49,286 nucleotides of DNA. Origin: Acidobacteriota bacterium (GTDB taxonomy: Bacteria; Acidobacteriota; UBA6911; RPQK01; JADFOI01). Numbering within the stretch: the first letter of the stretch is position 1; every line of letters starts with the position of its first letter. The notes under the pieces are model-generated. The model worked only from the letters and a program-made list of their open reading frames with translations. It ran no database searches and was not told where the DNA came from. Where the stretch lies: the NCBI GenBank assembly GCA_022562935.1, contig JADFOI010000007.1, positions 1 to 49,286 of the forward strand. The letters run 5' to 3'. Below, piece after piece: positions 1 through 49,286 of the stretch. Made by a program: the position numbers and the translations under genes.

Positions 1-70
1 TCTGAAATGAGGGTGGCTCTTGAGCCAGTAGCAGAGGACAACACAGAAAAAGCCAGGCCAGGCGAGGCAT
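1..70 (-). CDS. N-terminus of an exported protein, cut by the window edge
   Basis: On the minus strand an ATG at 70 opens a frame that runs off the left edge. The first residues are MPRLAWLFLCCPLLLAQEPP, a compact signal peptide with an Ala-Gln cleavage-like end; this style of N-terminus is common in acidobacterial exported proteins, including VWFA-related ones. A TATAAT box lies 6 nt upstream of the ATG and there is no Shine-Dalgarno, so the message would be leaderless. A second frame starting at the ATG at 120 is also open and hydrophobic, so the reading frame is not certain. The function cannot be told from 23 residues. Confidence 0.5.
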   Translation of the reverse strand, partial: MPRLAWLFLCCPLLLAQEPPSFQ

Positions 71-76
71 AACCCC

Positions 77-82
77 ATTATA
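77..82 (-). promoter_or_regulatory. -10 box TATAAT 6 nt before a start codon
   Basis: The minus strand reads TATTATAATGGGGTTATG. The TATAAT hexamer ends 6 nt before the ATG at 70, which puts the expected transcription start on or next to the A of the start codon. No good -35 box is seen at 16-18 nt spacing. Confidence 0.5.
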
Positions 83-120
83 ATACCCATCCCGTTTCTG
101 AGCGAGCCTGGATTTTTCAT

Positions 121-300
121 AGGCTGCCGTAGCGAAGTGGCTGGAAGCGCCGGCGGGAGTGCGTTGCGCCACGTCGCGACTGGGACCCCCGCAGGCGTAC
201 TCGTGCAGTACGCCGAGGAGATCGCGGGGGGCACCCGCTTGCGGGTCGCGCAGTCCGGTCGGATGATCCCGCCGCTGTAGCAGACCGTCTATGAATGGGC
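121..300. other. Hairpin-rich non-coding segment between gcvPB and the edge gene
   Basis: This gap of about 270 nt contains nested inverted repeats. GCGTACT (195-201) pairs with AGTACGC (207-213), inside CCCCCGC (186-192) pairing with GCGGGGG (224-230). A further hairpin, ACCCGC-TT-GCGGGT, lies at 233-246. The segment lacks a convincing ORF. It could be a structured RNA, a leader of the edge gene or an intergenic repeat. I do not recognise the family. Confidence 0.35.
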
Positions 301-341
301 CGGGCTAATGGGCATGAGCTGCTCGGGCGGGGGCGAAAGGA

Positions 342-1814
342 TTACGGTTCCCATCTGAGGATGGGGGAGCGGGCGGCACGAACTTCGTCCAGGCGGGTCA
401 GCTTGGCCGTGGCCGGAGCAGTGGTGAGCTTTTCCGGGTCTTCCTCGGCCTCATGGCTGATGGCAATCATGGCATCGATGAAAGCATCCAGTTCCTCTTT
501 GCTGTAGCTCTCGGTGGGCTCGATCATGAGCGCTCCCTGAACGATTAGAGGGAAGTAAGTGGTGGGGGGATGAAAGCCGTAATCGATGAGTCTTTTGGCG
601 ATGTCCAGTGTGGTCACCCCCTTTTTGTTTTGCCTCTTGTCCGAGAAGATGACCTCATGCAGGACCGGCGTGTCGTAGGGAAGATCGTAGTGCTCTTCCA
701 GCCGCCGCCGGATATAATTGGCGCTCAGGACGGCCATTTCGCTCAATTCCTTAAGACCTTCTCGGCCACAGCTCAAAATGTAGCAAAGGGCCCGCACCGC
801 CATCCCGAAATTGCCATGAAAACTGTGGACACGACCAATGCTTTCGGGATGGTCCGAATTGAACCGATACAGCTCGCCCTCCTGCTCTACCCGGGGCATG
901 GGTAAATAAGGGGCGAGATGTTGCTGACACACCACGGGCCCGCTGCCGGGACCTCCTCCGCCGTGAGGGGTGGAAAAGGTCTTGTGCAGATTCAGGTGAA
1001 GCACATCGATTCCCATCTCGCCGGGGCGAGCATAACCCATTAGGGCATTGAAATTGGCGCCGTCCATATAGATGAGGCCACCCTTCTGGTGGACAATCTG
1101 GGCGATCTCCTCGATATGGGTTTCAAAGATCCCCATGGTATTGGGGTTGGTCAGCATCAGACAGGCCACCTCCTCGCTCATCTTCTCGGCCAGTACCTTG
1201 ACGTCGATTCTGCCTTTCTCATCGGAAGGGATGGAGATGACCTCATATCCAGCCAAAACGGCGCTGGCCGGATTGGTTCCGTGGGCCGAATCGGGAATCA
1301 GGACGAATCTTCGAGGGCTCCCTTTCTGGGTAAGATAGGCGCGGATCATTAAGATACCGGTCAATTCCGCCTGTGCTCCTCCGGCCGGCTGCAGACTCAC
1401 CGCATCCATGGCGGTCAACTCCTTGAGGTACTCCTGGAGCCTGAAGAGAATTTCCAGGCAGCCCTGGCTTTGCTGTTCCTCTTGAAGGGGATGGGTCAAG
1501 GCGATACTGGGGATACGGGAGACTCGTTCGTTGAGCTTGGGATTGTACTTCATGGTGCAGGAGCCCAGCGGGTACATGCCCAGATCGATGTGGTAGTTCC
1601 AGGTGGAGAGTCGCGTGTAGTGGCGAATCAGTTCCACTTCGCTGACCTCGGGAAATCCCTGGACCTCAGTCCGCAGATATCTGGAGTCCAGGATTTCCTC
1701 TACCGGGACATCCTCAACGTCCAACTTGGGAAGGGTGTAGGCGGATTTACCGGGAGCTGATTTCTCGAAAATCAAGGGCTCGTTTAGATTAAAGGTGACT
1801 GAGGTTCGTGTCAT
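342..1814 (-). CDS. gcvPB: Glycine dehydrogenase (decarboxylating) subunit 2, P-protein beta half
   Basis: This is the C-terminal half of a split glycine cleavage P-protein. With GcvPA it decarboxylates glycine using PLP and passes the aminomethyl group to lipoyl-GcvH. The 490-residue length is normal for GcvPB. The PLP lysine is expected at K278 in LHLNLHKTFSTPHGGGG, followed by the glycine-rich loop; DSAHGTNPASA (about 175-185) is also typical. The start ATG overlaps the gcvPA stop as ATGA, so the two subunits are translationally coupled. It is the last gene of gcvH-gcvPA-gcvPB. gcvT is not here but about 9 kb away on the same strand. Confidence 0.96.
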   Translation of the reverse strand: MTRTSVTFNLNEPLIFEKSAPGKSAYTLPKLDVEDVPVEEILDSRYLRTEVQGFPEVSEVELIRHYTRLSTWNYHIDLGMYPLGSCTMKYNPKLNERVSRIPSIALTHPLQEEQQSQGCLEILFRLQEYLKELTAMDAVSLQPAGGAQAELTGILMIRAYLTQKGSPRRFVLIPDSAHGTNPASAVLAGYEVISIPSDEKGRIDVKVLAEKMSEEVACLMLTNPNTMGIFETHIEEIAQIVHQKGGLIYMDGANFNALMGYARPGEMGIDVLHLNLHKTFSTPHGGGGPGSGPVVCQQHLAPYLPMPRVEQEGELYRFNSDHPESIGRVHSFHGNFGMAVRALCYILSCGREGLKELSEMAVLSANYIRRRLEEHYDLPYDTPVLHEVIFSDKRQNKKGVTTLDIAKRLIDYGFHPPTTYFPLIVQGALMIEPTESYSKEELDAFIDAMIAISHEAEEDPEKLTTAPATAKLTRLDEVRAARSPILRWEP

Positions 1815-3154
1815 AGCGTCACCTTCAGGCTTGTAAGGACCTCCGCAAACCGCTGGATTTTTTCCAGACTGTTCTGCTCAGTCACGCAAACCAGCATCTG
1901 TTTGGACCGCTCAGGGAAATATCTTCCCAGAGGAAGACCTCCGATGATCCCCTCGTTCACCAGTTGTCGATTGATTTCAGCGGGATCCTCGGGGCAGTCC
2001 ACGACCATTTCATTGAAAGTAGCACCGGAAAAGACCAGGGAATCGCCCAACAGTTTCCGCAAATGAAAAGCCTTCTTGAGATTTTGCTCCGCCAGCTCTC
2101 GAATCCCCTGCTTACCCAAAACCGACAGGAAAACGGCGGCCATTAAGGCACACAAACCCTGATTGGTGCAAATATTGGAGGTCGCCTTCTGGCGCCGGAT
2201 GTGCTGCTCACGAGTGGCCAGCGTGAGGACGTAGCCCTGCCTCCCTTGGCTGTCGACGGTTTGACCCACTATTCGACCCGGCATCTGGCGCTTGTACTTG
2301 TCTTTGGTGGCAAAAAGTCCCAGATAGGGTCCTCCAAATCCCAGGGGGATGCCCAGGGATTGTCCTTCTCCCACTACGATGTCCGCTCCCAGCTCCCCTG
2401 GAGGCTTGAGGAGGCCCAGAGAAAGTGCTTCACTCACCACCACCACGGCCAAGGCGCCAACGCCTTGGCTCAGACCAATGGCCTGTTCCACATCATCCAG
2501 GACACCAAAAAAGTTGGGGGACTGGATCACCACGGCGGCATGATCTTCGCTCACGAGACGTTCCAGGGCTTCAATATCGACGCATCCCGATTCGGTAAAA
2601 GGGAGTTCCTGGAGTTGGATGTCCAGGTTGGCTGCATAGGTTTCCAAGACTCGCCGGTACTCTGGGTGTACGCTCTGGGCAACGAGGACCTTCTGCCGCC
2701 GGGTGGTGCGAACGGCCATGAGCACCCCTTCGGCCAGAGCGCTGCCCCCGTCATACAGGCTGGCGTTGGCAACCTCCATTCCCGTGAGCTGACAAATGAG
2801 TGTCTGAAATTCAAAGGTGGCCTGCAGTGTTCCCTGGCTGATCTCCGGCTGGTAAGGGGTGTAGCAGGTGTAAAACTCGGATCGGGAAATGACCGAGTCA
2901 ATCAGGGTGGGGATAAAGTGATTGTAGGCTCCCGCCCCCAGAAAATACTCGAAGTCTTCGGCGGAGGCGTTTTTCTTGCCCAGCGAACGGAAGTACTTGA
3001 GGATGTCCGTTTCTGAAGCGGCCTCCGGAATGTCCAGGGTTTTGCTGAACCGGAGATTCTCGGGAATGGTGGCGAATAGATCCTCCACTCGATCCACACC
3101 GATGGCCTTCAACATCAACTGTTTTTCCTCCGGCGTGATCGAAACGTAGCGCAT
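1811..3154 (-). CDS. gcvPA: Glycine dehydrogenase (decarboxylating) subunit 1, P-protein alpha half
   Basis: This is the N-terminal half of the split P-protein, 447 residues, the usual length. Recognisable stretches include FLGAGAYNHFIP near residue 70, YTPYQPEISQGTLQ near 97-110 and the downstream GxGQSLGIPLGFGGPYLG. It forms the heterotetramer with GcvPB. The ATG at 3154 lies 3 nt beyond the gcvH stop and the gene overlaps gcvPB by 4 nt, so gcvH-gcvPA-gcvPB form a tight operon. Two-subunit P-proteins are common in Firmicutes, Acidobacteria and archaea, in contrast to the single long GcvP of E. coli. Confidence 0.96.
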   Translation of the reverse strand: MRYVSITPEEKQLMLKAIGVDRVEDLFATIPENLRFSKTLDIPEAASETDILKYFRSLGKKNASAEDFEYFLGAGAYNHFIPTLIDSVISRSEFYTCYTPYQPEISQGTLQATFEFQTLICQLTGMEVANASLYDGGSALAEGVLMAVRTTRRQKVLVAQSVHPEYRRVLETYAANLDIQLQELPFTESGCVDIEALERLVSEDHAAVVIQSPNFFGVLDDVEQAIGLSQGVGALAVVVVSEALSLGLLKPPGELGADIVVGEGQSLGIPLGFGGPYLGLFATKDKYKRQMPGRIVGQTVDSQGRQGYVLTLATREQHIRRQKATSNICTNQGLCALMAAVFLSVLGKQGIRELAEQNLKKAFHLRKLLGDSLVFSGATFNEMVVDCPEDPAEINRQLVNEGIIGGLPLGRYFPERSKQMLVCVTEQNSLEKIQRFAEVLTSLKVTL

Positions 3155-3157
3155 GGA

Positions 3158-3550
3158 TTACCCCTGTGACTCTTCTTCGACGTATTTGGAATATTCCTGG
3201 GAAGACATGAGGGTCTCCAGGTCTGTCGGGTTTCCCAGACGGATACGAATGATCCACCCCTCGCCATAAGGGTCGTCGTTGATCTTCTCCGGGGCGTCCA
3301 GCAACGACTCGTTGGTCTCCACAACCTCTCCGGAGACCGGCATGTAAACCTCCGACACCGCCTTCACCGATTCCACGGAGCCAAAGGCCTCGTTCACCTT
3401 GAAGGTTGTTCCCACTTCCGGGAGGTCAGCGAACACCACGTCGCCCAATTCCTTTTGAGCGTGCTCGGTAATCCCAATGGTGGCAATGTCACTTTCCCTC
3501 TGGATCCACTCGTGTTCCTTGCTGTACAGGAGATCATCTGGTGCCTTCAT
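3158..3550 (-). CDS. gcvH: Glycine cleavage system H protein
   Basis: This is the lipoyl carrier protein that shuttles the aminomethyl and reduced lipoyl intermediates between P, T and L proteins. It has 130 residues, the family norm. The lipoyl lysine is K63 in SVESVKAVSEVYMPVSGEV. The N-terminus (YSKEHEWI) and the GITEHAQKELGDVVF motif are typical. It is the first gene of the gcvH-gcvPA-gcvPB operon, with an AAGGATGG-like ribosome site before the ATG. It diverges from the acetyltransferase at 3676, leaving 125 nt for both promoters. Confidence 0.97.
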   Translation of the reverse strand: MKAPDDLLYSKEHEWIQRESDIATIGITEHAQKELGDVVFADLPEVGTTFKVNEAFGSVESVKAVSEVYMPVSGEVVETNESLLDAPEKINDDPYGEGWIIRIRLGNPTDLETLMSSQEYSKYVEEESQG

Positions 3551-3661
3551 GTTTTTCCATCCTTCTCGGTATTCTTTAAAAAGATCACAAATCCGTCAGT
3601 TCTTTTATCCCAAGTCGAGAATTGAATCAAGCCGGTGCGCACGCTTCCCAGACCTCCGTGA

Positions 3662-3667
3662 TATATA
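3662..3667 (+). promoter_or_regulatory. -10-like box TATATA 8 nt before a start codon
   Basis: The plus strand reads TATATAGGGCGTGGATG. The box ends 8 nt before the ATG at 3676 and there is no Shine-Dalgarno between them, so the transcript may have a leader of only a couple of nucleotides. It is a weaker match than the TATAAT examples elsewhere in the window. Confidence 0.3.
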
Positions 3668-3675
3668 GGGCGTGG

Positions 3676-4125
3676 ATGAATGAGCCGCCAGAAATGAAGG
3701 TCGAGGAAGTGACGGAAGTCAGTACGGAACTGGTGGAAGCCTTTGCTCGTCTCACTCCGCAGCTGAGTCGTTCGTCGCCCCCTCCCGGAGAGCAGGAGCT
3801 GGAGCGGATTGTTCAATCGGATGCCACTCGATTGCTGGTTGCGAAGGTGGAGGGTGTCATCGTGGGTAGCCTGACTCTGGCTTTGTACTGGATTCCGACA
3901 GGTTTGCGTGCATGGATTGAGGATGTGGTGGTTGATGAGAGCGTTCGCGGGCAGGGAATTGGAGCAGCGCTGAATCAGGAAGCTTTGAAAGTGGCTCGAG
4001 ACCAAGGAGCCCGAACGGTGGATTTGACTTCTCGGCCCAGCCGGGAAGCAGCCAATCGTCTCTATCAGCGCTTGGGTTTCAAGCAACGAGAAACGAACGT
4101 CTACCGGTATTCGTTCGACCGCTAA
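3676..4125 (+). CDS. GNAT-family N-acetyltransferase
   Basis: This is a small GNAT acyltransferase using acetyl-CoA; the acceptor substrate cannot be told. From the ATG at 3676 it is 149 residues. The acetyl-CoA pyrophosphate-binding motif A reads VRGQGIGAAL, preceded by the strand IEDVVVDE, and the C-terminus ANRLYQRLGFKQRETNVYRY is the classical GNAT motif B. The frame is open back to 3622, but the later ATG is preferred because it follows a -10-like box and removes a tail unlike the family. It stands alone, divergent from gcvH and convergent with the lipoprotein gene downstream. Confidence 0.88.
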   Translation: MNEPPEMKVEEVTEVSTELVEAFARLTPQLSRSSPPPGEQELERIVQSDATRLLVAKVEGVIVGSLTLALYWIPTGLRAWIEDVVVDESVRGQGIGAALNQEALKVARDQGARTVDLTSRPSREAANRLYQRLGFKQRETNVYRYSFDR

Positions 4126-4275
4126 GTACTGGTGGTGTGATCACCGGCAATAGGAATGCCTGGTCCTTTGATGCCCTGGTGGAGGGCTCGCTTTTTGCAG
4201 ATACCCTGATTTTGGTTCTAGAAACTCTTGCTGCACTGCCCGCGAAGGAGTGAGCTTTCGGTTGACCGGATCCTG

Positions 4276-6450
4276 TTACTTCGCGAGAGGGTCGGGACGC
4301 AACTGGAAGTGCACGACCTTGCTGGTGGTCCCTTTACCGCCTTCCATGTGGAAAGGTCCTCGGGTGCTCACCGTGGACCACAACCCCTTACCCTTCCAGC
4401 CGGTGTTCGGATCATCGATCCGGCCATCCATCCATTTGGTGTAAAAGCCCAGCGGATAGGGCACGCGCATGATGACCCACTCCCCGTCCTTCAGGGCCAG
4501 CAGCCCTTCGGACCCATTGCCGGTGTTTATCGGGACGTTTCGGCCCAACCCCAAGGTGTCGAATTGATCCACCCAAGTGTAGTAGCTGGCCTCGGCGCTG
4601 CCTGAATCCTCCAGGCCTTTGAGTTGCGGTAGCGGCTCCGGATAGAGGGTCCAGCCTTCGGGACAGTGCTGCCCTGTAGCGGTTGGCCCATTGAGCGGCC
4701 CCGTGCACTTGCGGCGGTCGAAGCTGGCCATGTGCCCGCTGGCCAGGGGTGTCCAGACGACGCCGTTACGGTCGATGTCCATGCCCCTCGGAGAGTATCC
4801 TTGCACGGGCGCCTCGGGGTTGCCCCAGGGCAGCTCGTAGAGTTCCGTTAGGGCTGTGACCGGTGGATTCGGCCCCGGGTCCAGCCGCATGACCGCACCG
4901 GGGAAGCCTAACGTAGATCCCCAGATCGACCCGTCTACGGGGTTGAAGGCAACGCCGTAGTAGCGAGCGTTGATCCGCTTGTCCTTGGTGGGATCGAGCG
5001 GCTGGTCAGGCTCCACATACTCGTCCCTTTTGCCGTTGCCGTTGGTGTCTAAAATGAGCGGCGTCCAACCCTGCGACTTTTCCTCATCGCCAGTCTCGTC
5101 GAACATCTTCGTGTTCAACCAGCCGATGACCGGGCCACCACCGCTTGTCCATAGCGTGTGGTCGGCATCCTCTGCAAAGATCAGATGGTGGGTGCTGAAA
5201 CAAGTGCTAATGAGAGTGAACTGCTCGGTTTTAGGATCGTACATGGAGAGGTGGCGGCGGGCGGTTTCGACCGGGAATGCCTTCGCCGACGGATGGTCCG
5301 ACCCCTCCTTGCAGAAGTCCGGATTCTCACTGGGGCGAACGGTCGAGGTAAGCCAGACCCGGCCCTTGTGATCGAGCATCGGATTGTGGGCGTTGGCTCG
5401 ACTGGTCCAGATCGCTTCCTCCCCCCAGTACGGTGATGGCTGTAGCGGAGACCGCGCCGCAACCGGCGTGTCGGGATCGCGAACCGATAGTTTCACCTGG
5501 CTGGCCGTGTGACCCACCGGATCCAGGACGGGCATGTAATCCGCGCTGGCTTCGAGCGCTCCGTAGATCGGGCCATTGGCGTTGACGGTGGGATCCCGTT
5601 TGTCGGTGGAAGCCTCATCGTGGAGATAGGCCTTCGGGTCGGCCCAGTCCCACTGGGTGATGACGATGTTTCGCTCCAGGCCTTGGGGCCGCGGCGGTGC
5701 TGGCGGTAACTCCCCGGCGTTGATCCGCTCGGTCCAGTCGGCGAACATAGTCAAGGCTCGCTGCCGGCCCAGCCCGTTGAGTCCTCGAACCATATTGCTA
5801 CCCGCTTGTCCGGACTGGATACGCCGATCCCAGGCGGCTTCCAGGGAGTCGAATTCACCAAGCTCTACGGGAATTTCCCGCGTGGCCTTGTTGCCCAGTT
5901 GATGACAGGCCATGCAGCCACCTGACTTCAGGCTCCTGATCCATTGGGCCTGACTTGTCATGTTTGGCGAGATGCCATTGCCCTGGGGACCTGTGCCCGG
6001 AAACTCGTCCTTGTCCGGCACCTGGATCAGGGAGAGCCAGTAGCCGGCCGGGTAGTATTCTGCGGCGGCGCGCGGGTTTGGGGCCTCAACTGCGGTCAGG
6101 TTCACAATGTTGCCTGGCTCGGTTTGCACCTTAGGCGAATCCACCAGCCCGTAGCCGCGCACCCACACGTCGTAGTTCGCTGCCGGAAGATCGGGGACAA
6201 CATAGTGACCCTGATCGTCGGTGACCACGATCTTGACGAACTTGGTAGGCAGGTCAGTCGTTTCCGCGATGACCCAGACGCCTGCTTCCGGTCCCTCCTC
6301 GCTGGTGACCACTCCGCCCAGGTCGTCGTTGTCGATTTGGATCGCGTCATCGGTGAGTTGGCAGGCACTCATCGCGACTAGCCAGAGGGTCAACAACACA
6401 GCTGTGCTGGCCTCCAGAAGGCCTGTATACCTACCTCTTTTGGTCCTCAT
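4276..6450 (-). CDS. Lipoprotein with a CxxCH haem motif and a propeller-like C-terminal part
   Basis: This is a 724-residue exported protein. The N-terminal hydrophobic stretch ends in LVAMSAC (C30), a lipobox-like signal. Residues about 44-120 resemble a carboxypeptidase-regulatory (CarboxypepD_reg) beta-sandwich: DDQGHYVVPDLPAANYDVWV. A single CMACH motif at 179-183 could bind one c-type haem. The rest has repeats with WTS, GRVWLTST, GSIWGST and GVVWTP, as in beta-propellers of the streptogramin-lyase type. A role as a periplasmic, haem-containing propeller or quinoprotein-like enzyme is an inference. An AGGGGGG ribosome site lies upstream of the ATG. Its codons look more GC-rich than its neighbours, so transfer is possible. 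Confidence 0.7.
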   Translation of the reverse strand: MRTKRGRYTGLLEASTAVLLTLWLVAMSACQLTDDAIQIDNDDLGGVVTSEEGPEAGVWVIAETTDLPTKFVKIVVTDDQGHYVVPDLPAANYDVWVRGYGLVDSPKVQTEPGNIVNLTAVEAPNPRAAAEYYPAGYWLSLIQVPDKDEFPGTGPQGNGISPNMTSQAQWIRSLKSGGCMACHQLGNKATREIPVELGEFDSLEAAWDRRIQSGQAGSNMVRGLNGLGRQRALTMFADWTERINAGELPPAPPRPQGLERNIVITQWDWADPKAYLHDEASTDKRDPTVNANGPIYGALEASADYMPVLDPVGHTASQVKLSVRDPDTPVAARSPLQPSPYWGEEAIWTSRANAHNPMLDHKGRVWLTSTVRPSENPDFCKEGSDHPSAKAFPVETARRHLSMYDPKTEQFTLISTCFSTHHLIFAEDADHTLWTSGGGPVIGWLNTKMFDETGDEEKSQGWTPLILDTNGNGKRDEYVEPDQPLDPTKDKRINARYYGVAFNPVDGSIWGSTLGFPGAVMRLDPGPNPPVTALTELYELPWGNPEAPVQGYSPRGMDIDRNGVVWTPLASGHMASFDRRKCTGPLNGPTATGQHCPEGWTLYPEPLPQLKGLEDSGSAEASYYTWVDQFDTLGLGRNVPINTGNGSEGLLALKDGEWVIMRVPYPLGFYTKWMDGRIDDPNTGWKGKGLWSTVSTRGPFHMEGGKGTTSKVVHFQLRPDPLAK

Positions 6451-6706
6451 GAACGTCCCCCCTTCGAATTGTACAAAGGAATTTCTCCTAAATGATAAGC
6501 CTAGAGGGAGTGGAAAGCAATGCGACTCATCCCCTTCAGCAGCCGCGGGTGTAGTACCAGAGATTCGGGTACCCTTGGTTATCTACCGCCTTGAGCCAGC
6601 CCTTGGGTTGAACCCGGTTCGACTAAAGACGTTCTTGTTGTTGGGGAAATTCTTTGGTAGAAGTATGGAGCTTTTTACGGGCACTTAGAGGAGTTGAGGA
6701 TTCAAT

Positions 6707-8851
6707 TTGCAATTACTCATCCGGGCCAAACAAGCCTCCGTTGCTGTTCTTTTGATGAGTCCCCTTTTGGCACAGGAGGCCGATCCTCCTTCTGTACGGG
6801 CGGTCCGGATCGAACAGGAACCGGTTCTGGATGGCGTGCTCGATGAGTCGGTCTGGCAGGAAGCCTCACCGATTGGACAGTTTCGTCAACGCAACCCTCA
6901 AGAGGGATCCCCAGCCACGGAGCAGACCGAAGTGCGGATCCTTTACTCGAATAATGCCATTTTTTTCGGTGTCACCTGTTATGACTCGCAACCGGATCGG
7001 ATCATCGCCACCCAGCGGGCTCGGGACGCCGACCTGGAGTTTGACGATAGCTTCGCTATCCTACTGGATACCTTCCACAGCCATCGCAACGCCTTTTGGT
7101 TTGAGATGAATCCTCTGGGCGCTCGCTTTGATTCCTGGATTACGGATGAGGGGGCCCGAACCTCCCCCGAATGGGATGAACGCTGGGAGGTGGCTGTAGC
7201 CATTGGCGAAGAGGGCTGGGTGGCCGAGGTGCGCATTCCTTTCTCGGTTCTCCGCACCCCCGCGGCAGAGGAGCAGGTCTGGGGAGTCGATTTCCGAAGA
7301 AACATCAAACGAAAGAATGAGGAGGTGGCCTGGAGCAACTATCGGCGAGACTATAGTTTCGAGCAAGTGTCCCAGGCGGGTCACCTGGAGGGTCTGCGGC
7401 AGATTCCCAGAGGCTTTACCTACAGAATCAAACCTTACGTTCTTTTGGGTCTGAAACGAAGTCTTCCGGAGCTTGGCGGCGCCTCAACCCACAATGAGTC
7501 CGACATCGGACTGGAAGACTTCAAGGTTCGTCTCTCTCCCAACCTGACCCTGGATCTAACGGTGAATCCGGATTTTGCCGAAACCGAAGTGGACGATCCC
7601 CAGATCAACCTCACCCGTTTTCCCCTTTTTTTCCCCGAAAAGCGCGAGTTCTTTTTGGAGGATGCCGGGGTGTTTGATTTTGGCCCTGGAGGTGCTGTGC
7701 CGGAACTAAGGCTGTTTCATTCCCGACGGATCGGCCTGACCGACGATCGGGAGAAGGTTCCCATCCTCTTCGGGGGGCGTCTGACCGGGAAGGCGGGAAG
7801 ATTTGAACTGGGCCTTCTCAATACCCAGACCCAGGAATCTGGTCTAGAACCAAGACGTAACTACACAGTCGGTCGCGTCAAGCGAATCTTCGGGAGATCC
7901 TTCGTAGGCGGTATGGTGACCAATCTGCAGTCGGGTGGGAGCAGCGACTATAACCGAACGGCTGCCCTGGACTCGGAGCTTGTCTTCTTCGACCATCTCA
8001 GCGTTAACTCATTCCTTGTTCACTCCTGGAGTCCCGATGTGAATGAGGACACTTGGGCTTTCCGTCCTGCAAAGATCACCTGGGGAAGTGACTTTTTCAA
8101 CGCCAACGTCGAACATCAGACGATACAGCGAAAGTTTGAGGCGGAGATGGGCTTTGTGCCCCGAAGAGACATGAAGCAAACCCTTGGACAGGTCTCCATT
8201 CACCCCAGACCCGACTCCGAATGGATTCGAAGAACCACACTGGGTGCGTTCATCTCCTACATCAGCAATCAAGCCGGAGAATTGGAGACTCGAGACCAGC
8301 GGATGACATTCGGTGTCGAGTGGGAGAGTGGAGACCGTTCGATGGCGGATTTTGGTAAGAATCTGGAGAGCATTACCCAGCCCTTCCTTTTACGAGGGAA
8401 GCTGCTTATTCCTCCCGGTGTGTATCGAAACAACCAGTATGAGTACCGATTCAGGACTTTCAGAGGGAGACGCTTGTCAACCTTTTTGCGCATTCGGTGG
8501 GAGGAGTTCTGGGGGGGAGACCGCTTTGCCATAACCTTTAATCCCAACTTCCTTATCAGCGATCAATTGAGCGTCAGGATCGAGTATGACTTCGATGATA
8601 TTTCAGTTCCCCAGGGACAGCTCACCTCTCATCTCGTCAACAGTATTTTTCGGTATAACCTCAGCAACGAGTGGTTGACCACGACCACCCTTCAATATGA
8701 CAGTACTGAGGATCTTTACAATCTGAACGTTCGCCTGAATTACATCTACAGGCCCGGGGATGATGTGTTTCTGGTTTTCAACAGGACCAGCGACCAGGAG
8801 AGAACGGACTGGTCCGTGCTGCTGAAGGTGACCCATTCGTTCGATTTCTAA
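6707..8851 (+). CDS. DUF5916 outer-membrane protein with a carbohydrate-binding-like N-terminus
   Basis: This protein has 714 residues and an N-terminal signal peptide (VAVLLMSPLLAQEADPP). Residues about 30-210 read like a family-9 carbohydrate-binding module: LDGVLDESVWQEA, then VRILYSNNAIFFGVTCYD and FWFEMNPLGARFDSW. The remainder, with alternating aromatic strands and a C-terminus ending in VTHSFDF (terminal Phe), is the expected outer-membrane beta-barrel. DUF5916 proteins are frequent in Acidobacteria and Bacteroidetes; their substrate is unknown. The TTG start is supported by GAGTTGAGGA just upstream. It diverges from the lipoprotein gene across 256 nt in which I see nothing else certain. 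Confidence 0.82.
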   Translation: MQLLIRAKQASVAVLLMSPLLAQEADPPSVRAVRIEQEPVLDGVLDESVWQEASPIGQFRQRNPQEGSPATEQTEVRILYSNNAIFFGVTCYDSQPDRIIATQRARDADLEFDDSFAILLDTFHSHRNAFWFEMNPLGARFDSWITDEGARTSPEWDERWEVAVAIGEEGWVAEVRIPFSVLRTPAAEEQVWGVDFRRNIKRKNEEVAWSNYRRDYSFEQVSQAGHLEGLRQIPRGFTYRIKPYVLLGLKRSLPELGGASTHNESDIGLEDFKVRLSPNLTLDLTVNPDFAETEVDDPQINLTRFPLFFPEKREFFLEDAGVFDFGPGGAVPELRLFHSRRIGLTDDREKVPILFGGRLTGKAGRFELGLLNTQTQESGLEPRRNYTVGRVKRIFGRSFVGGMVTNLQSGGSSDYNRTAALDSELVFFDHLSVNSFLVHSWSPDVNEDTWAFRPAKITWGSDFFNANVEHQTIQRKFEAEMGFVPRRDMKQTLGQVSIHPRPDSEWIRRTTLGAFISYISNQAGELETRDQRMTFGVEWESGDRSMADFGKNLESITQPFLLRGKLLIPPGVYRNNQYEYRFRTFRGRRLSTFLRIRWEEFWGGDRFAITFNPNFLISDQLSVRIEYDFDDISVPQGQLTSHLVNSIFRYNLSNEWLTTTTLQYDSTEDLYNLNVRLNYIYRPGDDVFLVFNRTSDQERTDWSVLLKVTHSFDF

Positions 8852-8862
8852 TACCCGCTGGG

Positions 8863-10521
8863 CTAGTCTGTCCGACCCGTGTGGGTTTTTCCCCATTCGG
8901 CTCTCAGTGAACCCAGCGTCTCGCCTTCGCCCACCTCGACCCGGGTACCTTTGAGTGTTTCTTCCAGTTGAAGGTAGTCGCCTGCTACGGCCCTTTGGGC
9001 CTCTTTTTCCAAGTCATCCGGCCAATACCCGAGTCCATAGCCGTGCCAGGGTTCCTTCGGCTTGAGCTCAGGCAGACCCAATTCCTCCCAGATGACTCTT
9101 GCCCGTTCCATATACTTCTTTCGGGGAAGGGAGAGGGGAGGAAAATCGGACTTCCGTGTGGCATCGATGAGCAGAGAGGATTCCTCACTGTCATAACGGC
9201 TCCCGGGATAGTTGATGACCATGCCGATGGGGGTCGCACCAAAGGGCCGATTGCCCACAATCTTGGTATCCTGGTGAGGCTGGGAGCGATGGGTGATCGC
9301 CCAAAGCACGGCAACAGCATCAGACGGGTTAATGTCCTCATCCACCGTGACCACCAGTTTCCCCACACGATCTCCGTAATCCAATATGGCCTGCATGACT
9401 TCCCAGGGCTCCTGGTGATCCTTCTTTTTCATCCGCACCACCACATAGGGCCGCAGGTTCACCAGCGCCTCGGTCAGCGAAACCTCCAGCACACTGGAAA
9501 AGCCTTTGTTCTGAAGGTAGCGGTAGATCAGGGTGGACATCCCCATGGCTTTGATCTTGGAACTCTCGCTGGGTGTGACCTGGCTAATGATCGACACCCA
9601 AACAGGATTTTTTCTGTGGGTCACGCAGGTCAGTTCAAAGACAGGGCTCAGCGTTCGGGGATCCACAACCCCCATCGACTCTCCGAAGGGGCCTTCCTCC
9701 TCCAGGTAAGAGGTGGGGATGATGCCTTCAAAAACAATCTCAGAACTGGCAGGAACCTCCAGATCGACGGTCTGGCACTTGACCAACTGAATCGGCTCGC
9801 CGATCAGACCGCCCGCCAGAGTCAGTTCGTCCATGGTTGGAGGAACCTTCTGCGTGGCGGCATAGGAAACAGCGGGCAAGGCTCCAATCGCCACGGCCAC
9901 TTCAAGAGGCTTTCCCAGTTGCCTGCATTTTTCCCAGTGGCTGGATAGATCCTGGGGTGTACCGATCATCAGTCCACTGAGGCCCGGGCCTCGGATCAGG
10001 CCACGATAATTACCAACGTTGCGCTGTCCTGTTTCCGGATCCTTGGTGATCCAGTGACCCCCGGTGATGTAGGGGCCGTTATCGAAGCCTGGAGTCGAAA
10101 TGGGGATCGGAAACTCGGTGAAGCCACCGTGACTGAGGAGGTCTGAACCGGTGTGAATTTCTTCCTGGACGGGACCGCTATTGACCAGCTCAGGCTCTAT
10201 AGGATGGTCCATGGCGTGCAGCCACAGGTCGGTAATCTCATCCGGCTTGCACTTCACTCCCAGGCAGTAGATATCAGCGGAACCGGCAAGGCCACCGACC
10301 AGAACAGAACCCCGGTACTTTTTGTTTTTCGAATCGGTGACGTTCTCAAACAAAAAAGCCTTCCGATCCTTTTCCTCCAAGCCTCTGAACTGCCAGCGAA
10401 CCAGTGGGTGAAGCTCTGTATCCTTGTTAATCTCCTTCTGGATGCGCACGAGTTTGTCCGTGTCCTCAAGTACTTGAATAAATTCTCTTAAATCTTTGTA
10501 GTAACTTCGTTCTGGTTTCAT
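8863..10521 (-). CDS. UbiD-family prenylated-FMN decarboxylase
   Basis: This is a non-oxidative decarboxylase of the UbiD family, which uses prenylated FMN made by UbiX. It has 552 residues, slightly longer than E. coli UbiD. Family marks are FPIPISTPGFDNGPYITGG near the first third, EVAVAIGALPAVSYAA, and the EEEGPFGESMG stretch that carries conserved glutamates. A role in quinone synthesis or in aromatic-acid turnover cannot be separated from sequence alone, and no ubiX or other quinone gene is in the window. It lies 48 nt downstream of gcvT on the same strand and has its own -10-like box, so it may be transcribed separately. Confidence 0.9.
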   Translation of the reverse strand: MKPERSYYKDLREFIQVLEDTDKLVRIQKEINKDTELHPLVRWQFRGLEEKDRKAFLFENVTDSKNKKYRGSVLVGGLAGSADIYCLGVKCKPDEITDLWLHAMDHPIEPELVNSGPVQEEIHTGSDLLSHGGFTEFPIPISTPGFDNGPYITGGHWITKDPETGQRNVGNYRGLIRGPGLSGLMIGTPQDLSSHWEKCRQLGKPLEVAVAIGALPAVSYAATQKVPPTMDELTLAGGLIGEPIQLVKCQTVDLEVPASSEIVFEGIIPTSYLEEEGPFGESMGVVDPRTLSPVFELTCVTHRKNPVWVSIISQVTPSESSKIKAMGMSTLIYRYLQNKGFSSVLEVSLTEALVNLRPYVVVRMKKKDHQEPWEVMQAILDYGDRVGKLVVTVDEDINPSDAVAVLWAITHRSQPHQDTKIVGNRPFGATPIGMVINYPGSRYDSEESSLLIDATRKSDFPPLSLPRKKYMERARVIWEELGLPELKPKEPWHGYGLGYWPDDLEKEAQRAVAGDYLQLEETLKGTRVEVGEGETLGSLRAEWGKTHTGRTD

Positions 10522-10530
10522 AGTGAGGAT

Positions 10531-10536
10531 ATTCTA
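10531..10536 (-). promoter_or_regulatory. -10-like box TAGAAT 9 nt before the ubiD-family start
   Basis: The minus strand reads TAGAATATCCTCACTATG. The box ends 9 nt before the ATG at 10521, predicting a transcript starting about 3 nt before the start codon. No Shine-Dalgarno is visible. Confidence 0.4.
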
Positions 10537-10569
10537 GCCTCAACCGTTCAGAAATGCGAAGCGGGCGGC

Positions 10570-11655
10570 TTACCGAGTATAAAAAGGCGTTTCGACGACC
10601 TTGGCTTGAACTCGTTTGCCGCGAATCTCCACCTCCAGCGGCTGACCGATCCTGGCATATTGGATGGGGAGATAAACCAACCCCACACTCTTTTTCAGAG
10701 AAGGAGCAAAGCTGCCGCTGGTCACCTGGCCCACCTCAGTTCCATCCACAATGACCGGGTAGTGATCGCGGGCGATTCCTCGCCCTACCATCTCAAAACC
10801 GGCCAGCTTGCGCTGCTTCCCTTCTTCCTTGAGCTTTTCCAGAGAATCGTGTCCGATGAACTCTCCTTTACCCAGTCGGACAATCCAGCCCAGGCCCGCC
10901 TCCCAGGGAGTGGTGGTCTCGTCGATTTCGTGTCCATAAAGGCAGTAGGCCACTTCCAATCGCAGCGTGTTGCGTGCCGCTAGCCCCGCCGCCATGATTC
11001 CAAAGGGCTTTCCCACCTGAAACAGTCGCTCCCAGATGGAGGGAGCTTCCTCTACGGGGATGTAGATCTCAAAGCCATTCTCCCCCGTGTAACCTGTCCT
11101 CGAGATCAGGCACCGAGTGCCGTTCACGTTTCCAAAAGTGAACCCGTAGTATTGGATCGAGGAGAGGTCCAGGTCGGTGAGTTCCTGAAGCACAGCTTCG
11201 GCCTTGGGCCCCTGGATGGCCAGCTGGACATAGGAATCACTGTTGTCGAGGATGTCTACTCTCCCCTCCTTTTTTGATTTGACCCATTGATAGTCCTTCT
11301 CCCTGTTGGCCGCGTTGACGCAGACAAAAATGTGCTGGTCACTGATGCGGTAAACCACGATGTCGTCAATGAAGGTTCCCTGAGGATAAAGGAAAGCGGA
11401 GTACTGGGCCTGCCCGTCAGACAGCCGGGAGACATCATTACTGGTTACCTTTTGAGCCATGGCAAGAGCGCCCGGGCCAATAAATTCAATCTCGCCCATG
11501 TGGCTGACGTCAAAGATCCCAACCCTCTCCCGGACTGCAAAATGTTCCTTGAGGGCACTGCCATAGTGCACGGGCATCTCCCAGCCCGCGAAATCCACCA
11601 TCCGCGCACCATATTCTTTGTGAAGGGCATTCAAAGGCGTTTTCTTCAAGGTCAT
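10570..11655 (-). CDS. gcvT: Glycine cleavage system T protein (aminomethyltransferase)
   Basis: It transfers the methylene group from aminomethyl-lipoyl-GcvH to tetrahydrofolate and releases ammonia. It has 361 residues from the ATG at 11655, normal for GcvT. The N-terminus (TPLNALHKEYGARMVDFAGWEMPVHYG), the folate-domain RTGYTGENGFEIY and the C-terminal barrel are all typical. The frame can be extended to a TTG at 11667, but the ATG aligns better with the family start. It sits about 7 kb upstream of gcvH, separated by unrelated genes in both orientations, so the system is split over two transcription units. It diverges from the TonB-C-like gene; a CTATAG sequence at 11681-11686 could act as a -10 in both directions. 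Confidence 0.96.
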   Translation of the reverse strand: MTLKKTPLNALHKEYGARMVDFAGWEMPVHYGSALKEHFAVRERVGIFDVSHMGEIEFIGPGALAMAQKVTSNDVSRLSDGQAQYSAFLYPQGTFIDDIVVYRISDQHIFVCVNAANREKDYQWVKSKKEGRVDILDNSDSYVQLAIQGPKAEAVLQELTDLDLSSIQYYGFTFGNVNGTRCLISRTGYTGENGFEIYIPVEEAPSIWERLFQVGKPFGIMAAGLAARNTLRLEVAYCLYGHEIDETTTPWEAGLGWIVRLGKGEFIGHDSLEKLKEEGKQRKLAGFEMVGRGIARDHYPVIVDGTEVGQVTSGSFAPSLKKSVGLVYLPIQYARIGQPLEVEIRGKRVQAKVVETPFYTR

Positions 11656-11720
11656 GGAACCAGTCAAAGGGTAAGTCCTGCTATAGTTGTGTCCAGCTCA
11701 ACGGCGAAAGGAAGAAAGCA

Positions 11721-12611
11721 ATGACCAGGTGGCTGGACGCGACAAAGATGACCCTGACGGTGATGATTTATCTGGCCGCATCATGTTTTGCCGCCGGACA
11801 GGCGGCTTCCGGAACGCGCCACTATTTCTTTCTCTCCGATCAGCGCATCATTACGGTCGAACTGATCAATGAACAAAAATCAATCTTAAACTATATTAAT
11901 CTTGGCGACTCGTTCGAGATTATTCAAGCACCGGGGCTTCTTATTTTAGATGCAGAGGGTCGCCCTTACCATGGACATGTCTTCGAAGTCGAGGATGCCG
12001 CCCATCCCAGCGACCGGTTCAAGGTGACAGAACTCGTTCAGCCCGATCGCTTTGTCGGCTACAACATCTGGGGAAATTATCGTTTTCAGGCAGCCCCGGA
12101 AAAGGTGTTCTTGAAGGTCGGCTCGCGCATCGTGGAACTGGAGCCCGTTTCCAAAAGTGATTTCAATTTGCTGGCCTCCAAAATCGGAAATCTGGATCTC
12201 GTCATGGAAAATGGAAAGCAGATGGTTTTAATGGCGGGTTTTCGTCAAGGGTACGGAACGATTTACGGGAGCGGTGCAGCGGAGGTGCAGCAAATCGAAA
12301 TTCATTTTCCCGATCTCGAGATTGTGGCTCCTGTGCACCTTCAGGGTGCGCAGCCGGAGCTTCCTTCCTCCTTCGCCCATTTACCCGACCCGGTTGTCGT
12401 CGAGTTGAGCGCTCGGGTGAGCCGCTCGGGAGCGCTGTCCGATATCGAGGTCGTGAATGGTATCGCTCCCCGCCTCGACCAGCTTGCCCGGGAGACGGCG
12501 CGAAACACCTGGCGCTTCCTGCCTGCTATTTCCAAGGGAAAGGTTGCCGACATCCAGCTGACCTTCAATGTGGTCTTCCGCAGAGGTGCGCCGGAGCGCC
12601 CGCGGAGGTAG
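11721..12611 (+). CDS. Exported protein with a TonB C-terminal-like domain
   Basis: This is a 296-residue protein with an N-terminal signal peptide (MIYLAASCFAAGQAAS). Residues about 225-290 look like a TonB C-terminal fold: VVELSARVSRSGALSDIEVVNG followed by ARETARNTWRFLPAISKGK and a strand. There is no N-terminal membrane anchor or proline-rich spacer, so it is not a normal TonB energy transducer. In Acidobacteria such domains are often attached to exported proteins of unknown role. The central part (about 30-215) is beta-rich and unrecognised. An AAAGGA ribosome site (11707-11712) precedes the ATG. Confidence 0.65.
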   Translation: MTRWLDATKMTLTVMIYLAASCFAAGQAASGTRHYFFLSDQRIITVELINEQKSILNYINLGDSFEIIQAPGLLILDAEGRPYHGHVFEVEDAAHPSDRFKVTELVQPDRFVGYNIWGNYRFQAAPEKVFLKVGSRIVELEPVSKSDFNLLASKIGNLDLVMENGKQMVLMAGFRQGYGTIYGSGAAEVQQIEIHFPDLEIVAPVHLQGAQPELPSSFAHLPDPVVVELSARVSRSGALSDIEVVNGIAPRLDQLARETARNTWRFLPAISKGKVADIQLTFNVVFRRGAPERPRR

Positions 12612-12612
12612 G

Positions 12613-12682
12613 GGTGCCGGTCTCGACATCTTGTACACACCGGCACCTCCGGAATGTGGGAGGCACACGTGCCTCCCACATT
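12613..12682. terminator. Two strong hairpins in the convergent gap after the TonB-C-like gene
   Basis: The first hairpin pairs GGTGCCGGT (12613-12621) with ACCGGCACC (12639-12647). The second is nearly a perfect palindrome: AATGTGGGAGGCAC (12653-12666) pairs with GTGCCTCCCACATT (12669-12682) with only AC between the arms. A third inverted repeat, CCCCCC (12787-12792) with GGGGGG (12807-12812), abuts the hemD stop. None is followed by a T-run, so these are bidirectional stem-loops or a repeat element rather than textbook Rho-independent terminators. The 200-nt gap holds no convincing gene. Confidence 0.5.
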
Positions 12683-12812
12683 CAACTTAGCCCCAAGTTT
12701 TTTGCAAGTAGCGAGAGTCCTGGCAGAGATAGCAGGGACCATAGGCATGAGAAAGGGACCTTGCGGAGATTGTGGTTTGCGTCATACCCCCCTGCGCCCA
12801 GAAGATGGGGGG

Positions 12813-13607
12813 CTAGGCGGGGAGTTGCTGAAAGTATCGCTCGATGGCACGGACCAGATCGGGGACGGAAGATCTCTCGGCTTGAACCACAATGTTTAAT
12901 CCATGCTCCCGGGCCGTGGCTGCGGTGATGGGTCCGATCACGGCGCAGCGAAACTGTCGGACATCTTCTACCTCTTCGGCGAGGGTGGCAAAGTTGCTCA
13001 CTGTTGAGGAACTCGTGAAGGTGATCAGGTCGGGAGGTTGACTCTTGAACAGCTGGGTTAGCTTGGCGCGGCTCTCCATGGGCACAACCGTGTCATAGAC
13101 TTCAATCAAGTTCACCTCGGCCCCCTGCTCTCGAAGTGTTTTCGGGAGAAGCTCACGGGCCCGGCTGGCCCGGGGCAGGAGGATGCGCAAGCCTTCGATC
13201 CGGCCGCCATTGAAGTCCACGAAGTCCTTGAGGATGCCCTCGGCCTGATAGAGCTCTGGAACCAGGTCAACGGCATATCCGTAGCTTTTGACCTTGTCCG
13301 CAGTGGCAGGTCCAATGGTGCAGATCTTGGGTAACGGGGAGTCTCCCTTTGGAGCAGGCAATTTCCCCAAAGCCTCGGCTCGATCCATAAAAATCTCTAC
13401 CGCATTGGCACTGGTGAACATCAGCCAGTCGCAGCTTTTCAGCGCCTCAACGGCGTGGTCCAGTTCCTGATCGGGACGAGGCCGAATTTCAATGGTGGGC
13501 AGGTGTAGGACTCGAGCACCCGCTTCCTCGAGAAGATGCTGAAACACAGGAGCCTGACCCTGGGCTCGGGTAATGAGAATGGTGCGATGGTGCAAGGATA
13601 GACTCAT
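12813..13607 (-). CDS. hemD: Uroporphyrinogen-III synthase
   Basis: It cyclises and inverts ring D of hydroxymethylbilane to give uroporphyrinogen III. It has 264 residues. The family is poorly conserved, but the two-domain pattern is present: ILITRAQGQAPVF at the N-terminus, CDWLMFTSANAVEIF near residue 60-75, ICTIGPATADKVKSYG in the middle and DLITFTSSSTVSNF followed by AVIGPITAATAREHGL near the end. It overlaps hemC by 4 nt (ATGA) and closes the ccsA-hemA-hemC-hemD operon. The assignment rests on both motifs and context. Confidence 0.93.
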   Translation of the reverse strand: MSLSLHHRTILITRAQGQAPVFQHLLEEAGARVLHLPTIEIRPRPDQELDHAVEALKSCDWLMFTSANAVEIFMDRAEALGKLPAPKGDSPLPKICTIGPATADKVKSYGYAVDLVPELYQAEGILKDFVDFNGGRIEGLRILLPRASRARELLPKTLREQGAEVNLIEVYDTVVPMESRAKLTQLFKSQPPDLITFTSSSTVSNFATLAEEVEDVRQFRCAVIGPITAATAREHGLNIVVQAERSSVPDLVRAIERYFQQLPA

Positions 13608-14548
13608 GGCTGGTACTGAACGCTGGACTCTTCAAGCATTTTGTCCCCACCGTGAGCCAGGAGGTAACGGGCGGCCTCCAGGGCGAGTTCGTCCAGCTCC
13701 TGGGGTTTGCCCTGGGAGGAGGTTCTGGCCACTTGCAGGCTGCGAGGCCCGGCCACAAAAGCCGTGAAAGTGGCCTTGTCTTCTGAAATGGAAGCGTGGG
13801 CTCCCATGGGGACATCGCACCCGCCTCCCATTTTTTCTAGAAATCGTCTCTCGGCGAACGTACAGTTATGGGTGGCAGGGTCGTCCACCGGTTCCACAAT
13901 TTGGCGGGTGCTGTCGTCATCTGTTCGGATTTCTATGGCCAGGGCACCCTGACCGATGGCAGGAACCATTTCCTCCACCGGGAAGAGATAGGCGATCTTG
14001 TCGTGAAGTCCCAGCCGGTTCAAGCCGGCCGCCGCCAGGATGATCCCGTCCAGATTCTCTTGTTGAATTTTCTTGATGCGGGTGTCCACGTTGCCTCTTA
14101 GGGGAGAGATCACCAGGTCGGGACGCAGCAGTTGCAGTTGCACTCGACGGCGAAGGGAACCGGTACCCAGTTTGGCCTGTTGGGGCAGCGCCTGAAGGGA
14201 ATGAATCGCAGGAGATGCCGTCACCAGCGCGTCGCGTGCATCCTCCCTGGGTAAAATGGCCGCCAGGGTCAATCCTTCAGGCGTTTGGGTGGGAAGATCC
14301 TTGAGACTGTGGACCGCCAGATCGATCTGGTGCTGTAAAAGGGCTTCTTCGATCTCTTTGACAAACAATCCTTTGACGCTGGTTGCCAGTTTCGAGAGGT
14401 CGGCCTGGGGTGTCTTATCCCCCGTTGTACGGATGATCTGGATACTGGACTCAAGATCGGGATGGTATTTTTGGAGGGCCTCTTGAAGAAGTTCGGATTG
14501 CCTGAGCGCCAACTGGCTGCCCCGGGATCCGATGACGAGTTTCCTCAT
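13604..14548 (-). CDS. hemC: Porphobilinogen deaminase (hydroxymethylbilane synthase)
   Basis: It polymerises four porphobilinogens into hydroxymethylbilane. It has 314 residues, the usual length. The dipyrromethane cofactor cysteine is C244 in FLEKMGGGCDVPMGAHA. The N-terminal IGSRGSQLALRQSE, DLAVHSLKDLP (about 76-86) and LGTGSLRRRVQL (127-138) carry the conserved substrate-binding residues. Four-nt overlaps with both hemA and hemD indicate one translationally coupled operon. Confidence 0.98.
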   Translation of the reverse strand: MRKLVIGSRGSQLALRQSELLQEALQKYHPDLESSIQIIRTTGDKTPQADLSKLATSVKGLFVKEIEEALLQHQIDLAVHSLKDLPTQTPEGLTLAAILPREDARDALVTASPAIHSLQALPQQAKLGTGSLRRRVQLQLLRPDLVISPLRGNVDTRIKKIQQENLDGIILAAAGLNRLGLHDKIAYLFPVEEMVPAIGQGALAIEIRTDDDSTRQIVEPVDDPATHNCTFAERRFLEKMGGGCDVPMGAHASISEDKATFTAFVAGPRSLQVARTSSQGKPQELDELALEAARYLLAHGGDKMLEESSVQYQP

Positions 14549-15813
14549 GAGTCTTTGTCCAGGCGGAAGATTTTTCGGATCAGTTGGATCTTGTGAAGAC
14601 GACGAGTGGGATCTTTATCGGCTTGTCGGATCTCCGTGATGAAGGGGTGGGCAATCTTGCGGGCAGTGCTTCGAAGAGCCTTTTCCAGCCGTTCGTATTC
14701 CTGGGGGTCCAGATTTTTGTGGTTGCTCCTCAGCTCCTCCAGACAGATTTCCTCAATTCGGTGCTTCAGAGAACGGATCAGAGGCCCGGCACTGCGGGTG
14801 CTGAGTTGGTTCATGTAGTTGACGGTTTCCTTATCCACAATCTCTTCCGCAATCTCCGCTTCTGCGCATCTTTGGCGGATGTTGGCGTCAATGACCGATT
14901 GCAGATCGTCGACGTCGTAGAGAAAGACATTGTCCAGCTCGTTGATCTGGGGGTCGACATTGCGAGGAACGGAGATATCGATGATGAACAGCGGACGATA
15001 TCGTCGCTTTTTGATGATGGCCTCAATCAGGGTCTTGTCCAGCAGCAGGGAAGTGGAGCCGGTGCACACCAGGGCGATGTCCGCCCGGATCAGGTAGGTC
15101 TCGAGATCTTCGAAGGGAACTGCCGTGGCCAGTAATTGGGCGGCCAGTTCCTGGCCGCGCTTGGGTGTACGGTTGATGACAAAGATCTGGCTGATGCCTG
15201 AGTCGAGAAGGTTGCGCGCAGCCAGTTCACCCATTTCCCCTGCTCCCAGAAGAAGAGTCGTCTTGCCTTTGAGATCCCCAAAGATCTTTCGGGCCAGTTC
15301 CACGGCAACGGAGCTGATGGATACGGCAGACGCTCCAATCTGAGTCGAGCTTCTTACCTTTTTGGCCACGAAAAAAGCCCGGGGGATCAAGTCCTTGAGA
15401 TAAGTTCCTACGCTTCCCGCCTGGCAGGCCTCGGCATAAGCCTGTTTCACCTGGGCCAGGATCTGGGGCTCTCCCACCACCATGGAATCCAGGCTGCTGG
15501 TCACTCGAAAAACATGCCGTACGGCGTCACCTCGCAGATAACTGTAAAGAAAGTCCTCGAGGAATGGGGGCTTCAGGGCATGATAGGAGTAGAGAAAATC
15601 CTTCACCGATTGGACGACCTGGGCCTGGCTTTTCTGTCCGTGGGCGAGGATTTCCACTCGATTACAGGTGGATAGAATCATTCCTTCCAGCAGATCAGAA
15701 TCCCTTTGCAGACGCTTGAGGGCGGGCTGTAGATGCTCCTCAGCGAAGGCGATCCGCTCCCGTACCTCCACGGGTGCCGTTTTATGGTTGAGTCCGACTA
15801 GAACAAGATCCAT
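14545..15813 (-). CDS. hemA: Glutamyl-tRNA reductase
   Basis: It reduces glutamyl-tRNA to glutamate-1-semialdehyde with NADPH, the first step of C5-pathway tetrapyrrole synthesis. The start is placed at the ATG at 15813 (MDLVLVGLNHKTAPVEVRE), giving 422 residues; the frame is open further but the family begins here. The catalytic cysteine is C50 in LSTCNRVEI. The nucleotide-binding loop LLLGAGEMGELAA and the C-terminal dimerisation helix are present. The ccsA stop and hemA start share a base (TAATG), so translation is coupled. hemB and hemL are not in the window. Confidence 0.97.
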   Translation of the reverse strand: MDLVLVGLNHKTAPVEVRERIAFAEEHLQPALKRLQRDSDLLEGMILSTCNRVEILAHGQKSQAQVVQSVKDFLYSYHALKPPFLEDFLYSYLRGDAVRHVFRVTSSLDSMVVGEPQILAQVKQAYAEACQAGSVGTYLKDLIPRAFFVAKKVRSSTQIGASAVSISSVAVELARKIFGDLKGKTTLLLGAGEMGELAARNLLDSGISQIFVINRTPKRGQELAAQLLATAVPFEDLETYLIRADIALVCTGSTSLLLDKTLIEAIIKKRRYRPLFIIDISVPRNVDPQINELDNVFLYDVDDLQSVIDANIRQRCAEAEIAEEIVDKETVNYMNQLSTRSAGPLIRSLKHRIEEICLEELRSNHKNLDPQEYERLEKALRSTARKIAHPFITEIRQADKDPTRRLHKIQLIRKIFRLDKDS

Positions 15814-16622
15814 TATGGAAAGGAATGCAATCCTCCCAGGTAACGTGCCCCTAAAAAGGTGAAAAGGATGGAAAGAAAACCGATCATGCTGATCAGGGCT
15901 GCGCGCTTCCCGCGCCATCCCGCCGTTAAACGTAGATAGATCAGTACCAGATAGATGACCCAGGTGATGAGCGCCGCGATGACTTTGGGGTCGCTTTGCC
16001 ATCCCCCGACCCAATCCTGCTCGGCCCAAATGACCCCTGCCAAAAGGCCCAAGGTCATAAAGCAGAAGCCGGAAATCAGAAATTTGTAAAACAGGTCATC
16101 CAGAAGCACCAGCGAAGGCAGCCAGTAGTAGAAGGTCTTCGGTTTCTTACCCTTCAGTTCTCGTTCTTGAAAGAGATAAAGAAGACTGGCAATGAAGGTG
16201 ACGAAGAACATTCCATAAGCCAAAAAAAGGCAAATGGTATGCCAGTAAATCCAGGAACTGCTGAAAATTTCAGGAACCGGGGAAGATTTGATGAAAATCG
16301 TTCCCAGCATCAAAACGGTGACCAAAGGGAGCAGGAAAAGTCCAAGGGGCTTAATTCGGTAACGTAAATGGGAGATAAAAAAGCACAGAGAAACCGTCCA
16401 GGCAAAAAATGTAAGTGCCTCTCTCAAGTCGGTCAGCGGAAGGCGCCCCTTTTCCACCGCGCTGTAGATGAGAAAAGCCGAGTGCAGACCGAAACCCACA
16501 CTCACCGAAACAATCGCGATCTGATGGAAGATGTTCTTCTGTTTGGACACAAAGGCCGCCACGCTGTGGAGAAGCCCCAGCACGTAAAAGCCAAAAGCTG
16601 AGTTGAAGAGAAGTATGCCCAC
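15813..16622 (-). CDS. CcsA/HemX-like membrane protein, cytochrome c assembly family
   Basis: This is a polytopic membrane protein of 269 residues with about eight hydrophobic segments. It belongs to the CcmC/CcsA/CcmF haem-handling family: the stretch WAEQDWVGGWQSDPKVIAAL resembles the tryptophan-rich haem motif. In many bacteria a homologue (HemX) precedes hemA and is linked to control of glutamyl-tRNA reductase level or to cytochrome c maturation; which applies here is not known. The start is GTG at 16622, 9 nt downstream of a TATAAT box and without a ribosome site. It is the first gene of the hem operon. Confidence 0.85.
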   Translation of the reverse strand: MGILLFNSAFGFYVLGLLHSVAAFVSKQKNIFHQIAIVSVSVGFGLHSAFLIYSAVEKGRLPLTDLREALTFFAWTVSLCFFISHLRYRIKPLGLFLLPLVTVLMLGTIFIKSSPVPEIFSSSWIYWHTICLFLAYGMFFVTFIASLLYLFQERELKGKKPKTFYYWLPSLVLLDDLFYKFLISGFCFMTLGLLAGVIWAEQDWVGGWQSDPKVIAALITWVIYLVLIYLRLTAGWRGKRAALISMIGFLSILFTFLGARYLGGLHSFP

Positions 16623-16630
16623 GAGACGCC

Positions 16631-16638
16631 CATTATAG
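16631..16638. promoter_or_regulatory. Shared divergent -10 core CATTATAG between ccsA and the site-2 protease
   Basis: On the minus strand this is CTATAATG, with TATAAT ending 9 nt before the GTG of ccsA. On the plus strand it is CATTATAG, with TATAGC ending 7 nt before the TTG at 16647. One near-symmetrical A/T core could therefore fire in both directions and give near-leaderless messages both ways. The same 8-mer is found at 25386-25393 between another divergent pair. Confidence 0.45.
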
Positions 16639-16646
16639 CAGCAGGG

Positions 16647-17324
16647 TTGGGGCCCTGTGGTATCATCGGTCGCGTGAATTTCGGTGGGATTGATCCAATA
16701 GAGCTTCTGATCGTTATTGCAGTTGTTTTATTTTCCTTAAGTATTCACGAGTCTGCCCATGCCTGGACGGCGGATTGGCTCGGGGATGCCACCGGTCGTT
16801 CCTTGGGCCGAGTGACACTGAACCCGCTCGCTCATATCGACCCCATGGGAAGCATTGTTGTCCCGCTCCTGGGCTTCGTCATGGGAGGGTTTATCTTCGG
16901 TTGGGCAAAACCGGTGCCCGTCAATTCTCGTCATCTGAAAAACCCCAAAAGGGATCATATCTTTATTGCAGCAGCTGGTCCCGCCAGTAATGTGGTGGCA
17001 GCGCTGGCCTTTCTGATTGTGTTGAAAGTAATGAATTTCATGGCACCGTCGCTGAGCAGAGGGGATCACGCTCTTTACCCGTTGTTCCTTTTCTGTTCTT
17101 TGGGGTTGTTGCTCAATGTCGTCCTGGCGGTCTTTAACCTTATGCCCATTCCACCCTTGGATGGGAGCTGGGTCCTTTCCGGCCTTTTGCCGCATCATCT
17201 TTCTGTTTTATATGACCGCATCAGGCCTTATGGGTTCATGATTTTGCTTTTGTTGTTGTTTTCCGGGGCTTTGGGAGAAATCATCCGTCCGGTCCAGGGT
17301 TTTGTGTGGAGTCTGGTCCCTTAG
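16647..17324 (+). CDS. Site-2 protease family (M50) membrane metalloprotease
   Basis: This is a polytopic zinc protease of 225 residues that cleaves within the membrane; the substrate is unknown. The zinc motif HESAH is at about H34-H38, and the second motif NLMPIPPLDGSWVL carries the conserved Asp. The short form without a PDZ domain is common in Acidobacteria and is often next to trpS and scpA, as here. Start choice is open: TTG at 16647 lies 7 nt after a -10-like box, while GTG at 16674 is also in frame and family-like. trpS follows after 19 nt. Confidence 0.88.
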   Translation: MGPCGIIGRVNFGGIDPIELLIVIAVVLFSLSIHESAHAWTADWLGDATGRSLGRVTLNPLAHIDPMGSIVVPLLGFVMGGFIFGWAKPVPVNSRHLKNPKRDHIFIAAAGPASNVVAALAFLIVLKVMNFMAPSLSRGDHALYPLFLFCSLGLLLNVVLAVFNLMPIPPLDGSWVLSGLLPHHLSVLYDRIRPYGFMILLLLLFSGALGEIIRPVQGFVWSLVP

Positions 17325-17343
17325 ACAAATTCACGCTTCGACC

Positions 17344-18330
17344 ATGAAAAAAAGAATATTTAGCGGGATGCGGCCAACGGGTCGGCTGCATCTGGGGAAC
17401 TTCTTCGGAGCTCTGCAGAATTGGGTGAGTCTTCAGGATGAGTACGAGTGTATCTTCGGAATTGTGGACTACCATGCGTTGACTACCGATTACGGCGACG
17501 TGGATCCGATCGGTCAAAATGTCGTGGAGGTGGCCATCGACTGGCTGGCCAGTGGGATCGATCCCCAAAAATCCACCATCATGATCCAATCCCTTGTTCC
17601 CGAGCATGCCGAGCTTCATCTACTGCTCTCCATGATTGTCCCGCTGCCCTGGTTGGAGCGCGTTCCCACCTATAAGGAACAAATACGGCAACTCCCGGAA
17701 AAGGACCTTTTAACCTATGGTTTTCTGGGATACCCGCTGCTTCAGGCAGCCGATATTCTCATTTATAAAGCAGACGCGGTTCCGGTAGGCGAAGACCAGG
17801 TCGCCCATATTGAACTGTGTCGGGAAATCGCTCGACGCTTCAATCACTTCTACGGTGCCGTTTTTCCCGAGCCCCAGGCCAAGCTGACCCGGATGGCGCG
17901 TTTGCCGGGAACCGACGGCCGCAAGATGAGTAAGAGTTACGGCAACGAGATTCAGCTCTCCGAAGACCCCGAGAGCATTTCGAAAAAGGTCATGAAGATG
18001 ATGACGGATCCCGCTCGGGCACGCCGCACCGATCCGGGTAATCCCGAGGTGTGTCCCGTTTTTGATTATCACAAGCTTCTGACCGATGCTCAGGGCCGGA
18101 AGTGGGTGACCGAGGGTTGCACGACGGCGGGGATCGGTTGCACGGATTGCAAACAGCTGCTGCTGAAAAATATGCTTCCCGTCATCGAGCCGCTCCATAA
18201 AAAAAGATTGGAACTGGAGAGAGATACCGAGCAAGTCAAGAAGTGGCTAGTGGAGGGAAGCAGCAAGGCGCGGACTGTAGCCCAAGAGACCATGACCGAG
18301 GTACGTCAGGCCATGAAGATAGAGTACTAG
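17344..18330 (+). CDS. trpS: Tryptophanyl-tRNA synthetase
   Basis: It charges tRNA-Trp. From the ATG at 17344 it is 328 residues, the normal bacterial TrpS size. The class I signatures are clear: HLGNFFGAL (HIGH) near residue 20 and GRKMSKSYGNE (KMSKS) near 197-207. GMRPTGRLHLGN is diagnostic of TrpS over TyrS. An upstream in-frame extension overlapping the M50 gene is rejected. scpA begins 41 nt downstream, so M50-trpS-scpA-scpB are probably co-transcribed. Confidence 0.98.
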   Translation: MKKRIFSGMRPTGRLHLGNFFGALQNWVSLQDEYECIFGIVDYHALTTDYGDVDPIGQNVVEVAIDWLASGIDPQKSTIMIQSLVPEHAELHLLLSMIVPLPWLERVPTYKEQIRQLPEKDLLTYGFLGYPLLQAADILIYKADAVPVGEDQVAHIELCREIARRFNHFYGAVFPEPQAKLTRMARLPGTDGRKMSKSYGNEIQLSEDPESISKKVMKMMTDPARARRTDPGNPEVCPVFDYHKLLTDAQGRKWVTEGCTTAGIGCTDCKQLLLKNMLPVIEPLHKKRLELERDTEQVKKWLVEGSSKARTVAQETMTEVRQAMKIEY

Positions 18331-18371
18331 CGGTTGTTTTCTTGATGAGACTGGCGAGGTGAGGTCAAGGA

Positions 18372-19115
18372 GTGAGTCACCCATCCATGCATGTGCAAAC
18401 CGGGTCGCAAACGGAAGACTATACGGTCCAACTGGAGATATTTGAAGGCCCTCTGGACTTGCTCCTCCATCTCATCCGCCAACAAGAGATCGATATCTAC
18501 CAGATTCCCATCGCCCAGATCACCGATCAATATCTGCACTATCTGGACAAGATGAAGGATCTCAGCATCACCATCGCAGGCGACTTCCTGGTCATGGCCG
18601 CCACTTTGATTCATATCAAATCGGGGATGCTGCTTCCTGCTGAGCCCGGTTCTCAGATGGCTGAGGAGGTGGAGCAGTCGCGAAACGAACTGGTCGAGCG
18701 GTTGTTGGAGCACGAAAAGTTTAAACAGGCTGCCCAAATGCTCTATGAGCGTGAAACGGTTGAGCTCAGTGTGTGGCCCCCGGATGACAGCGAGTTTGAA
18801 GACCAGGAAAAGGAGCTCATATCGGCCACTGTGTTTGATCTGGTGAGTGCCTTTCACCGCATGATGGAACGCTATAAAGATCAGATCGTCCTGGAAATTC
18901 AGCATGAGGCGGTGTCCCTTGAAGAGAAACTCGAAGAGATTCGACGTCTGTTGACCGTGCAGGACGAATTCCTTTTCTCGCTGTTTTTTCAGAAAAAAAT
19001 ATCCCGTCTTCATCTTGCGGTTACCTTTGTTGCTTTGCTGGAGCTGACCAGGCTGCAGGAGATTCAACTGGTTCAAAAGGGTCTTTTCGAGGACATTCGT
19101 ATTCGGGCATGTTAG
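18372..19115 (+). CDS. scpA: Segregation and condensation protein A (kleisin)
   Basis: It bridges the SMC dimer and binds ScpB in the chromosome-condensing complex. It has 247 residues. The N-terminal YTVQLEIFEGPLDLLLHLIR and QEIDIYQIPIAQITDQYL are hallmarks of ScpA; the C-terminal winged helix (about 165-245) would contact the SMC head. A GTG start at 18372 is used; an ATG lies five codons later. It overlaps scpB by 7 nt. The SMC gene is not in the window. Confidence 0.95.
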   Translation: MSHPSMHVQTGSQTEDYTVQLEIFEGPLDLLLHLIRQQEIDIYQIPIAQITDQYLHYLDKMKDLSITIAGDFLVMAATLIHIKSGMLLPAEPGSQMAEEVEQSRNELVERLLEHEKFKQAAQMLYERETVELSVWPPDDSEFEDQEKELISATVFDLVSAFHRMMERYKDQIVLEIQHEAVSLEEKLEEIRRLLTVQDEFLFSLFFQKKISRLHLAVTFVALLELTRLQEIQLVQKGLFEDIRIRAC

Positions 19116-19642
19116 AAGCGGCACTGCCCAATCAGATCCTGGCTATTCTCTTTGTGGCAAAAGAGCCACTGACTCTTGATCAGCTGCAGGAAGTCTATCC
19201 CGACACACCGGTGGAGGAACTCCAGGAAAGTCTGGACCAGCTGATATCGGAATTTAACTCTTTTCAACGGGCCGTTGAGATTCGCCAGGTTGGGGGCGGC
19301 TATAGGATGACCACCCGCCCCAATCATCACGAGGACATTCGAAACTACCTGAAAACAAAGCCTTCCGCTAAACTGTCGTTAGCGGCCTTGGAGACACTGG
19401 CGGTGGTTGCCTACAAGCAACCTGTGACGCTCCCGGAAATCATGGACATCCGTGGGATCAAGGGAACCTCCACAATCCACACGCTGCTTGAGAAAAAGCT
19501 GATCGAACCCCGGGGGCGAAAGAAAGTCGTGGGGCGACCGATCATGTATGGGACCGCCAAGGAATTTACCCTTCATTTCGGGCTCAAGGACCTCTCCGAG
19601 CTGCCCACCTTAGAAGAACTGCAAGAGGTTCTCACCCCATAG
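19109..19642 (+). CDS. scpB: Segregation and condensation protein B
   Basis: It is the winged-helix partner that dimerises and binds ScpA in the SMC complex. It has 177 residues. Typical stretches are ILFVAKEPLTLDQL at the N-terminus, LAALETLAVVAYKQPVTLPE near 90-110 and IRGIKGTSTIHTLLEKKLIEP, followed by GRPIMYGTAKEFTLHFGLKD. Its start lies inside the end of scpA (7-nt overlap), so translation is coupled. rluB follows after 76 nt with its own -10-like box. Confidence 0.95.
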   Translation: MLEAALPNQILAILFVAKEPLTLDQLQEVYPDTPVEELQESLDQLISEFNSFQRAVEIRQVGGGYRMTTRPNHHEDIRNYLKTKPSAKLSLAALETLAVVAYKQPVTLPEIMDIRGIKGTSTIHTLLEKKLIEPRGRKKVVGRPIMYGTAKEFTLHFGLKDLSELPTLEELQEVLTP

Positions 19643-19695
19643 AAGGGCGGAGAAGCTCGAAACGGTCGTATTCCCTCCAAGCCCGGATGATGCAT

Positions 19696-19701
19696 TATAA
19701 G
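19696..19701 (+). promoter_or_regulatory. -10-like box TATAAG upstream of rluB
   Basis: CATTATAAGGG lies 17 nt before the ATG at 19719. An AAAGGAG ribosome site (19707-19713) sits between them. So this promoter, unlike several others in the window, would make a short but leadered transcript. Confidence 0.35.
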
Positions 19702-19718
19702 GGCTAAAAGGAGTCCTC

Positions 19719-20453
19719 ATGCTAGAGCGGCTACAGAAAGTTGTGGCAGCTGCAGGAGTCGCCTCGCGGCGAAAGGCAGAGCAGCTGATCCTGGAGGGGC
19801 GTGTCTCGGTCAATGGCCAAACCGTCACTCGATTGGGTACCAAAGTTGATCCTCGGAAGGATCACGTCAAGGTGGACGGCAAACTGATTCGGCCGGAGCC
19901 TCTGGAGTACTTTATCGTCAACAAACCCCAAGGTGTCCTGAGTGCCGCATCCGATCCTTCAAATCGCCCTCTTGTGACCCAGCTGGTACGCTCGCGAAGA
20001 AGACTTTATCCGGTAGGGAGACTGGACTTTCAGAGTGAAGGATTGATGATTCTGACCAATGATGGAGAATTGACCCGAGGGATCACTCGAGCAGGAAACC
20101 TGAAAAAGGTCTACCATGTCAAAGTGCACGGCCAACCCAGCCAGGAGAAACTGGATCGGCTTTGTGGCGGAATGAGAATTGAGGGGGAAAAGTTTGCCCG
20201 ATGCGAGATTAGGGAATTGAAGAGAGCTCGGAACTGTTGGTTTGAAGTGGTCCTTCGGGAGGGAAGGAACCGCCAGATTCGGCGCATGTTTGAACACGTG
20301 GGCCATCTGGTCATGCGGGTTCGCCGAACGGCGATTGGACCGCTGGTTTTGGGAGATCTTCCCCCCGGTGGTTATCGGAAGCTGACCTCCAGGGAAGTAC
20401 AATTGCTGCAGGAGAAGAAAAAACCGAAGCAAAAAAGTAAAAAATCAGGATAA
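19719..20453 (+). CDS. rluB: Ribosomal large-subunit pseudouridine synthase B-like
   Basis: This is an RsuA/RluB/E/F-family pseudouridine synthase of 244 residues acting on rRNA. An N-terminal S4 domain (LQKVVAAAGVASRRKAEQLI) is followed by the catalytic domain with the aspartate in LYPVGRLDFQSEGLMILTND. GRNRQIRRMFEHVGH is the conserved RNA-binding motif. The RluB assignment over RsuA or RluF rests on length and the usual scpB-rluB neighbourhood. The lysine-rich tail (EKKKPKQKSKKSG) is common. ribE begins 9 nt after the stop. Confidence 0.92.
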   Translation: MLERLQKVVAAAGVASRRKAEQLILEGRVSVNGQTVTRLGTKVDPRKDHVKVDGKLIRPEPLEYFIVNKPQGVLSAASDPSNRPLVTQLVRSRRRLYPVGRLDFQSEGLMILTNDGELTRGITRAGNLKKVYHVKVHGQPSQEKLDRLCGGMRIEGEKFARCEIRELKRARNCWFEVVLREGRNRQIRRMFEHVGHLVMRVRRTAIGPLVLGDLPPGGYRKLTSREVQLLQEKKKPKQKSKKSG

Positions 20454-20462
20454 TAGAGGGAG

Positions 20463-21683
20463 ATGTTTACCGGAATCGTTCAGGATATGGGAAAAATCCT
20501 TGCCAAGGAGCAGAGCGAGGATGGAGCCAGCTTTGAAATCGGATCGGAAAAAGTGCTGGCGGATCTCAAGCCTGGAGACAGTATCAGTGTGGATGGTGTC
20601 TGCCTGACGGTGGCAGAGAAGATGAAGGGGGCCATCCGGTTGGAGTTGGCACCCGAGACGCTCCGTTGCACTAACCTGGGAGAACGCCGCTCAGGGGATC
20701 AGGTGAATCTCGAGCTCTCGGCCAAACTGACCGATTTTCTGGGAGGACACCTGGTTCAGGGTCATGTGGACCAAACGGGTGAAGTTCTTGCCATCACGCC
20801 GGAAGGGAATTCCAAGATCTTTCGCATCGCCGCTCCAGCCGAGATCCTGCGATACTGCACCCTGAAAGGGAGTATCACGGTCAATGGAGTGAGCCTCACT
20901 CTCTCGGCCTTAGATTCAGAGAGCTTTGAAGTCACAATCATTCCCCACACCCTCAAGGTGACGAATTTTCAGCAGCTCGAGGTAGGCAACAGCGTGAATC
21001 TGGAAGCAGACGTGGTGAGCAAATACGTGGAATCCCACGTGAGTAAATACGTGGAATCCCATGTGCGGCGTCTTCTGGGACTGTTCGTAGGGTTCTTCTT
21101 TCTCAGCTCGACACTGCTTTTGGGAGGCGATTTTGCTCTGGGCCCAAAGTCGATACTGGTTTATTCCAACCAATCCCTCGAGCAGAAGGAAACCCAATTT
21201 GTGTTGCGACTAGCCCGGTATCGCCCCGACATTTTCCTGGAGTGGGAGTCCAGGACCGATCAAGGGACCATTCATCTTCACCGAAAGGCCGTCAGCAAAG
21301 CCGGGAGGTTTACCGTCAGTTCGCTGTTTGATGTGGGTGTCGATGTGGAATCTTCTGAAGTGATGACGCTCTGGCTGTCCGAGAAGATGTACCGGGATCT
21401 CATCGAAAAGGGGGAGGCCCGGATTGCGCTCAATCGCTCGCCGATAACACTGACCCTCAAGGATGCGGGAACCTACAGTTTGACCATTAATAAACAGGTT
21501 GAGGAGATTCCTGTCATCCATGTGGAGGACAATCGGAAGGGTTCCTGGACCTTTCATAAAAGCGGCGAAAACCCACTTCTAGTGGAGTATGTCACTCCTT
21601 ACTTCCATCAATACCTGAAAACGGTCTCCACGGATCCGAGCAATAAACTCCGCTGGATCAACGAGTTACCTCCCGTTAGATAG
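20463..21683 (+). CDS. ribE: Riboflavin synthase fused to a signal-peptide-like segment and an unknown domain
   Basis: Residues 1-200 are riboflavin synthase alpha chain with two lumazine-binding barrels: MFTGIVQ and DSISVDGVCLTV in the first, GGHLVQGHVDQ, KGSITVNGVSLT and HTLKVTN in the second. It dismutates two 6,7-dimethyl-8-ribityllumazines. The normal protein ends near residue 200, but here the frame continues to 406. Residues 201-225 (VRRLLGLFVGFFFLSSTLLL) look like a signal peptide or membrane segment. Residues 226-406 form an unrecognised, probably beta-rich domain. The junction holds a 24-bp tandem duplication. The codon for V201 is GTG and could start a separate exported protein. 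Whether this is one fusion protein or two in-frame genes without a stop between them is not settled. Confidence 0.88.
   Translation: MFTGIVQDMGKILAKEQSEDGASFEIGSEKVLADLKPGDSISVDGVCLTVAEKMKGAIRLELAPETLRCTNLGERRSGDQVNLELSAKLTDFLGGHLVQGHVDQTGEVLAITPEGNSKIFRIAAPAEILRYCTLKGSITVNGVSLTLSALDSESFEVTIIPHTLKVTNFQQLEVGNSVNLEADVVSKYVESHVSKYVESHVRRLLGLFVGFFFLSSTLLLGGDFALGPKSILVYSNQSLEQKETQFVLRLARYRPDIFLEWESRTDQGTIHLHRKAVSKAGRFTVSSLFDVGVDVESSEVMTLWLSEKMYRDLIEKGEARIALNRSPITLTLKDAGTYSLTINKQVEEIPVIHVEDNRKGSWTFHKSGENPLLVEYVTPYFHQYLKTVSTDPSNKLRWINELPPVR
21015..21062 (+). repeat. 24-bp tandem duplication at the riboflavin synthase fusion joint
   Basis: Two consecutive 24-bp units (21015-21038 and 21039-21062) differ at two positions and each encodes VSKYVESH (residues 185-192 and 193-200). 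The first unit matches the normal C-terminal helix of riboflavin synthase. The second leads into GTG CGG CGT, the first codons of the signal-peptide-like segment. Confidence 0.9.
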
Positions 21684-21724
21684 AAAATCCGCAGTCGCTT
21701 CTGGGGTGTGATGGGGAATTTCGC

Positions 21725-21730
21725 TATAAT
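21725..21730 (+). promoter_or_regulatory. -10 box TATAAT upstream of ribB
   Basis: CGCTATAATATCGC is placed 27 nt before the ATG at 21758, with an AAGGAG ribosome site close to the start codon. No clear -35 box is seen. ribB could thus be transcribed apart from ribE. No FMN riboswitch is recognisable in the 74-nt gap. Confidence 0.4.
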
Positions 21731-21757
21731 ATCGCTCACCTATTCATCAAGGAGAAT

Positions 21758-22894
21758 ATGCCTTTAGACAAAGTTAAAGACGCCATCGACGACTTTCGGG
21801 ACGGGAAAATGGTCATCGTCATCGACGAGGAAGATCGTGAGAACGAGGGCGATCTAACCCTAGCCGCGGAAAAAGTTACTCCCGAGATCATCAATTTCAT
21901 GGCCAAATATGGACGGGGGTTGATCTGTATGCCCATGACGGGCGAGCGGTTGCGCGAGTTGAACATTCCCCTGATGGTGGCCAAGAATGAATCGATTCAT
22001 GGAACGGCTTTTTGTGTGAGCATTGAGGCACGCCGTAACGTGTCCACCGGTATTTCTGCCTCCGATCGTGCCATCACCATTCAAACCGCGGTGGATCCCA
22101 AATCCCAGCCGGGAGATCTGATCCGGCCGGGTCATATTTTCCCGCTGCGAGCGCGTCGAGGTGGAGTCTTGAAGCGAGCAGGGCAGACAGAGGCCGCTGT
22201 GGATATGGCTCGGATCGCAGGGCTCTCTCCAGCCGGCGTCATCTGTGAAATCATGAACGACGATGGGACCATGGCGCGGCTTCCGGAGTTGAAGGTATTT
22301 GGCAAGAAGCATGACCTCAGGATTATCTCTGTTGTCGATCTGATTCATTTTCGTCTCAAGACCGAGCAATTTGTCAGACAGGTCCAAAAAGTGCCCTTCG
22401 ATTCAGAGTTTGGACGGTTCGAGCTCTGCCTATTTGAAAATGAATTAGAGGGTGATCTCCATCTGGCATTGGTGAAGGGGGATCTTAAAGGGAAGGAACC
22501 CGTGCTGGTGCGGGTTCAGAAGGAATCGGTGCTCGGAGATGTATTCTTGACCTTGAAGAGTGATCAGGGACGGGAACTCAGACGTTCACTTGAAATGATT
22601 GAGCAGGCGGGACGAGGTGTTCTCGTCTATCTCCGGATAAGAAGTGAAGAAAGAATACTTATGCGGGAGTTTCAGCAGCATAAGGTAGCACTAGAGGAGC
22701 AGGAACTCCAGCTCGGCCAACCGCACACGGTTGATTTTAGAGACTACGGGATCGGGGCCCAAATTCTTGCCAGTTTAGGCCTTCACAGGATTCGGCTCTT
22801 AACCAATCATCCCAAAAAAATGGTGGGATTGGAGGGATTCGAACTCGACGTTGTGGAACAGATCCCGATCGAAATCAAAGAGTCGGTGAGCTGA
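21758..22894 (+). CDS. ribB: 3,4-dihydroxy-2-butanone-4-phosphate synthase with a degenerate GTP cyclohydrolase II-like domain (RibBX type)
   Basis: Residues 1-205 are a complete Rib[11 protein letters not shown] (23-32), [16 protein letters not shown] and [21 protein letters not shown]. It makes the four-carbon unit of riboflavin from ribulose 5-phosphate. Residues 206-378 align with GTP cyclohydrolase II, but the three zinc cysteines are replaced: C to S257, and the CDC pair to S268 and Q270. The GQEGRGIGL region after GVLVYLR reads IRSEERILM. The later DYGIGAQIL and RLLTNHPKK are kept. This matches the published RibBX variant, in which the RibA-like part is not catalytic. A working GTP cyclohydrolase II would have to be encoded elsewhere. 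Confidence 0.92.
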
Positions 22895-22902
22895 CTTTCT
22901 TC

Positions 22903-23922
22903 TCAGCCCTTTTCGACCAGGTATCCTTCCCGGTGGTGGACCTTTAGTTTGTCCGGTTTTCCATCGCCATCAATGTCTGCTACCACTTCTACCTTGATCT
23001 TTCGAAACTTGCCATCCTTCTTGGTATTGGTCGAGACATAGCCTAAGGAATACTGGTTTCTGAGCAGTGCCGAGATGGTTTGAAAGATTCCCTTGTATGC
23101 CTGCACAAAGCGAGGGAAAAAAGCCACTCCACCCGTGTATTTGGCAAAGTACTTGAGGACGGCCTCGGCCTGGTAAAGATCCATGCGGGCGCTGGTGCCG
23201 TAGTCGTTGCGAACGCGTGCATTTCCACCCAAACTGATGGTGTAAATCACCACGTTTCCCTCTTTCACTTTATCCATAATCTGGTCTAGATTCTTTTTGC
23301 TGAAGGTATCCAGCCCCGAGGAGACCAGGATCATGGCCACTTTGCCCTCCACGTCTGCTACCCGATCGAGCACGTCGTAGACGGCGTCATAGAGATTACT
23401 TTCCCGGAAGGCGGGATAATTTAACTTGCGAAGGGCGTTGAAGACTTCAGCCTTGTTTTGAGTGAAGTCCACAAGAATCTCAGGCCGAATGTCATAAGCC
23501 ACCACTGCAACCCAATCTTCCGGACGCATCTGATCGGCGAACAGATGAGAGCCCAGCCAGGCCTCATACAGCCACTCCCAGGGGATCACACTGCTGTACT
23601 CGGTGACCAGGACGGCCGTGATGGGCGCTTCAATGGGAGTAAAGAAAGTGACGGTCTGCTCGACCTTTTCTTCGTAGACTTTAAAGTGTTCCTTTCGAAG
23701 TCCCTGGATGAGATTTCCATTTTTATCCTGAACCGTGACGTCCACTTGAACCTGTTCGACAGCAACACTTATGGAAGTCCTGCCCTGCGGTTTTTCCTCT
23801 TGTTCTTCAATGGGCTTACCCTCTCTTTGTGCTTGAACGGCATCGGAAAAAATGCCCCAGAACAGGGCAAACACAACCAGGATCAAGGCACCGAAGAGCT
23901 TCTTCAGGGTAGGCGTGTTCAC
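22903..23922 (-). CDS. VWFA-related exported protein with a degenerate metal site
   Basis: This is a 339-residue member of the acidobacterial VWFA-related family. An N-terminal signal or anchor (FGALILVVFALFWGIFSDAVQAQ) is followed by the family lead VEQVQVDVTVQDKNGNLIQGL and HFKVYEEKVEQTVTFF. The von Willebrand A core follows, but the MIDAS DxSxS motif is replaced by E-Y-S-S-V (108-112), so normal metal coordination is doubtful. The C-terminus NQYSLGYVSTNTKKDGKFRKIKVEV is typical of the family. The start is GTG at 23922, 6 nt after a TAATAT box. It converges with ribB with only 8 nt between stops. Function unknown. Confidence 0.85.
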   Translation of the reverse strand: MNTPTLKKLFGALILVVFALFWGIFSDAVQAQREGKPIEEQEEKPQGRTSISVAVEQVQVDVTVQDKNGNLIQGLRKEHFKVYEEKVEQTVTFFTPIEAPITAVLVTEYSSVIPWEWLYEAWLGSHLFADQMRPEDWVAVVAYDIRPEILVDFTQNKAEVFNALRKLNYPAFRESNLYDAVYDVLDRVADVEGKVAMILVSSGLDTFSKKNLDQIMDKVKEGNVVIYTISLGGNARVRNDYGTSARMDLYQAEAVLKYFAKYTGGVAFFPRFVQAYKGIFQTISALLRNQYSLGYVSTNTKKDGKFRKIKVEVVADIDGDGKPDKLKVHHREGYLVEKG

Positions 23923-23928
23923 GCTCTT

Positions 23929-23934
23929 ATATTA
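23929..23934 (-). promoter_or_regulatory. -10-like box TAATAT 6 nt before a GTG start
   Basis: The minus strand reads CTAATATAAGAGCGTG. TAATAT ends 6 nt before the GTG at 23922; TATAAG overlaps it with 3 nt spacing. No ribosome site is visible, consistent with a leaderless start. Confidence 0.4.
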
Positions 23935-24045
23935 GCACACGAAAAGAAAGGGGATGACAGGAAAACTGTCCAGGAAGGAACATTCTGACCTCCCGGACCC
24001 GTCAGAGTTTAAGGGCCGGCCACCCGGGGCCTGTCCCAATCTCTT

Positions 24046-25380
24046 TTAGCTGCCAATGAGGATGAAACGCAGGTCCATGACGTTGGTCAGGGTTGGACCG
24101 GTCATGATCAAGTCGCCCAGTTCAGCAAAGAAATGATAGGAATCGTTACGGTCCAGCGAGTCCTGTATGGAGAGATTCCTTTCCCGTGCCCTTCGGGCGG
24201 TTTCTGGGGAAGCCAGGGCACCAGCGGCATCGGTGGGGCCGTCCGTTCCATCGGATCCCACACTTGCAAACAAGACCCGGGAGTGGCTCCAATTGGCGAT
24301 CTCGCGAGCACACCAGAGAGCAAACTCCTGATTTCTCCCTCCCTTTCCGGTCCCGGTCATCCGCACCGTGGTTTCACCTCCTGAAATGACACAGCAGGGC
24401 GGATGAATGGGATCTCCAGTCTCGAGGGCCTGGCGTGCAATGGCGACGTGTGTGAGGGCTACATCTGCCGTGTTTCCGGTAATGGAAGAGGACAGGATCA
24501 GCGGTGAAAAGCCGAGTTGGCGAGCCTTCTCAGCTGCGGCCTCAAGAGCCTGCATGTTGCAGCCCACGATAACATTGTGCACTCTCTCGAAACGGGGATC
24601 ACCCGGTTTGGGTGTTTCCTCGCTGCCCGGAGTGCCGGCAGCTCCCGATTTGAGATGCTTCAGTACAGACTGCGGGATTTTCTTTTCAAGACCATATCGA
24701 TAAATGATCTCCATGCACTGTGAGAAAGTGGTGGGATCCGGGTTTGTGGGGCCGGAAGCAATGCTTGCCAGATCATCCCCCACCACATCGGAGAGTAACA
24801 GGGTGATCACTTCAGCGCCCTGGGTGTAATTGAGCAGCTGTCCTCCTTTGACACGACTCAGGTGTTTGCGAATGGTGTTGATTTCCTGGATGGTGGCTTC
24901 GCTTCGCAGCAGCAGGGCTGAGGCTTCCTGCTTCTCCTTAAAGGTGATGGCCGAGACCGGTGCGGGGAGCAGGGCAGAGCCCCCTCCTGAAATAACGACC
25001 AATAGAAGATCGTTCTTCTGGAGGTTTTCCTGGAGGAAGGCTAAGATACGTTGGGTGGACTCGTACCCTCCTTGATCCGGGTCGGGATGATTTCCCTCAA
25101 GGACCTTGGTCTTTTGAAGAGTACCACCATGGCCGTATTTCACGACCACCATTCCCGCTTCCAATTCATCCCCCAGAACGCCTTCTACGGCGCGAGCCAT
25201 GGGAAGTCCTGCCTTGCCAGCGCCGATGAGAAAAACCCGCCGCTGGCTAAGAGAGTAAGTCTTGTCCGTGACTTGCAGTTGACCGTCCTTTTGACTCAAA
25301 AAACGGAGTACGGCACGTTCTGGATCGACGGCTTCAAGAGCGCTGCGCTGAATGTGTGCAAGTACCGACCTCAGTTCCAC
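24046..25380 (-). CDS. Glycerate kinase, type II (DUF4147/MOFRL)
   Basis: It phosphorylates glycerate, in this family usually to 2-phosphoglycerate. It has 444 residues, normal for the class. The N-terminal DUF4147 part contains LIGAGKAGLPMARAVE, GNHPDPDQGGYEST and VVISGGGSALLPAPV. The C-terminal MOFRL part contains CVISGGETTVRMTGTGKGGRNQEFAL and SVGSDGTDGPTDAAGA. The start is GTG at 25380, 6 nt after TATAAT. The gene diverges from a GT81 glycosyltransferase, whose relatives use 3-phosphoglycerate as acceptor, so a shared glycerate-based solute pathway is possible but is an inference. Confidence 0.94.
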   Translation of the reverse strand: MELRSVLAHIQRSALEAVDPERAVLRFLSQKDGQLQVTDKTYSLSQRRVFLIGAGKAGLPMARAVEGVLGDELEAGMVVVKYGHGGTLQKTKVLEGNHPDPDQGGYESTQRILAFLQENLQKNDLLLVVISGGGSALLPAPVSAITFKEKQEASALLLRSEATIQEINTIRKHLSRVKGGQLLNYTQGAEVITLLLSDVVGDDLASIASGPTNPDPTTFSQCMEIIYRYGLEKKIPQSVLKHLKSGAAGTPGSEETPKPGDPRFERVHNVIVGCNMQALEAAAEKARQLGFSPLILSSSITGNTADVALTHVAIARQALETGDPIHPPCCVISGGETTVRMTGTGKGGRNQEFALWCAREIANWSHSRVLFASVGSDGTDGPTDAAGALASPETARRARERNLSIQDSLDRNDSYHFFAELGDLIMTGPTLTNVMDLRFILIGS

Positions 25381-25385
25381 GGGAC

Positions 25386-25393
25386 CATTATAG
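25386..25393. promoter_or_regulatory. Shared divergent -10 core CATTATAG between glycerate kinase and GT81
   Basis: On the minus strand CTATAATG gives TATAAT ending 6 nt before the GTG of glycerate kinase. On the plus strand TATAGG ends 4 nt before a TTG at 25399 and about 40 nt before the preferred GTG start of the glycosyltransferase. The 8-mer is identical to the one between ccsA and the site-2 protease. Confidence 0.45.
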
Positions 25394-25434
25394 GCTTCTT
25401 GTCCGAATGGGTCTCAAATGATAGACTTCAAGCC

Positions 25435-26673
25435 GTGAGCGACTTCCACCAGGCAGGGTTGATCAGTACGCTTCATCGACTGGGAAGTGTCGATCTGGAA
25501 GGCCTGGAGAAAGAGCTTTTAAGACACGTCAAAAGGCGCCCCATCGCGCTGGTGCTCCCTTGTTTATATTCCGAACTTGCGGGTGACGCTGTTCCCATTA
25601 TCGTGGAAGAGCTCAAGAAGGTGGGATATATCGATCAGATCGTGCTGAGCATGGATCAGATGACTCTGAATGAGTTCAAATCCGCCGCCTCATTCTTCTC
25701 ACAACTACCTCAGCGTTTACGAATTCTCTGGCACGATGGACCCGAGATACAACGGTTGATTTCTGAGCTGGACGAGAACGAATTGTCCATCGGTGAGCGG
25801 GGAAAGGGACGAGGCAGTTGGCTGGCCTTTGGATATGTCCTGGCCACACAACGGGCAGCGGTCATTGCCCTGCATGACTGTGACATCGTTTCCTACAACC
25901 GGGAGCTGCTGGCAAGACTTTGCTATCCCATTGCCAACAAGAGTCTAGGATATGAATTTTGCAAGGGATATTATGCCCGCTATGGGAGGCGTCTTTATGG
26001 ACGCGTGACCCGCCTCTTTGTCACGCCGCTTCTGGAAGCGATGACTCGCTTAACCGGGCATGTCCAGCTTCTAGACTATCTGCAGAGTTTCCGCTATCCA
26101 CTGGCAGGAGAGTTCGCGATTACGACCGGTCTGGCGCGAGCCAATCGCATTCCAGGGGACTGGGGTCTAGAGATCGGTACCCTTTGTGAGGTGTATCGGA
26201 ACTGTTCTCTCAAGCGGATTTGCCAGGTGGATCTGATCGAAAATTACCAACACAAGCACCAGGAGATTTCTCCCGAGGATCCCGACAGAGGTTTAATGAG
26301 AATGGCCGTAGACATTGCCGATACGCTCTTTAGAACCCTGGCCTCTGAGGGAGTGATCATGAGCGAGGCCTTCTTTCGCACTCTCTCAACGGCCTATCAG
26401 CGCTCGGCGGAGGATGTGATTCGGCGTTACAGCGACGATGCCGCCATCAATGGATTGGAATTGGATCGTCACTCCGAGAATCTGGCCGTGGGCACGTTTC
26501 GAAAGGCTCTCGAGGTCGCCTGCGAGAAGTTTGTAAGGGATCCCCATGGGTCTCTCCTTATCCCCAATTGGAACCGGGTGACTTCCGCACTACCTGATTT
26601 TCTCGATCGGCTCTACGAAGCGGTGGAAGAGGATCACCGGATGGTCATGCTGGAAGGAAGTCTGACCAGTTGA
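25435..26673 (+). CDS. GT81-like glycosyltransferase (glucosyl-3-phosphoglycerate synthase type)
   Basis: This is a GT-A fold glycosyltransferase of 412 residues from the GTG at 25435, which gives the family start MSDFHQAGLISTLHRL. A TTG at 25399 is an alternative; the frame is open much further upstream, but that part is antisense to glycerate kinase. Marks are ALVLPCLYSELAG (sugar-nucleotide loop), GKGRGSWLAFGY and the metal-binding DxD in ALHDCDIVSY near residue 147. Relatives transfer glucose or mannose from a nucleotide sugar to 3-phosphoglycerate, leading to the compatible solutes glucosylglycerate or mannosylglycerate. No phosphatase gene of that pathway is seen nearby. Confidence 0.82.
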   Translation: MSDFHQAGLISTLHRLGSVDLEGLEKELLRHVKRRPIALVLPCLYSELAGDAVPIIVEELKKVGYIDQIVLSMDQMTLNEFKSAASFFSQLPQRLRILWHDGPEIQRLISELDENELSIGERGKGRGSWLAFGYVLATQRAAVIALHDCDIVSYNRELLARLCYPIANKSLGYEFCKGYYARYGRRLYGRVTRLFVTPLLEAMTRLTGHVQLLDYLQSFRYPLAGEFAITTGLARANRIPGDWGLEIGTLCEVYRNCSLKRICQVDLIENYQHKHQEISPEDPDRGLMRMAVDIADTLFRTLASEGVIMSEAFFRTLSTAYQRSAEDVIRRYSDDAAINGLELDRHSENLAVGTFRKALEVACEKFVRDPHGSLLIPNWNRVTSALPDFLDRLYEAVEEDHRMVMLEGSLTS

Positions 26674-26677
26674 ACAC

Positions 26678-26826
26678 AGCCGGCAGACACCAGCCGGCAG
26701 ACCGGCTGGAAATTCAAAATTCAAAACTCCAAATTTCAAACAAATTCAAAATCTCAAATTCCAAATTTCAAATCGAACTTCGAAGCTGACCTGGAACTTG
26801 AAACCTGGAACGCGGGCGAAGCCCGC
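26678..26826 (+). repeat. 3'-end repeat element, copy A (after GT81)
   Basis: This starts 5 nt after the GT81 stop. Modules in gene direction are: AGCCGGCAGAC units with hairpin AGCCGG (26692-26697)-CAGA-CCGGCT (26702-26707); the tract AAATTCAAAATTCAAAAC and similar AT-rich words to about 26780; CCTGGAAC/TTGAAACC words; and a distal hairpin GCGGGC-GAA-GCCCGC (26812-26826). Its reverse complement matches copy B over about 45 nt (AGTTTTGAATTTTGAATTT, then CAGCCGGTCTGCCGGCTG). It fills the convergent gap and may help end transcription. Confidence 0.75.
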
Positions 26827-26827
26827 T

Positions 26828-27949
26828 CTAATGCAGCTTCAGTTGGACCAGATCACCCTTTTTGAGAAGCTGGGGAAAACGCCTCAGGAGCTCAAAACGA
26901 GCGAATCCTGCAGTCACTCCAAGACCGAGAGAGAGAAAAACAAAAACCACAATAAATGCAGATGTTTGTTGTAGAAATCCTAGAATGGACGTGATGTGGG
27001 TTCGGGTGAGTTCAGCCGCGTCCGGGTCCTTCCGATAGAGCCACGTGATGGTAGGCAGGTAGTGAATCTTAGGCAGGATTTCCTGTGCCCTGGCCTCCGG
27101 ACCGAAGAAGATGGAAACGAGGAGGCCCGACCGCTTCATGTACACTCCCTCGGTTGAGAAATAGTCCTGCATGGCGTTTTGCAATTTCACAAAATGGTAG
27201 GCTGCCAAAGATGGGGTTGGATATCCCACCAGAAAGAGTTCATGGCCATCGTCGGTGTATCGAGCAAGTGTCACTTCAATCTGTTTGTCGAAGCCGATCT
27301 CGGCAGCAAGAGCCTCTGGGAAGTTCTCATTCAGGGCGAAAGAGGATTTTCCCAGGTAGAAGCGAATGGATTCGCGGATAAGTCCTTCTTTGGGAAGATG
27401 GATAACGGTAACGGGGTGAAGGTTGAGTTGAGGGATGGTGTCAATGATGGCATGGGCCAGGTCAAAAGGAGATGGGTTGGAATTCGTGCCTGGATCGGGA
27501 TCACTCAAGTGAAAGAAATAAGCGCCCCGCCAGAAAATGAGCCCATGGACACTGGAGTAATTGTCTACAGAAAGGTCTAAGCGTTCCAGGGAAGCTTCTT
27601 CCAAAAGGCTAGGCCAAATTGAAAACATGCCAAAAGCCCCAAGGGTATCCTTCATCTCATAGATCTCGAGCTCGAGGGGATGTGACTGAAGGGCAGCTTC
27701 GGGTTGAACGGCCCAACGGGAATATGAGAGCAGGATATATTCGTCGAGAATAACTTGGCTATAGGGCCCGATTCCAGCCTGTTTTTCTGTGGTTGAGATC
27801 TCGGTGAGTTCTTTGAATTGATAATTCTCTATCTGGGAAAAATACTGATCAACAGGGACTTGTGCCCTTGTGGCCGAGGGAATAGAAAGTGCTAAAAGAA
27901 GGACTACAAAAAGACTTCTACAGAGGTGAAGCACCCGAATGAAAGACAT
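26828..27949 (-). CDS. Exported DUF6599-like protein of unknown function
   Basis: This 373-residue protein has an N-terminal signal peptide (LFVVLLLALSIPSATRAQVP) and a C-terminal membrane helix near residues 335-358 (FIVVFVFLSLGLGVTAGFA) followed by a basic tail. The body contains YSQVILDEYILLSYSRW and EIYEMKDTLGAFGMFSIW, patterns I associate with acidobacterial DUF6599 proteins; that assignment is from memory and moderate. It would be anchored in the inner membrane with its bulk outside the cytoplasm. TATAAT lies 11 nt upstream of the ATG. Next upstream on the strand is the amidase gene, 188 nt away. Confidence 0.65.
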   Translation of the reverse strand: MSFIRVLHLCRSLFVVLLLALSIPSATRAQVPVDQYFSQIENYQFKELTEISTTEKQAGIGPYSQVILDEYILLSYSRWAVQPEAALQSHPLELEIYEMKDTLGAFGMFSIWPSLLEEASLERLDLSVDNYSSVHGLIFWRGAYFFHLSDPDPGTNSNPSPFDLAHAIIDTIPQLNLHPVTVIHLPKEGLIRESIRFYLGKSSFALNENFPEALAAEIGFDKQIEVTLARYTDDGHELFLVGYPTPSLAAYHFVKLQNAMQDYFSTEGVYMKRSGLLVSIFFGPEARAQEILPKIHYLPTITWLYRKDPDAAELTRTHITSILGFLQQTSAFIVVFVFLSLGLGVTAGFARFELLRRFPQLLKKGDLVQLKLH

Positions 27950-27960
27950 CGCTCATGGGT

Positions 27961-27966
27961 ATTATA
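27961..27966 (-). promoter_or_regulatory. -10 box TATAAT 11 nt before a start codon
   Basis: The minus strand reads CCTATAATACCCATGAGCGATG. TATAAT ends 11 nt before the ATG at 27949, predicting a leader of about 5 nt without a ribosome site. An out-of-frame ATG lies between the two. Confidence 0.45.
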
Positions 27967-28137
27967 GGGGATGCTTAGTCCGGATTATGAATAAATTCTC
28001 TACGGCAGCGACGAAATCAGGCGGCGTGCTGTGCGCACCGCCCGTGTTGCGCGACCCTCAAGCAGAGCGGCTGCCCCCGGCCTTGTCCGGTCGTAGCCGT
28101 CGTCGCTTCGTGACCATAACCTCTGGCCTGGTGCGGG

Positions 28138-29811
28138 CTAGTCACGCTGGAGACTATTCATGTTCGCGCTACTCTGGGAAGGAATGGTACCCAGGGAACG
28201 AAAGTATTTTTCGATTCCCTTATAGAGAGCTTCCGCGACCTGATCCTGCCCTTTTTTTCCTGCGAAATACTTTTCTTCGCTGGGGTTACTGATGAAGCCA
28301 ACCTCGGTCAAGATGCCGGGCATGTTCAAATTGATGAGGACAATAAAAGGGGCTTTTTTGACACCGCGGTTGCGAAGCATGGGGTGATGGGTTTTCACCT
28401 CTGAGTAGAGACTCTGCTGGACGATTTGAGCCAGGTCATTGGACTCCTCATTGTAATCTCCCAGTGCAATTTGTCTAAGCAAGTCCTCAAGTTCGCGAAT
28501 ATTCCTCTGTGAGCCGGCATTTTCACGACTGGCGACCTCACGTTCCTCGGCATTCGAGGTCAGGTTCAAAAAGAAGGTTTCCACTCCAGAGACCTTGCGA
28601 ATCTTGCTGGAGTTGGCGTGGACCGAGATGAAAAGATCGGCACCCAGTTGATTGGCAATAGCCGTCCGCTGTTCCAGGGATACGAATTTATCGGTATTGC
28701 GGGTCAAGACCACATCCGTTCCCAGCCGCTCTTCCAGAAGTATTTTCAGACGTTTGGAGAGGGACAGCACCAAATCCTTCTCCTTGAGGCCGGAGGGCCC
28801 AATGGTGCCGGTATCGCCCCCTCCATGGCCGGGATCAATCACAATCCGGCCGACTTTTAGACCCAAGACCCGGGTGAGACTTCGATCACCATTCAGGTTA
28901 GTGGAGGGAATGATCGGGGTTTCACTAATCCTGACCGCCGTGTAGGTGCCTGTTTCCAGAGAGAGCACGGCTTCTTCAGTGGTGACGGTGCGCTCAGCCG
29001 CCTCCTGGGGCGTAGCCGGCGGACGTCGTCCCCCTAACGTGTCAATGACGATGCGGAAAGGGTCATACAGTGCGAAGACCGTGTGCTTATTAATCTTCTC
29101 GAAGTCCAGGACCAGACGGACCGTGTTGGCGGTGTTTTGGGCAACACGAACCTGCTTGATGAAGACATCATTGACCGGATAGGTCTTGCCGTTGAGAGCC
29201 GATCTCAGACGTGTGTCCTGGAGGTCGAAATAAATGCGATGGGGGTTGGAAAGAATGTGTTTTTGAAATTCGATTTCCCGATCCAGCTGAATGACCACAC
29301 GGGTGTAATCTTCATTGGACCAGTAGCGGATCTCAGTGACGTTAGCCAGACCGGTTTGCTGACGTCTCTGCGCCTGCGGGGGATCAGGCGGAGGCTCTGG
29401 GGTGACTTTTTCCTTCTGTAGCAGCTTGGCCCGCTCCAGCGCCGGTTTCTTATGTTTGGTTAGTGGGTACTGATCCGCTACAAATTTGTAATAGTAAATA
29501 GCACGGTCGCGGTAGGGTTCATTGGTAAAGCGTTTCGCCATCTCCTCGTACAGCATCCCCATAGCGTAAAGTGCGTCGTCACAGGCACTGTAGGTGGGGT
29601 CGTGGTCGATGACCGTGCGATAGAGAAAAATGGCGCGGCTGTACTTTCTTTGCAGATTTCGATCCGATTCCGGCGTCTGGAGGAGCTGCTCGTGGTATTG
29701 ACTAGCCTTCTTGTAGGCTTCGCGCGCAGCAGGGCGATCGCGCCCGTAGACGGACGAGGAGATCGACAAAACCAGAAAAAGACCTACACTGAGCGCCCGA
29801 TGTCCATTCAT
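28138..29811 (-). CDS. N-acetylmuramoyl-L-alanine amidase with AMIN domain
   Basis: This is a periplasmic zinc amidase of 557 residues that cuts the stem peptide from peptidoglycan. It has a signal peptide (LSVGLFLVLSISSSVYG), a helical TPR-like part with YDAL/YAMGMLYEEMAKRF (about 30-130), an AMIN domain (about 155-270) and a C-terminal Amidase_3 domain (about 320-540). Zinc and catalytic residues are visible: the His in VIDPGHGGGDTG, the His in FISVHANSS and the Glu in ILTEVGFISN. The N-terminal helical repeat before AMIN is longer than in E. coli AmiC. It precedes a lytic transglycosylase gene on the same strand, an apparent cell-wall pair. Confidence 0.95.
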   Translation of the reverse strand: MNGHRALSVGLFLVLSISSSVYGRDRPAAREAYKKASQYHEQLLQTPESDRNLQRKYSRAIFLYRTVIDHDPTYSACDDALYAMGMLYEEMAKRFTNEPYRDRAIYYYKFVADQYPLTKHKKPALERAKLLQKEKVTPEPPPDPPQAQRRQQTGLANVTEIRYWSNEDYTRVVIQLDREIEFQKHILSNPHRIYFDLQDTRLRSALNGKTYPVNDVFIKQVRVAQNTANTVRLVLDFEKINKHTVFALYDPFRIVIDTLGGRRPPATPQEAAERTVTTEEAVLSLETGTYTAVRISETPIIPSTNLNGDRSLTRVLGLKVGRIVIDPGHGGGDTGTIGPSGLKEKDLVLSLSKRLKILLEERLGTDVVLTRNTDKFVSLEQRTAIANQLGADLFISVHANSSKIRKVSGVETFFLNLTSNAEEREVASRENAGSQRNIRELEDLLRQIALGDYNEESNDLAQIVQQSLYSEVKTHHPMLRNRGVKKAPFIVLINLNMPGILTEVGFISNPSEEKYFAGKKGQDQVAEALYKGIEKYFRSLGTIPSQSSANMNSLQRD

Positions 29812-29955
29812 CCACTTCTCGATGCCATATCCTCCACGGTGCTGAGGCGGATTTGGCTACACCTACGGCGTTGAACTCTTTCGCCTTTCTCACCGCCTCT
29901 TTACGCCTGGATGTGAGAAATACCGCCTAAAGTATAGAACACATGGGTGTCAATG

Positions 29956-30072
29956 AGCGCAAAAAGCGAGCTCAGCGCGCTTTTTGCGCTTTTCAGGCTT
30001 CAGGCTCCAGGTACCAGGTTCCAAGTTTTGAATTTTGAATTTCAGCCGGTCTGCCGGCTGTGGTCTGCGGTC
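29956..30072 (-). repeat. 3'-end repeat element, copy B (after the lytic transglycosylase)
   Basis: In the direction of the transglycosylase gene the element begins at its stop codon. Hairpin AGCCGG-CAGA-CCGGCT (30059 down to 30044) is followed by AAATTCAAAATTCAAAAC, then TTGGAACCTGG-type words. The distal end is a hairpin of 13-bp arms, AGCGCAAAAAGCG (29956-29968) with CGCTTTTTGCGCT (29978-29990). The module order and orientation relative to the gene are the same as in copies A and C. A T-run after the distal hairpin on the plus strand makes it terminator-like. Confidence 0.75.
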
Positions 30073-30711
30073 TTATTCCGTATTGGTGAAGAGAATATTT
30101 CCGTTGGGCAGGATGATGCGTTTGAGTCGAAACTTGCCTCGTGGCCACTTAACGGGGGCCGGAGCCGCGACTGAATTCAAGGCATGGTACAGACTCGTGA
30201 CTTTACGGATGTATTCTTGAGTTTCCGGATAGGGAGGCACTCCGTGATAACGAACCACCGTTCTTTCTCCGGCGTTGTAGGCGGCGAGTACGTGCTCCAG
30301 GTTCCCTTGAAAATAACTCATGAGAAAGTTCAAATAGCGGATTCCACCGCGGATGTTGTCGGCGGGATCAAAAGCATCACGGACGCCAAATCGCTTTGCC
30401 GTAGCAGGGATCAACTGCATCAGACCCTGGGCTCCCTTTTTGGAGACGGCAAACCTATCGTAATTGCTTTCCACAGCCACGACCGCCTCCACCAGATGAG
30501 CATCTAAATTGTATCGAGGCGCCCATTCGTTGATTAAAGAAATGTAGCCGGTTCGGAGATCCGCTCCTGTGGCCTTCTGACCTTTGCCCATGTTGGTGAA
30601 GACCTTTGGGCCGGTTTTGTCCACGGAAGAACCCATGCTGTCCGCCCAAAGAGAGGCGCTGGAAAGGAAGGCCAGAACCAAGGTCACCAAGATGGTGCTT
30701 CTAAGATACAT
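30073..30711 (-). CDS. Lytic transglycosylase (SLT domain)
   Basis: This is a periplasmic peptidoglycan lytic transglycosylase of 212 residues. It has a signal peptide (ILVTLVLAFLSSASLWA), a short linker, and an SLT domain from about residue 60. The catalytic Glu is E81 in VAVESNYDRFAVS; GAQGLMQLIPATAKRFGV, NIRGGIRYLNFLM and LAAYNAGERTV are the conserved goose-lysozyme-like motifs. It has no LysM domain. Repeat copy B begins right at its stop codon and copy C lies upstream, so it is flanked by the element on both sides. Confidence 0.95.
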   Translation of the reverse strand: MYLRSTILVTLVLAFLSSASLWADSMGSSVDKTGPKVFTNMGKGQKATGADLRTGYISLINEWAPRYNLDAHLVEAVVAVESNYDRFAVSKKGAQGLMQLIPATAKRFGVRDAFDPADNIRGGIRYLNFLMSYFQGNLEHVLAAYNAGERTVVRYHGVPPYPETQEYIRKVTSLYHALNSVAAPAPVKWPRGKFRLKRIILPNGNILFTNTE

Positions 30712-30735
30712 GCGTTCCGGAGAAGATCAGTTTGT

Positions 30736-30999
30736 GCGCTTCGCGAGCGCTTCAGATTCCCAGTTTCAGGTTTGAAGTCCCTGTGTCAGATTTGAAGTCC
30801 CATTTACAGGGTACAAATTTCAGGTTTGACGGTGCAAGTCAGAGCGCGCTACGCGTGCAGAAAATAGAAAATAGAAAAAGACGAGGACTTCTAAGTTTCG
30901 AATCTTTAATCTTAGAATGGTTTGGGATTTGGGATTTTGAATTTTGGATTTCAGCCGGTCCGCCGGCTACGGTCCGCCGGCTGTGGTTTGCGGTCTGTG
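30736..30999 (-). repeat. 3'-end repeat element, copy C (after alaS)
   Basis: In the alaS direction, a few nt after its stop come CACAGCCGGCGGACC units with hairpin AGCCGG-CGGA-CCGGCT (30968 down to 30953), then AAATCCAAAATTCAAAATCC. A longer variable part follows with GACTTCAAATCTGAC and GACTTCAAACCTGAAAC words, and a distal hairpin GCGCT (30736-30740) with AGCGC (30746-30750). It fills the 292-nt gap between alaS and the transglycosylase gene. I see no gene here. Confidence 0.7.
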
Positions 31000-31003
31000 T
31001 CAG

Positions 31004-33646
31004 CTAATCGAGAAACTCTTCCACCACCCGGTAGGTTTCCTCCAGGGCTTCACTCAAACGGGAGGGATCATTTCCACCGGCTTCCGCCATATCCGGCTTG
31101 CCACCCCCACCACCATCGACTAGAGAAGCAATCTTGCCAATCAGGTCATGGGCATTGATTCTGTCGGTGAGATCCGAGGTTACCATCGCCACCAGACTCA
31201 CCTTACTGTTGGTAAGAGTACCCAGGACCACGACACCGCTCTTGAGGCGATTCTTGAGCTGGTCGGCCAATTGGCGCAGGCGGTTGCGATCCAGATCTTC
31301 GACTTTCTGAGAGAGGACCCGTACGCCTCTGATCTCACGAACCTCGTCCAGAATGTTGCTGCTTTCCTTCTGGGCCAACTTCAACTGCAGCTCATCGACC
31401 TTTTTGTGGGTTTCCTTGAGCTCTCTTACGATTCTTTGCACGGTATCTTCCAGTTCCGGGGGCCGAACCTTTAGATCTCCTGAAAGCCTGCCCAGCAAAG
31501 CCTCGTTTTCGAAGAATCGAGAGAGGGCGGCTTCACCGGTCGTTGCTTCCAGGCGGCGGACGCCGGCAGAAACACTGTTCTCGCTCACGATCTTAAAGAG
31601 AGCGATGTCGCCGGTTCGATCAACATGAGTCCCTCCACACAATTCCATGCTAAAGCCAGGGATTTTGACGACCCGAACCTCCTTCTGGTACTTCTCTCCA
31701 AACAACGCCGTAGCTCCTTCCTGGATGGCATCATCCAGTTCCCGGACCTGGGTTTGTACCTGGATGTTTTCTCGAATCTTCTTGTTGACGAGTTCCTCGA
31801 TTCCTAGAAGTTCCGCGCTGGTGAGCGGCTTGTAGTGGGTGAAATCAAAGCGTAGACGGTCCGGCGCCACCAGAGATCCGGCCTGTTTGACATGTTCGCC
31901 GAGCACTTCACGCAGGGCCGCGTGCAGAAGATGGGTAGCGGTATGGTTGCGGGTAGTTTGGCTTCGTTCCTCCAAGGAGACACTGCACAGGGTGGCGTCG
32001 TCTTTTCTCAAGCGACCACTCTCCACCTTAATCTTGTGGAGGCGAAGATCACGGATGGGACTATAGACGTGTTTTACGGTAGCCCGGGTGGTGTCATTGT
32101 GAAGGACTCCTTTGTCGGCAACCTGGCCACCGGCCTCGGCGTAAAAAGGAGTTCGATCCAGGACGATCTCTCCCGTCTGTCCCGCGGCCAGTTCCTCCAC
32201 CAGGTGGTCGCCCTCAAGGATGGCCAAAACATGGCCCGCGACATCACGGGTCTCGGTATATCCGGTGAATTCCGTGGTCAAGTCCTGCTCGGCGAGTTCC
32301 TGATAGATGGGTTTGATTTCCTTTTCCCCACCCTTCCAACTGGCCCTGGCTCTTTCACGCTGTTTCTCCATCTCAGCGTAAAAGCCCTTTTCATCCACTT
32401 CCAGTTGGCGCTCTGCGGCAACCTCCTGAGCCAGATCGAGAGGGAACCCATAGGTGTCATAGAGACGAAAAAGGTCTTCACCCGGCAGTACCCGCTGGCT
32501 CTTCTTGGCGATCCTTTCACAGATCTCGTCCAGAAGTTCCATCCCGTGATCAAGCGTGCTGCTGAATTTCTCCTCCTCGTGTTTCACGATTTTGGCAGAG
32601 TACTCACGAGTCTCCAGCAATTCGGGATAAGCATCTTTCATGAGATCACAGACCAGGGCGGTGAGCGTATAGAGAAATGGATCGGTGGTCCCCAGCATCT
32701 TTCCGTGACGCACGGCCCGTCTGAGAATTTTTCTGAGCACATAACCTCGGCCTTCGTTTCCGGGCACGACTCCATTGTTGATGAGAAAGGCACAGGCCCG
32801 GCTGTGGTCAGCTAGAATCCTCAAGCTGACATCCTTTTTCTCGTCCTCTCCGTAGCTCACACCGGTCAGGCGGCAAGCCTCCAGAATGATGGGTTGAAAC
32901 AGATCGGTGTCATAATTGCTCTGGACCCCTTGAAGTGCACAGGTGATTCTCTCTAATCCCATTCCAGTGTCGATGGAAGGGGAAGGAAGGGGTGTCAGTT
33001 TTCCTGAGGCATCTCTGTTGAACTGCATGAACACCAGGTTCCAGATTTCCACATATCTTCCGCAGTCGCATTCCAGGGAGCAGTCGTTATGCCCGGCTGG
33101 ACTGATGCCCAGGTCATAGTGCAGTTCCGAGCAGGGTCCACAGGGTCCGGTGTCTCCCATGGACCAAAAGTTCTCCTTCTCACCCATCCTAAAGATGCGC
33201 TCTTCAGGTATGCCCACCCGATCTCTCCAAAGCTCCAGAGCCTCAGCGTCTTCTCGATAGACGGTGATGTAAAGACGCTCCCCGGCCAGTTTGTAGATCT
33301 TCGTGCACAACTCCCAAGCGCACTCGATGGCTTCTTTCTTGAAATAGTCTCCAAAAGAGAAGTTGCCGAGCATCTCGAAGAAGGTGTGGTGCCGGCTAGT
33401 GCGACCCACCGTCTCCAGGTCATTATGTTTTCCGCTCACGCGCATGCATTTCTGACTGCTGGTAGCCCTTTTGTAGTCGCGCTTTTCCAGGCCCAGGAAA
33501 GCATCCTTGAACTGGTTCATTCCCGCGTTGATAAATAGCAGAGTCGGATCGTTCTCAGGGACCAGAGAGCTGCTCTTGACTCGCTTATGCCCGTGATCCT
33601 CGAAATATTTCAAGAAGGTTTCACGGATTTCACTGGAAGTTTTCAT
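31004..33646 (-). CDS. alaS: Alanyl-tRNA synthetase
   Basis: This class II synthetase charges and edits tRNA-Ala. It has 880 residues, full length. The N-terminal catalytic part starts IRETFLKYFEDHGHKRVKSSSL and contains FINAGMNQFKDAFLG and DTGMGLERI. The editing domain has zinc ligands HTATHLLHAAL and CGGTH. The C-terminal DHHA1 domain ends in DGGGGGKPDMAEAGG. It sits 9 nt downstream of recX in the order ilvE-recX-alaS; recX-alaS linkage is common in bacteria. Repeat copy C follows its stop codon. Confidence 0.99.
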   Translation of the reverse strand: MKTSSEIRETFLKYFEDHGHKRVKSSSLVPENDPTLLFINAGMNQFKDAFLGLEKRDYKRATSSQKCMRVSGKHNDLETVGRTSRHHTFFEMLGNFSFGDYFKKEAIECAWELCTKIYKLAGERLYITVYREDAEALELWRDRVGIPEERIFRMGEKENFWSMGDTGPCGPCSELHYDLGISPAGHNDCSLECDCGRYVEIWNLVFMQFNRDASGKLTPLPSPSIDTGMGLERITCALQGVQSNYDTDLFQPIILEACRLTGVSYGEDEKKDVSLRILADHSRACAFLINNGVVPGNEGRGYVLRKILRRAVRHGKMLGTTDPFLYTLTALVCDLMKDAYPELLETREYSAKIVKHEEEKFSSTLDHGMELLDEICERIAKKSQRVLPGEDLFRLYDTYGFPLDLAQEVAAERQLEVDEKGFYAEMEKQRERARASWKGGEKEIKPIYQELAEQDLTTEFTGYTETRDVAGHVLAILEGDHLVEELAAGQTGEIVLDRTPFYAEAGGQVADKGVLHNDTTRATVKHVYSPIRDLRLHKIKVESGRLRKDDATLCSVSLEERSQTTRNHTATHLLHAALREVLGEHVKQAGSLVAPDRLRFDFTHYKPLTSAELLGIEELVNKKIRENIQVQTQVRELDDAIQEGATALFGEKYQKEVRVVKIPGFSMELCGGTHVDRTGDIALFKIVSENSVSAGVRRLEATTGEAALSRFFENEALLGRLSGDLKVRPPELEDTVQRIVRELKETHKKVDELQLKLAQKESSNILDEVREIRGVRVLSQKVEDLDRNRLRQLADQLKNRLKSGVVVLGTLTNSKVSLVAMVTSDLTDRINAHDLIGKIASLVDGGGGGKPDMAEAGGNDPSRLSEALEETYRVVEEFLD

Positions 33647-33655
33647 TCGGATTTC

Positions 33656-34141
33656 TCAATGTTCTTGAGGCCATTCGACCTGCTGAAAATAGGGCTCCAA
33701 TTGCCCTCGAACCTGTGCGGGAGCATATCCCAGCCGAACACAATGATCATAAAGTTTCTTGAGCTGAGAGGCGACTCCGGGTGTTCCCGCCTTCCCCACC
33801 CATAGCTGGACTGCTTCTCGTAGGCTGTCGGCTTCTTCCTTTTCGTTGTTGACCTGCTCTAAAACGCCCGGGATCATTTTAGCATCGATGCCCAGCCTCT
33901 TTAAATCTTGAGTAATTCTTCGATCTCCCCAAAGTCCGCGCTGACGTCGATCCAAGGCGCGCTGTAGGGCACAAGCCTGATCATTAATCAGCCCCTGTTC
34001 TTCAAGCCGGTCCAAAACCTCTTCAGCGGCCTGAGGAGTGCCGCGGGTAAGAAGTTTTCGACGAAGCTCGAAACGAGTGTGATTTCTTCTGGCTAGCAGA
34101 CGTAAAGCGCGTGTATAGAGTTGGGTGGTTGCAGGTTCCAA
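33656..34141 (-). CDS. recX: Regulatory protein RecX
   Basis: This small helical protein binds RecA filaments and limits recombinase activity. It has 161 residues, a normal length. The repeated three-helix pattern is visible: ALRLLARRNHTRFELRRKLL, VLDRLEEQGLINDQACALQ and RGLWGDRRITQDLKRLGI. The start is a TTG at 34141 with no other start codon soon after. That TTG lies inside a fragment of the intergenic repeat (copy D), so the first residues appear repeat-derived. Gaps are 10 nt to ilvE and 9 nt to alaS. Confidence 0.9.
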   Translation of the reverse strand: MEPATTQLYTRALRLLARRNHTRFELRRKLLTRGTPQAAEEVLDRLEEQGLINDQACALQRALDRRQRGLWGDRRITQDLKRLGIDAKMIPGVLEQVNNEKEEADSLREAVQLWVGKAGTPGVASQLKKLYDHCVRLGYAPAQVRGQLEPYFQQVEWPQEH

Positions 34142-34151
34142 GTTTCAGGTC
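34128..34151 (-). repeat. 3'-end repeat fragment, copy D (after ilvE, into recX)
   Basis: The minus strand after the ilvE stop reads GACCTGAAACTTGGAACCTG, matching the distal word set of copies A (ACCTGGAACTTGAAACC) and B (AACTTGGAACCTGG). The hairpin and AT tract are missing. The match is short, so its membership in the family is less certain than that of A-C. Confidence 0.5.
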
Positions 34152-35102
34152 TTACGAGCTCTCAACGCTTTTTTCCTTGTAGACCGGGGTCATCCAGGAA
34201 TGTCGATCCTCTACCTTGCCCTCGATATAGTCGAAAAAGTCCTGCTGGATCTGGGTGGTGATGGGTCCTCGTTTTCCGTCACCGACCGCGATGTGATCGA
34301 CAGAACGAATCGGTGTGACTTCAGCCGCTGTTCCGGCAAGGAAGATCTCATCCGCCAGATAGAGCATCTCTCGAGGCAAGCACTGCTCGAGGACCTCGTA
34401 GCCGCGCTCTTTGGCCAGGGTGATGACACTATCGCGGGTAATACCAGGAAGAATGGCGTTGCCCAGAGAGGGTGTATACAATTTTTCATTGTGGACCAAG
34501 AAGATATTCTCCCCACTACCCTCGCTGATGAAGCCTTGCCCGTCCAGGGCCACGCCTTCGGCGAACCCACTCTTGACCGCCTCCATTTTGATCAGAATGC
34601 TGTTGATGTAGTTCCCGCCCACTTTGGCCATACTGGGAAAGGTGTTGGGTGCGGCTCGATTCCAACTGGAGACACAGACATCGACGCCCTGCTCGACCGA
34701 TTCTTCCCCGAGATAGCGTCCCCACTCCCACACCAGGATGAAGCATTCCGTGGGAGTTGGAAGGGGGTTGAGGCCCAGACTTCCCGTGCCACACAAAATG
34801 AGGGGGCGGATATAACAGTGTTCCAGTTGGTTGACTCGAATGGTTTCCAGAATCGCTTCTTGAAAGTCCTGGGAAGAGAAGGGGATTTCTCTGCGATAGA
34901 TCTTGCAGGAATCGAACAGTCTCTTCACGTGCTCCGCAAGACGGAACACTTCCGAGCCTCGAGAGGACTTATAGCAGCGGATACCCTCGAACCAGGAAGA
35001 GCCGTAATGAAGAGCATGAGAGCTAACGTGAACGTTGGCTTGATCCCAATCGACGAACTGTCCGTTATGCCAAATTGTTCGAGACTTAGGAGCTGTCGTC
35101 AT
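34152..35102 (-). CDS. ilvE: Branched-chain amino acid aminotransferase
   Basis: This PLP class IV aminotransferase interconverts leucine, isoleucine and valine with their 2-oxo acids. It has 316 residues. The N-terminus has WHNGQFVDWDQANVHVSSHALHYG in the usual place. The PLP lysine is in FPSMAKVGGNYINSI and the cofactor loop in FISEGSGENIFLVHN; LPGITRDSVI and GTAAEVTPIRSVD complete the pattern. The class IV fold also includes D-amino acid transaminase and ADC lyase, but these motifs favour IlvE. It lies between a VWFA gene (32 nt upstream) and recX (10 nt downstream). Confidence 0.93.
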   Translation of the reverse strand: MTTAPKSRTIWHNGQFVDWDQANVHVSSHALHYGSSWFEGIRCYKSSRGSEVFRLAEHVKRLFDSCKIYRREIPFSSQDFQEAILETIRVNQLEHCYIRPLILCGTGSLGLNPLPTPTECFILVWEWGRYLGEESVEQGVDVCVSSWNRAAPNTFPSMAKVGGNYINSILIKMEAVKSGFAEGVALDGQGFISEGSGENIFLVHNEKLYTPSLGNAILPGITRDSVITLAKERGYEVLEQCLPREMLYLADEIFLAGTAAEVTPIRSVDHIAVGDGKRGPITTQIQQDFFDYIEGKVEDRHSWMTPVYKEKSVESS

Positions 35103-35134
35103 GAAGAAAAGAATAGGAGGCTATAGGTTTCAAG

Positions 35135-36106
35135 TCAATTCTGAGAACTTGGAATTGGATCCTCTTTGGCGAAATAGCCCTTTTTGGCCCGGACCTTCAA
35201 ACCTCTCTCCTTGGCATCTTTGACGACCACGTCCGTTCTGCGCCAAGTTCCGTCCCGGGTCGTATTGCTGGAGACGTAGGACAGGCGATATTGGTTGCGC
35301 AGTTCATAGGCAATGGAGTGAAAAACTTCATTGAGCTGGCTAATTTCGTCGGGGAAGAAAGCTTCTCCTCCCGTGCTTTTGGGAATGTCCCGGATCTTTT
35401 GCTGAATCTTCTCTCTTGCTGACTTGAAGACGCCGAAGAAGCCACCGCTCTTCGAGAGATCCGAGTCGAGAAAAGCGACGATATAGAGTTGAACGTCGCT
35501 TTCCTCGACCTTCTCGATAAGTTCCTGGTGGGAATAGTAACTGTCTTTGTCCTCTCCGTCGGTAAAAACGATTACGGTTTTCTTCGGTTCGTTCCCTTGC
35601 AGGGCCTTATCCACCGCCAGATAGATGGCATCGTACAGAGCCGTGCCTCCTGAGATGATGACGTTATCCAGGGCATCGTAGATGTCTTCGACATCTCGGG
35701 TAAAGTTTTGTTCCAACCGGACTTCGTCCTTGAAGGCCACGAAAAACAGTTCATTTTCAGGATTGTTCTTGGAGAGAAAAAGCCGAGTGGCCTCATTGAC
35801 CAAATCGAATTTATCTCGCATGCTTCCACTGGAATCGATGACGACCCCCAACGTTGAGGGGACGTCATCCCGGCCGAAATAGGTGATTTCCTGCTGAATC
35901 CTGTCTTCGAAGATCGTGAAATCTTCTTTCTCGAGATCGGCGACCAGGGTGCTGTCTTTGTCGTAGACTGATGCATAGAGCACGATCTGCTCGACCTCTG
36001 TACGAAATTGAGCAGGAGTGCCCTGCCGTGCATACCCGAGCACTGAGCAAAGGGCCAAAAGAGAAACACTCAAGACAACTTGTTTTGAGGAGATAAAGTC
36101 AAGCAT
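35135..36106 (-). CDS. VWFA-related exported protein (intact metal site)
   Basis: This is a 323-residue acidobacterial VWFA-related protein. The signal peptide (VVLSVSLLALCSVLGYA) is followed by VEQIVLYASVYDKDSTLVADL and the FTIFEDRIQQEITYF lead. The von Willebrand A domain carries an intact MIDAS, DSSGS (91-95), with the later Thr in SGGTALYDAIYLAVD and Asp in VFTDGEDKDSYY. The C-terminus NQYRLSYVSSNTTRDGTWRRTDVVV is the family tail. It follows the next VWFA gene by 18 nt, so the two are co-transcribed paralogues. Such domains bind proteins through a divalent metal; the ligand is unknown. Confidence 0.92.
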   Translation of the reverse strand: MLDFISSKQVVLSVSLLALCSVLGYARQGTPAQFRTEVEQIVLYASVYDKDSTLVADLEKEDFTIFEDRIQQEITYFGRDDVPSTLGVVIDSSGSMRDKFDLVNEATRLFLSKNNPENELFFVAFKDEVRLEQNFTRDVEDIYDALDNVIISGGTALYDAIYLAVDKALQGNEPKKTVIVFTDGEDKDSYYSHQELIEKVEESDVQLYIVAFLDSDLSKSGGFFGVFKSAREKIQQKIRDIPKSTGGEAFFPDEISQLNEVFHSIAYELRNQYRLSYVSSNTTRDGTWRRTDVVVKDAKERGLKVRAKKGYFAKEDPIPSSQN

Positions 36107-36124
36107 GAATCTGGGTGAAGGGTC

Positions 36125-37024
36125 TTACTTCCGAGGGGCGAAATAACCCTCTTTGGCACGAACCTTCAACCTCGGCATACCCTCAGGAGGTTCCAGACTA
36201 ACCTTGAGTTTACGCCATGAGCCGTCGTTCCTGCGGTCGGTGGGAGTGTAGCCCACCAGATATTGATTGCGCAGCTCGGAGTGGATCAGGTCACAGAAAT
36301 AGTCCAGTTGTTTGAAATTGTTGGGAAAAAAAGCTCGACCACCTGTGAGACGGACGATTTCGGTAATGATGTTACGCCCGTAACCCATATCACCTCTTTC
36401 GCCGATGACGTAGATTTGGGCATCGGATTCCTTGACGAAATCCTTGAGTTCGCTGAATGTGTAGCGGCTGCTGTTGTCCTCACCGTCGGTAATGATGATC
36501 AGGGCTTTCTTTTCGCTGCGAGCGGAACGAATTTTTTCCAAGCCAAGGTAAATAGCGTCATACAAAGCGGTCCGCCCCTTGGGAGTTTTGAGGGTAATCT
36601 CGTTCTGGATGTTTTCACTCCGATTGGTGAAGTCTCGCACCAGTGAGGAGCGTTCATTGAAAGTAACCAGGAAATACTCGTCGGCTGGATCGCCCTGTTC
36701 CAGAAACCGAATCACGGAGTTGCGGGCACTCAGGATATTGTCTCCCATGGACCCACTCATATCGAGGATGATTCCCACACTGATCGGGGTTTTGTCACTG
36801 GAGAAATGAGTCAGAGTCTGTTCAAGCTTGTTTTCAAAAACCTTGAAATGCTCCCGTTCCAAACCGACCACGTAGCGATTGAGGGGGTCCGTCACCGTCA
36901 CTCGCAGCACGACCGTGTCCACATTGATCCGGAAACGGGGTACCAGGTCCTCGCTTCCACCTGCGAACAAACCGGTTGGAGAGACAAGAATGCCAAGAAG
37001 ACAGGACAAAAATAGCCTTCTCAT
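36125..37024 (-). CDS. VWFA-related exported protein (intact metal site), first of the pair
   Basis: This is a 299-residue acidobacterial VWFA-related protein. It has a signal peptide (FLSCLLGILVSPTGLFA), the lead INVDTVVLRVTVTDPLNRYVVGL and HFKVFENKLEQTLTHF, and an A domain with MIDAS DMSGS (88-92), then GRTALYDAIYLGLE and IITDGEDNSSRY. The tail NQYLVGYTPTDRRNDGSWRKLKV matches its paralogue. TATAAG lies 9 nt upstream of the ATG with no ribosome site. It is the promoter-proximal gene of the VWFA pair, and the unit may continue into ilvE-recX-alaS. Confidence 0.92.
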   Translation of the reverse strand: MRRLFLSCLLGILVSPTGLFAGGSEDLVPRFRINVDTVVLRVTVTDPLNRYVVGLEREHFKVFENKLEQTLTHFSSDKTPISVGIILDMSGSMGDNILSARNSVIRFLEQGDPADEYFLVTFNERSSLVRDFTNRSENIQNEITLKTPKGRTALYDAIYLGLEKIRSARSEKKALIIITDGEDNSSRYTFSELKDFVKESDAQIYVIGERGDMGYGRNIITEIVRLTGGRAFFPNNFKQLDYFCDLIHSELRNQYLVGYTPTDRRNDGSWRKLKVSLEPPEGMPRLKVRAKEGYFAPRK

Positions 37025-37033
37025 AAGAGTAAC

Positions 37034-37039
37034 CTTATA
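37034..37039 (-). promoter_or_regulatory. -10-like box TATAAG 9 nt before a VWFA start
   Basis: The minus strand reads TATAGATATAAGGTTACTCTTATG. TATAAG ends 9 nt before the ATG at 37024, which gives a predicted leader of about 3 nt. A second TATAGA box overlaps upstream. Confidence 0.4.
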
Positions 37040-37119
37040 TCTATAGTAACGAATTAGCGCTCAAAAGAAAAGGTGGACACCTGTCGGAACTGTAACTTTC
37101 TCTCGAAAAGGACTCATTT

Positions 37120-39387
37120 TTAGGGTCCGTGGATTTCGGAGAAATAGTCCGTCGAAACCAGCACCTCTCTGGCTTTGCTTCCGTCGGGTGGACTAATCAA
37201 CCCCTCATGCTGCATCATGTCCAGCAGCCGTGCTGCCCGTCCGTAGCCGATTCTCAGCCGTCGCTGGAGCAGGGAAGTTGAAGCCCTCCCGGTATCGACC
37301 ACAAATCGTGCCGCCTCCTGGTAAAACTCATCCTCCAGATCCCCGATCTCGACGATGGTGCTCTCGGCCTTGTCTTTCTCAATCACCACTTCCTTTTGAT
37401 ACTCAGGCTGGGCCTGACTTTTGAGGAAGTCCGTAACCTTCCGGATTTCCTTTTCGCTGATGTAACCGCCATGGAGGCGGATCAGACGAGAAGTTCCAGG
37501 AGGCAGGAAGAGCATGTCTCCATCGCCCAACAGTTGTTCCGCACCGTTGCAGTCCAAAACGGTGCGCGAATCAATCTTCGAGGCCACACGAAAAGAGATA
37601 CGGCAGGGGAAGTTGGCCTTAATGAGCCCGGTCAGGACGTCCACGGAGGGGCGTTGGGTGGCCAGGATCAGGTGGATGCCGATGGCCCGGGCCATTTGGG
37701 CCAGACGAGTCACCGAGGCCTCCACTTCCTTGCCAGCGGTCATCATCAAATCGGCCAGTTCGTCTACGATCAAGACAATGTAGGGAAGCGGTGCTATCTC
37801 TTCGGAGTCTTTCCCCCTTTTATGAACTAACTTGTTGTACTGACCGATGTTGCGGACGCCCTCCTGGGCCAGCAATTTATAACGTTTTTCCATCTCACTG
37901 ACGGTCCAGGCCAGTGCAATGGCGGCCCGTTTGGGGTCGGTGACGATGGGAGTGAGCAAATGGGGAATGTCTTCGTAGACTCCCAGTTCCAGCCGTTTGG
38001 GATCAATCATGATGAAGCGAACCTGGGCCGGACTGCTTTTGTAGAGAATTGAACAGACGACACAGTTCAAAGCCACACTCTTTCCGGAACCGGTGGCCCC
38101 GGCGATGAGCAGATGAGGCATGGAGGCCAGGTCGCTGATGTAAGTATTTCCGTTGATCAGTTTGCCCAGTGCCAGGGTGAGTTCGGAACTGGACTGTTGA
38201 AAGGCGGTCCCTTCCAGGAGTTCCCGCAGACGGATGGGCTGGCGGTGAAGATTGGGAACTTCGATCCCCACCGTGTTTTTCCCGGGAATTCGATCAATGC
38301 GAATCGACTGTGCCTTCAGTGCCAGGCAGAGGTCGTCAGCCAGGTTGGTGACTCTACTGTACTTGATCCCGGGCTCGGGCTTGAATTCAAAAGTGGTGAC
38401 AATCGGCCCCGGGTGGATTTGAAGAACTCGACCATGGACGTCGAATTCCGCACACTTGGTGGCCAGGATGTCAGCCCTCTGAATCAGTTGTTTTTCATCG
38501 ATGGTGTCCTCACCTGCAGGGACCTGAAGAAAAGACAAAGGGGGAGTTCGATAAGGACGAGTGATCTGAGATCCAAGGACAGGATTGAAGCTATCCGCTG
38601 GTTCCTCTACTGCTCCTGCAGGCGGTTGGGATGTGGGGGGAAGCATGACCCTGGCGGCAGGCCTTTCCCCCTCTTTGGCAGCGGCTTCCGGGGGTTGATG
38701 CAGGAAAACCTTTCTAGGAGGAGACTGGACCACCAGCCTTCTTTTGTCCTGACTCAATTGGGCCAGCTTTTTCCTGTCCTGACGACGTTTACGCCAATCG
38801 GCGTAATGGCTACGCATGTCCCAGAGGGCCTTCCAGTTGAGATTCTGGATCCAACTGAGGATCTGGTCTATGGAAAAGCGGGTGGTCACCATCAGAGAGA
38901 GGAGCAAGAGGGTGGCCACCACCACCAGCGATCCCGGAGTGTTCAGAAACAGCAGAAGCAAGTGGGCAAACAGAATCCCCAGAATGCCTCCGGCGGTGAA
39001 GTTGACCGTCTCTGGCAGGTTGGGAGACAGCAGGGTCAGTCCGGCGCTGAGTGTGGCTACGGTGCAGCAAAAGGCAAAGAGCTTGATGAATGGATATCCC
39101 AGGGGTCGATTGCGCAGCGTCTTGTAACCCACCACCAAAAGGAGTACCGGAAGGTACAGGGCGGCCAGTCCCAGAATCTGAAACAAAAAGTCGGAACTCA
39201 AGGCTCCCAACTTACCCACGTAATTCGCGTACTGCTGGCTGGAGGAGGAAACACTGGCCGAAGGGTCCAGGCCGTTGTAGCTCAACAGGGAGAGAATGAG
39301 AAGCAGCGAAGCGGCCAGAGACAGGACTCCAATAAGCTCACTGGCCTTGTGTTTTGGATAGAAGAGCATAGTACTAGAACTATGCAC
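37120..39387 (-). CDS. ftsK: DNA translocase FtsK/SpoIIIE
   Basis: This septal DNA pump clears and sorts the chromosome terminus at division. It has 755 residues. About four transmembrane helices lie in the first 170 residues, then a short basic and proline-containing linker (about 200-290), the beta domain and the RecA-like motor with Walker A IAGATGSGKSVALN and Walker B IVLIVDELADLMM. A C-terminal gamma winged helix (SLLQRRLRIGYGRAARLLDMMQ) would read KOPS-like sites. The linker is short compared with E. coli FtsK. The GTG at 39387 is used as start; an ATG six codons later is an alternative. It follows RNase J by 18 nt. Confidence 0.97.
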   Translation of the reverse strand: MHSSSTMLFYPKHKASELIGVLSLAASLLLILSLLSYNGLDPSASVSSSSQQYANYVGKLGALSSDFLFQILGLAALYLPVLLLVVGYKTLRNRPLGYPFIKLFAFCCTVATLSAGLTLLSPNLPETVNFTAGGILGILFAHLLLLFLNTPGSLVVVATLLLLSLMVTTRFSIDQILSWIQNLNWKALWDMRSHYADWRKRRQDRKKLAQLSQDKRRLVVQSPPRKVFLHQPPEAAAKEGERPAARVMLPPTSQPPAGAVEEPADSFNPVLGSQITRPYRTPPLSFLQVPAGEDTIDEKQLIQRADILATKCAEFDVHGRVLQIHPGPIVTTFEFKPEPGIKYSRVTNLADDLCLALKAQSIRIDRIPGKNTVGIEVPNLHRQPIRLRELLEGTAFQQSSSELTLALGKLINGNTYISDLASMPHLLIAGATGSGKSVALNCVVCSILYKSSPAQVRFIMIDPKRLELGVYEDIPHLLTPIVTDPKRAAIALAWTVSEMEKRYKLLAQEGVRNIGQYNKLVHKRGKDSEEIAPLPYIVLIVDELADLMMTAGKEVEASVTRLAQMARAIGIHLILATQRPSVDVLTGLIKANFPCRISFRVASKIDSRTVLDCNGAEQLLGDGDMLFLPPGTSRLIRLHGGYISEKEIRKVTDFLKSQAQPEYQKEVVIEKDKAESTIVEIGDLEDEFYQEAARFVVDTGRASTSLLQRRLRIGYGRAARLLDMMQHEGLISPPDGSKAREVLVSTDYFSEIHGP

Positions 39388-39405
39388 TCTACCAGTTACG
39401 GGTGA

Positions 39406-41082
39406 CTAGGTCTGCGGGTAGTCTTCAATCATCACCGGCAGGATCAGAGGTCTCTTGCCGGTCTTTTTTCGCAGAAACCGTTTGAGACCCTTTCGAATAA
39501 TCTCCTTAAAGAGTTCCTCATCCTGTCTTTCTTCGGCCGTTGTCTGGGTCACCAATGCGGAGACTTCCTCTTGAGCCGCCTCCATGAGTTCCGAAGAAGC
39601 GTCCACGAGCACAAAGCCTCTGGAGACCAGTTCCGGCTTACCCAGAAGATCCCCAGTGAGGCGGTCCATTCGCAGAACCAGGACCAGGAAGCCATCCTCA
39701 GAGAGATAGCGGCGGTCTCGCAGGACCACCTCGTCCACTTCTTGAATTCCTTCGTCGATAAAACGTTTGCCCACCTGGACCTTCCCGGCCACCTCCAGGG
39801 AATCGGGCGAGAGCTTCAACGAGTCTCCGTTCTCAGCAATGAGGATGTTGGATGGAGGGATTCCTTGATCCCGGGCCAGAGCCGCATGATTCTTCAGTTG
39901 CCGGAACTCACCATGGATGGGAACGAAAAACTTGGGTTGAGTCACATTGATCATCAGCTTGAGGTCATCGCGCAGACCATGACCGGAGGTGTGAACCAGC
40001 GAGTGGCGGGAATCGTAGATTCGAGCACCCCTTCTATAAAAATGGTTAATCAGGTTAGAGACCAGCTTTTCATTTCCGGGGATGATTCGGGCTGAAAGGA
40101 TGACGAGATCATTTTCCTCGATGTCCATGGCTTTGAATTCATTCACGGACATACGACTTAGCGCAGCCATGGGTTCTCCCTGGCTGCCTGTGGCCAGAAC
40201 GATGATTTGATCGGATGGAAACTGTTTGATTTCTTTGGGAGAAATGAGGAGATCCTCGGGAAGGCGGAGATAGCCTAGCTGTGACGCTGTTTTGACGTTG
40301 GCCACCATGCTACGGCCCACGGGCACCACCTTGCGGCCAAACTCCAGGGCCAGGTCCAGGACCACTTGAATCCGATGAATGCTGCTGGCGAAGCAGGCCA
40401 CGATGATTTTCTTCTCTGCCGTCCGAAACAGGTTGCGCAGGGTTTCGTACATGGTGAATTCGGAAGGCGCCACGCCTGAGATTTCACTGTTGGTGCTGTC
40501 AGAGAACAAGGCCAGGACGCCTTTTTCCCCGTACTCAGAGAGACGCGCCAAATCGCTGAGCTTGCGATCGATGGGCGTCTGGTCAAATTTGAAATCTCCC
40601 GTCCAAATGATTTGTCCCACCGGGCTGGAGATGGCAAAGCAGAAGGCATCGGGAAAGGAGTGGGTCATGTGAAGGGGTTCGACGGAAAGGGAACCAAACT
40701 CGAGCCGCTGTCGGGCCTCCATGGGGATCAGTTGGGCCGACTTGTCCAGTCGGTGTTCCTTCAGTCTGGCGGCGACCAGGCCCAGTGTTAGACGGCTGCC
40801 ATAAACGGGGACCGGAATCTCGCCGATGACATAGGCCACCCCTCCGGCATGGTCCTCGTGACCATGGGTCAACAGAATGGCCTTCAAATGCTCTTGATTT
40901 TCCTTCAGGAAGGTAATGTCGGGGACGATCACCTCCACTCCCAGGTCGCTCCCCGGACCGCTGCCGGGAAAGGTGACGCCGGCGTCAATGAGGATCATGT
41001 CACTGCCGTAGCGCAGGGCCGTGCAGTTCATCCCAAATTCGCCCACTCCTCCAAGCGGCGTAATTTCCAGAAACTCACTCAT
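39406..41082 (-). CDS. rnj: Ribonuclease J
   Basis: This is a metallo-beta-lactamase/beta-CASP ribonuclease with endo- and 5'-exonuclease activity in RNA processing and decay. It has 558 residues, full length. The zinc motif THGHEDHAGG lies at 72-80. Other marks are the WTGDFKFDQTPID strand, FSDSTNSEISG, the beta-CASP part with CFASSIHRIQ and VLATGSQGEPMAALSRM, and VHTSGHGLRDDLK. Its place in rsmA-rnj-ftsK, with 12- and 18-nt gaps, indicates one unit. Its presence implies RNA decay can run from the 5' end, which bears on leaderless messages. Confidence 0.97.
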   Translation of the reverse strand: MSEFLEITPLGGVGEFGMNCTALRYGSDMILIDAGVTFPGSGPGSDLGVEVIVPDITFLKENQEHLKAILLTHGHEDHAGGVAYVIGEIPVPVYGSRLTLGLVAARLKEHRLDKSAQLIPMEARQRLEFGSLSVEPLHMTHSFPDAFCFAISSPVGQIIWTGDFKFDQTPIDRKLSDLARLSEYGEKGVLALFSDSTNSEISGVAPSEFTMYETLRNLFRTAEKKIIVACFASSIHRIQVVLDLALEFGRKVVPVGRSMVANVKTASQLGYLRLPEDLLISPKEIKQFPSDQIIVLATGSQGEPMAALSRMSVNEFKAMDIEENDLVILSARIIPGNEKLVSNLINHFYRRGARIYDSRHSLVHTSGHGLRDDLKLMINVTQPKFFVPIHGEFRQLKNHAALARDQGIPPSNILIAENGDSLKLSPDSLEVAGKVQVGKRFIDEGIQEVDEVVLRDRRYLSEDGFLVLVLRMDRLTGDLLGKPELVSRGFVLVDASSELMEAAQEEVSALVTQTTAEERQDEELFKEIIRKGLKRFLRKKTGKRPLILPVMIEDYPQT

Positions 41083-41094
41083 AATAAGGGCAGA

Positions 41095-41889
41095 TTATAG
41101 CATCTGTGCAAGACAGGCGAATTGCTCGAGAGTGACGGATTCAGGTCGGGCTTGGGAGGCTATGTGGCAGGTCTTGAAAGCGGCGCGAAGGCGCTCCGGG
41201 TCACGATTTTGCTTGAGATTATTCCATAAGGTCTTTCGGCGCTGTTGGAAGGCTTCCTTCAGTAAGGTCAGGAACCCCTCATAATCGGACACCTCATGAG
41301 GGTGCTGGCGAGGGATCAGTTTCAGAACGTGGGACACGACTTTGGGTTTGGGGACGAAGGCTCCCGGAGCGATGTCAAAGCCAGCCTTTCGTTGAAAATG
41401 GTACTCCATGAGCAAAGTGAAATATCCGTAGTCCTTGCTGTCTGGAGCGGCTAGGATTCGTTGCGCCACCTCTTTCTGAATTAAAACGGTACAACTTTGA
41501 AACCGATCTTTGATTTCGATCATCCTTTGCAGTATCCGGGTCGAGATGTTATAGGGTAGGTTGCCGATCACTTTGACAGGGCCGGTGTCTAGAATGGTAT
41601 TCCAGTCCAATGTCAGGACGTCGGCCTGGATGATGGTGAGAGGGGCGCCTTGGTGGGTACTGTTCTCTGGCCACTGATCTCGAAGATAGTTCACCATTTC
41701 ACGGTCGAACTCGACCGCGGTGACTCTTCGGGCCATACTGAGAAGGACTCGGGTCAAGTGGCCGGTGCCGGCACCGATTTCGAGGACACTGTCCTGGGAA
41801 TTAATTTCAGCAAAGCGGACGATTTTGCGACAGAGGTTGGGATCGGCCAGGAAATGTTGGCCTAAAGATTTTTTTGCCCGAGGTTTCAT
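41095..41889 (-). CDS. rsmA: 16S rRNA dimethyladenosine transferase (KsgA)
   Basis: It dimethylates two adjacent adenines near the 3' end of 16S rRNA using S-adenosylmethionine. It has 264 residues from the ATG at 41889, where the family start MKPRAKKSLGQHFLADP fits; GTG and TTG codons lie 2 and 3 codons further upstream. The SAM loop is VLEIGAGTGHLTRVLL and the catalytic motif is NLPYNISTRIL. It is the first gene of rsmA-rnj-ftsK and diverges from trxA. Confidence 0.97.
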   Translation of the reverse strand: MKPRAKKSLGQHFLADPNLCRKIVRFAEINSQDSVLEIGAGTGHLTRVLLSMARRVTAVEFDREMVNYLRDQWPENSTHQGAPLTIIQADVLTLDWNTILDTGPVKVIGNLPYNISTRILQRMIEIKDRFQSCTVLIQKEVAQRILAAPDSKDYGYFTLLMEYHFQRKAGFDIAPGAFVPKPKVVSHVLKLIPRQHPHEVSDYEGFLTLLKEAFQQRRKTLWNNLKQNRDPERLRAAFKTCHIASQARPESVTLEQFACLAQML

Positions 41890-41962
41890 CTGCACCAAAT
41901 TGGGTTATGGTAACATACCCGCTGAGGGATGAAGTTTTCGGGAAAGACGCGAAGGAGAACAA

Positions 41963-42301
41963 ATGAGTGAGAACTTACAGCCAGTTACAGATGAGACTTT
42001 TGAAGAGGAGGTCCTGAAATCCGACAAGCCGGTGTTGGTGGATTTTTGGGCCGCATGGTGCGCCCCTTGCCGGATGCTTACACCCATTGTGGATGAGGTT
42101 GCTCAGGAATTCTCTGATCAGGCTAAAGTCCTCACTTTAAACGTGGATGAGAACTCGGAAACGTCCTCCAAGTACAACATCAAAGGGATTCCCACCTTGC
42201 TCCTCTTTAACGGCGGCGAAGTCAAGGATCAGATCGTCGGCGCCACTTCCAAAGACAATATCGCCAAAATGATCCGGAGCCAGTTGCAGGAAACCAACTA
42301 A
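41963..42301 (+). CDS. trxA: Thioredoxin
   Basis: This is a small cytoplasmic dithiol oxidoreductase of 112 residues. The active site is WCAPC with C33 and C36, preceded by VLVDFWAAW; the cis-proline is in IKGIPTLLLF. There is no signal peptide, so it is the general reductant rather than a periplasmic form. AAGGAG (41952-41957) sits 5 nt before the ATG. purA follows after 54 nt on the same strand. Confidence 0.98.
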   Translation: MSENLQPVTDETFEEEVLKSDKPVLVDFWAAWCAPCRMLTPIVDEVAQEFSDQAKVLTLNVDENSETSSKYNIKGIPTLLLFNGGEVKDQIVGATSKDNIAKMIRSQLQETN

Positions 42302-43657
<1,356 letters not shown>

Positions 43658-43698
43658 TGTCAACCCAGGCTTACACTCCCTTTAACTCAGAAGAATGG

Positions 43699-43742
43699 CC
43701 TGAGGGGTGAAAACCCTCAGGAGTGAGGATACAACTCCTTTT
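43699..43742 (+). terminator. Stem-loops after purA
   Basis: CCTGAGGG (43699-43706) pairs with CCCTCAGG (43714-43721) around a GTGAAAA loop. An overlapping alternative stem, GGAGT (43720-43724) with ACTCC (43734-43738), is followed directly by TTTT. The second stem with its T-run fits a weak intrinsic terminator. A TATAAT sequence overlaps just downstream and could serve the next gene. Confidence 0.5.
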
Positions 43743-43830
43743 ATAATATGTATTTAAGTGGAATCCTTTAGGGTTTCTCCAGACCCCATGGGAAGTGGCA
43801 CGCTACGTGCTTATTTCAGACTGAACGGAT

Positions 43831-44082
43831 ATGAAGTACGAGGCAGAAAGTCAGCGAGTCATCACGACTGACCAACTTCACAGGCTTGAAAAACTTCTAG
43901 GTATTCTCAAAGGTCTTTTCAACATCCTCAGCGAAACCTACAGTTACGCCCCAATCTCCGCCACGATCAACCCGCTCATCGAGGACTTCGACTGCCTCGT
44001 CACGGAAATCGAGCGAGGCCATCCCAAGGGGTCCTCGCCCCATGACATTGTTGCTCCTCAACCACGATCCCGACGCTCCTGA
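43831..44082 (+). CDS. Small hypothetical protein
   Basis: This is an 83-residue ORF with no recognised family. The first half is predicted helical (TDQLHRLEKLLGILKGLFNILSE) and the C-terminus is proline- and arginine-rich (APQPRSRRS). There is no signal peptide or membrane segment. TATAAT lies about 85 nt upstream, but the ribosome site is poor. It sits between purA and a small HExxH protein on the same strand. It may be a real accessory gene or a chance ORF. Confidence 0.4.
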   Translation: MKYEAESQRVITTDQLHRLEKLLGILKGLFNILSETYSYAPISATINPLIEDFDCLVTEIERGHPKGSSPHDIVAPQPRSRRS

Positions 44083-44183
44083 CAGGGAAGGACGATCCGA
44101 TCAAGTAGGCGCCCAGACGGCAAGCTGTTGCCGTGAACGGTTTCTAAGATTGCATCTCTTTTTTGGACGATAGGAGGTCTAGA

Positions 44184-44729
44184 GTGACGCTTTATTTAGC
44201 CTTGTTGACCATGACTCTGGCTACAAGCCAGACACTAGAAATAGAAGTCAGCCAAACGGTTGAAAAGTATTTGTCCCAACTCGGCCTAACGCCGGATGAA
44301 TACATCATTGTCATTTCCGATGAGATGTCCAGAGGGGCCCAAATACTTTATGAGAGGGACGCTTCTGGCCACGATTTCGTAACATTCTTCTTTAACCTGA
44401 AGCTTCTTCAGAAGCTCTCCAGCGGAGAGAGAAGAGTGTTGATTGGCCATGAGGTGGGCCATCTGGTTCCGGAGTGTCAGCGTCTGTGGGAACGGATCTA
44501 TCGGGAGCTGTGCGCTGATGAGGTCTCTTTGAAACTCGTTCCTGTGGAGGAGGTTTCAGCCATGCTCTCCAAGTCCATCCGGATGTTCCCCTACTACCCT
44601 GCACGGCAAGAGTTTGTGCTCAGGCTCGCCATGATCGAGGAATCGAGGCGGGTGAGGAGCGGGGAAGAGTCCACAGTCGCTCGATTATCGAGGGCCTCGG
44701 CAAGGAGGGACTGGATGGACTGCGCCTGA
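44184..44729 (+). CDS. Small putative zinc metalloprotease (HEVGH)
   Basis: This is a 181-residue protein starting at GTG 44184, chosen because AGGAGG (44172-44177) lies 6 nt before it. A short hydrophobic N-terminus (LYLALLTMTLA) may be a weak signal peptide. RRVLIGHEVGHLVPE carries HEVGH at 89-93, and ELCADE 15 residues later gives E108 and D112, the E-x3-D pattern of the third zinc ligand in gluzincins. No other domain is seen, so it is much shorter than M48 enzymes. The substrate and partner are unknown. It converges with the tannase gene, with 7 nt between stops. Confidence 0.6.
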   Translation: MTLYLALLTMTLATSQTLEIEVSQTVEKYLSQLGLTPDEYIIVISDEMSRGAQILYERDASGHDFVTFFFNLKLLQKLSSGERRVLIGHEVGHLVPECQRLWERIYRELCADEVSLKLVPVEEVSAMLSKSIRMFPYYPARQEFVLRLAMIEESRRVRSGEESTVARLSRASARRDWMDCA

Positions 44730-44736
44730 TCCAAAC

Positions 44737-46410
44737 TCACTGACAGGCAAAATTGCTGGCCACCCAGTTGGCAGGATCATTCTCTCCACCGGCAGGGCCC
44801 GTGTAAACAGCTTTACCAGGGTAGGCACAGATGGGTCGTTCATTGTCCACCACTCCGTCGGTGCTGTGGGTGGCAACGATGAAATCAGGTGCCTCGCCGT
44901 TTTCCACCCATTCCACCAGGGGCGCCAGCTTGTCCCAGGAATTCGGTCCGGGACCATTGCGACAATGTTCCATGCCGGGTGCCATGAAAAGCTGCACTTT
45001 CTGTTTGGCCGCATCGATGTCGTCGTTGAAGGTGGTCGCCACGACGTCCTTGTAATAATCCAGGGTGGGTTCGGGATTGGCTGCGGAGTCCGCCCATCCG
45101 TGGTAAATGATCAATTTACCGTTGTTCTTGAGCAGAAAGCGACTCAAATCGGGATCGGTGGCCTCGGTGATCGAAATCATCAGGTCTCCTTTGCCTGAGG
45201 TGACATCGTCAATATCGAATTCCCACCAGGCATACTCAGGAGGCTGTCTGGTCTTATCGGGCACCTGAGAGAGGTCGTTGAAAGCGGGCATGGGGACTCC
45301 CGGATCCTTTTCATAAAAGAGGTAGTTGATGTGATCGGCAGTGGTGCCTGGACGCTCAGGCGTGCCCAGTCGAGCAGGTGACATGGAATTACCTGCGTGA
45401 GGGAAAAGGCCCGATGCCCAACCCGGCTCGGTCCCCAAAGATTTGCCCTTGAGGATACGGACGCCTTTGCTGTCGTGTGCCCCGCGGTAGATATCCTTGA
45501 TGACCTGGAGTTGTTGGGTGGTGAAACAGGCGTCACCATTCACATTGTCCGGGCACATATTCTCGGCCAGATCGATCTCGGGTTTAAAGTCACAGGCCAG
45601 AGGATTGTCGATGACGCTGTCGGTGATTCCATCCAACCCGTCACACTTGGCCAGCACGGTATCGATCAATAGATCGAACTTGGTCAGGCTTTCCGGAACA
45701 CCATCACCATCCTGGTCGTAGGCGAGATTGCCGGCCAGATTGTCTCGGAATATTTGCTGCAACATCCAGACGTGAGTGGCGTTGGACTTCTGATAAAAGA
45801 GGACAGGGGCCCCGGCCACGATCCCGTCAAAATCGTAGGGAAACCGTTGGGCTTCCATAAGGGCCTCGCGACCACCGGTGGAGCAACCTTCGAAATAGGA
45901 ATACTGTGGACTCCGGCCGTAATAGGCATCGACGACACTTTTGGAAGCATTGGCCGTCAGATGCACTGCCCGGTACCCGAAATCGATTTCCGCCTGCCGA
46001 TTGTTGAATCCGAAGGATGCGCCCGGTTCGACCCCGTTGTCGTGTCCCATGTTGCTGTTGGCTACGGCATAACCTTGGGCCAGGCGGTGATCGGCGAAAT
46101 CCAGGTCCCCATCCTTGCCGCCGTCTCCGATGTTGAGAAGTCGCCCGTTCCAGTTCTCAGGCAAGGGAAGCTGCATATGATAAACAATGGCCGGAGAAAT
46201 GAGGCCTTTCATATAGCAGTATTGGGGGGTCGTCTCGGTGGCTTCAACCCATCGAGCCACGATAATGGTTAGATTCGGTGTCTGGGCCAGGGCTTCACAG
46301 GCCAACTGTTGCTCGGACACGGTTTCGTTTACTCTCAATCCACTGCAGCCCCACAAAACCAACACAGAGATCGCACATAAAGGCGACACCAAGGACGCGA
46401 TTCGGGTCAT
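44737..46410 (-). CDS. Tannase/feruloyl esterase family lipoprotein
   Basis: This is an alpha/beta-hydrolase of the tannase family, 557 residues from the ATG at 46410, with GGGAGGA ahead of it. The N-terminus has a hydrophobic stretch ending LVLWGCSG, so C22 may be lipidated. The nucleophile lies in YFEGCSTGGREALMEAQRFP, and GMEHCRNGPGP holds the catalytic His next to the Cys of the family's CS-D-HC disulfide. Relatives hydrolyse galloyl, feruloyl or phthalate-type aromatic esters; the substrate here cannot be told. An open extension upstream of 46410 lacks family similarity. It suggests use of plant-derived phenolic esters. Confidence 0.9.
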   Translation of the reverse strand: MTRIASLVSPLCAISVLVLWGCSGLRVNETVSEQQLACEALAQTPNLTIIVARWVEATETTPQYCYMKGLISPAIVYHMQLPLPENWNGRLLNIGDGGKDGDLDFADHRLAQGYAVANSNMGHDNGVEPGASFGFNNRQAEIDFGYRAVHLTANASKSVVDAYYGRSPQYSYFEGCSTGGREALMEAQRFPYDFDGIVAGAPVLFYQKSNATHVWMLQQIFRDNLAGNLAYDQDGDGVPESLTKFDLLIDTVLAKCDGLDGITDSVIDNPLACDFKPEIDLAENMCPDNVNGDACFTTQQLQVIKDIYRGAHDSKGVRILKGKSLGTEPGWASGLFPHAGNSMSPARLGTPERPGTTADHINYLFYEKDPGVPMPAFNDLSQVPDKTRQPPEYAWWEFDIDDVTSGKGDLMISITEATDPDLSRFLLKNNGKLIIYHGWADSAANPEPTLDYYKDVVATTFNDDIDAAKQKVQLFMAPGMEHCRNGPGPNSWDKLAPLVEWVENGEAPDFIVATHSTDGVVDNERPICAYPGKAVYTGPAGGENDPANWVASNFACQ

Positions 46411-46497
46411 GGCTGAATCCTCCCAATTGCTGACGTCAGGCCCAAATCGTAAGTCTTCACCGGATTGAAGGCAACCAAAATCGCCAAGGAGGTCCAA

Positions 46498-46905
46498 TTA
46501 AGTCAGCAGGTAGAGAAGGGTCACTGCAGCGAGCGCGACAAACAGAGTCAGGGTCAGGTTGGGACCCGTTTGCTTGAAGGTCTTGAATTCACTGTCATTG
46601 AGCAGTTCCTTCAAGGACCCAAACTCGTCCAGCAGATAACGCACTTCCCGGTGCTGCAAATCTCGAGCCAGCTGTTCGAGCTTCTCTCTTCTGTCGATGT
46701 CTTTGGCGATGAAATGGTAAATAACCCCCACCCAGATGGAAGTGAGGGCCAAGCCAATCACGGTGTCCATGTACCCAAAGACTCCACCCGTTGTTGGGGA
46801 AAGATAAACGATACCGACCCAGACAGCACTCAGAAGGCCGAAGACGACCAGCTGATTCTTTGCAGGCAGCGGGTCGTTGTTGTGATCAATGTGATTACGG
46901 ATCAT
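46498..46905 (-). CDS. Small three-helix membrane protein
   Basis: This is a 135-residue hypothetical protein with three hydrophobic segments: about 20-36 (LVVFGLLSAVWVGIVYL), 46-66 (MDTVIGLALTSIWVGVIYHF) and 117-134 (LTLFVALAAVTLLYLL). Between the second and third is a charged helical stretch (KDIDRREKLEQLARDLQH). AGGAG lies about 9 nt before the ATG. It is upstream of the tannase gene on the same strand, 87 nt from that gene's start. I do not recognise the family. Confidence 0.6.
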   Translation of the reverse strand: MIRNHIDHNNDPLPAKNQLVVFGLLSAVWVGIVYLSPTTGGVFGYMDTVIGLALTSIWVGVIYHFIAKDIDRREKLEQLARDLQHREVRYLLDEFGSLKELLNDSEFKTFKQTGPNLTLTLFVALAAVTLLYLLT

Positions 46906-46990
46906 TGGATGAACTCCTATTTGTATTCGTTTGCGAAAAAGGGCTCAGTGAGCGATTACAACCATGTTGACCTCTGGAATGGTTTTTCAC

Positions 46991-47006
46991 GGTGACTGCA
47001 GTCACC
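46991..47006. promoter_or_regulatory. Perfect 16-bp palindrome upstream of the small membrane protein
   Basis: GGTGACTGCAGTCACC is fully self-complementary and lies 86 nt before the ATG at 46905. Such a symmetric site could be an operator for a dimeric regulator. Nothing in the sequence says which. Confidence 0.35.
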
Positions 47007-47189
47007 ATCCCATACCCGTCCTGTAAGTTACTCACTAAACGTTTACTGTGGGGCTCGGTTAGATGCGGGCAGACTCTGGATCGGTTCAGCCGCAAGCGGG
47101 TGTAGGGAGGAGTTTCGCACACGAATTCCCACCCTTGTAGTTGCTTCGGGATAGGGAACTTCGGTATAAGGCTAGCATCCCATTTGTGT

Positions 47190-47227
47190 GGGTCGTTAGC
47201 TCAGTCGGCAGAGCATCTGCCTTTTAA
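47190..47227 (+). pseudogene. 5' half of a tRNA-Lys(TTT) gene
   Basis: The segment has the acceptor strand GGGTCGT, TA, the D arm GCTCAGTCGGCAGAGC, A, the anticodon stem 5' strand TCTGC and the loop CTTTTAA with anticodon TTT, all typical of tRNA-Lys. The sequence then reads TTTGAACCCC instead of the required GCAGA, and no variable loop, T arm or 3' acceptor follows. The 3' half is not found nearby. A TATAAG lies about 24 nt upstream. It cannot make a functional tRNA as it stands. Confidence 0.75.
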
Positions 47228-47239
47228 TTTGAACCCCTG

Positions 47240-47376
47240 AGTTTTGACCTGCCCGTGGGAATGGCATTTCCCCGATCATTGTCTGAAGGGTACCCCCCCC
47301 TGGGTGCATGTACGCGCACTGACTGTACGCAGCCCTTTTCAATCTGTCAGGGGAGAATTGACTGAGAGTCAAAACT
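47240..47376. repeat. 137-bp segment with inverted terminal repeats, MITE-like
   Basis: AGTTTTGAC (47240-47248) and GTCAAAACT (47368-47376) are perfect inverted repeats, extendable to 11 bp with one mismatch. They bound 137 bp lying 12 nt after the tRNA-Lys half. No ORF is inside. It may be a small mobile-element remnant. The right arm also reads as part of a decayed ParE-like coding stretch, so the two readings compete. Confidence 0.35.
47275..47297 (+). repeat. 23-bp direct repeat, left copy
   Basis: ATCATTGTCTGAAGGGTACC plus CCC matches 48999-49021 at 21 of 23 positions in the same orientation. Read on the minus strand it gives G-T-L-Q-T-M-I, against G-T-L-E-A-M-M in the right copy. Confidence 0.7.
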
Positions 47377-47539
47377 TACCTTATGGCGACACCTGAGCTA
47401 CTTCCATTCGGGCAATCAATCCTCGTCGAGCGAAACCCGTAAGCGACTTTAAGGACACTCTTTGACAATGATTGACTGTAATCTGACAACTCGTCCCGTT
47501 TATTCCAGTAAAGTGATTCCCAACAAAGAGGGTGCTTCT

Positions 47540-47665
47540 ATGATCCAGAGACTCGCTTTTTCCGTCGCCCTGGTGGCACTGACTCCTGTGCTGTTGATCC
47601 TTGTCGTAATCTCTACCATCTACTTGCTTAGTGGTCTTCTTTCCATAAGTGGATTCCTGGGATAG
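47540..47665 (+). CDS. Possible 41-residue single-span membrane peptide
   Basis: From the ATG at 47540 the ORF encodes MIQRLAFSVALVALTP, then LLILVVISTIYLLSGLL and a short Gly/Ser tail: almost entirely hydrophobic. GAGGGTG lies about 7 nt upstream. The frame is open back to 47462. It resembles small membrane proteins of no known family. The ORF is short and could be chance. Confidence 0.35.
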   Translation: MIQRLAFSVALVALTPVLLILVVISTIYLLSGLLSISGFLG

Positions 47666-47727
47666 CTGGGATGCCTAGGCCAGCCAGTTCCCGGCCCTTA
47701 ATGAAGTCTTTGGGCTGATGGGGCGGC

Positions 47728-48735
47728 TCAACGACTATCTTCGGTCGCGCCGCTGACAGAGTCGGTCTTCACGGAAGTAAACTCCTGCCTGGCCATGACG
47801 AGTCCGGCCGAGTCGCGCGCCTCTGCCACCCACCGTCCCGCGGAGCCCGAGTGCAGGGTCCTACGGCTTTGGGTTCGCCAGTGAGGACCTCCAAGGATCA
47901 GCTCGACTGAACCTATCTCTCGGTTTTCGTGGAGCCAAATGTGCCAGATGGGTTCTCCCGCTTCTCCGCCAAGCACCCGCGTCCAAAACCAAACCTGGGT
48001 GCCTTCTTCGAAGTACTCGGCCTGGTTCTCGAGTTGATGATGGACGATGCGTGTTCCCACACCGAAATCCGTGATCGATAGTCTCCTCTCACCCTCGACC
48101 GCGGTCATGGTCTCGCCCTGCGCTCGCTGGAGGAGTGCGCTCAACTCATGCACCGCTGGACCTGCCTCCGGTTGACGAGCTTCGCCTCGATCTTCGGAGG
48201 GCTCCAGCTCGAAGGCAGGGGCCGGGATCTTCGTACTAATCGTGGCTTCCAGCGGGCCGCCCCGGAAGTAGGCCCACCCCGCGATCCCCACGAGAATCAC
48301 GGCGAAGGGAACCAGAAGCCAGGTTCTCCGCCACGATCTGAGGTGCATTCCCGTCGACCCGTCCGCGACCTCCGGATGGGACGGGACCAGCGACTGTAAC
48401 ACCTCCGAGGTGTGCTCCGAGGCCTCCGGCTCCTGGGTTTGCTGGGCAAGCGCATAGGCCTTGAGCAAGGGCTCGGGATCCAGACCGATGAACCGCGCGT
48501 AGGCCCGGATGTAGCCTTTGTTGTACAGACCTCCAGGGAGATTCGCGAAATCATTGTCCTCGAGCAACTTGAAGCAATTCTGGGGGATTTTTGTCGACTC
48601 GGACATCTCTTGGAGTGTGATGTTGCGGCTTTCACGTTCCCGCCTGAGTCTCTCACCAACGGTGGACACCGACACACTCTCGTCCCCCCTTACCCTCTCG
48701 CGGCGGTCATCTCTAAGATTCCTCTCACCCATCAT
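47728..48735 (-). CDS. RodZ-like HTH membrane protein with a DUF2914 C-terminus
   Basis: This 335-residue protein has a RodZ/HTH_25-type helix-turn-helix at about 26-95 (VGERLRRERESRNITLQEMS, NKGYIRAYARFIGLDPEPLL), a single membrane helix at about 138-157 (TWLLVPFAVILVGIAGWAYF) and a periplasmic C-terminus. Residues about 215-325 resemble DUF2914: QVWFWTRVLGG, IWHIWLHENREIG, GGPHWRTQSRRTLHSGSAGRW. The N-terminus suggests a cytoskeletal or DNA-binding anchor, but the usual RodZ C-terminal domain is absent. It looks more GC-rich than the neighbouring sequence. A symmetric TTGTGA-N6-TCACAA site lies about 130 nt upstream. Confidence 0.8.
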   Translation of the reverse strand: MMGERNLRDDRRERVRGDESVSVSTVGERLRRERESRNITLQEMSESTKIPQNCFKLLEDNDFANLPGGLYNKGYIRAYARFIGLDPEPLLKAYALAQQTQEPEASEHTSEVLQSLVPSHPEVADGSTGMHLRSWRRTWLLVPFAVILVGIAGWAYFRGGPLEATISTKIPAPAFELEPSEDRGEARQPEAGPAVHELSALLQRAQGETMTAVEGERRLSITDFGVGTRIVHHQLENQAEYFEEGTQVWFWTRVLGGEAGEPIWHIWLHENREIGSVELILGGPHWRTQSRRTLHSGSAGRWVAEARDSAGLVMARQEFTSVKTDSVSGATEDSR

Positions 48736-48860
48736 CGTCTCTTTTATTTAGGATATTGCCCAAAGGGTGGAGATTCAGGCTCAAGATTCTCATCTTTTGC
48801 TTTTTCCCACATGATGCTCCTTCTTGGGGACCAAGTCTATTTGATCAGCTCGAGATTTCT

Positions 48861-48878
48861 TTGTGATGCTGATCACAA
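48861..48878. promoter_or_regulatory. CRP/FNR-like palindrome TTGTGA-N6-TCACAA
   Basis: TTGTGATGCTGATCACAA contains a perfect TGTGA-N6-TCACA, the consensus for CRP-family regulators. It lies 126-143 nt upstream of the RodZ-like start. No CRP-family gene is in the window, so use by such a protein is an inference. Apart from this site, the 259-nt gap shows only GTCAC direct repeats near 48976-48997. Confidence 0.5.
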
Positions 48879-48994
48879 GGCGGGGCTCATCATGTTCAAA
48901 TTGAAGCGTAGCAGTTCACCCAGGATCCACAGTGACTGGCTCGCTTTCAATGTGCTGAAAAAGCTAAAACAGTAGCGTCACTACCGTCACAGCG

Positions 48995-49279
48995 TCACAT
49001 CATTGCCTCAAGGGTACCCCCTCCTCTAAAAATCCTCACGACACTTATTGCCTGGGGATCAAAACTGAGAAAGAAACTAGTCGGCGATTGATCAGCCGCC
49101 GACCTGGCTTCGCGCAGGAAACGTTTTCGGGCCGCGGAGTCTTGCTGTAGCTCTTCAGGCAGGAACTTCAGGGCAACATTGCGGCCCAGGCGGGTGTCTT
49201 CTGCTTGATAGACCACACCCATCCCACCGCCGCCGAGTTTCTCTGTGATTTTGTAGTGGGAAATGGTTTGGCCAATCAT
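48995..49279 (-). pseudogene. Chimeric remnant: Ser/Thr kinase N-terminus joined to a ParE-like toxin C-terminus
   Basis: The first about 62 residues are a clear Hanks-type kinase start: [20 protein letters not shown] (glycine loop), [10 protein letters not shown] (ATP-binding Lys) and FLREARSAA. After that the kinase stops: no HRD or DFG motif follows. The last about 27 residues, [20 protein letters not shown] then TLEAMM, resemble the C-terminal strand and tail of ParE/RelE toxins. An inverted repeat, GTCGGCG (49080-49086) with CGCCGAC (49097-49103), sits at the joint. The product has neither a full kinase nor a full toxin, so it is best seen as fused debris. Confidence 0.7.
48999..49021 (+). 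repeat. 23-bp direct repeat, right copy
   Basis: This is the partner of 47275-47297, with two mismatches and the same orientation. It covers the last codons of the ParE-like remnant on the minus strand. The two copies are 1,724 nt apart and enclose the small membrane ORF and the RodZ/DUF2914 gene. Confidence 0.7.
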
Positions 49280-49286
49280 GTCATTG

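Follow-up and report, generated by a model that had tools for sequence, protein, structure and literature searches.

The riboflavin synthase alpha chain (RibE; TIGR00187; PDB entries 1I8D, 4E0F and 1KZL) is among the closest described counterparts of the protein analysed here; the entire enzyme part, with both of its lumazine-binding barrels, aligns with it, and so does the beginning of the C-terminal helix. The solved riboflavin synthases are chains of 207-213 aa, for which we know of no membrane segment, whereas the C-terminal helix encoded in the window, by which the whole 49,286-nucleotide stretch of DNA is meant, enters a hydrophobic segment that is followed by a second domain. In inferred architecture and topology, with no sequence relation claimed, the protein resembles single-pass proteins of the ToxR/CadC type, which have a cytoplasmic N-domain, one membrane helix and a periplasmic C-domain; their cytoplasmic part is a DNA-binding domain, whereas that of the window protein would be a biosynthetic enzyme. 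The C-terminal helices of RibE hold its trimers together (PMC10366380). Among the riboflavin fusions named in a survey of B-vitamin pathways are RibDd/RibDr and RibFa/RibFk, which likewise join a riboflavin gene to another domain, with partners that differ from the one in the window (PMC4921024). No published counterpart of a membrane-anchored or fused riboflavin synthase was found in titles and abstracts, subscription papers lying mostly outside this search.

The ORF at 20463-21683 on the forward strand encodes 406 aa from ATG to TAG without an internal stop, as given by the sequence, the ORF list and the translation. It comprises a complete riboflavin synthase (RibE, residues 1-200), one hydrophobic segment (about residues 202-222) and a domain of 180 aa (X), in that order. 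Upstream on the same strand lies a pseudouridine synthase gene that we take to be rluB (19719-20453), and downstream, also on the forward strand, a DHBP synthase/GTP cyclohydrolase II gene, presumably ribAB (21758-22894), which shares the pathway of RibE. The order scpA-scpB-rluB-ribE-X-ribAB is kept across loci by tblastn synteny.

The RibE part (20463-21062, forward strand) consists of two lumazine-binding barrels and a C-terminal helix. Residues 1-199 match riboflavin synthase (NCBIfam TIGR00187, E = 3.3e-62; PRK09289, E = 5.2e-66), Pfam PF00677 occurs twice in the ORF above its curated cut-off, giving two Lum_binding domains in one chain, and a PDB search aligned this part with the solved enzymes 9ryj (residues 1-196 of the window protein), 1kzl (1-201), 1i8d (1-195) and 4e0f. 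These matches bear out the claim of an earlier note on this DNA that the enzyme is complete to residue 200; its addition that the enzyme normally ends there holds only approximately, as the separate RibE of relatives ends at about 199-225 aa. The tails of separate RibE proteins (SHVQRFLEG..., SHVERILG...) are homologous to the stretch of the window protein that leads into the hydrophobic segment. The RibE of the window is the only Lum_binding protein found in its genome. Among other RibE genes of the phylum with unusually long open frames, the four that were readable end normally at 206-225 aa and carry no C-terminal fusion. An extra C-terminal tail of RibE that ends in a conserved motif like TIEYLKxQGF is found at loci L014-L029, those of family f10 included, and is absent in the window's order.

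The positively charged joint (VRR) and the hydrophobic segment occupy residues 201-222 (21063-21128, forward strand). The sequence LLGLFVGFFFLSSTLLLGG (residues 204-222) is the sole strong hydrophobic segment of the protein, with a KD19 value of 2.01, the next highest being 1.04, and judged by hydropathy alone the protein has the pattern of a single-pass protein, one segment of spanning length with positive charges on its N-terminal side. In all six species in which the fusion was found, the KD19 maximum of the protein falls on the hydrophobic segment of the joint, which is again the sole strong one, a basic pair RR or KR stands before it, and the G ending the hydrophobic stretch is kept ([LV]L[LF]G). 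The segment is probably an inner-membrane anchor or an uncleaved signal sequence, and the enzyme would thereby probably be tied to the inner membrane. A low-confidence full-length structural model places a helix over residues 185-204, where the joint lies and pLDDT is below 50.

The search for relatives covered 100 relatives and 18 genomes of the order. G000, G002, G005, G003 (family f1), G007 (f2) and G009 (f4) each encode the entire 406-aa query in a single open frame, all with the same open joint, confirming the absence of a stop between the enzyme and the signal-peptide-like helix. The fused state thus extends over six species, which belong to five genera in three of the order's families and are represented by separate MAGs. 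Identity of the fusion protein between genera is 55-65%, and dS is saturated or nearly so across the more distant pairs. Between G000 and G002, dN/dS was 0.09 for RibE, 0.24 for the joint and 0.18 for X, values that rest on few differences. In a scan of named genomes, the fused copies lie in public MAG records of Acidobacteriota that stem from different projects; one relative belonging to family f3 is labelled Candidatus Aminicenantes.

That relatives might always have two genes with a stop between them, as the earlier note had considered, is not what was found, since separate, +1 overlapping and fused states were all seen. RibE and X are split in the order's other six RibE-bearing species (four in f3, G011 and G014). 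In f3 (L009-L012) and in G011 (f6, L013), X occupies the +1 frame, with an ATG that falls within the SKYV codons of RibE, the start context in f3 being AAG-TATG-TGG; ribE ends some 50-70 nt past this ATG, and the secretion signal of X is encoded over the RibE tail. In G014 (f6) the frame of X is also +1 and its start is uncertain, probably past the ribE stop, and it was grouped with the separate genes. Elsewhere in the class X mostly has a gene of its own, with a likely start, assigned by eye, 1-7 nt past the ribE stop. At locus L007 (G020) ribE shares its reading frame with X, and one TGA and three codons stand between them ahead of the ATG of X. Separate, overlapping and fused arrangements form a graded natural series of how the gene of a secreted protein joins that of a cytosolic enzyme.

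In a concatenated tree of rluB, RibE, X and ribAB, the fused species make up one side of a branch with a support of only 41/44, and a single origin of the fusion would be the simplest reading of these sequences. The ancestral state would have been a closely coupled ribE-X pair, in which the secretion signal of X came to share the reading frame of the ribE tail. The 24-bp tandem duplication at 21015-21062 (forward strand), described in the earlier note and recovered by TRF (span 21015-21065, 92% matches), has 22 of 24 bases identical between its copies, encodes VSKYVESH twice and makes the C-terminal helix of RibE eight residues longer. It is common to both g1 genomes with the gene, G002 among them; G005 (g4) has a diverged eight-codon counterpart, and G003, G007 and G009 have none. 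The duplication was considered as the cause of the fusion and ruled out: being absent from three fused species, it did not make the joint, and from its distribution it arose after the fusion or independently of it.

The reading that we favour, and consider reasonably likely, is that the ORF gives one protein, derived from the coupled ribE-X pair, in which the C-terminal helix of a cytoplasmic RibE passes into a membrane helix and X is periplasmic. RibE would remain on the cytoplasmic side, the C-terminal helix by which it trimerises would continue past RR or KR into a single membrane-spanning helix, and X would be located in the periplasm. This orientation is what the positive-inside rule would predict from the basic pair before the segment. 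We infer the single polypeptide, the membrane topology, the display of X as a trimer and possible benefits such as a fixed 1:1 ratio or flavin synthesis at the membrane. A more specific version, offered tentatively, is that the clade's only riboflavin synthase is tethered to the membrane through its trimerisation helix and coupled across the membrane to a periplasmic trimer of X, whose role may be ligand binding or flavin delivery. The genomes carrying the fusion also have lumazine synthase (RibH), but a membrane-fixed riboflavin synthase, if the protein is made whole, would not be expected to pack inside the lumazine synthase capsid.

One polypeptide could also be cut by signal peptidase past the hydrophobic segment, so that RibE would be held in the membrane by a hydrophobic tail and X would be free in the periplasm. 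Separate X genes do have ordinary signal peptides, such as that of f3, MWKRTFVTILGSLLIIPASSKA, with an SKA site, and the conserved small residue past the hydrophobic stretch (LLxG) could serve as a weak site. The position -3 before this G is, however, a bulky L or V in the fused species, in contrast to the SKA site in the unfused protein of f3, and an internal signal behind a folded domain of 200 residues is usually an anchor, making cleavage rather unlikely.

The production of two proteins from one frame, namely the fusion or RibE plus X initiated internally at the GTG of V201, was proposed in the earlier note and appears improbable. A GTG before RR or KR in G000, G002, G003 and G007 would yield a textbook signal peptide, and X does begin within the ribE tail, in the +1 frame, in the f3 and G011 relatives. 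However, the codon equivalent to V201 is GGC in G005 and GTA in G009, and the missing start codon in these two is evidence against an internal initiation common to all fused species. The V also belongs to the tail of separate RibE proteins (SHVQRFL, THVRHH), so V201 need not be a start. With a standard anti-Shine-Dalgarno sequence assumed, the Shine-Dalgarno energy at GTG201 is -3.3 kcal/mol, near the median of -2.8 that internal start-like codons give as background; the RibE start has a stronger value, -5.2. The overlapping X starts of f3 are likewise weak (-3.3), so weak pairing by itself does not exclude internal initiation. The proposed start at V201 is nevertheless weakened by its background-level pairing together with GGC in G005 and GTA in G009. 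Of the two arrangements put forward in the earlier note, the tethered enzyme is thus better supported than internal initiation by the conserved in-frame joint and the RR or KR with its hydrophobic segment.

An assembly or sequencing error at the joint, or a recently lost stop codon, is extremely improbable, for although the window is one contig of a 188-contig draft genome, the same open joint is present in six species from separate assemblies and the duplication in both g1 genomes, and the lost stop suggested earlier would not be recent, the fusion being old and conserved over the six species.

The X domain of the favoured single protein covers residues 229-406 (21147-21680, forward strand) and belongs to a class-restricted, exported family. 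Of 38 genomes of the class, 29 carry X, each in a single copy. Among 396 genomes sampled across the phylum, weak matches were found in three genomes of one other family, and no match in the remainder. From these searches X is an Acidobacteriota family restricted to one class. No family match was obtained in Pfam, NCBIfam or PHROG, profiles of X gave only chance-level matches to PDB sequences, and none was found on plasmids by tblastn. The earlier description of an unrecognised, probably exported domain agrees with this lack of a family match and with the signal-peptide-like start that X has of its own as a separate gene in relatives. Positions that the separate genes conserve (R22, P28, EWE, QGT, D129, R131, N143 and LRW; alignments A1 and A6) are kept in the fused X, Q40, N143 and LRW being nearly invariant in alignment A6, with LKW in G009. 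The finding points to an uncharacterised exported family tied to the ribE locus.

An AlphaFold2 model of X (10 alignment rows, pLDDT 64) is rich in beta structure and has two or three helices besides. The best structure matches of this low-confidence model are folds of the LolA, RseB and ependymin-related kind and VioE, with best E values of 0.004-0.01, none below 0.001, and TM mostly 0.2-0.38. These likenesses are weak and lack profile support: hhalign of X against LolA_like (PF17131) proteins of the class gave a probability of 0.1%, and X had no Pfam match to LolA_like. A lipid- or ligand-binding role suggested by the model is a lead only.

In five genomes, G010, G013 and G016 of family f5 and G018 and G023 of f7, no Lum_binding riboflavin synthase was found. 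All but G013 have lumazine synthase, and RibA/RibAB-like proteins occur in every one; the genomes may be incomplete, or the bacteria may rely on a different riboflavin synthase or import riboflavin. The joint absence of X and RibE in f5 and f7 was rejected as evidence for mutual dependence of the two, because rluB is also missing in most of those genomes. In G022, X follows cmk rather than ribE behind rluB, and ribE lies on another contig (L073), from which it follows that X needs no riboflavin synthase as its neighbour.

Follow-up and report, generated by a model that had tools for sequence, protein, structure and literature searches.

A displaced tRNA-Lys(TTT) 5' half as the probable integration scar of a tyrosine-integrase element in an Acidobacteriota genome

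The DNA analysed here, 49,286 nt from an Acidobacteriota bacterium and hereafter called the window, makes up the entire contig C180 in draft genome G000 (3.44 Mb, 188 contigs, 89% complete). Positions 47190-47227 on the plus strand are an exact copy of the first 38 nt of tRNA-Lys(TTT), ending on the final base of the 7-nt anticodon loop (47221-47227), and from 47228 onward the tRNA homology is gone. This confirms the first-pass annotation, which had described a normal tRNA-Lys(TTT) for 38 nt followed by a break. No complete tRNA was detected in the window by ARAGORN or by Rfam at the gathering threshold. The 5' half itself carries a terminator-like hairpin with a T tail, which was set aside as evidence, one such site having been found against 0.8 expected.

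Upstream of the half, on the plus strand, is purA (42335-43657), which encodes adenylosuccinate synthetase (Pfam Adenylsucc_synt). In four relatives (G005, G025, G026 and G027) purA likewise stands upstream of tRNA-Lys(TTT) on the same strand, and because of this shared order we take the window half to mark the old site of the gene, from which the intact copy has been displaced. The interval 46990-47189 (plus strand), the upstream region of the original tRNA-Lys gene and now in front of an orphan half, presumably holds the promoter of that gene; promoter scans gave nothing useful. In the same-genus genomes G001 and G002 (the latter 96% complete), the tRNA-Lys(TTT) 5' half was not found with up to 3 mismatches, which may reflect a diverged gene, a gap or another disruption.

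Downstream, the sequence of 47245-47673 is present at other places in the genome or genus and cannot be recognised as element DNA. Segments 47427-47522 and 47524-47673 recur on contig C151 of the same genome (91% and 97%), and 47301-47383 recurs in the sister genome G001 (87%). On the minus strand there follow a gene with an intact frame for a 335-aa protein with HTH_25 and DUF2914 domain matches (47728-48735) and, near the contig end, an N-terminal fragment of a Ser/Thr-kinase-like protein (48995-49279) that is repeated in the genome. The kinase-fragment copies and the three recurring segments bear out the earlier remark that repeats lie downstream. The HTH_25/DUF2914 protein gave weak matches only, in 2 of 7 near relatives, and its gene was rejected as an element marker for this reason and because it has no PHROGs match. 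The gene is bracketed by a 27-nt direct repeat (89%; 47275-47301 and 48999-49025), and a stretch similar to this repeat occurs in G001 on contig C292.

A search of the 3.44-Mb genome with the 38-mer, allowing up to 3 mismatches, returned two matches: the window (no mismatch) and C158:9620 (one mismatch, in the D-loop). A reversed control pattern had no match in the same genome. When ARAGORN was run on all 36 Rfam-model tRNA places in the genome, it reported a single Lys(TTT), the C158 gene, besides one Lys(CTT). An intact gene and an isolated 3' half had both been proposed as things to look for; the former is present once, on this other contig, and the latter was not found in the genome, where the 3' half occurs only within the intact C158 gene. 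That a 5' fragment is left here, instead of the usual 3' fragment, is thus upheld and is the key point of the observation. Two features of Islander-class islands are present: the end fragment in the window is cut at a known sublocation, the anticodon loop, and an intact copy of the same tDNA stands elsewhere in the genome, at C158:9620.

On its 5' side, the C158 tRNA is preceded by the C-terminus of a tyrosine integrase (Phage_integrase). The last 156 residues are preserved, the N-terminus is lost, and the stop codon lies 21 nt from the tRNA. The upstream flank of this tRNA is unrelated to window 46990-47189. A second, complete tyrosine integrase (L072, G000:C158, 9710-10804, minus strand) abuts the 3' end of the tRNA, so both sides of this tRNA are used by mobile elements. 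The displaced 3' fragment expected for the second integrase was not found in the genome.

An equivalent of the window junction was found in G006, an independent genome of the same family (65% complete). It contains the same 5' half, and of the 17 nt behind that half 15 are identical to window 47228-47244 (score 13, with 10 for the best of 300 shuffles). The G006 left flank matches that of C158 along 23 nt (score 17, with 12 as the highest in 300 shuffles), and the window left flank matches neither G006 nor C158 (scores 6 and 5, close to the shuffle means). Since its left flank resembles that of C158 and its right flank that of the window, the G006 site looks like an attP, with C158 resembling an attR and the window an attL. 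A decayed integrase C-terminus stands in front of the G006 half; it resembles int2, the other C158 integrase, and not int1.

Full-length relatives of the integrase were sought in 38 genomes of the class (E <= 1e-40), which gave 14 loci in 9 genomes. At 7 of the 14, the 3' end of the integrase gene meets the 5' end of a tRNA (Lys-TTT twice, Arg-TCT, Arg-CCT, Arg-CCG, Met and Ala-CGC); at 4, the integrase is met by the 3' side of a tRNA (Glu-CTC three times, and Asn); at the remaining 3, ARAGORN recognised no adjoining tRNA. Adding C158 and a decayed case in G024 to the first 7 gives nine 5'-side loci, and for 6 of these nine a 5' fragment was found in the genome in addition to the integrase-abutted intact copy (G000 Lys, G026 Lys, G025 Arg-TCT, G026 Arg-CCT, G004 Ala-CGC and G030 Arg-CCG). 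No such fragment was found in their own genomes for G032 Lys, G024 Lys and G030 Met. Among 396 genomes drawn from the phylum, 8 carry such an integrase (E <= 1e-60), all in this class. Named genomes yielded 4 loci, 3 of them in Acidobacteria MAGs; two are apparently the G032 and G025 records.

5'-half junctions equivalent to that of the window occur in G004, G025, G026 (three) and G030, and the fragments in these genomes stop at the anticodon loop or at most 4 nt after it. Both ends lie on one contig in G025 (10,013 bp, or 10.0 kb) and in G004 (about 11.7 kb apart), and there the order is that of Islander-class islands, with the 5' fragment upstream, in the same orientation, and the island between. 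The window and C158 are different contigs, and the fragment-to-intact order is therefore seen only in G025 and G004. For G026, G027 provides an empty-site comparison: its upstream flank resembles that of the G026 fragment and its downstream flank that of the G026 intact copy. This comparison, together with the single contigs of G025 and G004, shows that the element supplied the tRNA 5' half in these three genomes, and we infer the same for G000.

Three further loci were noted in the course of this survey. L116 (G026:C85:6269) holds at its position 2270 an orphan tRNA-Arg(TCT) 5' half with the conserved hairpin behind it; the same pattern search listed no intact Arg(TCT) in G026. L099 (G032:C143) has an integrase relative that reads into a sequence resembling tRNA-Lys(CTT); no 5' half can be recognised in this sequence, which may be either a tRNA in decay or a displaced 3' fragment. 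In L113 (G025:C24), similar 22-nt stretches precede the displaced half (1432-1453) and the intact copy, which might mean that a previous element of this kind left its flank in front of the displaced half.

The sites share further structure. In all four testable pairs, the fragment is followed after 115-130 nt by a direct repeat whose other copy stands 77-82 nt ahead of the intact tRNA (scores 18.5-25.5, against at most 11.5 in 60 shuffles); these paired repeats would fit arm-type integrase sites. G006 has paired arm repeats at +116 and -83. Between the window and C158 the repeat is absent (score 8; shuffle mean 8.1), and the C158 integrase end does have it. Behind the half, G025, G026 (two), G006 and G030 all have a hairpin with a T tail, equalled at each of these sites by 0-2 of 40 shuffles; the G004 hairpin is weak, with 13 of 40 shuffles equalling it. 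A terminator-like hairpin of this kind is absent from the P' region of the window and present at 5 of 6 other sites examined. Of 8 loci, 5 have the integrase stop codon within the tRNA and 3 have it 2-21 nt short of the tRNA, leaving a gap of at most 21 nt in all 8. Because the stop codon overlaps or nearly meets the tRNA, a separate tRNA promoter would have to sit inside the integrase gene, or else the tRNA would be transcribed from the integrase. In G004, G025 and G026, the integrase frame adjoining the rebuilt tRNA is open.

We consider it very probable that 47190-47244 is an attL, left when an element with a tyrosine integrase inserted into the only tRNA-Lys(TTT) gene, behind purA, and brought its own 5' half. 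Crossover would take place in the 7-bp anticodon loop (47221-47227, the putative overlap region), with the flanking stem serving as a natural inverted repeat, and the element attP would lie at the 3' end of the integrase gene and contain a copy of the tRNA 5' half and loop. Integration would push aside the chromosomal 5' half, which would stay at 47190-47227 as the left side of attL, joined now to 17 nt adjoining the core, a presumptive remnant of the element P' arm (47228-47244). At the far end, the 5' half of the element and the chromosomal 3' half would form a new intact gene, C158:9620, behind the integrase C-terminus. Of this model, the half and the intact gene, the junction in G006 and the recurrence of the architecture in relatives are directly seen; the window and C158 would then be the two ends of one insertion, and tRNA-Lys(TTT) would now be transcribed from the element side. 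The element in G000 decayed after insertion and is now a relic: the integrase N-terminus is lost and the P' arm, 17 nt without an arm repeat, gives way to repeated sequences.

Several observations count against a simple attL/attR pair: the window and C158 are on different contigs, they share no arm repeat, the window P' region has no terminator-like hairpin, the C158 integrase is merely a 156-aa C-terminal piece, and no 5' fragment was found for G032 Lys, G024 Lys or G030 Met. In addition, the G006 remnant is int2-like and not int1-like, and the presence of another integrase 3' of the C158 tRNA makes the locus harder to read. Tandem or successive insertions, in which the window scar derives from a G006-type element, the C158 integrase end from a later and different one, and the two contigs are the ends of an array, would account for the missing common arm repeats, for a window P' arm resembling that of a site with an int2-like remnant, and for the presence of one integrase on each side of the C158 tRNA. 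We regard this history as possible but rather doubtful: only two copies of the 5' half were found, whereas an array should have a third at its internal junction (the genome being 89% complete), and the near-core left flank of C158 matches that of G006.

The insertion of an integrase element also has to be set against origins that involve no element at all. A duplicated tRNA-Lys broken by ordinary deletion or illegitimate recombination, with no integrase, would suit the repeat-rich downstream DNA and its want of clear element genes, but it leaves unexplained the exact loop boundary, the 17 nt common to G006 and the recurrence of the pattern beside integrases in relatives, and we judge it improbable. 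The first-pass annotation had offered either a rearrangement point or possibly an assembly join. The rearrangement stands, and is best read as site-specific; the sharing of the half and of 15 of the 17 bases beyond it with the independent genome G006 speaks strongly against the assembly join. A misassembly of the 5' half to unrelated DNA, although conceivable in a fragmented draft of 188 contigs (89% complete) with repeats starting within about 80 nt of the half, would in addition have to have cut exactly at the loop boundary, as other fragments are cut at it or at most 4 nt off, and is very unlikely. Still less credible is an intron-interrupted tRNA, or a split tRNA gene joined in trans. The break does fall within the anticodon loop, a usual place for tRNA introns, but the genome has an intact gene, no 3' half was found in the window or elsewhere outside that gene, and no Rfam family reached the gathering score; this explanation was rejected for the lack of a separate 3' half and of an Rfam family.

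Not all relatives of the integrase use the 5' half. One relative, found in G034 with 49% identity to the query, adjoins tRNA-Glu(CTC) at its 3' side, and about 15.9 kb from the intact tRNA lies a 3' fragment that starts at the anticodon loop; the same loop seems to be used in the opposite direction. In a 17-row integrase tree, which is small and has long branches, at least 3 changes between tRNA sides are needed, and at least 2 are forced by the starred branches. The chances seem to us about even that related integrases use the palindromic anticodon stem-loop either way, mostly with the 5' half (Lys, Arg, Ala, Met) and otherwise with the 3' half of tRNA-Glu, with changes of mode on the tree, and that in the 5' mode the element captures the transcription of a host tRNA, here the sole tRNA-Lys(TTT) found, by making it the tail of the integrase gene, and the host may in this way become dependent on element DNA.

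The gene content of two elements in relatives was examined. Besides the integrase, the G025 element encodes a major head protein (PHROG 1005, E 1.8e-99), a terminase-small-subunit-like protein and a DnaD-like helicase loader. The G004 element encodes a D5-type primase and gives a terminase-large match that is weak and narrowly misses the Pfam cut-off (E 8.4e-5). From these matches, both look like phage satellites or reduced prophages. Phage records gave 660 integrase matches, and because all are under 60% identity, the integrase group is without a close phage relative among the records searched. Three exact-pattern scans of viral contigs returned no match to a free viral attP. The viral contigs contain 68 distant relatives of the integrase, and only 2 of these have a tRNA no more than 600 nt from where the match ends, one for each side. 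In the IMG/VR contig L157 (~3843-3983), a distant integrase (27% identity) runs into tRNA-Thr(GGT) at its 5' end and may be a viral example of 5'-side use.

The window case belongs to a known but uncommon kind of tRNA-using island. In the Islander survey (PMC4383910), 159 islands have a 5' tDNA fragment and 3760 a 3' fragment (159 of 3919), and 2083 sites are anticodon-centred. Like the 5'-fragment islands, the present case combines an intact tDNA, a displaced 5' fragment, a tyrosine integrase and an anticodon-centred site. It differs in that a related integrase group is found on several tRNAs within one bacterial class, and in that the integrase frame ends in or just before the tRNA, the window case being decayed. 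A further parallel is archaeal. According to a review of archaeal tyrosine recombinases (PMC8371274), pTN3-like integrases have as attB the tRNA 5' half including the anticodon, the integrase promoter drives expression of the rebuilt tRNA, and such use is seldom met in bacteria, the bacterial 5' cases of Williams 2002 being cited there. For pTN3 itself, PMC5495485 describes a rebuilt tRNA-Leu cut off from its original promoter and a disrupted integrase gene. The form of the attB and the separation of the rebuilt tRNA from its original promoter are common to both systems; pTN3, however, is archaeal and its integrase is disrupted, whereas the frames beside the rebuilt tRNAs are whole in most of the relatives studied here, because the attP lies at the 3' end of the gene. 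With classical anticodon-loop integrations our elements share the 7-bp loop as overlap, and the G034 tRNA-Glu(CTC) relative (about 49%) behaves in just this way; those integrations restore the 3' half, whereas here, in mirror image, it is the 5' half that the element brings. A group of bacterial integrases that takes the 5' half of several tRNAs, and works in the mirror mode on others, is possibly new; a partial literature search found no published report of one.

An odd half-gene thus becomes a readable scar, with a rule attached: 5' tRNA halves cut at the anticodon loop mark the ends of elements. Islands of the 5'-fragment type are missed by tools that seek only 3' tRNA fragments. If the capture of transcription is true, an essential host tRNA is now under the control of a mobile element, and the interleaving of 5'-restoring and 3'-restoring relatives makes the direction of tRNA use a testable evolutionary question.
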